A stretch of 64,000 bases of DNA from Amphiura filiformis (Eukaryota; Echinodermata; Ophiuroidea; Amphilepidida; Amphiuridae): positions 15,042,305 through 15,106,304 of the forward strand of contig NC_092631.1 of the NCBI RefSeq assembly GCF_039555335.1, given 5' to 3'. Under the pieces are notes generated by a model, which searched no databases, was not told the origin of the DNA, and worked only from the letters and a program-made list of their open reading frames with translations. Of the stretch, positions 1 through 64,000 are shown piece by piece. Every line of letters starts with the position of its first letter. Within the stretch, counting starts at the first letter, position 1. Position numbers and translations under genes: made by a program.

Positions 1-180
1 GGTGAGGCATTCGGTCAAAATGCTAGAGTTGATAGCTGAATCAACATCTTGTCCTCCCACAACTGTAAAATCACTGGCGTGAGACCACTAATAAGGACTC
101 AGTTGCTAGTAAAAAGGCGAGTAAAAATGCAGTTGTTCTAAGTCTCTTATAATCAAAGCAACATGAAAATCACATGTTTC

Positions 181-640
181 ACACCCGGGGGGGCACTTCA
201 ATATGGATATAGGTGTAGGGCTGGCACTTTCGCACTAAGGGGCATTCGGTGAGAGTAAAATGTATAAAACATGGGGTCATTGGGTGAGAACATTACTTTT
301 TTTTAAATGGCATCTTTGGATGAGAGCCAAAACAGCGCCACAGAAACCTCGAAAATCGAATTGCTAGTCCTAAATGTCTTCAAATTTCATTGGTTTTTTT
401 TCAAAATAAGTAACAAAATCAGTGATAAATGAAAGTTGCTGTTCAAAATGAACTTGTAAGGGTCTTTGGGTGACAGATCAAATGGAAAAATAGAGGGTCT
501 TCGTGTGACAGAGCATGTGTTCGTAAAAAAATATGGGGTCTTTGGGTGACAGCAACGCTGAAAAGGGGGTCTTAACAGCCCTACATACGCGTCACCTCCA
601 AAGTGGGAGTGCCCCGTGGGGCCTTTGACCCCCGGGGTCA
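181..640. repeat. Degenerate G-rich repeat with internal short repeats
   Basis: The segment contains several variants of GGGTCTTTGGGTGACAG and GGGTCATTGGGTGAG. Its edges are G-rich in opposite orientation (CACCCGGGGGGGCACTTC on the left, AAGTGGGAGTGCCCC on the right), which suggests a MITE-like unit. The open frames here are low-complexity shadows and I see no gene. Confidence 0.45.
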
Positions 641-643
641 CTT

Positions 644-1564
644 CCATTGTGGCCTAGCGCCTGTACACCATCCGCGATAATAAAAACGCGTAAAAAGGGT
701 AGTTTTTCGTGAGTAGGCACGATACGCGCGTATCGTGTTTAGGGTGTTAAAAACATGAACAATCGGAAAAAAGGGTAGCAAAATTGCAATGTCTAATAGT
801 ACGCTGAAACGAAATTTAGGGTATGAAATTGGATAAAATCCCTGTTTAGGGTGTGAAAACAGGCGCCTGTTACCGTAAAATGGGGTAACTTTGGGCACTT
901 GTCAGAGTTTTTAAACCACTGCTTCCAAACAAAACCAATTATATTTCTAATTAACTCTTTTTTGTGACATTATGGTTTCCTTCTACACCTTGAAGTTGAA
1001 AAAGATTTTTTAATAATTTTGTAAGGGTGCCCTAGGGGTTCAAAATGACCTGACCAAAGTTACCCCGCCTTTGGGGCAACTTTGGTCACAGTATTACATT
1101 CCATGAAGGAAAAAAAATCAAAAAAATTGATCTTCGCTGAATATGGGCAAGTTGTTGTTTTTTGTGACATTTGACACCTTGCAAAATTAATCAAACACAC
1201 ATCCTTGCTCACAAATATCGATTTTTATTTTTTCTGAAATTTTTTTAAAAAAATGCTGATTTTTGGTCAAAAATCCCGCTTTTTTCGTAAATTTCAAGGA
1301 AATTACACATGAGCGACTATTATTTCTTCCAAACATATTTCTTAACAAATTGACACCAAATATGACTAAAAACAATATTGCTGTACGAAAATATGACCAT
1401 TTAAAAAAAAAATATTTGACCGACCAAAGTTACCCCGCTGACCGAAGTTACCCTATTTTACGGTACCTGCTTAGGGTATCATATGGTTTTAGCAAAGGGT
1501 TAAATCCTTGTTTAGGGTACTTTTCAAAAATTGATTATAGCGGACGGTGTACAGGCCACAATGG
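644..1564. mobile_element. MITE, long copy with a nested insertion
   Basis: The ends are inverted: CCATTGTGGCC then TGTACACCATCCGCGATAAT at the left, matching the reverse complement of the right end with a few changes. The same ends bound the shorter copy at 2867-3156, which shows that this is one family. The extra length is the nested element at 871-1465. No coding capacity is visible. Confidence 0.75.
871..1465. mobile_element. Nested MITE with TACCGTAAAAT ends
   Basis: The termini are inverted (TACCGTAAAATGGGGTAACT at the left, complementary to AGTTACCCTATTTTACGGTA at the right). They are flanked by CCTGT (866-870) and CCTGC (1466-1470), a probable 4-5 bp target duplication. The interior repeats AAAGTTACCCCG in both orientations, including a palindrome near 1052-1088. 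It lies inside the 644-1564 element, so it inserted later. Confidence 0.65.
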
Positions 1565-1595
1565 GGTTTGACCACTTTCTTTACAGTACGGTAAT

Positions 1596-1930
1596 TGACA
1601 TTGTTAGCCTTTCACATGGCCACCAGGGCGCGAAGACCACCATTCCTCTGCTCCATCATATCAGCTCTCCTCAACATGACATTCACACGACGTCTTATGG
1701 AAGGTCTGTCCTGCCTGCGGATGTCAACTTGTGCAATATCTGGAGTTCATCAAGGTCTGAGAACTTATGAAACCCTTTCATTTCAAATAGCCCCACAAGA
1801 AGAAACCTAGAGGTGTAAGATCAGGAGATCTTAGGGGCCATCCCATTTGGTGCTTTAAAGCAATCACACGATTGCCAAACAATTCTGCAAGGTTCGCAAA
1901 AATAGCCACTGTGTCCTTATTGATAGTCAC
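1596..1930 (-). pseudogene. Decayed DDE transposase, C-terminal fragment
   Basis: On the minus strand, from about 1930 down to 1777, the translation reads AELFGNRVIAL followed by WPLRSPDLTPLGFFLWGYLK. This is the hallmark of the C-terminal catalytic region of IS630/Tc1-mariner-superfamily transposases of the kind common in insects and other invertebrates, with the final acidic residue of the motif replaced by Gly (usually PLDFF or PCDFF). A stop follows at once. The expected tail (arginine-rich, then MMEQRNGG) continues in another frame down to about 1600. The frameshift, the stop and the missing N-terminal two thirds make this a dead relic. It sits just inside the right arm of the 32-1983 inverted repeat, which may be its parent element. 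Confidence 0.75.
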
Positions 1931-1983
1931 ACGTAGTAATTTTTACAGTTGTGGGAGGACAAGGTGTTGATTCAGCTATCAAT

Positions 1984-2461
1984 TAAAACATTTTCACAAA
2001 ATACCTCATAATTTTTGTGGCGGGAAATAATTCCGCCAAAATATTAAATCTTTTCCCACAACTAAATATCATAGTCAGGAAATTATTGATTCATCTGGTA
2101 GGTTAGATCACAACTTTCATATACCGGGGTACTTAGTTGTAATTATCCCAGATAATTCTTGATTTGGTTTTAGAGTCTCCCGGTAGAGTTTTGGATTGTC
2201 GAGGTTTTTGATCAAAAAACGTCACTCGGTGTAAACAGAGGAAGAGGCTTACGCATCATACACTGGAACATGGAAACATTCAAACATTACAACTAGCGCA
2301 CGAGATCAAATTAATGATGCTTAATCGTTATTCTTAATATATCAATATACAGGGGAAAGAAGAATTACGCATCACACACTAGCACATTTAAACATGAATT
2401 TACAAATGGAAACATAACATGCATAGGCAGATATACCAAAGAAAAAACTCCGGACATACCT
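1984..2461. other. Intergenic, no gene seen
   Basis: AT-rich sequence with a weak internal duplication (a GCATCA-CACTxGxACAT pattern near 2252 and 2370). No coding or RNA gene is recognised. Confidence 0.4.
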
Positions 2462-2527
2462 GCCTGTGCGGGGACTTGAACCCCAGACCTCTCGCTTGTC
2501 GGGCGAGCGCTCTTAAGCGTCACAGAC
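2462..2527 (-). other. tRNA-like sequence (SINE head or tRNA pseudogene)
   Basis: Read on the minus strand this folds as a tRNA. The 7-bp acceptor stem is GTCTGTG with CACAGGC. The anticodon stem CTCGC/GCGAG has loop CCGACAA. The T arm contains a perfect B box, GGTTCAAGTCC. The D arm is shortened (GCTTAAGAGC), position 33 is C rather than U, and the apparent anticodon GAC is unusual for animals. No CCA or clear terminator follows. I read it as a tRNA-derived SINE head or pseudogene rather than a working tRNA. Confidence 0.6.
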
Positions 2528-2866
2528 TGTCCCTGATAAACAGGACTCAAGTCTGGTACTTATGGATATGAGCAGTCAAGGGTGAACAGTACAAACAACA
2601 CATTACATACCAGTGGTCACTCGGTGTATTTGAAACTCGAGGCCATAACTCTTCTCAAATTAATCCGGGTAATCAGTTTCCCAGTCTATAACACTGACTA
2701 GCACACTTCTATAGTTGAGTGCCAGGTCTTTCTCCCATATAAAATTCACCCGAGGATAACATTGCACACCTCCATTTTCATCATCGTCAATAATTTGTCA
2801 TCATCATATGATCTTCAAGTTCACCTTTTAAAAACGGGTGATGCATGTGTTACCCGGGGGTCACTC

Positions 2867-3156
2867 CCATTGTGGCCTGTACACCATCCGCGATAATGAA
2901 AACGCGTAAAAGGGTAGTTTTTCGTGGGTAGGCACGATCCGCGCGTAACGCGTTTAGGGTGTCAAAAACATGAAATATTGTAAAAAAAGGGTAGCAAAAA
3001 TGCAATTGTTAATACGCAGAAATGAAATTTAGGGCATGAAATTTGATGCAAGGAATAAAATCCCTGTTTAGGGTATTGTTTTAGCCAAGGGTTAAATCCT
3101 TGTTTAGGGTGCTTTTCAAAAGTTGATTATCGCGGATGGTGTACAGGCCACAATGG
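2867..3156. mobile_element. MITE, short copy of the 644-1564 family
   Basis: About 31-bp nearly perfect terminal inverted repeats begin CCATTGTGGCCTGTACACC and end GGTGTACAGGCCACAATGG. The interior shares the TTTAGGGTGTxAAAAACATGAA and CCCTGTTTAGGGTA stretches with the long copy, but lacks its nested insertion and so serves as the empty form. Confidence 0.8.
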
Positions 3157-4130
3157 GGGGATGTGTTACAAACCAGAAACAACATCGAACAAATAAAAAC
3201 TGGATCTGGCAGATGATCTTATTCATCATCATTAATTTGTCAGCATCGATCAATTGGTACATTACATCTTAAATTTCACATATTTTACATTATCCGTAAA
3301 CTTGAAAACAGAGATAGGAAAAAAAAGAAAGAAACAAAAACAAGCAAAAAATAAAAACAGCCCCACCCACACACCCGCAAATTAATAATAACCATCGAGC
3401 AAGGTCCGAAACATGAATCTTATGTAGGTATAAACAAGACTAGTGTAATGTGTTTTACACTCGGGTTTTATAATCTTTGGTTTTAAAGCCAATGTAAGTT
3501 ACTCACCATGCTCACCCGCACCGTCTTTACGAAATAACTCAAGAATATATTGACCAAAAGTCTACTCACGATGATCAACGTTCACCAACGACACCAATAA
3601 ATGTCCGCAACACGGTTACACGGGGCAAATAAGAGACAACAACTGACACTGTGGTAGTTTAAGTTCAAGCTTATTCCGCTTGACAACAGCATGCATGGAT
3701 GATGCATTCAGATGATCCTACTTGACTTTCATGACGACAATGCATGCTTATTGTTATTTAAATAACATGATCAATTGATTAAGGATGAACTAGCTATCAC
3801 ATTCGATCGATCGATCGATCGATGAAAAACTTTCAGTTATATATCTGAGGATGTCTATTTTGGAATGTTTATGTGGTTTATGATTGAATAAAAATTCCTT
3901 TATAATAAAAATTTCTTTAAAAATGGAATGGGGCAACCAATGGGAGCTTTGATGTGATGTGCTGAAATGTAACCGTCTGGGTACAATTTTCTTCTTTTTA
4001 AAACAATAATGTAACATTAGCATAGAAAGATTGATAGGAAATGTAAAGCATATCTATTACAGTGAGAGAGGTGTAAAATCGTACTGTATGGGATGTGCAA
4101 TAATTATGATCCCTGGGGGATGGTAAAATT
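3157..4130. other. Intergenic, no gene seen
   Basis: AT-rich sequence. A short perfect CGAT microsatellite lies at about 3804-3823. Nothing else is recognised. Confidence 0.4.
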
Positions 4131-4205
4131 GGAAAGAGGGGGGGGGAAGCAATTTTTGGCAAGCCGAGAGGGGGGAGCAAGCGATTTTTGGCACACATTC
4201 ATGGG
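4130..4205. repeat. G-rich dispersed repeat
   Basis: Runs of G alternate with AAGCAATTTTTGGCAAGCCG-type units. The same pattern recurs at 6655-6800 and, inverted and diverged, at 61270-61560, so it is a dispersed repeat family rather than a gene. Confidence 0.6.
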
Positions 4206-4260
4206 GCGCCTCAATAAAACAATCTAAAAAGGCTTAGGAAAACAGTACGGAAACACTGAA

Positions 4261-4644
4261 GGCCGTGTAAAATTAATATTTTGGTTCTCGTCCCTCCCTC
4301 CTCAATTTCTGGGATTTGTCAGATTTTTTAGATTTTTTAGATTTTTCAATTTTTTAGACTTTGGAATGATTTATGAAATCTTCATACATATAAATAAGTT
4401 TATTAGAGAACAAGCATCACTTCCAAGTCTTTTTGTGGTACTCTAGGGGTTTATCCTCAGAATCTCACATTTGAAAAAAAAAAAAAGGGCCTCATCGTTT
4501 CCTCGAGCACTGTTGGAGAAGACCGAAAACTACTGACAATGCTAATTTTACATTGGAAAAAAAAAAAAAAAAAAAAAACCTCCCTCCCTCATCAATTCAT
4601 GAAAATCCTCTGGACGAGAACCAAAACATTAATTTTATACGGCC
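4261..4644. mobile_element. MITE with about 33-bp inverted ends
   Basis: The left end GGCCGTGTAAAATTAATATT and the right end (its reverse complement, finishing TTTTATACGGCC) match over about 33 bp with a few changes. The interior is T-rich on the left and has an A run at 4556-4578. There is no coding sequence. A diverged piece of the same kind is seen near 62465-62525. Confidence 0.75.
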
Positions 4645-4859
4645 TAAATATGCAATTTTTCCTGCTCGCTACGCTCGCAACATACATCTATACGATTTTT
4701 GCTGAACCATGAAATGGTATCAGCCTATATTAGTGTATGTTACTAGCTTACTTACTTACTAACTGACTAACCATTTGGTCTAACATGAACATATATCTAA
4801 ATGCCACGAAGGTATGACCCCCCAAGTGGTGTCATATGAAAGAGAAAAATATAAAGAAT

Positions 4860-5570
4860 ATAATAAAAATATTTCCAAATGTCAAAGGTCATCCAGGGGT
4901 CACAGGGGTCAAAAAAGGTCATTTTAACCGAAAATGCTCCGATTGAGCTTAAATTTAAATGCAATGATCCTTATGACATTCTAAACATGTTTAAAACATT
5001 TTTAATTTTTTTTAAAAGTCATTAAGGGGTCATAAAGGGGTCAAAGGTCAAGTTTTTCAAAATGCTCCAATTGAGCTGAAATTTAAATGCAATGATCCTT
5101 ATGACATTCTAAACATTTAAAAATATTTTAAAATTCATTTAAGGTCATTAAGGGGTCATAAAGGGGCCAAAGCTCAAGCTTTTTGAAAATGCTCCAATTG
5201 AGCTTTTTTTTTATTGCAAAAAACGGCGATGACATTCTAAACATTTTAAAAACATTTTCAGATTCATTTAAGGCCATTAAGGGGTCATAAAGGGGTCAAA
5301 GGTCAAGTTTCCCAAAATGCTCCGATTGAGCTGAAATTTAAATGCAATGATCCTTATGATATTCTAAACATGTTGAAAATATTTTAAAATTCATTTAAGG
5401 TCATTAAGGGGCAATAAAGGGGTCAGAGGTCAAGTTTTCAACATGCTTCAATTGAGCTGAAATTTAAATGCAATAATCCTTGTGACATTCTTAACATGTT
5501 TTTAATATTTTAAAATTCATTTAAGGTCATTAAGCGGGTCATACAGAGGTCAAAAGTCAAGTTTTCCACG
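4860..5570. repeat. Tandem repeat, about 127-bp unit, 5-6 copies
   Basis: The landmark AAATGCTCCRATTGAGCT recurs near 4932, 5059, 5185, 5316 and 5445. Each is followed by AAATTTAAATGCAATGATCC and GTCATTAAGGGGTCATAAAG. The copies differ by substitutions and small indels. It is non-coding. Confidence 0.8.
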
Positions 5571-5727
5571 ATCAAGGCAATTAATGAAACAGTCTTACTA
5601 CTATCCAGCACAGTATTGCTGTCATACTGCAGTTACTGTCCGTTTTCCTATACACAATACACAGTGCTCTTTCCCATTGACGCGTGACCTCTACAAATAG
5701 CCCTACGTTAAAAGTATGGGAATATGA

Positions 5728-6010
5728 CTAGTTAACGTCGCTGTGTGAAAAATAACCGGCCAATATTAAAAGTACTCTTCTAAAGTTCTAGAAAATATAG
5801 TTTTTAACATGTCCTAAATTTTAGCTAATTTAGATGTTTGGAAATATTCGTACTTTGGTGTTTTAGTTAATGTTATAGGTAATAGTACATTGCCTAGTTA
5901 ACGTCGCTGTGTGAAAAATAACCGGCCAATATTAAAAGTACTCTTCTAAAATTCTAGACAATATAGTTTTGTAACATGTCCTAAATTTTTAGCTAATTTA
6001 GGTGTTTGGA
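5728..6010. repeat. Tandem duplication, 165-bp period, two copies
   Basis: The block beginning AGTTAACGTCGCTGTGTGAA at about 5732 repeats at about 5897 with few mismatches through ACATGTCCTAAATTTT and GCTAATTTAG. Confidence 0.8.
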
Positions 6011-6654
6011 GAGGGTCGTACTTTTGTGTTTTAGGAAGGACATGTAAACGACAGATAACACCAAAAATATGAAGAAATTATTTCCAAACCGTGTTAAGTC
6101 AACAATCATTATGTTGCTCATTTTCAAGAATGCTGGTTTACAAAAAGCACGCCATTGTCTGATTTCGTGAACAAAGCCACACATACCATTGTTTCCTTTC
6201 GTTTCCTTTATAATCGGTTACCCAACTGAAGCTATGAATACCAGCTTTATTGCGATATCGCACATGAAAACAGACACTTGTGCACAACCAGAGAAGATCC
6301 GATTTAATCAGTTGAGCTGTTTCAATGAGTGTTATCTTGGTTTAATAGCTTTTAATGGGGTTAAGTCCTGCAAAGGTCGAGATGAATTCTATTGTAGACA
6401 TGACTGCATCATGTTTCATCAGATCGTCCAGTTATCCGCCTAACTTACCTCGTGCCCTGCTCTAGTTTATTTTATATTCTTTACTTTTCCTCTTTAATTA
6501 ACACCACTCGGGCGGTCATACCTTCGTAGCATTTCGAGATTATGTCCATTACAGACTCCGGGTGACAGTGGTATATGTCTACCACAATATACTGCCGAAG
6601 CCACATGGTTCAGCTATGGTGCGGTTATCGCTCTAGTTAAATCGGGATCCCCAA
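6011..6654. other. Intergenic, no gene seen
   Basis: Short open frames on both strands show no recognisable protein family and no splice-site context. No repeat structure stands out. Confidence 0.4.
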
Positions 6655-6800
6655 AATCTGGCATGTTCAGGGGGGAGGGCAAAGATTTTTGGCGGGCCGA
6701 GAGGGGGGGGGGCAAGCGATTTTGGCGGGCCGAGAGGGGGGGGCAAGTAATTTTTGGCGAGCCGTTTGGAAATCCCGGGGGGGGGCTCATAATTATTGCA
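6655..6800. repeat. G-rich dispersed repeat, second copy
   Basis: Three successive units of the form GGGCAAGCGATTTTTGGCGG with the GCCGAGAGGGGGGG spacer. It is related to the copy at 4130-4205. Confidence 0.65.
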
Positions 6801-7235
6801 CAGCCCCTAAGAGGATTGGTTTCAAATAAAAGGAATAAAGTCACCATTTCGGTTACTATTGTTAGGAAATCATGTTGTGGGAGGGGCCGGTGTTGAAGCA
6901 GAATTATTTTATTCAGAATATAGGTTTGCATATTTAATTCTTAAGGATTGTGGATAGCGGTAGGTTGTAATACCTGACAATGTTGCATGTCTGGGGTCCA
7001 TTCATGAAACTTTACGAACACCTGTAAGTAATACTAGCGGTATGCGTAACTTTACGAGACATATAAGTTAGTGAAATGGAACCTTGGTTATTGGGTTTAC
7101 GGAAAGTCGCCGCGGATATCAGGTTTTAAGAGCATTTGAACTTGTTTAAGCGATACAAAGGTCACGCGCGCATTTGTAGCATATATGAAACCTATCACCG
7201 AAAGGCGGCTGGATACACTGACCTTGACATTGTAG

Positions 7236-10200
7236 TGACAAGTAGTACATTGCTTACATCTTCTGTAGATCTGTGTATTGCTTTATACATGGTGAAATCT
7301 GAGTATTGATGAAGTAGTGCATTGCTTACATCTTCGGTATAGATATGTGTATTGATGAAGTAGTACATTGGTTACATCTTCTGTAGATCTGTGTACTGGA
7401 TGAAGTAGTACATTGCTTCGTTTCTGTATGTCGGTGTATTGATGAAGTAGTACATTGCTTAGGCCTATACATCTTCGGTAGATCTGTGTCAGTTGATGAA
7501 GTAGTACATTGGTTACGTCTTTGACAGATCTAGTGTATATTGATATTACATTGGTCTTCTGTAGATCTGTGTATTGATGAAGTAGTACATTGCTTCGTCT
7601 TCTGTAGATCTGTGTATTGATGAAGTAGTACATTGCTTCGTCTTCTGTAGATCTGTATATTGATGAAGTAGTACATTGCTTACATCTTCGGTAGATCTGT
7701 ATATTGATGAAGTAGTACATTGGTTACATTAGATCTGGGTATTGATGAAGTAGTACATTGCTTACATCTTCGGCATATCTGTGTTATGAAGTAGTACATT
7801 GCTTACATCTTCGGCATATCTGTATATTGATGAAGTAGTACATTGCTTACATCTTCGGTAGATCTGTATATTGATGAAGTAGTACATTGGTTACATTAGA
7901 TCTGGGTATTGATGAAGTAGTACATTGCTTACATCTTCGGCATATCTGTGTTATGAAGTAGTACATTGCTTACATCTTCGGCATATCTGTATGTTGATGA
8001 AGTAGTGCATTGGTTACATCTTCGGCATATCTGTATATTGATGAAGTAGTACATTGTTTACATCTTCGGCATATCTGAATATTGATGAAGTGGTACATTG
8101 CTTACATCTACGGCATATCTGTATATTGAAGAAGTAGTGCATTGGTTACATCTTCGGTAGATCTGTATATTGATGAAGTAGTACATTGCTTACATCTTCG
8201 GTAGATCTGTGTATTGATGAAGTAGTACATTGCTTACATCTTCGGCAGATTTGTATATTGATGAAGTAGTACATTGCTTACATCTTCGGCAGATTTGTAT
8301 ATTGATGAAGTAGTGCATTGCTTACATCTTCGGCAAATCTGTATATTGATGAAGTAGTGTATTGGTTATATCTTCGGTAGATCTGTATATTGATGAAGTA
8401 GTGCATTGCTTAGTGCTTACATCTTCGGTAGATCTGTATATTGATGAAGTAGTACATTGCTTACATCTTCGGCAGATTTGTATATTGATGAAGTAGTGCA
8501 CTGCTTACATCTTCGGCAGATTTGTATATTGATGAAGTAGTGCATTGGTTACATCTTCGGTAGATCTGTGTATTGATGAAGTAGTACATTGCTTACATCT
8601 TCGGCAGATCTGTATACTGATGAAGTAGTACATTGGTTACATCTTCGGCATATCTGTATATTGATGAAGTAGTACATTGGTTACGTCTTCGGCATATCTG
8701 TATATTGATGAAGTAGTACATTGCTTACATCTTCGGCAGATTTGTATATTGATGAAGTAGTACATTGCTTTAATACATCTTCGGCAGATTTGTATATTGA
8801 TGAAGTAGTGCATTGCTTACATCTTCGACAAATCTGTATATTGATGAAGTAGTGTATTGGTTACATATTCGGTAGATCTGTATATTGATGAAGTAGTACA
8901 TTGCTTACATCTTCGGTAGATCTGTATATTGATGAAGTAGTGCATTGCTTACATCTTCAGCAGATTTGTATATTGATGAAGTAGTGCATTGCTTACATCT
9001 TCGGCAGATTTGTATATTGATGAAGTAGTGCATTGGTTACATCTTCGGTAGATCTTTGTATTGATGAAGTAGTACATTGCTTACATCTTCGGTAGATCTG
9101 TATACTGATGAAGTAGTACATTGGTTACATCTTCGGCATATCTGTATATTATTGATGAAGTAGTACATTGGTTACATCTTCGGCATATCTGTATATTGAT
9201 GAAGTAGTACATTGCTTACATCTTCGGCATATCTGTATATTGATGAAATAGTACACTGCTTACATCTTCGGCAAATCTGAGTATTGATGAAGTAGTGCCT
9301 TGGTTACATCTTCGGCAGATCTGTGTATTGATGAAGTAGTACATTGGTTACATCTTCAGTAGATCTGTGTATTGATGAAGTAGTACATTGCTTACATCTT
9401 CGGCATATCTGAGTATTGATGAAGTAGTGCATTAGTAACATCTTCGGCAGATCTGTATACTGATGAAGTAGTACATTGGTTACATCTTCAGTAGATCTGT
9501 GTATTGATGAAGTTGTATATTGCTTCGCCTTCTGTAGATCTGTGTATTGATGAAGTAGTACATTGCTTACATCTTCGGCATATCTGAGTATTGATGAAGT
9601 AGTGCATTGGTTACATCTTCGGCATATCTGTGTATTGATGAAGTAGTACATTGGTTATATCTTCAGTAGATCTGTGTATTGATGAAGTTGTATATTGCTT
9701 CGCCTTCTGTAGATCTGTGTATTGATGAAGTAGTACATTGCTTACATCTTCGGCATATCTGAGTATTGATGAAGTAGTGCATTGCTTACATCTTCGGCAT
9801 ATCTGTGTATTGATGAAGTAGTACATTGGTTACATCTTCGGTATATCTGTGTATTGATGAAGTAGTATATTGCTTCGCCTTCTGTAGATCTGTGAATTGA
9901 TGAAGTAGTACATTGCTTACATCTTCGGTATATCTGTGTTATGAAGTAGTACATTGGTTACATCTTCGGCATATCTGAGTATTGATGAAGTAGTGCATTG
10001 GTTACATCTTCGGTATATTTGTGTATTGATGAAGTAGTAATTGATTCGCCTTCTGTAGATCTGTATTGATGAAGTAGTACATTGCTTACATCTTCGGCAT
10101 ATCTGTGTTATGAAGTAGTACATTGCTTACATCTTCGGCATATCTGAGTATTGATGAAGTAGTGCATTGGTTACATCTTCGGTATATCTGTGTATTGATG

Positions 10201-10752
10201 AAGTAGTATATTGCTTCGCCTTCTGTAGATCTGTGAATTGATGAAGTAGTACATTGCTTACATCTTCGGTATATCTGTGTTATGAAGTAGTACATTGGTT
10301 ACATCTTCGGCATATCTGAGTATTGATGAAGTAGTGCATTGGTTACATCTTCGGTATATTTGTGTATTGATGAAGTAGTAATTGATTCGCCTTCTGTAGA
10401 TCTGTATTGATGAAGTAGTACATTGCTTACATCTTCGGCATATCTGTGTTATGAAGTAGTACATTGCTTACATCTTCGGCATATCTGAGTATTGATGAAG
10501 TAGTGCATTGGTTACATCTTCGGTATATCTGTGTATTGATGAAGTAGTATATTGCTTCGCCTTCTGTAGATCTGTGTATTGATGAAGTAGTACATTGCTT
10601 ACATCTTCGGTATAGCTGTGTTATGAAGTAGTACATTGGTTACATCTTCGGCATATCTGTATATTGATGAAGTAGTACATTGCTGACATCTTCGGCATAT
10701 CTGTATATTGATGAAGTAGTACATTGCTGACATCTTCGGCATATCTGTGTTA
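7236..10752. repeat. 44-bp minisatellite, about 80 copies
   Basis: The unit starts GATGAAGTAGTACATTGCTT, continues ACATCTTCGG, and ends with a variable TAGATCTGTATATT or CATATCTGTGTATT part. It is repeated head to tail for 3.5 kb. Variants include one-base changes, a deleted ATTGA block, and a CTTCGCCTTCTGTAG subtype. Because 44 is not a multiple of 3, the minus-strand frames (YYFINTQIYRR...) repeat every 132 bp; they are by-products of the repeat and not genes. Confidence 0.95.
9742..10640. repeat. Higher-order repeat, about 341 bp, within the minisatellite
   Basis: The pattern of monomer variants (deleted ATTGA, GTAGTAATTGATTCGCC subtype, GTATATTGC subtype) recurs with a spacing of 341 bp. 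For example 9917-10123 recurs at 10258-10464, and 10086-10295 at 10427-10636. A slightly diverged earlier round begins near 9742. Each super-unit is about eight monomers minus small deletions. Confidence 0.85.
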
Positions 10753-11987
10753 TGATGATTTTTTGATGAAATAGGTTATTTGATATAAAAAAATAAACCT
10801 CTTAATTAACCCTAGCTTTGAGCTTTTACTAATACATAATATAAAAACAACAGGAAACGAAATGCAGCAGGAACAAACAATTAATTATACGAGAATATGG
10901 AATATCCCACCAAAACATTTGTAGCAGTTTCCTCTGGTAAGCTGTGTGTTCCTTGTCAGAGGGGCTCATACCTGCCTCGCTGAATTCAGTGCATACAAGA
11001 AATATCTTTAATACATACTGGTGTTGTTATGATATGCTTTTATACTGTTCCACTTTTGCAAGAATAAACTATTCCAACCAATTACTTTATGTTAATCCCC
11101 CATGAAGTGGTCTTGAAGATTAAAGCGCCAATTGATAATTAATTTTTCAATATCAATAAGTTGTATCCCATTTGACAACAGTATAGTATACCCCCTGGCT
11201 AAAAATGTGCAACTTGCCAGGAGGAACATCTACTAAGCAAAAGTTGTTTTACCAATAATTTTATTCATTACCATTGCGCAATTTTCACTTTGTCGCATTC
11301 CTGCTGAATCCTGCACCGGATCAATGGTGTTAGTTTTGTCTTTCGGTGCTTGCAAAAGCAAAACGAAATGGTTGCTCTGAACAGAGAAGATGCTCTTCTC
11401 TGCTCTGGAACAAAACGTCAGTGATTGCTGAAGACATCTGTTAACATTTTCTGCGCAGAAAAAGCAAAAAGGTCAAATGGGTAAAAACTGAAAATTGTAC
11501 GGTATTTTTTAACCAAAATTTACCAACTTTAAAATTTGACCCCTGCATGCATGTGGTATAGGCCTACGCCTACGGTCCTCTTTAATGTCAAATTTGAGAA
11601 TTTCTTTCAACGTTTATGAAAGTACACATAAAAGAATCAGAATCATTCCGAAAATTATGAGTCCCTCTACTCCCTCCCCACACATCAGGGGCCTCTTCTG
11701 AAAAAAATGCCGACACGTCACTGTAGGCTAGGGTTTTTTTTCACGCTCGGATGAGAACATAGTGAAGTTGGGAGTCGGCTGAGATCCATGATATATGCCC
11801 AACCGGGGTGGGGGCACTTGACACAAATGGCCATATGGGTATGCTTCCCCAGAGAGACCCCCCTTTTTCGGATTTTGCACCTCTAAAAGATCCCCACATA
11901 ATTTGGCAGATCCCCTTGATTAAAATGCTGCCTGGTGGGGGCAGTTTGGGTACTACACGCTGAACTAAAGTCAAATCATATATTTAT
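10753..11987. other. Intergenic with a degenerate G-rich repeat
   Basis: No gene is seen. Around 11800-11960 there is a degenerate dispersed repeat with GGGGCACTTGACACAAATGG and GACCCCCCTTTTTCGG stretches. The rest is AT-rich unique sequence. Confidence 0.4.
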
Positions 11988-12105
11988 TTCAAATTTTGTG
12001 TGAATTATGAAGTTTTCAATGCTAGCAAGAATGCAAATCACAAATTACATTAATATTCTTGCTAGCTTTGAACACTTCATTAGTCATACATAATTTGAAT
12101 TAATA
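11988..12105. repeat. Hairpin MITE
   Basis: Imperfect inverted arms of about 45 bp. CAATGCTAGCAAGAAT near 12020 is mirrored by ATTCTTGCTAGCTTTG near 12055, with AATTATGAAG matching CTTCATTAGT outside. It is foldback DNA with no coding content. Confidence 0.65.
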
Positions 12106-13807
12106 ACCAGGGATGCAAGTAACTGTTGAAAAAACAAAAAAGCTGTGAGAGAAAGTTGCGAGTGAAGCGAATGTGCGGAGCGCTTACTCGGGGCAAAATG
12201 GTGGGAAATCCTGCTAATTTACAGCTAACTGATTCAACAAAAGACTATAGATAATAACTTTTTAAAGTTTGATCTGTAGATTTTATTGCACTTTGCTTTA
12301 TAATAATTAGAATTAGAATTTAAGTAGCAACTTACTTCATAAAGAATGAGAATGAGTAAAATTACGGCGAGTCAGAGCCTTCAGGCCATATTTTTCCAGT
12401 TTGGGTAATTTTGCTCACATAGTCCAGTTTATTTCTGCAGGGTAATGCATTGATCTTACAGGAAAAGAGTAGAGGAAGCCAGTCACTAGGATCCACAACA
12501 TGCTCATCTACCAGGGGCGCAGTTCTTTAACCCAATACATTTGTACATTTATTGAATGACCTTTGAAAATTGGGTACACAACCTTTGAAAATTGGGTACA
12601 AAAACTCATACCCTGCAACTTTGAGGTCACATTTTGCACTATGATTGTTTAAGTTATTGGACTATGCCATTGGGATGAGGCCATTGTGGTCCATAGTTAG
12701 TGGTCACACTCATGCAGTTATTGAGTTATGACAAACAAATGTTTCCCCCTCCCAGGAAACTCATGCACATTGGAGCAGCGGCGTAGCTGGGATTTTTTTC
12801 CAGGGGGGAGCAAACCTGCATGGGGCGGGGGCCCAAATCCACCAAATTTCCCTGCACTTGGGGGCGGGGGGGCAAATAGACAATTGTTGCCAGGCTTATT
12901 GATAATAATCGTATGGTATTGCATATCGTATGGATTCCCCATCTCTCTGCCCCTCCTCTCCCTCACTCCCCCTCTCTCTACTCTCTTTTCCCTCTTTCTC
13001 CCTCCTTTTTCCTTGCACTAGGGGCGGGGTCCAAATAGGCAATTTTACGCCACTGCATTGGAGGTAAAAAATAAAACCCATTGGGATCTCATGTATTGAA
13101 AACTAACTTTTTCTAATAAATATGGGCTTTGTGTTTCTCAATATTGAGCACAAACACCGCTAGCTCAGGCACCGCTCCGACTCGCCTTAACAAACCATGA
13201 AATAACATTACTTGTCATGCATGCTCACAAATTACAACTATATATTTTTTATCTCAAATTATTAATTAAATTATTTATAAAAATAGTTAGGCTAAGTTAT
13301 TGCAGTATTAAATAATATTAATATTAGTAATAAAATAATAATTTAACACCAAGGCAAGCACTGAAACGCACCCAGATCATAATACTCCCAACGAATAGAC
13401 CAATTGGCCCTCGGGAAGTGGCCATTGTACCCTCCGATTTGTTTGTGTGTTTATTTCATTTCACTTTATTTAAAAGTATATACATTTCATTCAATGACTT
13501 TATGGGTTTATCCTTAGTGTAAGAGAGCACGAAATACTAAGCAATAGGATTAAAGTTAGGATTTAGGGTTAGGGTAGGATTAAGGTTAGGATTAGAGTTG
13601 GGATTTGTTTGGTGTTCTTTTACACGAAGGATACACCACTTTATGTTGGACAGAGTTAAATATATCATCCGGACATGAACATGTATGCTACATATACTAC
13701 ATGTATCAATTACTTGCATAATGTAATCTTTTTTTACAACAGTACTGTTATTTTACTATTTACAGTTATTTACTATTTTATACAAATGGCACAATAAATC
13801 AACTGCT
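12106..13807. other. Intergenic with low-complexity patches
   Basis: No gene is seen. Notable patches are a 25-bp tandem pair (CCTTTGAAAATTGGGTAC) at about 12560-12610, pyrimidine-rich DNA at 12935-13020, and telomere-like degenerate TTAGGG/TTAGGATT repeats at about 13548-13612. Confidence 0.45.
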
Positions 13808-13923
13808 CAGTGCCATAAGTGGGTAAGTACAATAGCTGCCCTGTGAACATTTGGCAATTTACACACAGTATGTTGTACTCATCTACACATGGCAGCTAGT
13901 GCACTTACCCACTTCTGGCACTG
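13808..13923. mobile_element. Short MITE, 116 bp
   Basis: About 21-bp inverted ends: CAGTGCCATAAGTGGGTAAG at the left and CTTACCCACTTCTGGCACTG at the right. The CAGTG termini resemble those of hAT-type elements. I could not identify a clear 8-bp target duplication. Confidence 0.65.
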
Positions 13924-14147
13924 TAGAGATAGATCCATGGAGTATGTACATGTAGGGGTGTACATATGGTCCATTTGGCTTTCTCTGCGCCCTACATTTA
14001 TACACCGCTCTGACACTACTGACTGGAGGAAGCAAAATGGATTAAAGGTTACTCTCCCCTCCCCCTTTGAACCTGTACCTGCAAATTTCTGGGTACTAAA
14101 TCCCAGTTATCATCATTGGGTAGGAAAAACCTAGATGTGTTATTGGC

Positions 14148-14213
14148 CCTTGAACATGTTTAAAGCAAATTTTCCTATGTAATCTCTTGGCAGTTTGTTT
14201 TAAACATGTTCAA
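14148..14213. repeat. Short inverted repeat
   Basis: CCTTGAACATGTTTAAA near 14149 is mirrored by TTTAAACATGTTCAAGG near 14196, a 17-bp perfect inverted repeat around a 30-bp loop. Confidence 0.7.
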
Positions 14214-14366
14214 GGTCCACAAGTACATAGGTTTATCCTGCCAAACGATGTTATGTTACTATTTTTAACTCCTGGATCACCCCTACATGTACATGTATGT
14301 ATTATTTGGTTTACAAGACTCTAGTTGCAAGGTTTGACAAAATATCAAATCAAATGAATAAGTTCC

Positions 14367-14427
14367 TTGGGCTATTCCAGTTGAAATCCACACACCCTCT
14401 GGTATGGATTTCAACTCAATAGCCTAT
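14367..14427. mobile_element. MITE of the TATTCCAGTTGAAATCCA family, short copy
   Basis: GGGCTATTCCAGTTGAAATC at the left and the inverted ATGGATTTCAACTCAATAGC at the right leave only a small loop. Longer members of the family lie at 19801, 20482, 41104, 45190 and 62600. Confidence 0.75.
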
Positions 14428-15048
14428 TGCAATTGGGAACTGGAGCTACCTTGGTGAGTTAGCTCATGTGCAAAGGCTATACCGCTATAGTGTGCTTTCA
14501 CTTCCAGCATTTTATTCTTGAAATTTTGGATGCAAATATTCCAATTATGAAATATGTCAACAGAAAGAGAAAGATCTTGATGCTATATTAAATACTGTAA
14601 TAATAGTAACATTGTATCTCCAGTATTTTCTGATAAATTTCATTTAAAAGATAAAAATCTCAATTATTTCATTTTAAGTCAAAGTAAGCAAACAGCTAGT
14701 GTCTTGCAAATCATCAAGAATGCTATTATTGAATACAATTTGACATTATTCAAACAAAGTACAAAATGTTGAAAAAATCTGAAAGATAAATGGTTGAAGC
14801 TAATTACAATTAAGTAGATTTTTCACATCTTTACAAGTAAAAAATTAGATAGATATTATTATCATATTGTTTTACACAACAGGTAGACAATACTTTTGAG
14901 ATGTTTTATGCTTATAAACAAAATATATACCGTTTTGTGAAATGTTATCTATCAATTCCTTTGGAGAAAAGTTTTTAGGGATTAACTTCTTAATCATTGG
15001 GTATGGTAGTCCCATTTTTTCATCTATATTGAGGGTTGATAACTAGAA
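14428..15048. other. Intergenic, no gene seen
   Basis: AT-rich unique sequence without coding signal. Confidence 0.4.
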
Positions 15049-15332
15049 AGCCACAACTCACAATGACCTGATCCCACAAAATTAGCATAAAGTCATCTGG
15101 GTACTATAGAAGATACAGTTCATTAAACATGACAAAACTAAATAGAAAACAAAAGAACTTCTGGAGGAAATATAGATTTTTGAAGATCAAAGCAAGGAGC
15201 CATCCTAACATATTTGGAATGATTTTATAAAGGGTATAAAATAATGATTTCAAATCTGGAGTATCTCAGAAGTTATTTTATCAACTTTATGCTCAATTTG
15301 TGAGAGCAGGTCATTGTGAGTTAAGGCTTTCT
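15049..15332. mobile_element. Foldback element, 284 bp
   Basis: The left arm (AGAAAGCCACAACTCACAAT then GACCTGATCCCACAAAATTA) is mirrored at 15299-15332 (GCAGGTCATTGTGAGTTAAG then GCTTTCT). The GACCTGxTCCCACAAAAT motif also begins the larger foldback element at about 16105, so the two are related. Confidence 0.6.
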
Positions 15333-16096
15333 ACAATCTACATGTACTTCGCAGGCACGATATTTTTGTACCTTCCACCGAGGCCTAACACTAAAACAAT
15401 ATGATTCCAAGTTTTGGGTTAAATTATTGCTATACAGGGGTTTAGATATAAGAAGCAAAAACATGTATCCCGATAGCTCATTGAACAGTGTATTGTATTG
15501 TATTGAACATGTATTGTATAACACCACCATGAGCAACTGTACCACTTTTTTGTTCACACCATCTAAACAGATCTCAGGCCTAAAATTTCAATCTTGTTAA
15601 TTAGGTTGTGGGAAATTATATCCTATGCAATACCATCCAGAAGTTCAGTGTCCCTTTTTAACTAGATTTCAAATGGCTTATCAAAGGTCCTCAGTACCCA
15701 AGGACTTGTTGCAGCCTGTCTGTCAAGAGCCTTACAGGTATTGTGTGTTTTTTACTTGGCAAGTTGGCAAGGTACAGAAGCATTACAGAATTGTTTTCTG
15801 TTAATGAACTTGCTGTAAAATATTTTTCACTTTATCACGAATTATTAATCGAAGATCAAATATTTTGCAATTAGTATGATCTTAATACACGTAAACATTT
15901 AGGAATAGGTCAAACAATGCATACTACACATTTTACACAATTAAATTTGGTCAAAATTTGCCAGCACAATAATAATCATCTATCTGTTTATTTGTTCATG
16001 ATGAAAATTGTTTAAAAACTACTACTGAAAAGGATTATTCATGTAAGACTCAAGAAAATTCAAAATGTGGTAAACAGGGACATCACATGTATGTAA
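15333..16096. other. Intergenic, no gene seen
   Basis: AT-rich unique sequence without coding signal. Confidence 0.35.
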
Positions 16097-16546
16097 CATA
16101 TACGACCTGCTCCCACAAAATGAGGGTAAAGTCACAATTTGGTAGTTTCAAGACTCCCTGGCTGCTGATTTGGTCTGTACAAGACAGTATGGGGCATTCT
16201 ATATGTGGCATTCTTAGTCAGTAGGAGTGGTCTAGTTCGTAGACACATTTCTGATTGGATAATCGCATGATTTCGGGTGCCGTCTATCAGGCCGTAGACG
16301 ACCCCACGTCATCATGTGTCTTGATAATGCGTAACACTCTTGTAGAGGTGCGCGTATGTATCGCGCTGTATGTGTAGACTAGTGCGGAATACGCAAACGC
16401 GCTAACAGTACGCGCAACAGAATATGTGAAGTTGTAAACAAGTTTCGTTCATTTGATAATGAGGGGAGTTTTTATGAAGATAACTTAGTTTTTACTTAAA
16501 AAAATTGTTTACAGTTATTAAAATAGTATTTATTAACTGACTAAGA

Positions 16547-16735
16547 ATGAGAATAAACGATAGGAATTTTTATTTTGCCTATCCTCTACCTATGATAGAC
16601 GACAGGCATGTCCAATATTTTTATTGTAGTGGATACCGGCTGCGCTGGCATCCATTACTCAAAATATTGGACCTGCCTGTCGTTTATCACACGGTAGAGG
16701 ATAGGCAAAATAAAAATTCCTATCGTTTATTCTCT
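16547..16735. repeat. Near-perfect palindrome, about 85-bp arms
   Basis: The arms begin GAGAATAAACGATAGGAATT and end with the inverted AATTCCTATCGTTTATTCTC. The centre contains GTGGATACCGGCTGCGCTGG. CCAATATTTTTATTGTAGTG and ACCGG also occur inverted near 27960-28010, so this is part of a dispersed family. Confidence 0.85.
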
Positions 16736-16738
16736 AAA

Positions 16739-16776
16739 TAGAATGTCCTTTGTGAATGTGGCATTCACAAAGGCCA
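16739..16776. repeat. Small perfect hairpin
   Basis: CCTTTGTGAATG is followed almost at once by CATTCACAAAGG, separated by two bases. It could form a stem-loop in DNA or RNA; no gene lies next to it. Confidence 0.6.
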
Positions 16777-17607
16777 TACTACTAGCTTGTAAATGTGTGC
16801 ATCAAATAAAGAACATCAACTCAGCAGCCAGGTCCTGAAACTATTTTGCGACATTACACACATTTTGTGGGAGCAAGTCACATTTCTGGTTTAGTGGGAT
16901 ACATTGTAGGAAAGCACTGACAAACCTATGAGGGGATTATACACAAATCAAAAAGGCAATTGAAACTGACAGAAAACATTTTAAATAATGATTCTTTTTT
17001 TCCATTTGGCGGTGGTTGTCGTCACTGATTTCAACTCATTGAATCTTGAACCTTGTGAAAACATTGCTCAGAAACATTCATCAATTATTTGTTTACTATT
17101 ATTGACAACGTGGCAACTCTGTTCACAGAAGGCGACTGATTCTGGTATCTCTCCTGTTCGGTCACTACTGTCTGTTCAATTAGCTTAGATTCTTGAATTT
17201 TTAAGATATTTGAAAAAATACAAAATTGTGGTCAAAGTCATTAAAGAAAAGTGTTAGCACAGCCTTAGACCTAATGTGATTTATACTTTTCAAATTCTAA
17301 AGTTCAATTTAAAACCCCATTTCTTTTCAATTTTGGTCGTTTCCCGCGATATTTTGATAAAAAGCCGTAGAACGTCAGGTACCATAAACTTTTTTTGAAT
17401 CAATCCATTTAGAGTAATGGGGACGAATGTCATAATGCGCTGAGATAGTATTATTTATTCGACCATCCGCATCAAAAAGTATAATTGTCCAGCAAAATAT
17501 TGGCCAGTATGCCTATGTGTTGAAATCCTACTGTTGAAACATTACGTTATTATTTATGAACTAAGTTTTCTAAAATAGGCACAGCTTATATAAATACATT
17601 CCTTGCG

Positions 17608-17645
17608 TATTTATTTATTTATTTATTTATTTATTATTTATGTAT

Positions 17646-17744
<99 letters not shown>

Positions 17745-17745
17745 T
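17608..17745. repeat. TTTA microsatellite
   Basis: About 34 near-perfect TTTA/ATTT units in the loop of the foldback element. On the minus strand it reads as repeated AATAAATA, that is, many polyadenylation-signal-like hexamers downstream of SNAP47. Confidence 0.9.
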
Positions 17746-18451
17746 TTTGTGAATGGGTCTGAGAAGGTGTAGGCCTATTATAAAACTACACATTTATTTT
17801 CAATTTGTTATTTCGCTTTGTTTGTTGAATACAAACTATGAGAAGGACATTTGGAAACAAAAGAACTTTTGTACAAGAAAATATTATTTAAAACAATCAG
17901 GTTACAGAAAACAATTCTCGTAAAGTCTGTGTATCTGAAAATGTCAAGGAAATGCTGATATTCTTGGAAAGGAATGATGGTATTAAACATGTTAAACAAG
18001 ACTCAATTTACATTGTAAACCAGTTGAAATAAGAACGAAATCCATAATTTTAATGCCATTGTTTACGAAAAAAATAATGCTCAGAATTATGTTATGCATA
18101 AAACGTAATCGCGCCATATAATTTTGTGTAACAAAAACCGATGGACCATCATCACCTATAGAACCTATCAAATAACCGGAACGGTATAACAATTGAAATG
18201 GCAGGACAGATTGGTGGACAGATTGTTTTGCTAAATTGGATAGGGTCTATGCCCTAAGTTGAGAATGGACCGTCCCACTCGATTTGTGAAAAGGTCGCGA
18301 ACCCTTTTGGTGGACCCAAGTAACTGCCTAAAATGAGGCAAAATTGAAAAGAAATGGGGTTCTAAATTGAACTTGGGAATTTGAAAAGTATAAATCACGT
18401 TAGGTCTAAGGCTGTGCTAACACTTTTCTTTGATGACTTTGGCTGCAATTT

Positions 18452-18457
18452 TTTATT
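18452..18457 (-). terminator. Candidate polyadenylation signal of SNAP47
   Basis: The first AATAAA found on the minus strand below the SNAP47 stop, about 400 bases downstream. It lies in the right arm of the foldback element. No cDNA evidence is available, so use is only inferred. Confidence 0.3.
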
Positions 18458-18857
18458 TTTTCAAATATCTTAAAAATTCAAGAATCTAAGCTAATTGAAC
18501 AGACAGTAGCATCAAACACTTAATGTGTCGCTGGGAAAATCTTCAAAAGTCGCCCAATTGGGCTACCAAATTGACAACTTGGCAACTCTGCTTCACAGCA
18601 GGCGATTGATTCTTTTGGTATCCCTCCCTGTTCGGTCACTAGCATCAGAAACTTAATGTGTCGCTGGGAAAATCTTCAAAAGTCGCCCAATTGGGCTTCC
18701 AAATTGACGACTTGGCAACTCTGCTTCACAGAAGGCGATTGATTCTTTTGGTATCCCTCCCTGTTCGGTCACTAGCATCAAACACTTAACATGTCGCTGG
18801 TAAAATCTTCAAAAGTCGCTCAATTGGGCTACCAAATTGACGACTTGGCAACTCTGT

Positions 18858-19150
18858 TCACAGAAGGCGATTGATTCTTTTGGTATCCCTCCCTATTCGA
18901 TCACTAGCATCAGACACTTCCTGTGTAAGCTGATCAAGCAACTGATCTTGTCTATCAAGCTCTGGTGCTATCTCAGTAGCCAATGATTTCAGGCCTCTCA
19001 GAACCTGACTGAGTTCATCTGCTTCTGCATCTGTTACGCCCTGTGATTGGTGGAGAGCTTGGAGCTGCGGTCCTATTGGACGGTCTTGATCGAAAGCGGT
19101 GGTGCCCTGTAGGTGATTCTGGCTCATTTGAGTTGCACTTGATATTAACT
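18858..19150 (-). CDS. SNAP47: SNAP47 coding exon 3 (C-terminal Qc SNARE helix)
   Basis: The acceptor CTCTTAATTACAG precedes AGTTAATATC, and the first two bases complete a GAG codon. The exon encodes the last 97 residues: a polar linker (MSQNHLQGTTAFDQD), then the heptad-like Qc SNARE motif from ADELSQVLRGLKSLA to TKRINRLL, followed by TGA. Human SNAP47 ends in a very similar KRL-containing tail. The final 18 codons are what is duplicated downstream. Confidence 0.93.
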
Positions 19151-22100
19151 CTGTAATTAAGAGTAAAAGGTAAAGTGATCAATACATTTTTTTGTGTATG
19201 TGATATTATTGATGTTACAAAAATTAAGGAAAAATTGTTACTGGAACTGTAACAAAGATATTGAATTGGGAGTCCATTTACACATTTTGATGACTAAATG
19301 CTTTTTTTTTTTTGCTTGAAGGCTAGCAGCACATGTTTTTGGTACATAATGAACATCAAAGCAGCCCTTAGGTAAAAACAAGCATTTAGTCCTATACATA
19401 CATACCAAAATATATGCTGCTGCATTCATTTATTAATAACAAGAAGAAATATACATGTAAAAACCGAAGAGAATACACCCAAAAGTACCAACTCCGTCAT
19501 GTTTGTGCGTCACTCATGGACTGCAAAATAGTGTAGGCCTACATTGTACCTCCCAATTATTTGTGTGATTTAAAGTAAGTACTTCTTTTTGTTACACTAT
19601 ATATAAATTAGGTAATTCTTGGCCAAGCTTGAACGTACCTGTTGTGTCTATAATGTACTAAACATGTACACACGCAGTGTAAGGCCTGTGCATGCAATCC
19701 TGTGTTTATCTTGCTTGAGCTACAAGCATGCTGAGTATTCGAACTTGACCATAAATTATCTACAATCCATGCTAATTGCTACACCTGCAAACCTTTTATT
19801 GGGCTATTCCAGTTGAAATCCACACCCCCCCCTATGGAAGACATAACCTTAATCTCCCACACAGGGGAGTAGATTTCAAATGGAGTCACCCGTTCAGGCA
19901 AGCTCGAGATATTACATTTACATTTACTATCTTACATTATCTTGCTGTATTTCAGCTAGAGCGCCAGACGACAAGCTTCCAGGTTTTTTTTTAGAACAAT
20001 ACTGTTACGTAAGACGAAGAAGAAACCCACTTCGGAGCCCGGCCTACTCATTATTTCATTGTACTTATTGCAATTTACCTCCACACATTACGTAATCAAC
20101 ACAAAGCTTTTGTGAGGATTAGTGAGTGGATAAGAAATTGACAGCGGAGGATACGAAGGACACGCCGATTGTTAGTTGTAACGTTTTAATATTTTACTGC
20201 ATGGCATTCCGCAAGCACCAAGACAAATTATGCCGTATTTTTCCAAAGATCATCTCATATAAAGTAAGCTGAATGCGATCTGTACTTTTGTAACATTCCG
20301 ATTGCTTTTGATCACCTATTATCGGCGAATATGCTTGAAAACATGTGAGTTCATGTTGTGTAAACATAATTAGCATGGACACAAATGAAATTACGATGCA
20401 ATACAATGCAATTTGAATGCACAGCAGATCTATAGAAATAAGGCTGCCCGGTTTTATGCAGAATTAGACCACGTCTGGTTCAGGCAATGCCATTTAAAAT
20501 TCACACACCCTGTGTGGAAGATTAAGGTCATGTCTTCCATAGGGGTGTATGGATTTCAAATGGAATAGCCTACATGTATTTGCAACATACAAGCTAAAGC
20601 TTAGAGATGCAAATTATTGCTTTATTGCAAATTAATGATTTCAGGCTTTTGCCAACAAATGCTGGAGGTACACTATTTTGGTGTCCCTGTGTGACAAGCC
20701 AAAATGGAGGAGTTATTACAATAGCATTACGATAGCATTACGCACTGGTCAATTCTAAGTTGATACTCTTTGGGTGTAACCTTTTTGGTAAAAACATGAT
20801 GAAATACGCTCATCAAAAAATGGTGCATAAATACAAACCTTGTAGTTTTTGTTGCTGTGATGAAGCCCGCTGTTTAGTGCTAGTCCTCTCTACATGCCCA
20901 TGCATTTGTGGATCTTCATAATCCAGTTTCCTCCCATAAACAGGCTGTAACAATCTCAAAACATAAATAAGCTTGGCACTTGTGATACACGCATACACAT
21001 CTGGCTGGCCCATCAGACGCCTCACGATGACAAGTTCCCACGGCGTCGGTACCGTTATGCGTGTGACCTCTTCCGGTTTGAAAGACAACACTTCGACATG
21101 CTTGGAATTGCTTAATGTGATGATTTTGTTCCAAATGCTAAAATATCCTGGTTTTTGAGCATCCTGCGGCTTCAATGCATAAAGAATAGAGTATTCCACA
21201 ATTTCGTCTTCGGTGGTACCACTGGTGGGAGCAGTCATAACTGGTCTGATACGCCATCGTCCTAACCAGGACTCCAAATTGCTTAGATTACCTTCTGCGA
21301 TGCCTAGATCTCGATTGATTCTATCCACCCCATCAAAGGCATCTCCGAGCTGTTCACCCTGATGATGTAAGTCTGAAGCCGCAGCAGCCAGAGTAGCCTG
21401 TGCATCATGCGCTTCCATCAGCATCTCCTTCCCAAGTCTTGTTCTCAGCTTTGATCCAGCAATTCCGGAATTTTCCGCATTAACGAGGAGACCTTCTCTC
21501 CAGAAATGCTCTATTGTGTTTAGTACGACGTACGGGTTGGCGCACGTGAAAGACGAGAACCAGTAAGATTTATGGCTGACAAGAAGCACTACGGTGTTGA
21601 ATACAAGCCACGTTTTCTCCATTCTTATCTCTGAAAAGGAATTATAAAAAAAAATCATAGTATCATTTTCAAAATTTTATGACACTTGTTTGGTATTAAA
21701 AAAAAATTCAAAAATAACAAAAATATTAGGGTACACCCCATCAGTCCGAAACCCTGTCAGTAGGAACCACCATTAGTCCAAATTTTAAGCTTAATTAAGC
21801 GGTGGTTCGGAGTCCGACTGACAGTGTTTCGGACTGACCGAGAGACCCCAAATATTAGGGACCTCTTCATTTTTATGTGCTAACAAAGCCTTTGCTATTG
21901 CAGTCAAGCTACTAGCTCAATCGATAAGGCGTTTGACTATGGTGCGAGAGGTTGCGGCTACCAATCCTGGTGGTGACTAATACACTCTCATGGAAAAATT
22001 GAATCAGCTTGAAATTTCCCTGGACAAGGAACTTACTGAGTTCTCATTGTAACCCGTACGAAACTCGGGAACCTGATCCTGGTTGCGATGGTCATTCGTT

Positions 22101-22588
22101 GAATGTCTAGGGTGTGTGCTCTTGAAGCTGCAAAGTCCCTGTGTGGTTGTTAAATGGTTTATGGAATGATGTGGGCCGTAGTGGTTAGCGACAACATGTA
22201 AAGTGTGCTGAGGCTAGTAGATCAACCTTTAGACGTTGTGCTTGTGCGTAGCACACTATAAATCACTGCGCTTTTTATTGCAATTTTACACAGAAATGAA
22301 CAGTAAATTTGTAAAAACTTAACAAATAATATGTGCCTCGCTCACCAAATTTTGAGAGTGTCCTATTTTGAGAAAGTCCAGATGATGTAGGCCTACATTA
22401 TTTATTTTACTTGGCCTAATTACCTGTGATGCAGTCCAGAGAAAGAATCAAGCCCTTGTCACTTTCCGATTCCTGAAAGCAGAGAAATTGGCCCCAAGTT
22501 TCAGTGTTCCTTTCACCCATTTTTTATCTTCTGTATACCTGGATGTCCCCCATTCCCGTATAGCATGCTGGCCTGCTATTTCATCCAT
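18858..22588 (-). CDS. SNAP47: SNAP47, Qb/Qc SNARE protein (three coding exons)
   Basis: Synaptosomal-associated protein 47 supplies the Qb and Qc helices of SNARE complexes in vesicle fusion. Unlike SNAP-25 it has no palmitoylated cysteine linker; it has an N-terminal PH-like region. The exons are 22588-22424, 21630-20839 and 19150-18858, with phase-consistent GT/AG junctions that both rebuild a GAG codon. What supports the family: WVKGTLKL near the N-terminus, IEHFWREGLL, a Qb helix at about residues 123-177 (LHHQGEQL at the zero layer), a middle region with VPTPWELVIVRRLMGQPD, and a Qc helix at about 359-416 (ELDRQDQLLDQL). One base is missing in exon 1, in a run of four G. Adding one base makes the total 1251 nt, 416 aa, which agrees with human SNAP47 read from its internal Met (about 419 aa). 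The 5' UTR exon and promoter were not found. Confidence 0.93.
19801..19898. mobile_element. MITE of the GAAATCCA family
   Basis: Left end GGGCTATTCCAGTTGAAATC, then ACCTTAATCTCCCACACAGG and ATTTCAAATGGAGTCACCC. It lacks the far inverted end, so it is a partial copy. Confidence 0.65.
20482..20573. mobile_element. MITE of the GAAATCCA family
   Basis: ATGCCATTTAAAATTCACAC at the left is mirrored by GTATGGATTTCAAATGGAAT at the right, with the family core GTGTGGAAGATTAAGGTCAT between. Confidence 0.7.
20839..21630 (-). CDS. SNAP47: SNAP47 coding exon 2 (end of PH region, Qb SNARE, middle domain)
   Basis: The acceptor TTCCTTTTCAG precedes AGATAAGAATGG; the donor is AG|GTTTGT. The exon is 792 nt, entered and left in phase 1. 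It encodes EIRMEKTWLVFNTVVLLVSH (end of the PH-like region, aligned to human EIKKE...), YWFSS, IEHFWREGLL, the Qb SNARE helix, and the SNAP47-specific middle region. The internal Met codon just after the acceptor is not the start, because the upstream exon splices in frame and continues the homology. Confidence 0.93.
21732..21849. mobile_element. Short MITE in SNAP47 intron 1
   Basis: CAGTCCGAAACCCTGTCAGT near 21742 is mirrored by ACTGACAGTGTTTCGGACTG near 21818. The block is flanked by identical 11-bp repeats AAATATTAGGG (21721-21731, 21850-21860), a probable target duplication. Confidence 0.7.
21905..22275 (+). mobile_element. tRNA-derived SINE
   Basis: It starts with an A-box-like CTAGCTCAATCGATAAGGCG and a degenerate B-box region (GGCTACCAATCCTGG) at normal tRNA spacing. 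A unique body follows, then the 3' end GTGCGTAGCACACTATAAAT, CACTGCGCTTTTTATT. That combination of tRNA-like head and short 3' tail is typical of SINEs in marine invertebrates. It lies inside SNAP47 intron 1, antisense to the gene. Confidence 0.7.
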
Positions 22589-22599
22589 GCTGCTGTTGT
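22424..22599 (-). CDS. SNAP47: SNAP47 coding exon 1 (start codon, N-terminal PH region), with a frameshift
   Basis: The acceptor TCTGTCTTTCAG precedes ACAACAGCAGC and then ATG at 22588-22586. This Met is chosen because the reading continues into the conserved WVKGTLKL block, as in human SNAP47. After the run of four G (22492-22495 on the plus strand) the frame stops within 15 codons. A frame one base over reads QFLCFQESESDKGLILSLDC to the donor ACAG|GTAATT and splices in phase to exon 2. The gene is therefore either frameshifted in this haplotype or the assembly lost one G. The acceptor upstream of ATG implies at least one 5' UTR exon beyond 22600. Confidence 0.85.
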
Positions 22600-24459
22600 C
22601 TGAAAGACAGAAAAAAATCATCTTGAAATGTTATGATTCTACTGTACAACGAGGGCTCAACCGATATGGCATATATTTGTCTATGATGTGATATCGGCCG
22701 ATATCTGATCCTATATTGGTAAAAAAAATTCTTTCTTTGACCCCTACCCACTCAAAGGAAACATCGTTTGTTCTTGGTTATATGTGACCGGACACTACGA
22801 ATCAGCCGTAAATTTGGCCCCTGGTCAATTTTGTTTTATTTCGTGTTTAGAAAATATATATCATAAGCTTTAAATGGTATGTATATCATTTGACTTCAAA
22901 TGATATCCAGAAGTGGGGTTATGGTTTGTTGAACTCTGCTCCTTCAACAAAATGGTACCTTTTTTCGGCTCTACATGTGTCTCTTTTTCCACATTGCTGG
23001 TAATAAAGTCATAATTGGCGGTCATTTCAAATCATCCCCAAGTCATCAAGGTTCAGGAATGTCCTCTCATTGTTAATGTTGATTAAATACATACCTAGAC
23101 AAAATACAATGCTTATTATCCTCTTCAGCAATAGATTATTGGTTGGTTTAAACACTATCAAATGAGAAACATGTCGCGCCCGATATCTTCATGGCAGAAA
23201 TCGCCATGGTAGTCGAATCCACCCCACGCATGGCCATTTTGTATCGACCTGTTTAATAGTTTTGAGTCATATAATGGGCCGAAGGACATCTGACTAAGGC
23301 TACTGACAATAGCTCCGATTAGGCTGGTGACTGACCTCGCTATGTGTGAGTCGAGCATGGTACGCCATAGGTCATATGCTTTTAGACTACCTCCACGATT
23401 GGCCTATACACTGCGCTATATAATTCGCACATATAAATCAGAATTATTGTCAGTTTTTGACTCAAGACGCATAGCTTCTTTCTCAAGACGCAAGCTAACG
23501 ACTATCATATCTGTTCAAAATATATATTCAAGTGCAAGGAACCATATCTGGTTTCTTTATACTGAAATCATTTACGGGAGATATTCATCATTTTCTACCC
23601 GGTATCCAAAGATTTTCGTCTCATATCAAACTCGTGCATAGTACATTCACGTTTATGGCCACACGTTTTGAACTCGCCACCCAAAAATGGTGGTTTTGTT
23701 ACGCTTTTCCAAATCGAGACTCGTTCAAATTGTTATATCTCTGCTTAAACAAAAGGTATTGTAGTGTGTTTGGTGTCATTTTGTAGCTAAATGAGTGACC
23801 TAACAGACCTCCAAAGGAGAATTGTTTATCAGCTAAGATAGTGGAGTTATAATTTTTTGAGTTCAGAATGGCCGAGGTGGTGGTTGTGGCGGTGGCGGTT
23901 GTGGCGGTATGTACAAAGTCTATGAGAAATATAGATTTTGTGTGTGCACGTTGAATCAACTGATCATATCTTTGCATCCATATGGGCTACAGGCATGGTT
24001 AAGAGCTCTTGTGAAAGGCTAATTGTTTTTAATCATTTTGAAATCTTTATGATTGGTTTAGTCTATAAAATACAAACTTTTACGTACAAAACTATCCGTT
24101 TCATATTAAACACTGTAGTAAGCAATGCGGATGTCTTCAAAATCTAAAAGTTGCTGTAAATATTTAATTACTTATCCTATCATAGTCAAAGTAGGCCCTA
24201 TACATTTTCTGAGAGGAAATTTGATGAGGAATCTAAATATGGACTTACTTTTTCTGTATGGGTTAGGGGTAAAATGTTTCAGTTCAAAATATGTTGAATT
24301 GTAAAAATATTTTAACATATTTTGGGACACCCTGTATTCTGAGATTACCAAACAGCTGTGATTTTTTTCTTCCCCAGTCAGTAGGATCCCCCTAACCTCT
24401 AACCAAATCAATGTTGTTTACTTTCAGTTTATAACTGCAAGTTAGTAATAAGCAATGCA
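22600..24459. other. Upstream of SNAP47, no gene seen
   Basis: A 5' non-coding exon and promoter of SNAP47 may lie here, but I cannot place them. A low-complexity GGCGGTTGTGGCGGT patch occurs near 23890. The short frames show no homology. Confidence 0.35.
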
Positions 24460-24463
24460 TTAA

Positions 24464-25570
24464 GGCCAGGGTAATGGAAGACACATTCGTTCACGCCCGA
24501 ATTTGAGATTTCTTGATATTTATCAACACTAAGATGTATTCTTTCACTTGAAACTGATAAAATACAACTTGCTAATATTTACCCGTATTTTTGCTTGATT
24601 TGTTTCACTCTTTTCAACTCTAAAAAGTCACATGGCTCAAGACAGCTTAGTAAATTGGCGGAAATAATGAGTCAGAAATGCGCGAATGCGAAAATATTTT
24701 GATTACGCCAGCGATTAAACTTAGCGTGACGCTGGCGCAACTCTGCTGGCGTATGTCCAACGCAGTCTAGGCGCATTCGGTTTGTTGTTCACGCCAGCAA
24801 ATGTGGTGTAAACAAAACAAAAATTTGCAGTCAAAATGCCACTTAGATTTTTTAATTATTTTGAATTTTGGCGCACTGAAAGCAGACATTATAGATTTAT
24901 TGGTGCAAAAAGATGCATAGTTAGACCATACACCAGATACAGCTTTTACAAGCGTGAAAGTCATACCGTTTAAAAATATAAGGACGTTTTGTGCATAATT
25001 TTGACATTTTTTTACTAAAACGTCGATTTCTCAGAGTTCACTTTTGACAATATTGCACGATTTTTGTGACAAGATAACTCAATAAATATGCAAGCAAAAG
25101 GTAAACTTTTTGCACTATCGTTTAGAGTACATCAAAGCCTAGGGAAGGTTTTCTCATTTTTTCAAAATATTTGTTTTAAACAAAAATATACACCATTCTG
25201 TGCAATTTTTAGCTTAATAGAGTGACATAATTGCTTTTTTCACATGTTTTATTCAATATTTCGAAAAAAGAGACGAATTTCAAAAAAATGAAAAACCTTC
25301 CCTAAGTTCATGTCTCTTCTTTATGAAAAGCTAATTGAATTTTTTTTACTCCAAACAGATTTTTTTCTAAGTTGTCACAAAAAAATTGGGGTAAAAAAGT
25401 GATTTTTTGTCATTTTTTCAAAAACTCAAGATTTTTGAACAAATCTGACGTCACCATGGGATTCCTTGACTCATTTCCTTCCAAAAATGTATAGTTTTAT
25501 ATACTTTTGACATACAATTCAGAAATAATGATGCTCGAAAAGGTCCATGTTCTCTCCCATTACACTGGCC
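24464..25570. mobile_element. Non-autonomous DNA transposon with TTAA flanks
   Basis: The ends are inverted: GGCCAGGGTAATGGAAGA at the left and TCTCCCATTACACTGGCC at the right. TTAA abuts both (24460-24463, 25571-25574), the target duplication of piggyBac-type elements. The 1.1-kb interior is AT-rich and encodes no transposase. The terminal bases are not the usual piggyBac CCY, so the family assignment is tentative. Confidence 0.6.
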
Positions 25571-25731
25571 TTAAGTGACCCATTTTTTATTTGGAATTTT
25601 TTTATTCCACCCTGTATAAATTCAAGGTCACCCTGTACAATGAGTTGAAATGTGTATATTTGAATTGCTTATGCCTTCAGCTTTTCAAAAATGTATACTT
25701 TTGCTAGTTTAGGGTTGATAGTTGTGTAGAT

Positions 25732-27793
25732 GGGCAATTCCAAGCATCATTCCACAACGCAAAGTTTGCATATGGTCATTTTCACGGTAAAGGGTGTAAC
25801 TTTGGATTTTTAACATTTTAATCCGTAGTGTTCTAATAAAGCCACAGAATTCCATAATTTTTGGCCACATAAGTCATCTAGTTAGCAGCTACCTTGGGTA
25901 GCATAATCAGCTTTGGGAGTTACTGCGTTCAGTTTTAGCAGGCTTAAATGTACTTAATATTGCCATTTGGAAAAACTATAAAAAACAGTAACATTTTTGT
26001 AAAACCCTGTGTTTTCTTCAGTTAGTTCATGGATAATTTTTCTTATCCTGAAAGTACAGTCATATGTTCAGTAAACACTGCCACATTAGATTTAATTGTG
26101 AACGGCCCTGTATTTTTGAGAACCGGACTTCGATATTTGTCGCTTCGAGGCTTCATTTTCCGTTAACAATTGTTAACAAACTTTGTGGGTGTAGCTTTGG
26201 TTCATAATTCTTGGTTATTTCTTCACTTCTTCTTGATTTATAACAGTTGTTATCTTAACTTGAAATGGGTAACAAAATTAGCCGATTTGCAAGCTTTTAA
26301 AATTTTTATAAAATCTTGACTTCAAATAGCCGTTTTTCCGTTAACTTTTTTTTTTTTTTTAAACAAACTGTTCAGCAAGCTTGTGCAAATATAAATAAAA
26401 GAGCTCATCCAATCTATTTATCAAAATGTAGCAAAGTAGATCCTCAAGTCACATGTTTTTAAATCGTGGAGATATATATCACCGTTTGAAAATGGGACCC
26501 AATACAAACTTTCCGTTAACAATTGAAGCCTCCGAAACAAATGAAGCCTCCAAACAACAGTAAACTTAATTATCATCTATGCATATCTAAATTGGTGTGT
26601 TTCATACTGATATCTGCATTGTAATTATTACTTGATATGTGCAGAATGTCATAAATTTAAAAAAAAATTGACATTATGGTTAATGTTTGAAAAATATACT
26701 GATACCTTAAAAAGACTGTTTCGGAGGCTTCACATGCAAAAAACACCATACTTAACAAATGGGTGAAAAAATTAATGTGTGATAAATCTACAATATCTGC
26801 CGCATAGAATCATTGATTCAATACACACAAGAAAATAACAGCTTAGATGATCCCAACACTGTTGTTTTCAAAAAAACTACTTCTGCCATGTTTAACAATT
26901 GTTAACATGAAGCCTCCGAAACAAAAAAAAAAAAATGACTTGCTGTGATAATTTAATTTTTGTCACAACTGAAATTCAATACTTAGAAGCAAAGCATGAA
27001 AATTGGTAATTGTGATATTTTTACCTATTTTTTATGTCAACTTGTAGTAGTTAGCTAAATATTTTACTTTTATGATCACCTGTGTTGTTAACTGAAGCCT
27101 CCGAAACACAAATCGCTTGAATTGCCAATTCTAAAAATAACTCCAATTTCTGTGAAACTTGGCTGGGAGGTTCCTTTCATCAAGTAGTATTTGTACATGA
27201 AGTTAGACATTCAAATTATTTTAGGAACCCAATTAAAACTTAAAAAATATGTTTAAGGTTTGGAAATTTCCATTGTAAATGACACTTGATGTTAAAAATT
27301 TTCAAAACTGCAATTACAAACATAGCAAAACATGGTATAAAATTTAACTTATATCTGTTGACTTACTTTGGAATGGAATTTCACATGTATTCCAGCTTTC
27401 ATGTCAAAATTTTCTGAGGTTATGTAAAATACATTTTTTCTTAGATTTTAACCAAAATGTTATGCAAATGTCAAATTTTTTATTAGAAATCAAAAGGTTA
27501 AAGCCTTGAAACATTGTTTTACTTGAATTTAAGTTGCTTCTATGCATGATTTCAGTAAACAGAAACATATTTAAGTGGTTTGAAATTTTGACCCTAAAAT
27601 CAAAAGTTACACCTTTACCGTGAAAATGACCATATGCAAATTAGGGTTGTTTGGAAAAGTTTCTCCCACTTTAATCTTTCACTTACCCAAAATAGATAGC
27701 ATTTATACTATTCACCTTCCTAATTGGCTGCTGCATTAAAAAGAAATCATGTGCAAAAGTTGCGTTGCGGAATGATGTTGCTTGGAATTGCCC
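25732..27793. mobile_element. Non-autonomous DNA transposon, 2.06 kb, AGAT target duplication
   Basis: It starts GGGCAATTCCAAGCATCATT and ends with AATGATGTTGCTTGGAATTG then CCC. AGAT flanks both sides (25728-25731, 27794-27797). Internal inverted stretches (TTTGCATATGGTCATTTTCA near 25767; its complement near 27622) and repeated GAAGCCTCCGAAAC motifs fill the element. There is no open frame of useful length. Confidence 0.75.
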
Positions 27794-27797
27794 AGAT

Positions 27798-28404
27798 ATT
27801 CTAATTTGAAACTTGATTGGTGTAAAAATTCATAATATTTGTGATGTAACGCTAAGGGTGGCGAGTTCAAAACACACGGCCTTATCGATCCCGGCTATTG
27901 ATTTAGAGAATATTTATAGGATTTTGTCTTTTGCCTATCCAATATATCATGTCATAGGGCTGGCCAATATTTTGAGTACCGGTATCCACTACGATAAAAA
28001 TATTGGCTAGTTTCAATGATGCATACCGATCAAGTCGCCTTGATGGTGTATTTCCGATCATTTTGCAACGTGGTTGAAAAATATTTCCAAGACGCGAGTA
28101 TCGCCATTAGGCCCGGTACGTCGGTAACCTGAATCGATCGTCCAATCCTAGTTCACCTGAGTGATCACGTGGTTTGCCGAATGAACGGTATCGGTGTCGG
28201 AACAAGGATTGTTACTTGTAAACAAATCGTTTCGCCGGCACGTTTCAAGAAATTAAATTTACGATCTTTTGATAATTAGTTAGGGATCGCTTTATTTTAA
28301 CCTCTAGCATGAGAGATTGAGAATGTGGGTTAAAGATAAGCCACTCTGTGTTCTCATTTTGCAACTAAAATAGGCTTCTCATAAAGCTAAAATTTGCGGG
28401 CCAT
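27798..28404. repeat. Relic related to the 16.5-kb palindrome
   Basis: ACCGGTATCCACTACGATAA followed by AAATATTGGC (near 27978) matches, inverted, the core of the palindrome at 16547-16735. The adjoining CpG-containing part (28030-28260) resembles 16230-16420 in composition. No gene is seen. Confidence 0.45.
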
Positions 28405-29853
28405 TAGGCACTTGAAACTTGATTCTGAGTTTAGCGTCCACCGCCCGCGTTATGAATTTTGTGCCGCGTTTGAGATGTAAATAAAAAATAATTCATTATT
28501 TTGCAAATTACTACTAAACCAGAAAGAAAATTTGTTCTGCAAAATTTTTTAACCCCTTTTTTTTGTATTTAAACCCTTCAAAAAACTATAGATAGCCTTG
28601 CAAACTATTACTAGTATTAGATGAATCCATCTAAATATTTTAGCATTAAAAATATACAGGTTTTTGACCCTTGCTCTATCCAATTATTTCAATTATACCT
28701 TTGGGATACCAGGGTAGACTAGAAGAGAACTTAACCTAGCCAAAATGTTTTTACCAGATGGTTGATGTTGTAAATAATTTAACTAGGAAAGACAAATTGG
28801 TGCCAAAAATTTATTTCATATTTGTTCTGCATGATTGTTATTGTCAACCCCCCCCATTTCCCCTAATCCTCAAATGTATACGGAGAGGTTAGTACAAATT
28901 GGAGTGAAGAAGACTGGCATGGAATACTTCGGAATACATTTAGTTTGTTTTAAAACTTGAAAAACAAAAAGCAAGATAATTATACTTTTATAAATGTTTG
29001 TGTGTGTTTGTGACATTATAATTTTATATTGCGACTGATGGCGATACCCAATTAGAATGAACAAAAGCGCATAAAAAGCATTGGTAAAAGGCCACTGATA
29101 AGGCACTTGAAACTTGATTCTGAGTTTAGCGTCCGCCGCCCGCGTTATGAATTTTGTGCTGCGTTTGTGATGTGAAATCTGAAAATAATTCATTATTGTG
29201 CAAATTACTACTATAAAACCAGAAAGAAAATTTGTTGTGCAAAATTTTTAAACTCCTTCAAAAACTAGTGGAAGAATTCATCTAAATATTTGAGCATTAA
29301 AAATATATACAGATTTTTGACCCTTGCTCTATCCAATTATTTCAACTATACCTTTGGGATACCAGGGTAGACTAGAAGAAGTGAACTTAACCTAGCCATG
29401 GACATTGTGTATGTTTATAATTTAAGATCATAGGAGTATAATATATTATAAAAGACCTATTTTTAACAAATTGGTGCCAATAATAATTATTTCAATGTTC
29501 TGCATGATTGTTATTTTGTATATACGAGTCAACCCCCCCATTTTCCCCCTATCCTCAAATGTAACAGAGAGGTGAGTACAAATTGGAGTAAAGAAGACTG
29601 ATATACTTCGGAATACATTGAGTTTGTTTTAAAAACTTGATTTAAACAAAAAGCAAGATAATTATACTTTGATGTGTATTTGGGACATTTGGGACCCAAA
29701 AAGAATGAACAAAAGTGCATAAGCATTGGTAAAAGGCACAGAGCGTAATGAAAAACCTTGAAAATAATGAATAATGAATAATGAAATAGTTGCCTCATTA
29801 TGAGCTGAAAAAAAGGGACGCTAAACTCGATATCAAGTTTCAAGTGCCTTACG
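28405..29853. mobile_element. Composite element: tandem duplication closed by an inverted end
   Basis: GGCACTTGAAACTTGATTCT plus GAGTTTAGCGTCC occurs at about 28407 and again directly at about 29101, then inverted at about 29819-29851. The two roughly 700-bp internal segments are diverged direct copies sharing CTATCCAATTATTTCA, GATACCAGGGTAGACTAGAA and CTCAAATGTA. It looks like one MITE duplicated in tandem while keeping outward ends. The minus-strand frames here are not recognised proteins. Confidence 0.7.
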
Positions 29854-30066
29854 CTGGCCATCCATGTATTTGAAACATGGCGGATATACCAAGCACCCTC
29901 AGTCCTCACTACGTTCGGGTCTGTGAGGGTGCTCGACCAGGCATACCGAGAGGCCTGCTCCACAGTCATATTTAACAAAATTTGTGTCTCCCCCCCCCCC
30001 ACGATCAACTTCGGATTGATGCAGTTGCTGTCAAGCCTCTTGCTTGGCGCTGAGAGCGGTGTGATC

Positions 30067-30355
30067 AATCAGGGTCAGAATTTTGTTTAACAGTGCGAGA
30101 ATCAATCTTGATCCTTTTTATTTATTTATTTATTTATTTCTTATATAACCTTGGGTGACCAATCAATGCACTGGCACTGTTCTCCCTTGGTCCTTGCAGA
30201 ATAAATTTGCAGGAATCATTTGATTCTTGCAAATCAACTGAAACTTCAAAAGTTTGCGATCAAATCAACTTTGATTCACGCAAATCTGTTTACGAGAATC
30301 TTTGCGAATTACGAGAATCCATTCTCACCTAAATTCTGATCCCTGTTATCAGCGG
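30067..30355. mobile_element. MITE of the ATCAGGGTCAGAATTT type
   Basis: The left end ATCAGGGTCAGAATTTTG is mirrored by AAATTCTGATCCCTGTTAT. The interior has GCGAGAATCAA, CGAGAATC and a short TTTA run. Related fragments are at 40145-40302 and 41830-41935. Confidence 0.6.
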
Positions 30356-31549
30356 TGGCCGGTGTGAAGCAAGTGCATTGCAGACATACGGACGCAGACA
30401 AGGGTAGGTATGCTCATAAAATTTTGAAGTTCAATATTTTTAGCTGAAAGTTCTTTCATTTGAAAGAGAATCAAATTACCTAAACAATAAGGGGTCAATC
30501 ATGTTTCTAGTGCATATACTTTTGAAGTTACAGACAAAAATAGTGTCACCAAATTGCCCAAAATTTTGTGTGTGAGATTGTGACAGCAGGCACATGTACA
30601 ATGTACATTACTGTATGTGACCCCAGATGACCTCCTATTCTTTACTGTAAGAAAGCTGTTTTGGATGGTCTTGATTTACACACAAATTGCTTTTGCGCTT
30701 TAACGAGTGTCCACTTGGTGGAACATAGATTACACTATGTGATAGCTTATGAATCCATTATTATGCTAGTACCAACATAAGTCAACATCACTTAGGTTTT
30801 GGTTGTCAAAATTAATTTTTAGTAATTTTTTCCATTGAGCCCCACAGTAAAGCCATTTTTGGACAGTACAGGCACATTCCACTTCCCTATGGACGAATAG
30901 CGCCACCTACAGTGTGTGATGTGAGCCTGGCTAACAAGGGCAGGCTTGCGATTGGCTGATATGTCATGCCACTTGTTGCAGTGGCAATCTGCATGACAGC
31001 GGCATTTATTATAGGCATAGATTGGCATTTCCATTTCAATAAAATGAAGTCAATAGTCAGTGAGCATTGACAATGATTGAGTTCGACATATTTATAAATT
31101 CATGACATTTATATTTGCTCAAAAAATCGTAAAAAAGTTTACATTAATTACCGTTACCATTTGCAAATAATGTCCTTGATGTCTTTTCTTGAAATGACCA
31201 CGGGGAATGATAAAAGATTATTGCATCAAAATCGAGCAAAAATGGGATTTGAAATTGAAGTGCTTGTTGCTCTTCCGTCAGACACACAGGTCACAGTGAA
31301 TGAATGTTTACATGTAAATTGTGTTTCTAATTTTGATTGAACAAAATTGTCTCGATAATTTACTTATTATATTAAATTTTTCATTTATTTTGCAATTTTG
31401 TGAAATAACCTAATAGTTGAAGTATATTCCCTCGTGCAACGAGTGTGTATTTCATTTCAAATTGATTTCAATTTATGTCAAGGAAAATAAAAATAAACAA
31501 CCTAGAAACTTCATAATGAGAACTGAGAAGTAACCTTTGACCTCTTTCA
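30356..31549 (+). other. 5' flank of PYM, no other gene seen
   Basis: The sequence immediately upstream of the PYM start codon; the promoter and 5' UTR presumably lie here. I see no clear TATA box or CpG cluster that fixes the start site. Confidence 0.4.
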
Positions 31550-31580
31550 ATGGCAGAGAACGTAGTGTCCGACGAAACTG
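31550..31580 (+). CDS. PYM1: PYM coding exon 1
   Basis: Encodes [10 protein letters not shown] plus the first base of a Gly codon, then the donor G|GTAAGT. Too short to be seen as an open frame. It was found from the splice donor and because it continues directly into the conserved G-T-Y-I start of exon 2. Confidence 0.93.
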
Positions 31581-34500
31581 GTAAGTATTTGTGTTGATTT
31601 TAGGAACATATGCAATGTTATTTGGTAATTTAGTTAACTAGTAATAGAGCTAAGGATTGTGAGATGTGTTTCGATGAAATGATGAGATTGATAAATGTAT
31701 CAGCTAAGTACACTGACGACATTAATTTTATCGTCAGCGGAAAGGTGCAAAATTCTGCAACCTTGTGTCATACATATACATGCATATTATTGTATAGGTA
31801 TGCTAGGTGAATTCAAATTTGCCATCAAACTGCATCATTTTACATATCAAATTAAAGCCCTTGAGTAAAGAAAGCCAAAACTGAAAACATTTTTGTCATA
31901 GCACTTTCCGTAACAAAGTTACATCTTGTCAAACAAAGATTGACTTTCATCAAAAAGATTTTGCTAACAAAATTCCCAAAAACGGCATTTAGGGGTGTTT
32001 CTAGATCTTAGTCTCATGGCGATAGCAGCTTTTTTTAATGGAACTGCTATCAAAATCCCTCTAAAATTCCATGTGCGACTTGATTATCACCATAAAAAAT
32101 CATATATTTGGGTCAAGTGAAGTATAGAAAACATATTTATGTAGGTTTCCTTCACCGACCTGTTCTCGAAAAAATTCAAATTTCTATGTAAATATGCATT
32201 GTGTTTGGGCCCCGGTCTCGGCGAATTTCGCTGACTAGCAAATGTGTTAACTAAGGTTTGCCTGGGATACCTATTAGGGTGCATCAGATGCCCCTCATGT
32301 CAATGGATTCATCTGTCCCTAGTCTTAAAATGTTCCTATTGTCACAAAACTAACATGTGCCAAGTTTGAATTAATTTGGAGCAGTGTCCGATTTACAATT
32401 TTTTTCCTACCTGCACTGGTGCATGTAGCCCAAAATTTCTACATGCACAGCAAAAAGTGTGCATGCACCAAAATTAAAGCAAACATAAAATCACATTGAT
32501 CATTGTCAGTTAAGCTTGTAATAATATTTCCGGCTCCCCTGTCAGTGTCATTTTTATGCCGATCACTCGCCCCTTCACTCGCCGATTTCTCGGTCAAAAC
32601 ACTGGATGCTGTGGCTTCATCTGTTCTAGAACTAGTCGCTGACAAGGTGCACGATTTCCAGAATGATGCAAGTGTTTTTTGAGCTATTTCCTTTTTTGCT
32701 GAACATTATTATGATTATTTTCCGTATGTAAACAAATATTTCCCACGGTTTAAATTCCGGTCCTTTTTTTTCCAATGAAATGAAAATGACACTCTTCTAC
32801 ATGTGCGAGGGTATCGGGAATTGGTGGCATATGATGTCACATTACGCTAGCCCCTCTAAGGGAAGTCATAGTCTCGGACCAGACTGTATGTGGCTATCGC
32901 GAATTTTTGTTAGGATGGACGAGTATCAGACCGATGCAAACTGGCTGTGTAGAAGACTAGGGAAGTCAATGAAAAAGTGACAGTTCTCACGTGATAGGGG
33001 TATTGGGAATTGTCAATTGTGCGATTTGTGCCAGCCCTTCTAATGAAGTCAGAAGATGTTGCGCTAAAAATAGATTGGGTTTTTCCCAATCGGACTGACT
33101 GCTTGTTTACTTTTGTATATTGGCCTTGTCATATCGCTAGCGCTAAAATCGTACATGCACGCAGTGCAGGCAGGTAGTGAAAAGCTGCATGCACAGAGGG
33201 AATGTTACATGCACTGGTGCAGGTATGCAGGTGGTAAATCGAACACTGTTTTGTAGGTCGTCCTGAGGGGCCACCGAGAGCCTAAAGTTACAATGTGTGT
33301 TCCTATGTAGTAAAGTTCGTTGACCCCTGTACAATTCCAATTAGAAGCCGATCGAACAATTTAAAGTAGCTGCCATATCAAAACCGTTTGGATTTAGAAG
33401 CTCAAATCTTGGGAGCTAAGCGTACTGATAATCATCTTTGAATCTGTGATGAAAATCCATCTCCAAAGAAATGACTGTGTGTGTTTTATTGTCAAAAGCG
33501 CCCCCACAGTCCATATACTTGGGAAAATCTATAATTTCTGTCTTAACCAAGTGCTATAATACTTTATTTCACACTGAAAGTTGTTAATATGTATTATATA
33601 TTGATCTAAAATTCAGAAAATCTGCTTTGTAAAAGTGTAATGACAACCAGGACATCAACATTTGTAAAATTTGAGGTAAAAATTACCACAAAATGCCTAT
33701 TTCACTGAAATTTTGTATCGAGGGCGCTTGTGCCAATTCCACACATGCTCATTTTGTTGGTGATTAATTTTTATCACCGATTCGAAGATGATTATCAGTA
33801 CTATAAGCGCAAAAGATTTGAGCTTCTAAGTCCTAACGGTTTTGATATGGCAGCTACTTTAAATTGTTCGATCGGCTTCTAATTGGAATTGTACAGGGGT
33901 CAACAAACTTTACTACATAGGAACACACATTGTAACTTTAGGCTCTCAGTGGCCCCCCAGGACGACCTCCGAATTAATTCAAACTTGGCACATGTTAGTT
34001 TTGTGACAATAGGAACATTTTAAGACTACATGTAGGGACAGATGAATCCATTGACATGAGGGGCATCTGATGCACCCTAATACCTATATTGTATGTTCTA
34101 AGGCGGATGAGCCCTAAACTAAGGCCTATTAAGGATTAGCTAAATTACTGGTTATAGTACTAATTTAAAAGTATGTAAAGCAACTTCCTATAATAATCAA
34201 CCGCATGCTCGCTGATGCTGTTATTATCAATTGAGGTGAAGTCTATCTGTAAAAATAATAAAATTGTCACATTAAAAAAAAATTGCAACCCTGATTTTTC
34301 AGGATTTAGGGTCATTCTTCGAGGGTGTTACGTGCTTGCCGGCTTATCTTCTTAGTAAAACTATGAAATCACACAATTATCACACCATCAGGCGAAGTTT
34401 TACCATAATTCTTAGACTAGTTAGAGTCCTTTTATTCCTCTCTCCATTCTCTCTCCTCTTTTCTCCCATTCCATAGTTTTACGACATCATGGTCGGACAT

Positions 34501-37500
34501 TACATTCAAAAGTGAATTACAATAATAAAATACATTACGCAATCATGGCGCTTCACGCAAATCTGCGGACATAGCGCATACGCCATTACTAGTTTGAGCG
34601 CATATTGCAATTAATCGCGCATTGATAACATTACCACATGACACTCCCGAACTCCTATATGATTGTGTCAATCATCTCAAAAATGCACATTTAAATCGCG
34701 TTAAATTTACATCTTTTTGTGTGCATAAATATAATTTCATGCATACATTTGTTTTTAATGCACGCTTTTAATTCATTTTATAAAATATTCTCCAAACGCA
34801 TACATTTGCCATAAATACAAATAAAATTTATGTGATAAATTTCTTCTCCAATGATAATCTCACACAAGTTTCCATCTCTCCAAAACATAATGAATTAAGT
34901 TATACATCCCACCGCTGCCACCATGTTACGTGCTTGCCGGCTTATCTTCTTAGTAAAACTATGAAATCACACAATTACAATAATAAAATACATTCGCAAT
35001 CATGGCGCTACGCAAATCTGCGGACATAGCGCGCCACGCTGCGTACTAGTTTGAGCGCATATTGCAATTAATCGCGCATTGATAACATTACCACATGACA
35101 GAGGGCAACACAACAATTATTTTCCTGATCCTGCTGAAGCTGAAGTGATGCACATCATGATATGATACAGTCACTGTCACACCGCGTAAAGCAATATCAT
35201 AAATTAATATGGAAGTAACAGGCGATCACTACATGGACGATCACATCAAAAATGTTACCAACAAAAATTGCACTTTAACTAAATTATAAATGGTTCCAGC
35301 TTGAGGCGATTGACTCGTATAAGTACCTTGTGGGTGGGGTGCATTTTGACGGCTTTTAGGGGATTTAAAAAGTGCCAATTTCAAACATAAATTTTGCTGC
35401 AATTTAAAATCGGTTATCAAGTAAAGGAAGTTTGCCGGTGAGCTGAATTGCAGCCGTAAAGTCAGGTGTAACTTTATGATGAAATGTGGTATATGAAGAA
35501 ATGTGGGAAAATTAGAAATTGCTCCCAAAAATGAAGTACATGTTCCTAATAGAAGGACAAGATGCATGTTATGTATTTGCACCACTTAAAATTAGTGAAA
35601 TGTTCATTAAAAGTCATCTTCACACGCTTTTTCAGGCAGTTTTGAAGCCATTCTCATGCCTGTGCATGGCATAATCTGGGGCAAGTCAAGCCCAATACAT
35701 GCACACAGGGGTCTCAAATTGCTGCTTCCATGACTCCATTTAGATTCTAATAGTGGTGTTATCGATAGAGATTTTGTGTATCGCCATGTCGGAAGAAAAT
35801 ACTTCCGACAATCGACATGTATCGACAGTCAACAACCTGACAGCGTGGGAAATATCTTAACTTGCCCATTGATCACCAACCGACCTACCAATTAAGCTTA
35901 CCCAATTCATCAAAACAAATGCTCTACTAAGATCCTGCGTGTGGCATTACTGCTCTACCTCACGTGATCTGCACAGTAGTGAACAGTAGTGAACATTATG
36001 TCATGATATTCCAAAGCTGTAATTGGTTGGAAGGTGCCCATGTCATGATGTCACTGACATGATAGTTACATACAATGTATATATGTGTTTGTCCATTTAT
36101 TATGTTATTATTCACATCACTGTGATGACTTCTTTTGCATGTCACATAATTTGTGAATTCTATGCTGAGTATGCTCCTCGTTGAGGGTGTATGTCTTAAT
36201 ATAATGGTGTATAATTTTTGTTGAACTGTGAACTTAAGGTCAACAAACTTGTGCTATTTATGTTTCAAATGTTTAAGCTATCAGCGGCTAGTGGCTTTTG
36301 ATGTTGTGACAGTACATCGTTTGTGTATCGATACTACCATTGAGTGTTCCAACATGTCGGAAGTCTGTGAGTTTTCCGACTATCGACACTTTCGACAGTC
36401 GATAACAGGCCTAGATTCTAAAGATGGGTAATTGAATTGAGAGTTAACAAAATTTACCATGGATAAAATTTCATAATGTAAAAAATTAGAAAGTCTGTAG
36501 TAAATGAGCGTAAACAACTGGTCTCCATCACAGGCATCACTATGAGTACAGGAAGCGCAGCACCAGAATTGCAGACTGCAGCTATTGCTCAAACATATTT
36601 TGACATTTTGACTTGGATCAGAAATATCACCTCACCATGATACCAATTTCTTTTTACTATCTTAGGGACGTACATCCCCGCTACCCAACGTCCAGATGGA
36701 AGTTGGAGGAAGCCCAGACGTGTCAAGGAAGGATACACTCCTCAGGAAGAAGTACCAGTGTAAGTAGTTAAAAGCAGAAGCAAGATGTTTTCTTAAGGTG
36801 GATCATCAGGCATTTTGAAAATATATATTCAGCATGTTACACAAATTAATTGAGTTGGGTATAGTACACATCTTTTGTTTGAAGCAAATCGGACATGCAC
36901 ATATGGCTGTCATAATACTTGAATTTTCATTTTCTTTGTATTTCATTGTTTTGATCAATGATGTAGTTAATGATCTAATATGGCTATTAAAGGGCTCATG
37001 AACATTTTGTTCCCGTCGAGCAAATTTTGGATAGGGGACTATAAAAGAAGCTCTGATGGGGGTGCGTACGTGTTTACCAGCAAACAAGTACACACACAAG
37101 ATTTTTTTTTCACCCTAAACTGCGGACTTGCTTCCAACCGAGGACAGTCCGCAGTCTCAAACTGCTGCAAAAGACCTCAAATGCATGCTAAATGCATTAT
37201 AGTGCTATTTGCCTTAAACTGAGGACCACACATGTAAAAACTACAGGTAGCAGTTGATTGATAAAATTCCATTTCGTCATTCGGCAGGAAAAAATATTAC
37301 TTATACTTATGAATTTATACTTTTGCCCTTGAACATGGATGAAGCAAACCCTTCAATATAAAGGCTACACCTACAAAGCTTTATCCATTTTCAAGGGCCA
37401 AAAAATGACGTGTTACTTTGAACATGTTTCCTGCATGTACTTTTGGCCCATGAACATGGATGAAGCAACCTCTTCAATATAAAGTCTTTACCTACAACTT

Positions 37501-38005
37501 AAGGCTTATATTCAAAGGCCAAAGGTACATGAGGTTTTTTCCACCCAGTGACATATTTTTATGTACTTGTTAATTCACTCCAAAGTTACTGTTTTGCCCT
37601 CTTTGTAGGTATGAAAGCAAAGGAAAGCAGTGGATGAACAGCAAACCAAAACTTCCACCCGGTGTTCACGTAGAGCCGGCTAAACCGGAACCACCGAAAA
37701 ACCTGTCAAAATCAGCCAAGAAAAATGAACGACGCAAACAGAAACGCAAGGTGCAGCAAGGTAGTGAGAACATGAATGACTTATCACAGAAAGTGGAATC
37801 TGTTTCAATCTCATCTCCATCTAGTACTGCCACGCCGGTTGATTCAGAAAAACGCGCCAAAACTGTTCGCAAAAAACTCAGGCAGATTGAAGAGCTGCAA
37901 AAGAAGATCGACAGCGGGGAAATCGCAACGCCAAGTAAAGAACAATTAGAGAAGTTGTCACGCAAGCAAGAGTGGGAGGAGGAATTGAGGACTCTAGAGT
38001 TATGA
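31550..38005 (+). CDS. PYM1: PYM (partner of Y14 and Mago) orthologue, three coding exons
   Basis: PYM binds the Mago-Y14 core of exon junction complexes and the 40S ribosome. In animals it helps remove these complexes from spliced mRNA in the cytoplasm and stimulates translation of spliced messages. The exons 31550-31580, 36666-36759 and 37609-38005 join in frame (522 nt, 173 aa plus stop). Residues about 10-45 form the Mago-binding segment ([20 protein letters not shown], then [13 protein letters not shown]), nearly identical to the family. The middle is basic ([13 protein letters not shown]). The C-terminal part has [13 protein letters not shown] and [19 protein letters not shown], as in the ribosome-binding end of human PYM1 (204 aa). 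No breaks are seen. Intron 1 is 5.1 kb and full of transposons. Confidence 0.97.
32274..34080. mobile_element. Foldback element with TA target duplication, split by an insertion
   Basis: The terminal inverted repeats are about 300 bp, starting TTAGGGTGCATCAGATGCCC, with TA on both flanks (32272-32273, 34081-34082). The left arm is 32274-32381 continued at 33257-33445; the right arm is about 33782-34080. The gap in the left arm is exactly the nested element 32382-33248. There is no transposase frame. Confidence 0.85.
32382..33248. mobile_element. hAT-like non-autonomous element nested in the foldback arm
   Basis: The ends are CAGTGTCCGATTTAC and GTAAATCGAACACTG, with inner CCTGCACTGGTGCATGTA-type repeats at both sides. 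The flanks ATTTGGAG (32374-32381) and TTTTGTAG (33249-33256) fit an 8-bp duplication with two changes. The unbroken right arm of the host element shows the empty site. CAGTG ends and 8-bp duplications are typical of hAT elements. Confidence 0.75.
34327..35101. repeat. Direct duplication with an internal deletion
   Basis: GTTACGTGCTTGCCGGCTTA and what follows at 34328 recurs at 34925, and the 34510-34643 segment (GCGCATATTGCAATTAATCG) recurs directly after it at 35050. The second copy therefore lacks the equivalent of about 34375-34509. Confidence 0.8.
35751..36411. mobile_element. hAT-like MITE, 661 bp, 10-bp flanking repeat
   Basis: The imperfect inverted ends are TAGTGGTGTTATCGATAG and the complement of CAGTCGATAACAGGCC. 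Perfect TAGATTCTAA repeats flank the element (35741-35750, 36412-36421). The subterminal regions carry several ATCGACA/TGTCGGAAG motifs in both orientations. No coding sequence. Confidence 0.8.
36666..36759 (+). CDS. PYM1: PYM coding exon 2 (Mago-binding segment)
   Basis: The acceptor ACTATCTTAG and the donor AGT|GTAAGT frame 94 nt that encode [23 protein letters not shown] and TPQEEVPV. This is the most conserved part of the family, which contacts the Mago-Y14 heterodimer. Confidence 0.96.
36760..37608 (+). other. PYM intron 2
   Basis: 849 nt. Contains a 122-bp tandem duplication (37322 and 37443; CATGGATGAAGCAA, TTCAATATAAAG) whose outer part is also inverted (ACTTTTGGCCCATGAA against TTCAAAGGCCAAAGGT). 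No exon was seen. Confidence 0.75.
37609..38005 (+). CDS. PYM1: PYM coding exon 3 (basic region and C-terminal ribosome-binding part)
   Basis: The acceptor CTCTTTGTAG is followed by GTATGAAAGC; the first base completes the Val codon. The exon encodes [20 protein letters not shown], a basic stretch ([14 protein letters not shown]), a serine-rich linker, and the charged helical C-terminus ending RTLEL, then TGA. A Met inside the exon (37634) is not the true start. Confidence 0.96.
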
Positions 38006-39746
38006 CAACTGTGATATTTTTTTAATATTCATTAATTACAGTATTTAAGATTGTATATAAAACCAACTTAGCAACAGTAGGTCTTTAAACCAATTTCTCA
38101 CAAAAAGTCAAGTTAAAATTGATGAGGGCCCATAGATTTTGAGACTGTAGGGCCTGAATGGCCCGTAAACATTTTGACTTCCTGCTAACACTACCCATAA
38201 ATAACAATTAACCTTAAGATGTGTTAAATATGTAGAGGGGTCATTTTAATTAGCCAGGACTTATCAATTTTGAGACCCTATGGCCCTTTGAAAGTTTTGG
38301 TTTATCTTCAACACTGCTAAAAGGGTGAACTTGGTGTAAGTGGAAGTCCAAACTTGTTTTGTTTTGTATTTTTACTATTGGCAAGGTAGACTGAGTCAGC
38401 TGTTTTGGACGTACCCCCGTATAAGCTGGCATCTTTAAATGCAGGTGTATGCACGCCAGCGATTTGAGCAAACACTCGCAATTTGATGCCATGTCCAATG
38501 AAATGAACAGGTGACTTCACAGACTCACTGAGAGCAAAACAACTATAGAGAAAAGTTTTGATTCATGTCATTTGTTTCTTTGGCAAGTTGTGTGTTTGTA
38601 AATGAGATATATGCAATGCAGTTCCACTCAAAAACCAGAAAAGGTGTTTAAATTGAGGCTAAACAATTTTACCTCACAAAAGATCTTAATTCAAACAAAC
38701 ACCTGAAAAGTGGCATCTTTGTTACATTTACTCACACACACACATCTTGCCAATGACCCATATCCAATATGCAGGTCTTTATGACTCATGTTGAATATGG
38801 CATGGGTAAAATCATGGGTGATAAGAATCCAATCCAGTGTTTACATTGAGACAGGTGCAAGGAATGCTGCACTTTATTATGCACACATTAAGTGGGATGA
38901 TTCCCTGATGGTGTATATAAATTGGTTCCCCTCAAGTTCTGTAGTGACGTATATAAACACATCAAAGAAATAAGTCCCCCTCTCAAAATTACGTCATAAC
39001 ATTGTAGAATAAAACTTTGTACCAATAACACTAACTGACGAAATAATTATATGATTGTTTGCTAAGTGTTGTGAGAAGATGACCGCTGTCAATGACTTTC
39101 TTTCTGAACGAGCCCAAATTCAAGTCAAAGGGTGCTCGTTCCAAAAGTCACAAAGTAGTCCTATGCTTGTTAACTGCAAGGTGTATTGGGACAAGGAATG
39201 AGACTGACCATCTTACCACTCACTGTGCTGAGCGCTGCATCAAGATGCGAATTTGCATGGCTGAATGATCAAGAATGTTCCCTTGGTGAGGATTTTAAAC
39301 TGCACTCAACCACAGTCCACATGTGTTTTGCATTAGTGACAAGCCATGAATCAACTTTTTGTGACAAGCATAGGCCTACTTTGTGACTTTTGAAAAGGGC
39401 AGTTTTTGTCTTCAATATGGGCTCATTCAGCCCTGAAGTCATGGACATCTTTCATTTTCGCACAACATTTAGTAAACAGTCATAAAATTATTTCAAAGTC
39501 GGTTTTATTGGTACAAAACGAAACCTTACAATGCTACATGTACGACAAAATATTGGGAGGGGGACTTATTTTTGTTGATGTGTTTAATTATTTCGCTGGC
39601 CGCAGTATGGAATCGTGTGCGTTAAGTTATTTGGCAAAAAGTGTACATGTATGCACACTTACAAGGGCAGTTTGTTAGAATGCTTACATCACAACCGTGA
39701 TATCACTACCGAACTTGAGGTGAACCAAAGAATATACGTATATCGT
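38006..39746. other. PYM 3' UTR and downstream, no gene seen
   Basis: A possible polyadenylation hexamer AATAAA lies at 39008-39013, about 1 kb after the stop. No other gene or repeat was recognised. Confidence 0.4.
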
Positions 39747-40009
39747 ATATCATCGCCCTGCTATGATAATTGCCAGTCATTTTTTGAAATTTTGAGAACA
39801 AAGTACAAAATTTGGTTCAAGCATGCATTTAAACATATTTATTCACCAATCTTTGCACAAGAACAAATGGTAATGAGACAAATGAAAGGGGATAATCAGA
39901 AATAATTAGGGCGATTGCGTAACTGATGTATGCTTGAACCATAATTTGTAATTTGTTCTCAAAATTATAAAAAGTGATTTAATAAATTATCGTAGTAGGG
40001 TGATGATAT
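39747..40009. mobile_element. Foldback MITE, 263 bp
   Basis: Imperfect arms of about 100 bp. ATATCATCGCCCTGCTATGA at the left corresponds to the complement of GTAGTAGGGTGATGATAT at the right, and TTTTGAGAACAAA with CCAAGCATGCAT-type sequence is mirrored by ATGTATGCTTGAACC and TTTGTTCTCAAAA. Confidence 0.75.
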
Positions 40010-40144
40010 GTAGACTGGAATACAGTCCTCAACGATAGTCAGTCATTTATCTGTTGGCCATTTGAGTGCTATCATTTGAATTGTGACTGAGTTTGAATCA
40101 TACATTTTCCTTTTTCCAATTTCAGACAATTGATGGGATTATTA

Positions 40145-40302
40145 GGCAGGGCCTCAAGATTTGATGAGAATCACAGAATCGACTCTCATATAATGATTCT
40201 TGATACATTTGTTGCGAGAATCAACTTCTTTAATTGAATCATGCAGTAAGTAATGGATGTTTTTTGATTCTCGCAAACTGGCACAAAATTGAGGCCCTGC
40301 TA
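40145..40302. mobile_element. MITE with CAGGGCCTCAA ends
   Basis: CAGGGCCTCAAGATTTGATG at the left is mirrored by AAAATTGAGGCCCTG at the right. The interior contains the GAGAATCA motifs seen at 30067 and 41830. The target duplication is not clear. Confidence 0.65.
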
Positions 40303-40659
40303 GGGCAAAGGTAATCTTTCTGAGTTTTTTCATTACCACTGAACTAGGGTACAATGACACACATGCAAATGAAAGGCCTGTAGGTTATGACTAATTAATA
40401 GATGTCAAAAGTGACATGGCTACCTATTTGGTTACTTCCTGCTAAATAATTTTGGCCATCTCATTGTTTTCCTGTCTCATTCCTGTGCCAGGAATTGTGT
40501 ATTATTGTACCATAGCAAATTCTATTCCTTCTTGAAATTTATTCAAATTACAAGAATAAGGTTCCTTGAATGAGTCTAAATATTTCAGGCATATTATTAC
40601 CCTAAGAAATTCAATCAGTTTTGAAATGAACTAATTTTCTTAGGGAAATAGACCTAACC

Positions 40660-40870
40660 TAGTCCGACGAGTAGGACCTTTTTTTTAGATACCAGACTAT
40701 ACTCAGCTCAGACTATGATCACTATCTCACATCGTGAAAGTCCAGTGACCGCGGCACCCAAAAAAAAAACCAGGGCGGGGTAGTTAGTGGATTTTTGTGA
40801 TTAATCTTTCTTGAGCGATCAGAGTATAGTTTGTAAAGTAAGGAAAGAACAGGTCCTACTCGTCGGACTA
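40660..40870. mobile_element. MITE, 211 bp, with a probable 8-bp target duplication
   Basis: The 20-bp perfect inverted ends are TAGTCCGACGAGTAGGACCT and AGGTCCTACTCGTCGGACTA. The flanks ACCTAACC (40652-40659) and CCCTAACC (40871-40878) differ by one base. Confidence 0.85.
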
Positions 40871-41103
40871 CCCTAACCTACAATAAAATTTGTATGGTAG
40901 CAGGTTATTGATCTGGTATTGAAGGAAATAAAGAAACTAAAAAAATTGAAATCTAGTTAATGCAACAATGAATTTTGCCAATGCCAAAAAAGAGATACTA
41001 ATCAAATTTTGATCATGATTTGTAATTTTATATTTGAAGAAATGTTACATTAATATGCAGGATACTGTAAATTGTAATACTACTTTTCTTCTTTTGTCAC
41101 TTG

Positions 41104-41279
41104 TTCCAGTTGAAATCCATACACCCCCAATTATGGAAGATATGACAAATGGGGTGACCTGAATGGGTTAATCCCGGGGGGGTTAATCCATTTGAAATCT
41201 ACACCCCCTCCCCTGTGTGGGAGATTAAGGTCATGTCTTCCATCTAGGGATGTATGGATTTCAACTGTAATAGCCCAAT
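41104..41279. mobile_element. MITE of the GAAATCCA family
   Basis: TTCCAGTTGAAATCCATACA to the mirrored TGTATGGATTTCAACTGTAA, with the family core (GTGTGGGAGATTAAGGTCAT) and internal CCATTTGAAATCTACACC. It is a full-length member. Confidence 0.8.
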
Positions 41280-43324
41280 TTAGTTTACTTGTGTATAGCT
41301 TAGCGAGTGGGCCCTGCCCAAACCACCTAGATGTGTACGGTTAAAGTGGTTTATTTGATTTTGGGATTTTTCAGTGAGTCCCGATTCCGCCATGGTTTGC
41401 ATGTCGCTAATGGAGTGTAAATTATAGCTCGGTAATATTTCTCCATGCACCTAGCAGGTTTCGATTTTAAGTGCATGGTTTGCATTCTGCCTATAACATG
41501 TGCCAATGATGCACGCTAAGCACAACATACTGGTACGCAAAGTGTTGTAATACTCGAGCTTAAAGACACTTATTATCATTAGATTTGGGGGTTGAGCTAA
41601 TTTGCTCTCCATGAGGGACAAACAAATATGGTGGATATTATGATGGATATACCATTGCTTTGTTCACAGGGTATGGTCTAATATCTTTGGCTACTACACA
41701 TACCCAAATAGTATACCAGTGATGATTTTTTTTGTATTCAAATTACAATGAAAGAGTGTCAGGATAGATGTAGAAGCTGTATCAAAATGATTCATACATT
41801 CTGGACATCTTGCCAATCAACTTTTGTGTAAACTAAAAGTTTGCAAGAATCAACATAGATTCACGCAACTCAGTTTACAAGAATCTTTACGAGAATACGA
41901 TTCTTGAATTCTCGCTGAAATTCTGACCCTGTAATTGTCTTAGAAACCGGTACACATGGCTATGTTAAAAAAGATTTGCTGTATAGCATGACATAATTGC
42001 CCCAGTTGGACCTTTTTTAATAAGTTGTCAAAAAAATGAATGGCTAGGTTTTATATATCGGACACACTTCCCACAATATGTGCTTATGATGTAAGCGACT
42101 TCAGAGGGTGTTAGACAGGTTGGCATATGTGCCAAATCAACAAATTGAGGGATTAGAGTCGGAACTGTCTATGTCAAAAAATGTCATTCTGAGAAAAACA
42201 AGTTTGAATGTTTTGATTTGTGTGTATAATATACATATGTATAACATACCGGTAAACACAATTGACATTGCTACAGCACCATTTTTTTCTTCACTATTGG
42301 ACTTAGTCACCTATACCAAAGAAAGAGTATCCATAAATATACGTAAATGTGGACTCAATTTTGGGCAAAAATGGACATGACAGTTCTGGCTGCTATATGG
42401 CAAATAATAGATCAATGATGAAATAATAAGGAAATTACATCACTTTTGTACCCCCCCCCCCAAATGTGTGGCACACTCCCCCTTCCTCAATATTTGTTTA
42501 TTTTGTTGCATGTTTTGTGAAATATTGTATTATGAATTTGAAATAAACCTGCAGAAGGAAAACATTGATGCCAAGTTTTGTTGAATTTTTGGTTTAGGCC
42601 AGGTTGGTTTGGTTTGTACATAGTGTAGAGTGTACAGTGAAAACTTGAAACACAAAATCTGTTGATACAAAATACCTGGTAACACAAAATGTTTTCCAAG
42701 CCCTTAACATATCGATGAGGCGCCATGTGACGTCATACCAAATATATGCCTAACAGGTGTCATTGTTCTTTGCCCGGCAGTATGTGTGCGCATCTTGTTT
42801 TGATGAGGACCACTGACCTCTATGCATGGATAGCGGGCGGCGACCAAAAAACGGAAACCACTTGGCTGTCATATTGGTGAGAGCAAAAAAAAAACATTTC
42901 ACCTCACTGATGAGTAAAAAAAATCCCCCACTCAACTCTGTATACATTAAAATTAAAATTGGAAAAAAAATTGCTTCCGAAAGCGGCGTAAAAAAAGAAG
43001 TTCAAATCGTCCTCCAGAAGACATGCAAATGCATGGAGTACAAAAGAATCAATACCACGAACAGTTGATTGGTATTGTACTCATTGAGCTACCATATTGG
43101 TGAGGGCAAAAAGCCATAGTCAGTGGTTTCAATTGGCGACTATCCTATTACAAGCCAGCCTGCTATCCATGTATAGAGGTCGGTGATGAGGACCTGCGCT
43201 TTTAAAACTCACACCAAATCACACAAAGGGCAAAAGTGATGTTGAAAAATGAAGTGGTGGTATACTGTTCTCTGAAGCATATTAATAGGCCAGACCATTG
43301 CCTTTGTTCATAGACATTGTTGTC
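41280..43324. other. Intergenic with repeat fragments, no gene seen
   Basis: 41830-41935 is a fragment of the GAGAATC MITE group. 42455-42464 is a C run. About 42810-43180 is a foldback unit (GACCTCTATGCATGGATAGC mirrored by GCTATCCATGTATAGAGGTC). No coding exon was recognised. Confidence 0.45.
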
Positions 43325-43693
43325 ACCTCATACCTTTGGTAGAAGAAGCATTTTAAGGGATCTGATATTATCATTTTAGACTTTTTGCACAGTATTTTTG
43401 TGGGAGCTGAGAGTACACCAGACCTGAATAATGGTATCAAATAATTTTGATTTTTTGAAATTGGCGATATAACTCAAATTTTATGACAAATTATAATATT
43501 TATAGTCTTCGAAGCTAAGTAAACTTTATAAATCTAATGATATGTACTTAAAGTGTATATAGCTGGGATGAAAAGCCAACAACCAATTGAAAATTTTGAC
43601 CTTTCATATTGAAGATATACATTTTTCCCCAAAAGACCTCAATTTTGTTGGTGTTTGGGGAAAAAATCCATATCTTCAATACACAGCTACATA

Positions 43694-44283
43694 CGAGGGG
43701 GTATCAAAAAGTTTTAGAAATCGTCCAGAAGTGAAAGAGCTATATCAATGAAATTTTGTAAGTGCAATCACTGGTCCTTATGTACACTATGGTGCAAAAA
43801 TGGTCTCGTAAGTATGTTTACTTTTTTTACAGGTGACGCTAGATGCTAATAACCTGCTGCCCCAGTTACTGCGCATAAACTGCAAGATTGAGAAAATTGA
43901 GGCAAGCAGCGTTATTAAGATCCTGCATTTGAAGGGTTGCAGTGCCTAGAAAATCGATGATGAAATGAAAGTTATCTTCGGTGGTGATTGTGATATTGTC
44001 ACTGTTGCTTTTTGGAAAATGAATTTTATTTCATCACAGATTTTTGGGCACTGCACCCTTAAAATGGAACTTAATCATGCTACATGCCTCAATTTTCTCC
44101 ATTTTGCTGGTTATGCGGTTACATAGGCAGGTACTGACATCTAGCGCCTGTAAAAAAAGTAAACATACTTATGAGACCATTTTTGCATCATAGTGTACAT
44201 AAGGACCAGTGATTGCACTGACAAAATTTCATTGATATAGCTCTTTCACTTCTGCATTTCTAAAACTTTTGATACCCCATCGA
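43694..44283. mobile_element. Mariner-like element relic at the palindrome centre
   Basis: The inverted ends are about 180 bp (GGGGGTATCAAAAAGTTTTA and AAAACTTTTGATACCCC, then AAAGAGCTATATCAATGAAA and its mirror). TA flanks both ends. It contains a piece of transposase at 43870-44030. With most of the coding region lost, it is non-autonomous. Confidence 0.7.
43870..44030 (+). pseudogene. Mariner-type transposase N-terminal fragment
   Basis: The translation reads KIEKIEASSVIKILHLKGCS, a stop, then KIDDEMKVIFGGDCDIVTVA and FWKM. This matches the N-terminal helix-turn-helix pattern of mariner-family transposases (VIKFLHLKG..., IHxxM...YGDxxxS..TVAFW). An in-frame stop interrupts it and no catalytic domain follows before the right terminal repeat. 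Confidence 0.6.
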
Positions 44284-44677
44284 TAGAAGCTGTGTATTGA
44301 AGATATGGATTTTTTCCCCAAACACCAACAAAATTGAGGTCTTGGGGAAAAATGTATATCTTCAATATGAAAGGTCAAAATTTTCAATTGGTTGTTGGCT
44401 TTTCATCCCAGCTATATACACTTTAAGTACATATCATTAGATTTATAAAGTTTACTTAGCTTCGAAGACTATAAATATTATAATTTGTCATAAAATTTGA
44501 GTTATATCGCCAATTTCAAAAAATCAAAATTATTTGATACCATCAGATCATTCGTATTCAGAATGCAATTCGATAGGTCTGGTGTACTCTCAGCTCCCAC
44601 AAAAATACTGTGCAAAAAGCCTAAAATGATAATATCAGATCCCTTAAAATGCTTCTTCTACCAAAGGTATGAGGTGA

Positions 44678-45189
44678 TATAGCTCTTTCACTTCTGGACG
44701 ATTTCTAAAACTTTTTTTTTTTTTTCGTACATATTAGATTATAAAGTTTACTTTGAGGACTATTAAATATCAATTTTTAATCATTTGCCATAAAATGTGT
44801 ATTATATCGCGAGTTTCAAAAAACCTAAATTATTTGATATCAGAAGGACATTCTTTGTATTCAGAAGGCAATTTGATGTCTGATGTGCAATCATGTCCCA
44901 CAAAAAATACTGTGCATATCCCAGCCCTTATTAAATGTTATTAAAAACATTTCAACATTAAGGAAAAGCAAAAATTGTTTTGGAAACATTTGTGTTTCCC
45001 AGGCAGTCTAACCCAACAAGTATGCACATCTTTTTGTGTGGTGTGTATTTTTGGTGGCTTATGCTGAAAGGGAGGAGAAAGCACACATTGGAATGAAACA
45101 AATACATGTACAAACTTACTATTGACTACCTTGACATAAAATTATATTAATTTTAATCTTCCAAAGCATAACAAACAGAGACACTGGGT
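44678..45189. other. Intergenic, degenerate third arm copy
   Basis: 44678-44720 repeats the mariner-like terminal sequence (GATATAGCTCTTTCACTTCT). About 44725-44910 is a diverged copy of the palindrome arm. No gene. Confidence 0.55.
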
Positions 45190-45371
45190 TTATTGGGCTA
45201 CTCAAGTTGAAATCTGTGTTAATCCATGTACCAAATAATGGAAGACAAGATCTCCCACACAGGGTGTGTACATTTCAAATGGAGTCACCCATTCATGTAA
45301 CCCCATTTGAAATTCACACTCCCTGTGTGGAAGATTAAGGTCATGTATGGATTTCAACTGGAATAGCCCAT
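45190..45371. mobile_element. MITE of the GAAATCCA family
   Basis: GGGCTACTCAAGTTGAAATC at the left, mirrored ATGGATTTCAACTGGAATAG at the right, with an internal ATTTCAAATGGAGTCACCCA and its inverted partner CCATTTGAAATTCACAC. Confidence 0.8.
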
Positions 45372-46085
45372 TGTGTACCAAATGTGGAAAAATGCAATGT
45401 GTTTTGGGCCACAGCCTGTGTATACAACAGATCAAATGCATTTAGCTTACTGTTCTTCACTAAAGAATGCTATCTTCTGAAGATAGCTGGTACACTATAC
45501 ATATGGAAAAGTAGTCTCTTTTGCTCAAATAAAAGGGGTCCCACAGTTAAGCAATGGGAGAAAATTGTCTTTTTTCACTTTCAACTTCAATTATTATAAA
45601 GGGAATGTCTTTTATTTTTTGGCTCACTCTTAATTGTCTCATGTATATATTAAACTTTCCTTTCCCCGATTTTTAAGGAAATCTGATGAAAGACCTCGTC
45701 GTACAGGAGCACTAAACACCGTGAGGTATTCCCAAACTCTCACTCGATTTACAGCGAAATACACTGACATGCACCCCGTGTCATTAAAGTAGCGTACTAT
45801 AGAGGGCCCTCACTTAATAATAGTCAGTCCGATTGACTTGGCTCAAACGGTATTTTCTAGAAATACTTTGCCAGATTCTACTCTCTAAAAAGGAATCCGA
45901 TTGGTTACAAAATGCCGTCGTGCATCAAGCAGGAAAAACCATACCCACTTCCGTACAGCTCTGCTCAGTGGGTTGTGTGGTAATGTATGCATTGTGCATT
46001 GACCTCGAACGCCTCTGTACACACAGCGTGCACACACTGGAGTCAAGTATAATTTATTTAAAGAGACTTTCATAGGAAAACTTTT
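45372..46085. other. Intergenic, no gene seen
   Basis: Unique sequence with short open frames lacking homology. Confidence 0.35.
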
Positions 46086-47880
46086 CCATATGTAATCTTA
46101 CAAAATGCAAACATTTTTAGTGACACTTCGCACTACACTATTCTTATAAAATGCGAACATTTTTAGTGACATTTACTTCGCACTATACTATTCTTATAAA
46201 ATGCAAACATTTTGAGTGACATTTACTTCGCACTACTATTCTTACAAAATGCGAACATTTTTAGTGACATTTACTTCACACTATACTATTATAAAATGCG
46301 AACATTTTTAGTGACATTTACTTCGCACTATACTATTCTTATAAAATGCAAAACATTTTTAGTGACATTTACTTCCCACTATACTATTCTTATAAAATGC
46401 GTACATTTTTAGTGACATTTACTTCACACTATACTTTTCTTATAAAATGCGAACATTTTCAGTGACAGTTACTTCACACTATAAAATGCAAACATTTTTA
46501 GTGACATTTACTTCGCACTAAACTAATCTTATAAAATGCAAATCATTTCTAGTGACATTTACTTCCCACTATACTATTCTTATAAAATGCAAACATTTTT
46601 AGTGACATTTACTTCGCACTATACTATTCTTATAAAATGCGTACATTTTTAGTGACATTTACTTCACACTAAACTATTCTTATAAAATGCGAACATTTTT
46701 AGTGACATTTACTTCGCACTATACTATTCTTATAAAATGCAAACATTTTTAGTGACATTTACTTCACACTATACTATTCTTATAAAATGCGAACATTTTT
46801 AGTGACATTTACTTCACACTATACTATTCTTATAAAATGCGAACATTTTTAGTGACATTTACTTCACACTATACTATTCTTATTAAATGCGTACATTTTT
46901 AGTGACATTTACTTCACACTAAACTATTTTTATAAAATGCGAACATTTTTAGTGACATTTACTTCACACTATACTATTCTTATAAAATGCGAACATTTTT
47001 AGTGACATTTACTTCACACTATACTATTCTTATAAAATGCGTACATTTTTAGTGACATTTTCTTCACACTATACTATTCTTATAAAATGCGTACATTTTT
47101 AGTGACATTTACTTCACACTATACTATTATAAAATGCGAACATTTTTAGAGACATTTACTTCACACTATACTATTCTTATAAAATCTAACATTTTTAGTG
47201 ACATTTACTTAAGACTATACTATTCTTATAAAATCTAACATTTTTAGTGACATTTACTTCACACTATACTATTCTTATAAAATCTGCGAACATTTTAGTG
47301 ACATATACTTCACACTATACTATTCTTATAAAATGCGAACATTTTTAGTGACATTTAGTTCGCACTATACTATTCTTATAAAATGCGTACATTTTTAGAG
47401 ACATTTACTTCACACTATGCTATTCTTATAAAATACGAACATTTTTAGTGACATTTACTTCGCACTATACTATTATAAAATGCGTACATTTTTAGTGACA
47501 TTTACTTCACACTACACTATTCTTATAAAATGCGAACATTTTTAGTGACATTTACTTCGCACTATTCTATTCTTACAAAATGCGAACATTTTTATATTCG
47601 TTTTTAGTGACATTTACTTCCCACTATACTATTCTTACAAAATGCGAACATTTTTAGTGACATTTACTTCACACTATACTATTCTTATAAAATGCGAACA
47701 TTTTAGTGACATTTACTTCACTACTATTCTTACAAAATGTGAACATTTTTAGTGACATTTACTTCACACTATACTATTCTTACAAAATGCATACATTTTT
47801 AGTGACATTTACTTCACACTATAACTATTCTTATAAAATGCGAACATTTTTAGTGACATTTACTTCATACTATACTATTT
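46086..47880. repeat. 50-bp AT-rich satellite, first block
   Basis: The unit is ACATTTTTAGTGACATTTAC then TTCRCACTATACTATTCTTA then TAAAATGCGA, about 36 copies head to tail. Variants at TTCACAC/TTCGCAC and GCGAAC/GCAAAC/GCGTAC, and occasional 5-bp deletions, mark sub-families. The open frames (SDIYFTLYYSYKM...) are products of the repeat. Confidence 0.95.
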
Positions 47881-48921
47881 TTAGCTCATTTGCTCGCAAA
47901 TGTAGCTATAGGTGTAGTCCATATTTCTGTATGTTTTTTACTTTCTCTTGCTACATCGTTTGACCAATGGAGCTGCTAATTTGAGGGAGCAATCTTTGCA
48001 TGATCGTTCATGATTGTTACTTAATTAGCTAGGAAAATTCGGACGGAAAGTGTGATTTTTGGAGCATTTTCTTACGAAAATTTTTACCAGATTTCATAGA
48101 ATAGTCTCCTTTACAGACTGTTTGTGGTGCTGATCATATTACAAACACTGTTCTAACTCCTTGATCTGGCGATTTTGTAAAAGAGATGTTGAATTTTAAT
48201 TGCTTCAGTGCGGCTTCAATGTTTGCTTTTCAGTGTTGCTTGCCATACATTTTGCAAGTCCATAGATATTGCACCAAGGCTAACTAATAACTCAATGGTG
48301 CTGCTATGTGCTAATAATGTGTAATTTTTCCAATTGGGAGGTTTTTGGGGGACCAGTAAACAACTATAAAGGCTTAGCAGTCATAAAATACTGAGCAAAT
48401 AAACTGAGAGCTAATTAAATACAAAAAAAGTAGGTAATGGTGAATCCAACGGACGAGGACACAAAACACATCAAGGATCAATAAATGATACAAGAGGATA
48501 CCTTGAATAAGAACAACAGGAAAGAAAAAAGCAAGGTACACCAACTTGATGTGGGGAAACAAGTAAAATGCAGACTAGACAGTATGCAGGGGGACAAAAA
48601 ACAGCAAATGTAGGCAGAAGAAGTAGGCAAAGTTCGATAGCCAAATTTTACCAGTTCAAGGCCCACAGAAGTAAGTGCTGAACCTGCAAAAACAACAAGG
48701 ATCAATGGTAATACAAAACTGCACTAGAACAAGTGATGAAAATCACTGTGCATATAAACAGACACGCTTAACCAAACATCCAGAGTAGGCACAAAACAGG
48801 CAAAGTTTGATGGCCAAAAATTGCCAATTCCAGAGCCCACAAAAGTGTCAGGAAAACAGTACACTGGAAGTGATGAAAATCACTGTGTACATAGCAGTCA
48901 AACACAGAACAGACAAAAAAC

Positions 48922-48960
48922 AACCGACGTTTGAGCAGATAAACTGCTCTTCTTCAGGGA
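48922..48960 (-). ncRNA. Hammerhead-ribozyme-like motif, left arm (core base missing)
   Basis: On the minus strand: CTGAAGA, stem II GAGCAG/CTGCTC with loop TTTAT, then AAAC-GTC. The conserved G that should start GAAAC is missing compared with the right arm, so this copy should be inactive. Confidence 0.55.
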
Positions 48961-49793
48961 CAGACAACAAAATATAAGGCAAACAACAAAAACTACATGC
49001 TGTAGTTTAAAAACAAATTCAAGTCAAAAATTGAAGGCAAGTTCAAATTGAAATAAGTAGCAAAAAAGACAGCAAACTCAGAGCAAAATAAGTTGTGTCT
49101 TCTCTCATTGAGAGCAAATTCACTACAAAGTTAGACTGGGAAACACTATATGTAAATAAGCACCACCACAGGACAATAGGGTATTGTCCTAATTGACAGG
49201 AAGTGAATGTCAAGTGGGGTCGCAATCAATAGAGGTTGTAGAGAATGAATAGATAGGATAAGTGGACTAATGTCACTCAAACTGCAATATTATGAGAAAA
49301 GTAATGCATATTAAATAAAGAACAAATAATGTTTATAGACCTACACAATACATGTATAGTGAAAAATAAGCCAAAAATTGCTGGATAAAACACAAGTCAA
49401 TGAAGGTCTCAAATATTAAAGTGTAATATGCATACTGAAAAGAAGGAGAAAAAGAAAAACAGAGAAAGTAAGAAAGCATGTGGTCCATGCATGATAAAAT
49501 TTAATTTCAGTGCATGTACAGATATAGGCCTGCGGATGAAAGTGATAAAGCCAAAATCACTAAAACCAAAGCACAGTGAAATACCGTTGCAAATTGACAT
49601 GAAATATGCCAAAATAGGTAGTGATACAGGGACTGCTAAAAGCTGGAAAAATATTAGCAAACAACGAGGCCTACAATAAGAAAGCCAAATGTGAATTGAC
49701 ACATCAAACATATAGGCCTACATGTAGGTCCAGTAATAAATGCTAACAAGATCCATAGGCCTAAAGATACACTGGCATGTTAATCTTTAACAT

Positions 49794-50545
49794 TTAAGCC
49801 AAGTGGTTGGGTTGTCTGAAGTTTAGAGATCCAGTCTTTCTCAAGTTTCTTTCGCATGAAAGTGTCAGTCTTTGGGGTTTGTCAATACACATGACAGTAA
49901 TGTGATTTGCAGAATGTCCTGGGAGGTTGAAATGTTTAGCTACTGGTGTATTTCTGTTAAGACGAGCATCGGCACAATGCTCAGTCAGTCTGGTTTCCAG
50001 GCTACGACCAGTCTCTCCCACATACTGCACTTGACAATTAGCACATGTGATAAGGTAGACCACATTCTCACTCTGACAACTGAGGTGTTTGTGGATGACA
50101 TGACTTTCACCTGTGGAAGAACTAGTGAAAGACGACCCTTTCTTGGTGTGTGCGACTGGTGAGCCACCACCCCATTTAGGTTTAGAGTGGATCTCATGAT
50201 TACATAAAGTACATGAGCCACATGCAATCGAGCCTCTGGGAGGAGGTTGGGCTGGAGGTAGGGATGAGCGTGCAATCATGTCCTTGATGTTAGCACTTCT
50301 CCGATAAGCTACCATGGGTAGGTTGGGAATAGCCTTCTTACATCTATCTGAAGAATGCAAGATACGCAAGTGTTTGTGAAGTATCTGAGAAAGTTTGGGA
50401 AGCGAAGGATGGTAAGTGATGACCAGTGGAATGCGTTCTGGATTATCAGAGTCTGGCGTCTTAGGCTCGAGAGCATCAGATCTAGGAATCTCTAGAGCTT
50501 TGTTGATTTGTCTGTTGATAACAGAACCAGGATAGCCTCTGGCCT
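49794..50545 (-). pseudogene. Penelope-like linker and GIY-YIG endonuclease
   Basis: An open frame from about 50545 to the TAA/TGA at 49794. It begins FLKARGYPGSVINRQINKAL and continues ITYHPSLPKLSQILHKH, the usual segment between reverse transcriptase and endonuclease. A cysteine motif (IACGSCTLCNHEIHS) follows, then the GIY-YIG core (VVYLITCANCQVQYVGETGR, SLETRLTEH), and it ends FRQPNHLA. The endonuclease half is uninterrupted. It is separated from the reverse transcriptase frame by one frameshift at about 50546, so the polyprotein is broken. Confidence 0.85.
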
Positions 50546-51081
50546 TTAGAAAGCATTCAAGTTCAACTTTTCTCTTCTGAAGTGTCTCAGGGAGGAGCAG
50601 ATGCAGTTCAACCGGAAAGCCAAGCTGTGCGGGAGACTTGACTTGGTATGCTGGGGATGACAGGAAGTCCAGTGAAGAAACTGATGTGAATCAGTGGGTT
50701 TAGAGTACAGGTCTGTGTGGAGAGTATCATCTCTGATGGATACCAGTACATCTAGGAAGGGTATTTCCTTGGTTGAGGATTCAGAGGTAAACTTGATAGT
50801 AGGATGGAATGAATTGCAGAAGTTGACAAAGTGCTGAAGTTCATCAGGTCCATGTGTCCACAGAAAGAAAATATCATCGATATATCTCATCCACATGAGG
50901 GGTTTCTTGGAGATTGAAGAGAGCAGACGTTCTTCAAGACAGCCCATGAAAAGACAGGCCATAGAGGGCGCCATTTTCGTTCCCATACTGGTCCCAAATA
51001 TTTGCTTGTAGTTTGTGCTGTCAAATGTGAAATTATTGCAAGTAAGAACAATTTCCATGAGGTCACAGAAAGCATCAAGTT
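50546..51081 (-). pseudogene. Penelope-like reverse transcriptase, 5'-truncated
   Basis: Translation from the junction at 51081: LDAFCDLMEIVLTCNNFTF, IFGTSMGTKMAPSMACLFMG, then RYIDDIFFLW (the catalytic YxDD-type motif), FLDVLVSIRDDTLHTDLYSK and HPQHTKSSLPHSLAFRLN. These are the palm and thumb blocks of Penelope-like reverse transcriptases. The fingers and N-terminal part are missing. The longer frame extending to 51352 is a chimera with antisense endonuclease sequence and is not a protein. Confidence 0.88.
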
Positions 51082-51082
51082 G

Positions 51083-51430
51083 AAAGGGTCGTCTTTCACT
51101 AGTTCTTCCACAGGTGAAAGTCATGTCATCCACAAACACCTCAGTTGTCAGAGTGAGAATGTGGTCTACCTTATCACATGTGCTAATTGTCAAGTGCAGT
51201 ATGTGGGAGAGACTGGTCGTAGCCTGGAAACCAGACTGACTGAGCATTGTGCCGATGCTCGTCTTAACAGAAATACACCAGTAGCTAAACATTTCAACCT
51301 CCCAGGACATTCTGCAAATCACATTACTGTCATGTGTATTGACAAACCCCAAAGACTGACACTTTCATGCGAAAGAAACTTGAGAAAGACTGGATCTCTA
51401 AACTTCAGACAACCCAACCACTTGGCTTAA
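51083..51430 (+). pseudogene. GIY-YIG endonuclease fragment of the inverted copy
   Basis: Plus-strand duplicate of the endonuclease half of the main copy, beginning within the linker (GSSFTSSSTGESHVIHKH), with the full GIY-YIG core and the same C-terminus (FRQPNHLA). It has no reverse transcriptase in this orientation. The open frame is intact from the junction to the stop, but upstream it runs into antisense reverse transcriptase. Confidence 0.85.
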
Positions 51431-52261
51431 ATGTTAAAGATTAACATGCCAGTGTATCTTTAGGCCTATGGATCTTGTTAGCATTTATTACTGGACCTAC
51501 ATGTAGGCCTATATGTTTGATGTGTCAATTCACATTTGGCTTTCTTATTGTAGGCCTCGTTGTTTGCTAATATTTTTCCAGCTTTTAGCAGTCCCTGTAT
51601 CACTACCTATTTTGGCATATTTCATGTCAATTTGCAACGGTATTTCACTGTGCTTTGGTTTTAGTGATTTTTGGCTTTATCACTTTCATCCATGAGGCCT
51701 ATATCTGTACATGCACTGAAATTAAATTTTATCATGCATGGACCACATGCTTTCTTACTTTCTCTGTTTTTCTTCCTCCCCTTCTTTTCAGTATGCATAT
51801 TACACTTTAATATTTGAGACCTTCATTGACTTGTGTTTTATCCAGCAATTTTTGGCTTATTTTTCACTATACATGTATTGTGTAGGTCTATAAACATTAT
51901 TTGTTCTTTATTTAATATGCATTACTTTTCTCATAATATTGCAGTTTGAGTGACATTAGTCCACTTATCCTATCTATTCATTCTCTACAACCTCTATTGA
52001 TTGCGACCCCACTTGACATTCACTTCCTGTCAATTAGGACAATACCCTATTGTCCTGTGGTGGTGCTTATTTACATATAGTGTTTCCCAGTCTAACTTTG
52101 TAGTGAATTTGCTCTCAATGAGAGAAGACACAACTTATTTTGCTCTGAGTTTGCTGTCTTTTTTGCTACTTATTTCAATTTGAACTTGCCTTCAATTTTT
52201 GACTTGAATTTGTTTTTTAAACTACAGCATGTAGTTTTTGTTGTTTGCCTTATATTTTGTT

Positions 52262-52315
52262 GTCTGTCCCTGAAGAAGAGCAGTTTATCTGCTCGAAACG
52301 TCGGTTGTTTTTTGT
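52262..52315 (+). ncRNA. Hammerhead-ribozyme-like motif, right arm
   Basis: CTGAAGA (52270-52276), stem II GAGCAG-TTTAT-CTGCTC, GAAAC (52295-52299) and GTC (52300-52302) occur in the order and spacing of a type I hammerhead. Helix III is reduced to the self-complementary ACGU, so cleavage would probably need a dimer, as proposed for minimal hammerheads of Penelope-like elements. Helix I pairing is weak (CC/GG next to the core, then mismatches). Confidence 0.6.
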
Positions 52316-52722
52316 CTGTTCTGTGTTTGACTGCTATGTACACAGTGATTTTCATCACTTCCAGTGTACTGTTTTCCTGACACTTTTGTGGGCTCTGGAA
52401 TTGGCAATTTTTGGCCATCAAACTTTGCCTGTTTTGTGCCTACTCTGGATGTTTGGTTAAGCGTGTCTGTTTATATGCACAGTGATTTTCATCACTTGTT
52501 CTAGTGCAGTTTTGTATCACCATTGATCCTTGTTGTTTTTGCAGGTTCAGCACTTACTTCTGTGGGCCTTGGAACTGGTAAAATTTGGCTATCGAACTTT
52601 GCCTACTTCTTCTGCCTACATTTGCTGTTTTTTGTCCCCCTGCATACTGTCTAGTCTGCATTTTACTTGTTTCCCCACATCAAGTTGGTGTACCTTGCTT
52701 TTTTCTTTTCTAATTAAATACA

Positions 52723-53400
52723 CTTAATTAGATCAGGCAAACATGTTGTGAAAGTAATTATATCGAGAAGGTCGTACCTGCAATAGCTACCCTATACATA
52801 ATCTTAAAAATAAAGCACTTGACAGCTATTGCATAAACCCTACCTAGATGTGTTTTTACAATTTTGTATATAAGAGATAAAGTACACATTTAGGGGTTTA
52901 GGGCAAGAAAACCCTATCTGCAATAGCTGCCAGGTGTAAAATGTGTACAATATAGAATGCAGAAATTACCCAAATGTCTATGAAGCAGCTATCACTGCAA
53001 ACCCAGAACGTCTAAATTCAGCAAAACTTCTAGTATTGGAGATTAGATATGAATCTAGAGTATTAGCCGTTGTTAAACTGATACTGGACAAAATTACTTA
53101 TGGAAACAATTATTATAGACACATTCATGGTCTGCTAGCTCCCTCCCAATTGGTTTGATATACACTTTTTCTGAAGATCACTAACTATTATTCAATGTTG
53201 ATTGTTGTACAACTATATGTAAAATTACTGCTCAAATAATACTATTAATAACATCACCATTGAAATCCATGCTTATTGTTTGCTAGCAATTCACTGAATT
53301 GGAAATTGCTCCTTTGCAATGATTTATAAGAGCCCATAATGTTACCCATGTTTGCTTCTTATTCCAGAACCACCCATGTGTAAAATGCACCCTATGCTCA
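52723..53400. other. Core sequence of the 9.35-kb block, no gene seen
   Basis: GTACCTGCAATAGCTACCCTA near 52776 has a partial echo at 52913 (CTATCTGCAATAGCTGCC). One short open frame (52943-53158) has no recognisable family. Confidence 0.35.
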
Positions 53401-53401
53401 T

Positions 53402-56400
53402 TTAGCGTGTTTCTATTGAGTCCCCTGCATTTTACCGGTAAAACTGTTCGCCGTTAAATAGCGGCGAAAGGCGGATAACGGTCAGTTTCCATTGCACGTT
53501 GTTTACCGGTAAACACTCGATGAACAGTGTCAATTGACACACCTGAAAAGTTGGCGGCGAAAGGTCGTGCACTGGGGTCAATCGCAAAGCATTGTGGATT
53601 TTAATATTGTAGTATTTTCTTAATTGTTTGGCTAAAAATGAGGTAGCAAACACGAGAAAAGAAGACTGAAGAATAATGTTTTTTCTATTAGCGTTTTCAT
53701 TCGTTCTCGTACATCAAATTACGCCATTGGGAAATCCCCCTCAGTGATATCGACGCGAGTACTCAGTATTGTTGCGCGCAAAAAAAAAAATAGGTCTTAG
53801 AATTTAATCTTTCACAGTTTAATTTCAGTTAATATTCTTTTTAGCGAATAGTAATTTAACATCAACAACATAATATTAAATTCATGAAATCTTTCTAATT
53901 TTCTGAAGCACACACCGCCGCTGGATCCGAGTTGATTTCTATTTATTTAGCATGCACAGCTGGATTCATCCGCTGATGTTGTTGTTGTTTTATTTCTCAT
54001 AAATCATAACTCACTTAAATATTTAGCATAATATGTATAATGCAGGGATAATGCATTATGAATATTTCTTCCATTTACTTTATTTAAGCATATAGCAAGT
54101 GAGTCAAATATTTGTATGTGATTAGGCCTAAGAATTTTTGCGAACGGAATGGTATAATCATGATAATCATGGTATAATACATAAACAAGCTAGCTCATTG
54201 ATGATGCAGAGGTCAATTTCGCGACTCAACTTCCGTTTTCTTCCCTGCCCTTACCGAAATGAAAGCCTTCATTAGGCAGTTATTAGGCAGTCTGTTAAGC
54301 AGTTAATACAGGCAGTCACTTGAAGCTGTTGATATATGAAGCTCTATATAGACCTGAAAGCACATAGGCAGTACCTAGACCTGTAAAATGGGCAAAATGA
54401 AGCACTATAGGCAGTTCTTAGACCTTCACCTTCAGCTCTAATTTAGGCAGTTCACCTCAAATGAAGCTCTAATTTAGGCAGTCGTCGACCTCAAAAGAAG
54501 CACTAATTTAGGCAGTTGACTGCCTAAAATGAAGCTCTAATTTAGGCAGTCGACAGTATAATGAAGCTCTAATTTAGGCAGTCAAATGAAGCTCTAAATT
54601 AGGCAGCTGACTGCCTCAGATGAAGCTCTAATCCAAGCAGTTGCAGGGACATGCCTTTTGAGGAGAGTGAGAGCAATCACTCTAGCTGCTCTCCTTAAAT
54701 CCATTTTCTCCTTACATTCTATTGTAAATGCACTATAAAACAGCTCTCCTTGAAGGCTCCATCAGACCTAAAACGTTCTCCTGCAATTCCAAAAAGACAG
54801 TCCTTGCAGTCGTCAACTGCCTCAAATAAAACGGAAGCTTGTGATTTTACAGGAAGATCGCTGGACGTCTCCCGATTTGCTGTGGAAACTTGTTTTCATG
54901 AATCGAAGTACTTACTTTCCATTTTGGTTATTAATTATTGGGGAATGTTTGATTGTAGCATGCCCTCAGCGGACAATCAATCATGCCATAATTTCTTTCA
55001 ATGAAGCCTCAAATCTCAGCAGGCAGCCAACAATTAAAGCAATTTGCAGTCTTTTCCTGGTCAACATGACATCTTTTCACCATATTTTGACAGTGTACAC
55101 TTCAACCTGTGTTACTCAACGTAATACAAGCATCATACAATCATGTATCATTCATTATTTCAGATATCAAGCTACATTTATTTCTGAAAAAAAAAGATCT
55201 GTAAAAAAGAGATCAAACATATGCTGTATGCTCTTACACATAGGAGCAACAAATTATTTTGATGACGCGTGAGATTTTACTCATTTTCCAGCGTTTTGCG
55301 TGAGATTTACTACCTACATGTAGGAGTGAGATTATACTACCCTGGCGTGAGACCGTGAGAAAGTGACCCAATGCGTGAGACTCGCGGCCAATGCGTGTGT
55401 GCACCGCGTGCGAAACCAGGAGTTGAGTGGTTACAAACACAGGAATTCGAGGAGGTTAGACCCAAAAAGCAGTAATTCAAGGATCTTCTAAAAGTGGAGA
55501 ACCCTAGGGGGTTAGGACGTCTTTTCCGGCATTTCCTTCAATTCGAGGAGATCCATAATTGTATTTGTGCTAATTAAGTTCTCCTCGCACACCTCCTCAC
55601 ATTCCTGTGAAAACGTTTTGTATGTAAAGTGTGCACAGTTTAATACACTTCACACACTATGCTTTTCTGTCTCCTCGTTTAGACTGCGCTACGCGTATAG
55701 GTGTGAGAGTTGACAGCCCTGATGTTCCTGATTAAACACTAAATGATTTTGAGTCCCAAGCATAAATTGTACACCATATAATGACATGATAACACAAAGT
55801 AAAATGCAAAACTAAAATCCAAGGCCCGGACAATTTTGTTTAACAATTAAAGTTTCAGATTCCTAGCTCGATTCCTAGGTGCCAACCCGTGCCCATCAGT
55901 ACACCACATGCTATACTTTGCGGCATATTGTACCACTATATACCTCCGATCTCCAACCTTTTAGATGTATCAGTTCATTTGCCAATGATATGAATCCAAT
56001 TTGCAGTTGCTAGAAAGCAAGGTTATATCACAGAAAACTAATTTTGGATACATGCAAGTGCATACTGCAAAATTCAGCAGCCTGTGCACACATTATCTGT
56101 ACATGCAGTTGATAAGCTTACAACATTTTTACTGCTTGCAATGCAACCCTGCAAACCTTTAATTTACCTGTGCATCAACAGGTGTATAGTCACCTGTAGT
56201 ATAAAATTCCCCATAAAGAATGAATGATTTGTGTGAAGAGACCATTAAAACACCACCATCTAAAGAACAGCTTGTTGAATCCAACAGCAAATTTGAAATG
56301 GCAGTTGGTGATCATGTGACTGGGTCATGACTTATGCAAATTAGCTTCTGACTGTCTATTAGGTCTGACTGCCTATTAGAGCTTCATTTTGATGATGAAA

Positions 56401-56852
56401 AAATCATAAGTATTAGAGCTTCATTTTGATTAGATAAAAAAATCAAAGTATTAGAGCTTCATATAGTGACTGCCTATTATAGACCTTCATATCTGTCAAG
56501 CTCTTTGACTGCCTAAGTCACAGGCCTTCAACTGCCTAATTTTCCAGCAACTTCTTGTTGATAGTTTGATTAGGCAGTCATTTGTCTTCAACTGCCTATG
56601 AACTGCCTATTAACTGTCTATTAGGCAGTTGTGTTTGGTAAGGGTGTATGCGCATTCAATCGAACGGAGTGAGTTTCTATTGACGCTATCGGTAAGCGTC
56701 CCCCGCTATTTTCCTTCCTCAAGAAGGAAAACGTTACCGGTAAAAACTTGCCTCTGTTTACCGGTAAATAGCGGGGAAGGTCAGTTTATATTGAGCAGAA
56801 TTAATCCCTTTACCGTCTTTTTACCGGTAAATGGTCCCAATAGCAACACACT
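53402..56852. mobile_element. DNA transposon-like element with TTTACCGGTAAA ends
   Basis: The left end GTGTTTCTATTGAGTCCCCT leads to ATTTTACCGGTAAA. The right end is the imperfect mirror (TTTACCGGTAAATGGTCCCA then ATAGCAACACACTAA). The palindrome TTACCGGTAA occurs twice at the left (53432, 53508) and three times at the right (56732, 56758, 56821). The interior contains the inverted arrays of 54250-56645. No transposase was recognised. Confidence 0.65.
54250..56645. mobile_element. Nested element with inverted AGGCAGT/AAGCTCTAAT arrays
   Basis: CCCTTACC at the left is mirrored by GGTAAGGG at the right. Next come arrays built from AGGCAGT and ATGAAGCTCTAATTTAGGCA: about 54268-54640 in one orientation and 56340-56635 in the other (TTAGAGCTTCATTTTGAT, ACTGCCTAATT). 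Units are about 35-45 bp and variable. The 1.7 kb between them is unique, AT-rich and without a convincing gene. Confidence 0.7.
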
Positions 56853-57230
56853 AATTGTTACTGCCAAACCAATTTTAGAGGATCTGCTGAAATATAGGCA
56901 CTTTGGGTTTGCACTGTATGGTCCTAAACCCTCAATATAATTGTTTCTTGTTTTTCTTCTCACCCAGTTGTTTGTCTCCAAGATAAGTACTTAGTGGTCC
57001 AATTAACATTATTGTTATCTTATTGACTATGCAGCTCATAAAAATTTGGCCCTGCTTTATATTACGGTGAGACAGGTGTAATCGGTTTTTGTGTGAAGAT
57101 CATAGAAATTTAAAACTTGGTACAAAGTAATTGATATAAACAAAAAATACTCAAATGTTAAGCATATTAATTAACTAATTTGCATATTTAATTAGGGAAA
57201 ATGAGCTACAGCACCATTGGTGCTCTTGTT

Positions 57231-58576
57231 ATAAAATGCAAACATTTTTAGTGACATTTACTTCACACTATAACTATTCTTATAAAATGCGAACATTTTT
57301 AGTGACATTTACTTCACACTATAACTATTCTTATAAAATGCGAACATTTTTAGTGACATTTACTTCATACTATACTATTTTTATAAAATGCAAACATTTT
57401 AGTGACATTTACTTCACACTATTCTATTCTTATAAAATGCGAACATTTTTAGTGACATTTACTTCACACTATACTATTCTTTTAAAATGCGAACATTTTT
57501 AGTGACATTTATTATTAATATTATTATTATATTTACTTCACACTATTCTACTCTTATAAAATGCGAACATTTTTAGTGACATTTACTTCATACTATACTA
57601 TTCTTATAAAATGCATACATTTTAGTGACATTTACTTCGCACTATGCATACATTTTTAGTGACATTTACTTCGCACTATTCTATTCTTATAACAATGCGA
57701 ACATTTTTAGTGACATTTACTTCACACTATACTATTCTTACAAAATGCGAACATTTTTAGTGACATTTACTTCACACTATACTATTCTTATAAAATGCGA
57801 ACATTTTAGTGACATTTACTTCACTACTATTCTTACAAAATGTGAACATTTTTAGTGACATTTACTTCACACTATACTATTCTTACAAAATGCATACATT
57901 TTTAGTGACATTTACTTCGCACTATTCTATTCTTATAAAATGCGAGCATTTTAGTGACATTTACTTCGCACTATACTATTCTTATAAAATGCGTACATTT
58001 TTAGTGACATTTACTTCACACTATAACTATTCTTATAAAATGCGAACATTTTTAGTGACATTTACTTCATACTATACTATTTTTATAAAATGCAAACATT
58101 TTTAGTGACATTTACTTTACACTATAACTATTATAAAATGCGAACATTTTTAGTGACATTTACTTCACACTATAACTATTCTTATAAAATGCGAACATTT
58201 TTAGTGACATTTACTTCATACTATACTATTCTTTTAAAATGCGAACATTTTTAGTGACATTTATTATTATTATTATTATTATATTTACTTCACACTATTC
58301 TACTCTTATAAAATGCGAACATTTTTAGTGACATTTACTTCATACTATACTATTCTTATAAAATGCAAACATTTTAGTGACATTTACTTCGCACTATACT
58401 ATTCTTATAAAATGCATACATTTTTAGTGATATTTACTTCGCACTATACTATTCTTATAAAATGCGAACATTTTTAGTGACATTTACTTCGCACTATAAC
58501 TATTCTTATAAAATGCATACATTTTTAGTGACATTTACTTCGCACTATACTATTTTTATAAAATGCATACATTTTT
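57231..58576. repeat. 50-bp AT-rich satellite, second block
   Basis: Same unit as 46086-47880. A larger duplication of about 750 bp is visible: the interrupted unit GACATTTATTATTA...ATATTTACTTC occurs near 57507 and again near 58258 with the same neighbours. Part of it (57780-57900) also matches 47690-47790 of the first block. Confidence 0.93.
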
Positions 58577-58661
58577 GTTGTATTAGGTTCATCTGGATTG
58601 TCAATTATAACTGTTTGATGGGAATTCATACTATCAAATCCAATTTTTGGTGACATACCTT

Positions 58662-58700
58662 GTTACAGTTCCATGCTGCTACGCAGCACTTCATCAGACT
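58662..58700 (-). ncRNA. Hammerhead-like motif in the inverted end (altered core)
   Basis: Minus strand: CTGATGA, stem II GTGCTG...CAGCAT, then GGAAC in place of GAAAC. The changed core A suggests that this copy is inactive. Confidence 0.5.
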
Positions 58701-58864
58701 GGCAACCTTGCTTCTTCTTTCCTGAAGTTGCTGCCGGTGGCGGCGCCAGAAGCTGGTCGAAAATATTTGGTAAGAAATAGTTCCCTTCATCTCTGTTCAT
58801 GGTGTTTCGCCCTCGTCGCCTGATCCAAATTGCCTCTCTAATCTGTCTTTTGTTCCTGCTGTTA

Positions 58865-59430
58865 CTCTACATGATCGTACCGCACTTAGTGTCGAGGACA
58901 TTATGGAACTTTTGAAATTTGTCTTAACAACTACTTATTTCAGTTTCCGGGACACTATCTACCAACAAAAGTTTGGTACGGCCATGGGTTCACCGGTGAG
59001 TCCCATTGTAGCTAATTTATACATGGAATGGCTGGAACAACAAGCAGTAGCTACAGCCCCCATCACATGCAAGCCTAGAATGTGGAAACGTTACGTCGAC
59101 GACGTGTTAGAAATTATCATCAAGGGGGCCGTGCCCGTATTAACGGACCACATCAATCCAATTGACATTACAGGGAACATCAAGTTTACTCATGAGATAG
59201 GAGGTCAAATTCCCTTCTTAGATACCCTCATTACTCGCAAAGAAGACGGCTCAATCAAGTTACTTGTGTACCGGAAAAAGACTCACATGGACCAGTACTT
59301 GCATTTCACATCTCACCATCCATTAGAACATAAAATCAGTGTTGTGAATACGCTCATGGACAGGAAAGAAAAAGTAGTCACAGACCAGCGGACAAGGCAA
59401 TCGAAGAGGGTAAAATTAAACATGCGCTGA
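58865..59430 (+). pseudogene. Penelope-like reverse transcriptase, 5'-truncated
   Basis: The translation contains LHDRTALSVEDIMELLKFVL, KFGTAMGSPVSPIVANLYME, RYVDDVLEII (catalytic YVDD) and PFLDTLITRKEDGSIKLLVY: the palm and thumb blocks of Penelope-like reverse transcriptases. It belongs to a different lineage from the 48-52 kb copy (SPVSP rather than KMAPS). The frame opens directly after the junction with the inverted end, so the N-terminal half is missing. A frameshift near 59390 and an in-frame TGA near 59430 separate it from the linker. Confidence 0.9.
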
Positions 59431-59439
59431 AACAATGAG

Positions 59440-60080
59440 GATACCCTGATTGGGCTTTCAACAAGACACACAAGGACAAGACCAGTCAGCAGAAAAAGTC
59501 TTAAAAGAAAAGCGACACGAACAGGAAAAGAAAAGTCGGTTGGTCGTGGTTCCTTTTGTGGAAGGATTATCACACAAAGTTAGGAGGATTTTCAACAAGC
59601 ACGATGTAGCGACAGCCTTCAAACCACATAAAACAATTCGCAATATTTTAGTTCACCCTAAGGACAAATGGGACATATCACAAACCTCGGACTGCGTCTA
59701 TGAAATCCCATGCAAGAATTGTAATAAGACCTACATTGGTGAAACTTCACGCTTGTTTGGTACACGTCTCAAGGAACATCGCGGAGAAGGCAGCACGTGG
59801 GGTACATACCCGGTCACAGAGAAAACATTCACTCACAGAAGTAAATAAGTCTGCTATTACAGACCACGTTGCGCAAAACAACCATGTCATAGGTTGGGAG
59901 GACGCTAACATTAGATCAAGGGAGACCAACAGGAACAAAAGACAGATTAGAGAGGCAATTTGGATCAGGCGACGAGGGCGAAACACCATGAACAGAGATG
60001 AAGGGAACTATTTCTTACCAAATATTTTCGACCAGCTTCTGGCGCCGCCACCGGCAGCAACTTCAGGAAAGAAGAAGTAA
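59440..60080 (+). pseudogene. Penelope-like GIY-YIG endonuclease, frameshifted
   Basis: The linker (VVVPFVEGLSHKVRRIFNKH, TIRNILVHPKDK) leads to the GIY-YIG core CVYEIPCKNCNKTYIGETSR and FGTRLKEHR. The frame then shifts near 59790. The C-terminal part continues in another frame: SAITDHVAQNNHVIGWEDA, REAIWIRRRGRNTMNRDEGN, YFLPNIFDQLL. The catalytic domain blocks are present but the protein cannot be made from one frame. Confidence 0.87.
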
Positions 60081-60084
60081 GGTT

Positions 60085-60135
60085 GCCAGTCTGATGAAGT
60101 GCTGCATAGCAGCATGAAACTGTAACAAGGTATGT
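60085..60135 (+). ncRNA. Hammerhead-ribozyme-like motif at the 3' end of the second Penelope-like element
   Basis: CTGATGA (60091-60097), stem II GTGCTG-CATAG-CAGCAT with one G-U pair, GAAAC (60116-60120), then TGTA at the expected cleavage side. The core is intact here, unlike in the inverted copy at 58662. Helix III would be minimal and helix I is only partly paired. Confidence 0.55.
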
Positions 60136-60175
60136 CACCAAAAATTGGATTTGATAGTATGAATTCCCATCAAAC

Positions 60176-60687
60176 TGCGTACATTTTTAGTGACATTTAC
60201 TTCTATTCTTTTAAAATGCTAAACATTTTAGTGACATTTACTTAGACTATACTATTCTTATAAAATGCTAACATTTTTAGTGACATTTACTTCATACTAT
60301 ACTATTCTTATAAAATGCAAACATTTTAGTGACATTTACTTCGCACTATACTATTCTTATAAAATGCGAACATTTTTAGTGACATTTACTTCACACTATA
60401 ACTATTCTTATAAAATGCGAACATTTTTAGTGACATTTACTTCACACTATACTATTCCTTTAAAATGCGAACATTTTTAGTGACATTTACTTCTATTCTT
60501 TTAAAATGCGAACATTTTAGTGACATTTACTTCGCACTATACTATTCTTATAAAATGCGAACATTTTTAGTGACATTTACTTCATACTATATACTATTCT
60601 TATAAAATGCAAACATTTTAGTGACATTTACTTCGCACTATACTATTCTTATAAAATGTGAACATTTTTAGTGACATTCACTTCATT
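60176..60687. repeat. 50-bp AT-rich satellite, third block
   Basis: About 10 copies of the same unit, separated from the second block only by the Penelope-like insertion. It stops a few bases before the stop codon of the EGF receptor gene on the other strand. Confidence 0.93.
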
Positions 60688-60692
60688 ATTTT

Positions 60693-60972
60693 TTATTCGT
60701 TTTTATATAGGTGAACACAATCATGCTTGTTTATGTACTGTCTTTTTACAATGTCAACAGAGCTTTCTTGCTGTTCTTGAACTGCAGCATAAAGACCCTG
60801 GTAGGTTGGCAACTCGGTAATATTAGGGATATCATAGTCTCCGCCACTCTGATTATCAGGATGATTTCCATCATGGTTGTTGGTGCTTAAATTCGACATT
60901 CCAATGTGTGTTGTATAACATGGGGGTTTAGCGTCTGAATCTGTACAGGTCTTGGAATTTGGGCTTGGTTCC
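60693..60972 (-). CDS. EGF receptor-like protein: cytoplasmic tail exon
   Basis: The acceptor TTTTTTCAATAG precedes GGAACCAAGC; the first base completes an AGG codon from the helix exon. The tail begins [20 protein letters not shown], contains [20 protein letters not shown] and [17 protein letters not shown], and ends HLYKNE, then TAA (60695-60693). YDIP fits the YDxP type of Crk/Nck SH2 sites; YQGL and YAAV are YxxL/V sites. An AATAAA overlaps the stop codon (60697-60692), and the satellite begins immediately after. Confidence 0.88.
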
Positions 60973-63900
60973 CTATTGAAAAAATAAAAATAATGATGAC
61001 AATAATAATTAGACTAGAATTATTGTTTGGGGATAATTGAATTAATGAGATATGCTAATTAATAATATTAAATTTTTTTCAAATTTTGATGATTGGTTGT
61101 TTCTGGTATGCACATTTATTCACACTTATTAAATTAGCCTATTTATTATTTTTATTAAGTTAATTAGGCATAAACATGTTTTGCTATGACATTTAAAAAA
61201 TAATTATTAAAAGACAACCAAACATTTTTTTTCAATGTAATGCACTGTGTATTATAATCCGCAGGTGGGGGGGGAAGGGGGTAAATTTTCGAATGGCATG
61301 CCAAAAATTGCTTGCCCCTACCTCTAAAAAAAAAAAAAAATCTTTAACCTCCTTTACATATTTTAATGTTTCTGTACTTTTTCCTAGGTCTTTTTAGAGT
61401 GTGTTACTTAAAAGGCCCTGTAAATGTGTGCCAAAAGTTGCTTGCTCCCCTTTTGACCTGACAAAATTGCTTCCTTCCCTCCCTTATGCTCTTATGCTTG
61501 CCAAAAAAACCTCCCTCCAATTTTACCCTTCACTCATAATTATTGCGCAGTCCCTAATTGACAACACCGTCATCACTTGAGCATTTCAGAATAAAAATTC
61601 CATGCAGCTAAATTTCTGCCTCACAACCCTTTGAAGATTTAGTGCTATTGTGCTATGTCGAAGCTTTACCTTTTACAGAATTGCTTAGTCAGCAAAACAC
61701 CGATGGTTAGGATAAGCAGTGTACCAACTACTGCAAAGGCTATAATAACAGCTAGCCAAGGCATATTATCCCCTAAAAAAGGAAGATGACAAAAAAACAA
61801 TTATAGTGGTGGAATGTATTCTGCAATATATATATATTAATTTTTACATTGTAAATAAGATAGTTACAAAACAAGGGTTAAAGGCCCTAATTGGAAGTGC
61901 TTATTTGCCAGGAAGACAGCAGACAGCAGGTTAGATATAAAACCGTAGCAGTGCATGAGTAGGTTTATTTCACCTTCCCTAGAACTAGGGACCAATGTGC
62001 TCAACTCACCACCACCCATCCAAAGTCAGCGGAAGTTGTAGTAGACTGGAAGAACTGACAACACAATGTAGTACTTGGGCTATTATACTTAAGGCTGCAT
62101 GCATGTGTACATCTTTAAAAGACGTTGATGCATATCAAGCCAGGTAGCATGCAGCCATGGCTTTCAATCTACTTTTCATAGAAATGCTTTGCATTTTCCG
62201 ATTTAGTGCATCATTAATAATAATATTGAGGCATTAATACAGTATTGTCTGTCCCCAATTTAGGCACACCTATTTAAATTAAAGAATAAAACTTACCCTC
62301 AGTTGTTTCACATCTTGTTCCAGTAAAACCATCTGGACACTGACAAGTAACTGTGTTATTGACTCCAACACAGACACCACCATTGACACAGAGACTGGAT
62401 GAGCAGTCAGTTATATCTGTGAAAAATTACATAAAAACGGAACTGAAAACAAATCTCCAGCCATTGTCAATTCATGAAAACCCTCCAGACAAGAAAAAAA
62501 AAGATCTAATACAGCCTAATGATTGAACATTAATTTAATGAAGTCTTTCTTTCAATATAATACACAATACAACAACTTAGCACCCTCCAAGGACCACATC
62601 ACTTTCCATACACCCGCTATAATGAAACCATGACCTAAATCTCCCTCACAGCGGAATGTAGATTTAAAATAGAATCACCCATTCAAGTAACTTGAAACTC
62701 ACACTCCCTGCAGTGTCGAAGGTATAGATTAAGCTCATGTCTTCCATAGGGGGTAGGGGTGAGTTGACATGTGTTTACATTTGATACGCCCTCTGTTGGT
62801 ATGAGATCAAAACTGTCAGGCAAGAACATGCCCGGTGGGGTCACTCCCTGGCAGGGGGGACGCATAGGACCGTTACCACAAGTACAAATTACCCCCTTTT
62901 GCAGTCGATTTCAAGGACAAATCATGAAATTTTACCCCTTTTTACTCCAAAACAAGGTCAAAATGGTACTCTGAAACACCCCTATTTTTTAGATTCCGAG
63001 GACACATTTGCAATTTTGACCCTATTTCAACATTTCAAGGAAGGGATTTTTAGGCCTATGAATGTTTTTTTTTTTCAGTAATTAACAAGGGCATCACAGA
63101 ATTCAAGTAGTACCCCTTGCATATAAATCAGAACCGAGAACAATATTGATCACGGGATGAGTACAAAGTATTAAACCAAATTTATTCCTGTGATTTTTTT
63201 ATCTGGCCACGGGATCAGGAGAAAATAATAAGAACCCCTTTTTCAATTTCGCAGACATTTGTGCAATAAAACACCCCTATTTTTCCAATTTCACGGACAA
63301 TTTTGTCCGCGGACATGTCCTAAAAATGACCCCTTTTTCCTTGATTTTGGTAACGATCGTGCGGTCAGTATTGCAAGTTGAGTGACCCCACCGGGAGAAC
63401 ATGGCATGGAAGAAGTTGATTTTTCTTCATTAACTTTGATTTCAAAGCAAATGCTATTAAAAATGTTATCAAACTTGTTTACAAATGCATCAAGCTATAT
63501 ACATTGTATCACACAAAACTTCAAAGGTTTTTAAAAGTTGGGTTTTGAAGAGATTTATGTTCTCTGTCAGACACTCCTGTGTTATTTTGCCTGGCTTGAA
63601 ACAACAGAGGGCAGTCTGAATGTAAACATGTGACATCATAGGTCACCTCATCTATATGGATTTCAACTGGAATAGCTCATTAAAACCCTTACTTGTTTCA
63701 CATCTGGTTCCAATAAACCCTGTTAGACACTGGCAGGTAAAGAATCTGTTTACAGTTTCACACAAACCACCATTTACACAGGGATTCGGTTCGCAGTCAT
63801 TTGCATCTATAATGTATAGAAATAGTGGACAAATCTGAATTACAAAAAAAGGAGTAGTTAATCACAAAATTAACGCCACATACTATTTTTTTACCATAAT

Positions 63901-64000
63901 GAGAGTATACAATATGAATTTATTTGCCACGATGGGGATAAATATAATCCTGCTTACTTAATTCACATTTATCACCAATGAACCCATGTGGACATGCACA
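60693..64000 (-). CDS. Single-pass transmembrane EGF-repeat protein (5' part beyond window)
   Basis: Five exons in one consistent frame: 64000-63958 (partial EGF), 63806-63693 (EGF), 62416-62297 (EGF), 61772-61670 (membrane helix), 60972-60693 (tail and stop). The EGF exons have the six-cysteine pattern and begin and end in phase 1, as exon-shuffled EGF modules do. The helix is [20 protein letters not shown] plus VLL, followed by KQFCKR. The tail of about 92 residues has YDIP, YQGL and YAAV motifs that could recruit SH2-domain proteins when phosphorylated. This is a type I cell-surface receptor or adhesion protein. I cannot name an orthologue, because the N-terminal part is outside the window and EGF repeats are not specific. 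Confidence 0.9.
60973..61669 (-). other. Intron of the EGF receptor-like gene
   Basis: AT-rich. 61265-61560 is an inverted, diverged copy of the G-rich GCCAAAAATTGCTTGCCCC repeat family seen at 4130 and 6655. Confidence 0.7.
61670..61772 (-). CDS. EGF receptor-like protein: transmembrane helix exon
   Basis: Acceptor CCTTTTTTAG, donor AAAAG|GTAAAG. 103 nt encode [20 protein letters not shown] and [14 protein letters not shown]. It is one hydrophobic segment of about 23 residues bounded by a basic stop-transfer side, so the tail is predicted to be cytoplasmic. It joins in phase to the EGF exon before it and the tail exon after it. Confidence 0.9.
62297..62416 (-). CDS. EGF receptor-like protein: membrane-proximal EGF exon
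   Basis: Exactly 120 nt, phase 1 at both ends. Encodes [40 protein letters not shown]: one complete EGF module (C-x5-C-x5-C-x8-C-x1-C-x8-C pattern). It lacks the D-x-D/N-E calcium-binding start. Confidence 0.92.
62417..63692 (-). other. Intron of the EGF receptor-like gene with repeats
   Basis: Contains a degenerate GAAATCCA-family MITE (about 62600-62770) and a repeat with ends GGTGGGGTCACTCCCTGGCA (62836) and its mirror TGAGTGACCCCACCGGGAGA (63380). Internal CCCCTTTTT-type repeats fill 62890-63340. Confidence 0.7.
62834..63400. mobile_element. Short element with inverted CCCGGTGGGGTCACT ends
   Basis: CCCGGTGGGGTCACTC near 62831 is mirrored by GAGTGACCCCACCGGG near 63381. The interior is built from reiterated pieces (TTTCAAGGACAAAT, ATTCCGAGGACACATTT, TTTCACGGACAATTTTG) each followed by ACCCCTTTTT-like runs. 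It is a MITE with internal short repeats. Confidence 0.65.
63693..63806 (-). CDS. EGF receptor-like protein: EGF exon
   Basis: 114 nt, phase 1 at both ends, acceptor CATTATAG and donor ACAA|GTAAG. Encodes [37 protein letters not shown]: a complete EGF module, diverged from its neighbour but clearly a duplicate of the same type. Confidence 0.92.
63958..64000 (-). CDS. EGF receptor-like protein: EGF exon, cut by the window edge
   Basis: The last 43 nt of an exon ending in donor TTAA|GTAAG. It encodes [14 protein letters not shown], the C-terminal half of an EGF module. The rest of the exon and all upstream exons are outside. Confidence 0.85.
   Translation of the reverse strand, partial: VHVHMGSLVINVN

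Follow-up and report, generated by a model that had tools for sequence, protein, structure and literature searches.

Two insertions of Penelope-like elements (PLEs) in the window, which is the whole 64,000-nucleotide stretch of Amphiura filiformis DNA that was analysed, share a head-to-head layout. In both, a long unit with reverse transcriptase (RT) and GIY-YIG endonuclease (EN) sequence is joined to a shorter inverted arm repeating its 3' part, a single duplication of the target surrounds the whole, and the 3' ends of the two arms are unequal. Each element is probably the product of one PLE integration, made by two opposed target-primed reverse transcriptions followed by end joining. The layout is not new; it is a further example of a documented PLE arrangement that is ordinary for the group. 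The unequal 3' ends, which were overlooked in the earlier note on this DNA, together with published in-vitro data allow a mechanism to be proposed, where that note had named none.

Structure and coding content of the first insertion

The first insertion (E1) occupies positions 48424-52709 and is bounded by exact 13-bp target duplications. Its features are listed below.

48411..48423, no strand: left target duplication of E1, CTAATTAAATACA; exact match to 52710-52722
48424..51081, minus strand: long unit of E1, a likely 5'-truncated PLE with RT piece, GIY-YIG endonuclease, 3' UTR and 97-nt tail
48424..48520, minus strand: 3' tail of E1, 97 nt, missing from the inverted arm
49797..50690, minus strand: ORF of E1 with GIY-YIG endonuclease (PF01541), in a frame other than that of the RT piece
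50549..51079, minus strand: RT piece of E1 with FGTSMG and YIDD motifs, upstream sequence missing (PF00078; 36% identical to that of E2)
51082..52709, plus strand: inverted short arm of E1, part of the EN and 3' UTR, from alignment to the long unit
52270..52302, plus strand: hammerhead-like core CTGAAGA-stem II-GAAAC-GTC in the short arm of E1, from a pattern search
52710..52722, no strand: right target duplication of E1, CTAATTAAATACA; exact match to 48411-48423

A perfect 13-bp duplication at the outer edges, with both arms inside, had been claimed and was confirmed, as CTAATTAAATACA has two exact copies in the window (48411-48423 and 52710-52722; plus-strand search). The end of E1 had been placed at 52710, which is one base too far. 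Under the same edge rule, a direct repeat of at least 13 bp arose for 19 of 20,000 pairs of positions drawn at random from the window, with the satellites left in. The rejoined target (48411-48423 plus 52723-52731) contains a palindrome with 8-bp arms, CTAATTAA-ATACAC-TTAATTAG.

The inverted arm is a 1.63-kb copy of the element's own 3' part, placed head-to-head with the long unit. The near identity of the arms that had been reported is borne out by their alignment (51082-52708), in which 1627 nt stand against 1622 nt: 1617 columns are identical, 4 hold substitutions and 7 hold gaps. The 11 differing columns hold six indels as against four substitutions, an unusual ratio, and the single-base gaps between the arms may include sequencing errors. 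A stretch of 939 nt is present once. The RT is found in one orientation only, as had been stated, and part of the EN ORF is found twice. No direct repeats of at least 60 nt were found within E1 or E2.

The assignment of E1 to the Penelope-like elements agrees with the domains found, RT (PF00078) and GIY-YIG (PF01541). The ORF containing the RT piece (50546-51364) matches PF00078 with E 1e-5 and 25.8 bits, below the curated 29.6, and the GIY-YIG domain, C-terminal to the RT, matches PF01541 with 29.7 bits at a cut-off of 22.6. The RT pieces of both insertions show YIDD/YVDD and FGTxMG, which we take to be RT motifs. The 5' end of E1 is likely truncated, given that its RT, like that of the second insertion, begins shortly before the FGT motif: the 5' ends are lost at 51081 in E1 and 58862 in E2, 83 and 110 nt before FGT (n=2). 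The open frame at 50546-51364, of 272 codons, spans the E1 join and links antisense sequence of the arm with the RT piece; this is probably fortuitous.

The second insertion

The second insertion (E2, 58577-60175) had been described as having the same layout, and this was confirmed for what is a PLE of a different family, with 36% identity to E1 over the aligned RT pieces. Its 13-bp duplication has one mismatch.

58564..58576, no strand: left target duplication of E2, TGCATACATTTTT, read by eye
58577..58861, minus strand: inverted short arm of E2, including a 36-nt tail at 58577-58612
58862..60175, plus strand: long unit of E2, a likely 5'-truncated PLE with RT and GIY-YIG pieces in broken frames, 3' end without tail
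60091..60120, plus strand: hammerhead-like core CTGATGA-stem II-GAAAC in the long unit of E2, from a pattern search
60176..60188, no strand: right target duplication of E2, TGCGTACATTTTT, 1 mismatch, read by eye

The arms, 58613-58861 and 59927-60175, agree at 245 of their 249 positions and differ by 4 transitions. The RT piece matches PF00078 with E 2e-4, below the Pfam curated score, and the GIY-YIG piece matches PF01541 with 21.2 bits, just under the cut-off. E2 lies inside a 50-bp satellite. When its flanks are rejoined at one copy of the duplication, 34 nt of the satellite unit run across the join, and this stretch has 13 plus-strand places with at most one substitution, of which one, the unit just upstream of E2, is exact. 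An edge of the E2 type (13 bp, at most one mismatch) was found for 250 of 20,000 random pairs of satellite breakpoints. Because the flanks are satellite, the edge repeat of E2 is weaker evidence than that of E1.

3' ends, tails and hammerhead-like cores

In E1 the long unit runs 97 nt beyond the end of the short arm, and in E2 the short arm runs 36 nt beyond the end of the long unit. A scan of both strands of the window with the pattern CTGANGA-stem II-GAAAC, which we take to be that of a hammerhead core, gave two matches, both in PLE 3' parts. In each element the full core is kept in one arm only: the long unit of E1 has a gap in place of one core G (52295 vs 48932), and the short arm of E2 reads GGAAC for GAAAC (60117 vs 58671). 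The ends are 55 and 91 nt downstream of the core in E2, and 408 and 505 nt downstream of it in E1, whose two ends fall in T-runs and not in AC-rich sequence. Rfam gave no hammerhead match at E1 or E2, and only weak matches to other families. According to the review PMC6155905, PLE hammerheads are usually minimal and without helix III. The stretch from the hammerhead-like motif to the E1 3' end (52299-52712) also contains imperfect direct duplications, about 75 and 26 nt long.

Comparison with known Penelope systems

PLEs have been documented with inverted head-to-head pseudo-LTRs (pLTRs), target duplications (TSDs) and, optionally, a short 'tail' at the 3' end (PMC3846280, PMC8969392, PMC11167929). 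In PMC3846280 rotifer Penelope insertions are described in which an inverted pLTR completes the element; the named cases have TSDs 8 to 10 bp long, a 31-bp tail is reported, and among inverted arrangements the head-to-head form is said to be the one seen most often. PMC8969392 counts inverted pLTRs and extensions at the 3' end among the peculiarities of PLEs. Because these two papers describe inverted pLTRs in PLEs, the layout of E1 and E2 is of a known kind, and the earlier note's treatment of the structure as something new is not supported.

The closest likeness is to the Penelope elements of Adineta vaga (Pen2a_Av and others; PMC3846280), which have an ORF with RT and GIY-YIG, a head-to-head inverted 3' repeat, one TSD round the insert in several rotifer cases and, on one of the repeats, an optional tail of 31 bp. 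Pen2a has pLTRs of 218 bp, with an inverted one of 181 bp as well as a direct one (PMC3846280), whereas the inverted arm is 1.63 kb in E1 and 285 bp in E2, with no direct repeat of at least 60 nt found. Unlike the rotifer copies, some of which have no TSD, E1 and E2 have 13-bp TSDs and joins without palindromes beyond chance. Both carry pLTR-like inverted repeats, with a tail of 36 nt in E2 and of 97 nt in E1, the latter outside the published range of 30-40 bp.

The in-vitro data concern the PLE of Anolis carolinensis (PAc, Poseidon), which cuts and extends both target strands and prefers AT-rich targets (PMC11167929). PAc starts reverse transcription at two adjacent internal sites, the interval between which equals the genomic tail of 30-40 bp; its commonest start falls at 111-118 bp of the ORF, and its ribozyme cuts at 26 bp (PMC11167929), so that by our own subtraction of these figures the distance from start to cut is 85-92 nt. 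Both insertions resemble PAc in having two alternative 3' ends and, before the 3' end, a putative hammerhead motif. E2 comes near it also in its 36-nt tail and in its distal end 91 nt past the core, within a few bases of the PAc distance, the reference points being not identical. E1 differs from PAc in its much longer tail and core-to-end spacing. Tandem copies are described in PMC11167929, and its main text, in which a word search finds 'inverted' once, of a blocked primer, does not appear to link two-strand extension to inverted insertions.

Mechanism of integration

In the favoured mechanism a staggered cut of the two target strands, offset by about 13 bp, would leave 3' overhangs. The 3' end of each strand would then prime reverse transcription of the sense element RNA, starting at either of two alternative positions within that RNA. 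The two cDNAs would grow inward from the 3' parts, stop at different points and finally be joined to each other by end joining. Priming from two overhangs would leave the 3' ends outward and the heads inward, with unequal arms, a single outer duplication and a start site of its own for each arm. Consistent with this, the 13-bp duplications lie outside both arms in E1 and E2, and the 3' ends of the arms differ in each insertion, by 97 nt in E1 and 36 nt in E2. The ends of E2 also come near the starts used by the Anolis PLE in vitro. The recurrence of the layout in two PLE families points to a regular mechanism, and to that extent the earlier note, which had called for one, is upheld, for the two PLEs found in the window (n=2).

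Several points stand against this mechanism. It rests on two insertions of two families; the spacing of 408 and 505 nt, the 97-nt tail and the T-run ends of E1 are unlike those of Anolis; the near-equal truncation of the RT (83 and 110 nt before FGT) is not predicted by random stopping of cDNAs; and the hammerhead-like motif is not recognised by Rfam. In the portion of the open-licence literature that was searched, no paper was found that attributes inverted pLTRs to priming on both strands.

Self-priming, in which a strand would fold back at its growing end and copy its own 3' part into an inverted arm, has been proposed for rotifer Penelope on an antisense template, and is preferred in PMC3846280 because of the junction palindromes in the rotifer copies described there. 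The short arm of E1, which lacks the tail, is as expected of a copy that ended early, and both joins pair with the expected site at 5 of 8 positions; however, 13.7% of random pairs also reach 5 of 8 or better. Under self-priming hairpins would be expected at the join, and neither join has a palindrome beyond chance: the best at the E1 join is 6 bp, a length reached at 60 of 400 random points, and the best at the E2 join is only 3 bp. In addition, the short arm of E2 holds 36 nt that are missing from the supposed template, and thus was not copied from the RT-bearing unit as it now stands. Self-priming is accordingly judged unlikely.

Insertion of a ready-made composite, in which an older head-to-head copy was transcribed as a whole and its transcript inserted once, would place one TSD round the whole, as observed, and the near-equal 5' truncation of E1 and E2 could reflect the spread of certain composites. 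It gives no reason for element 3' ends at both outer edges, and E1 and E2 belong to different families and have different arm lengths, which makes this origin quite improbable. More improbable still is that the assembly folded back, or that two independent insertions came to lie together. Long inverted repeats are prone to misassembly, and the single-base gaps between the arms of E1 could include errors of sequencing. A simple fold-back, however, gives equal arms and no TSD, and is made unlikely by the arms of E1, which are unequal around the single 939-nt stretch, differ at 11 columns and end differently; two separate insertions would each be expected to leave a TSD of their own. LINE-1-style twin priming also yields inversions inside a single TSD, but it inverts the 5' segment of one RNA copy without duplicating the 3' end, and with the 3' part present in both arms over 1.6 kb in E1, a pattern that does not fit a twin-primed LINE, it can hardly apply here.

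Beyond these two insertions, it seems reasonably probable that head-to-head Penelope copies record two opposed primings at one cut, with an independent choice of start site for each arm. If this is true, inverted pLTRs would arise in the ordinary course of a two-strand integration unlike that of LINEs, and not by self-priming. Two insertions, one of them near the Anolis in-vitro starts, give a simple genome-wide test of independent tail choice per arm.

Searches for relatives and other features of the window

A tblastn search of the window with the RT and EN pieces of E1 and E2 gave nothing convincing besides the two insertions; two weak matches, 19638-19751 (E 0.46) and 39458-39544 (E 0.29), were not accepted as PLE copies. 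No relatives were found for the E1 RT piece in viral_contigs, phages or PDB, for the E1 DNA (48424-52709) in phages, or for the E2 RT piece in viral_contigs or plasmids, and no relative was confirmed in genome_contigs with the two RT pieces as an alignment.

The window also contains a satellite array of about 79 copies of a 44-bp unit (7297-10758) and arrays of the 50-bp unit at 46096-47883, 57229-58576 and 60203-60685, interrupted by E2. A long inverted-repeat element at 43400-44600 has fully complementary arms of 202 nt (43431-43632 and 44342-44543), with more complementary sequence outside them by eye, and is possibly a foldback DNA transposon. On the minus strand, 2461-2527 has an Rfam tRNA match of 44.1 bits, not reported by ARAGORN, and is perhaps a tRNA-derived repeat or pseudogene.
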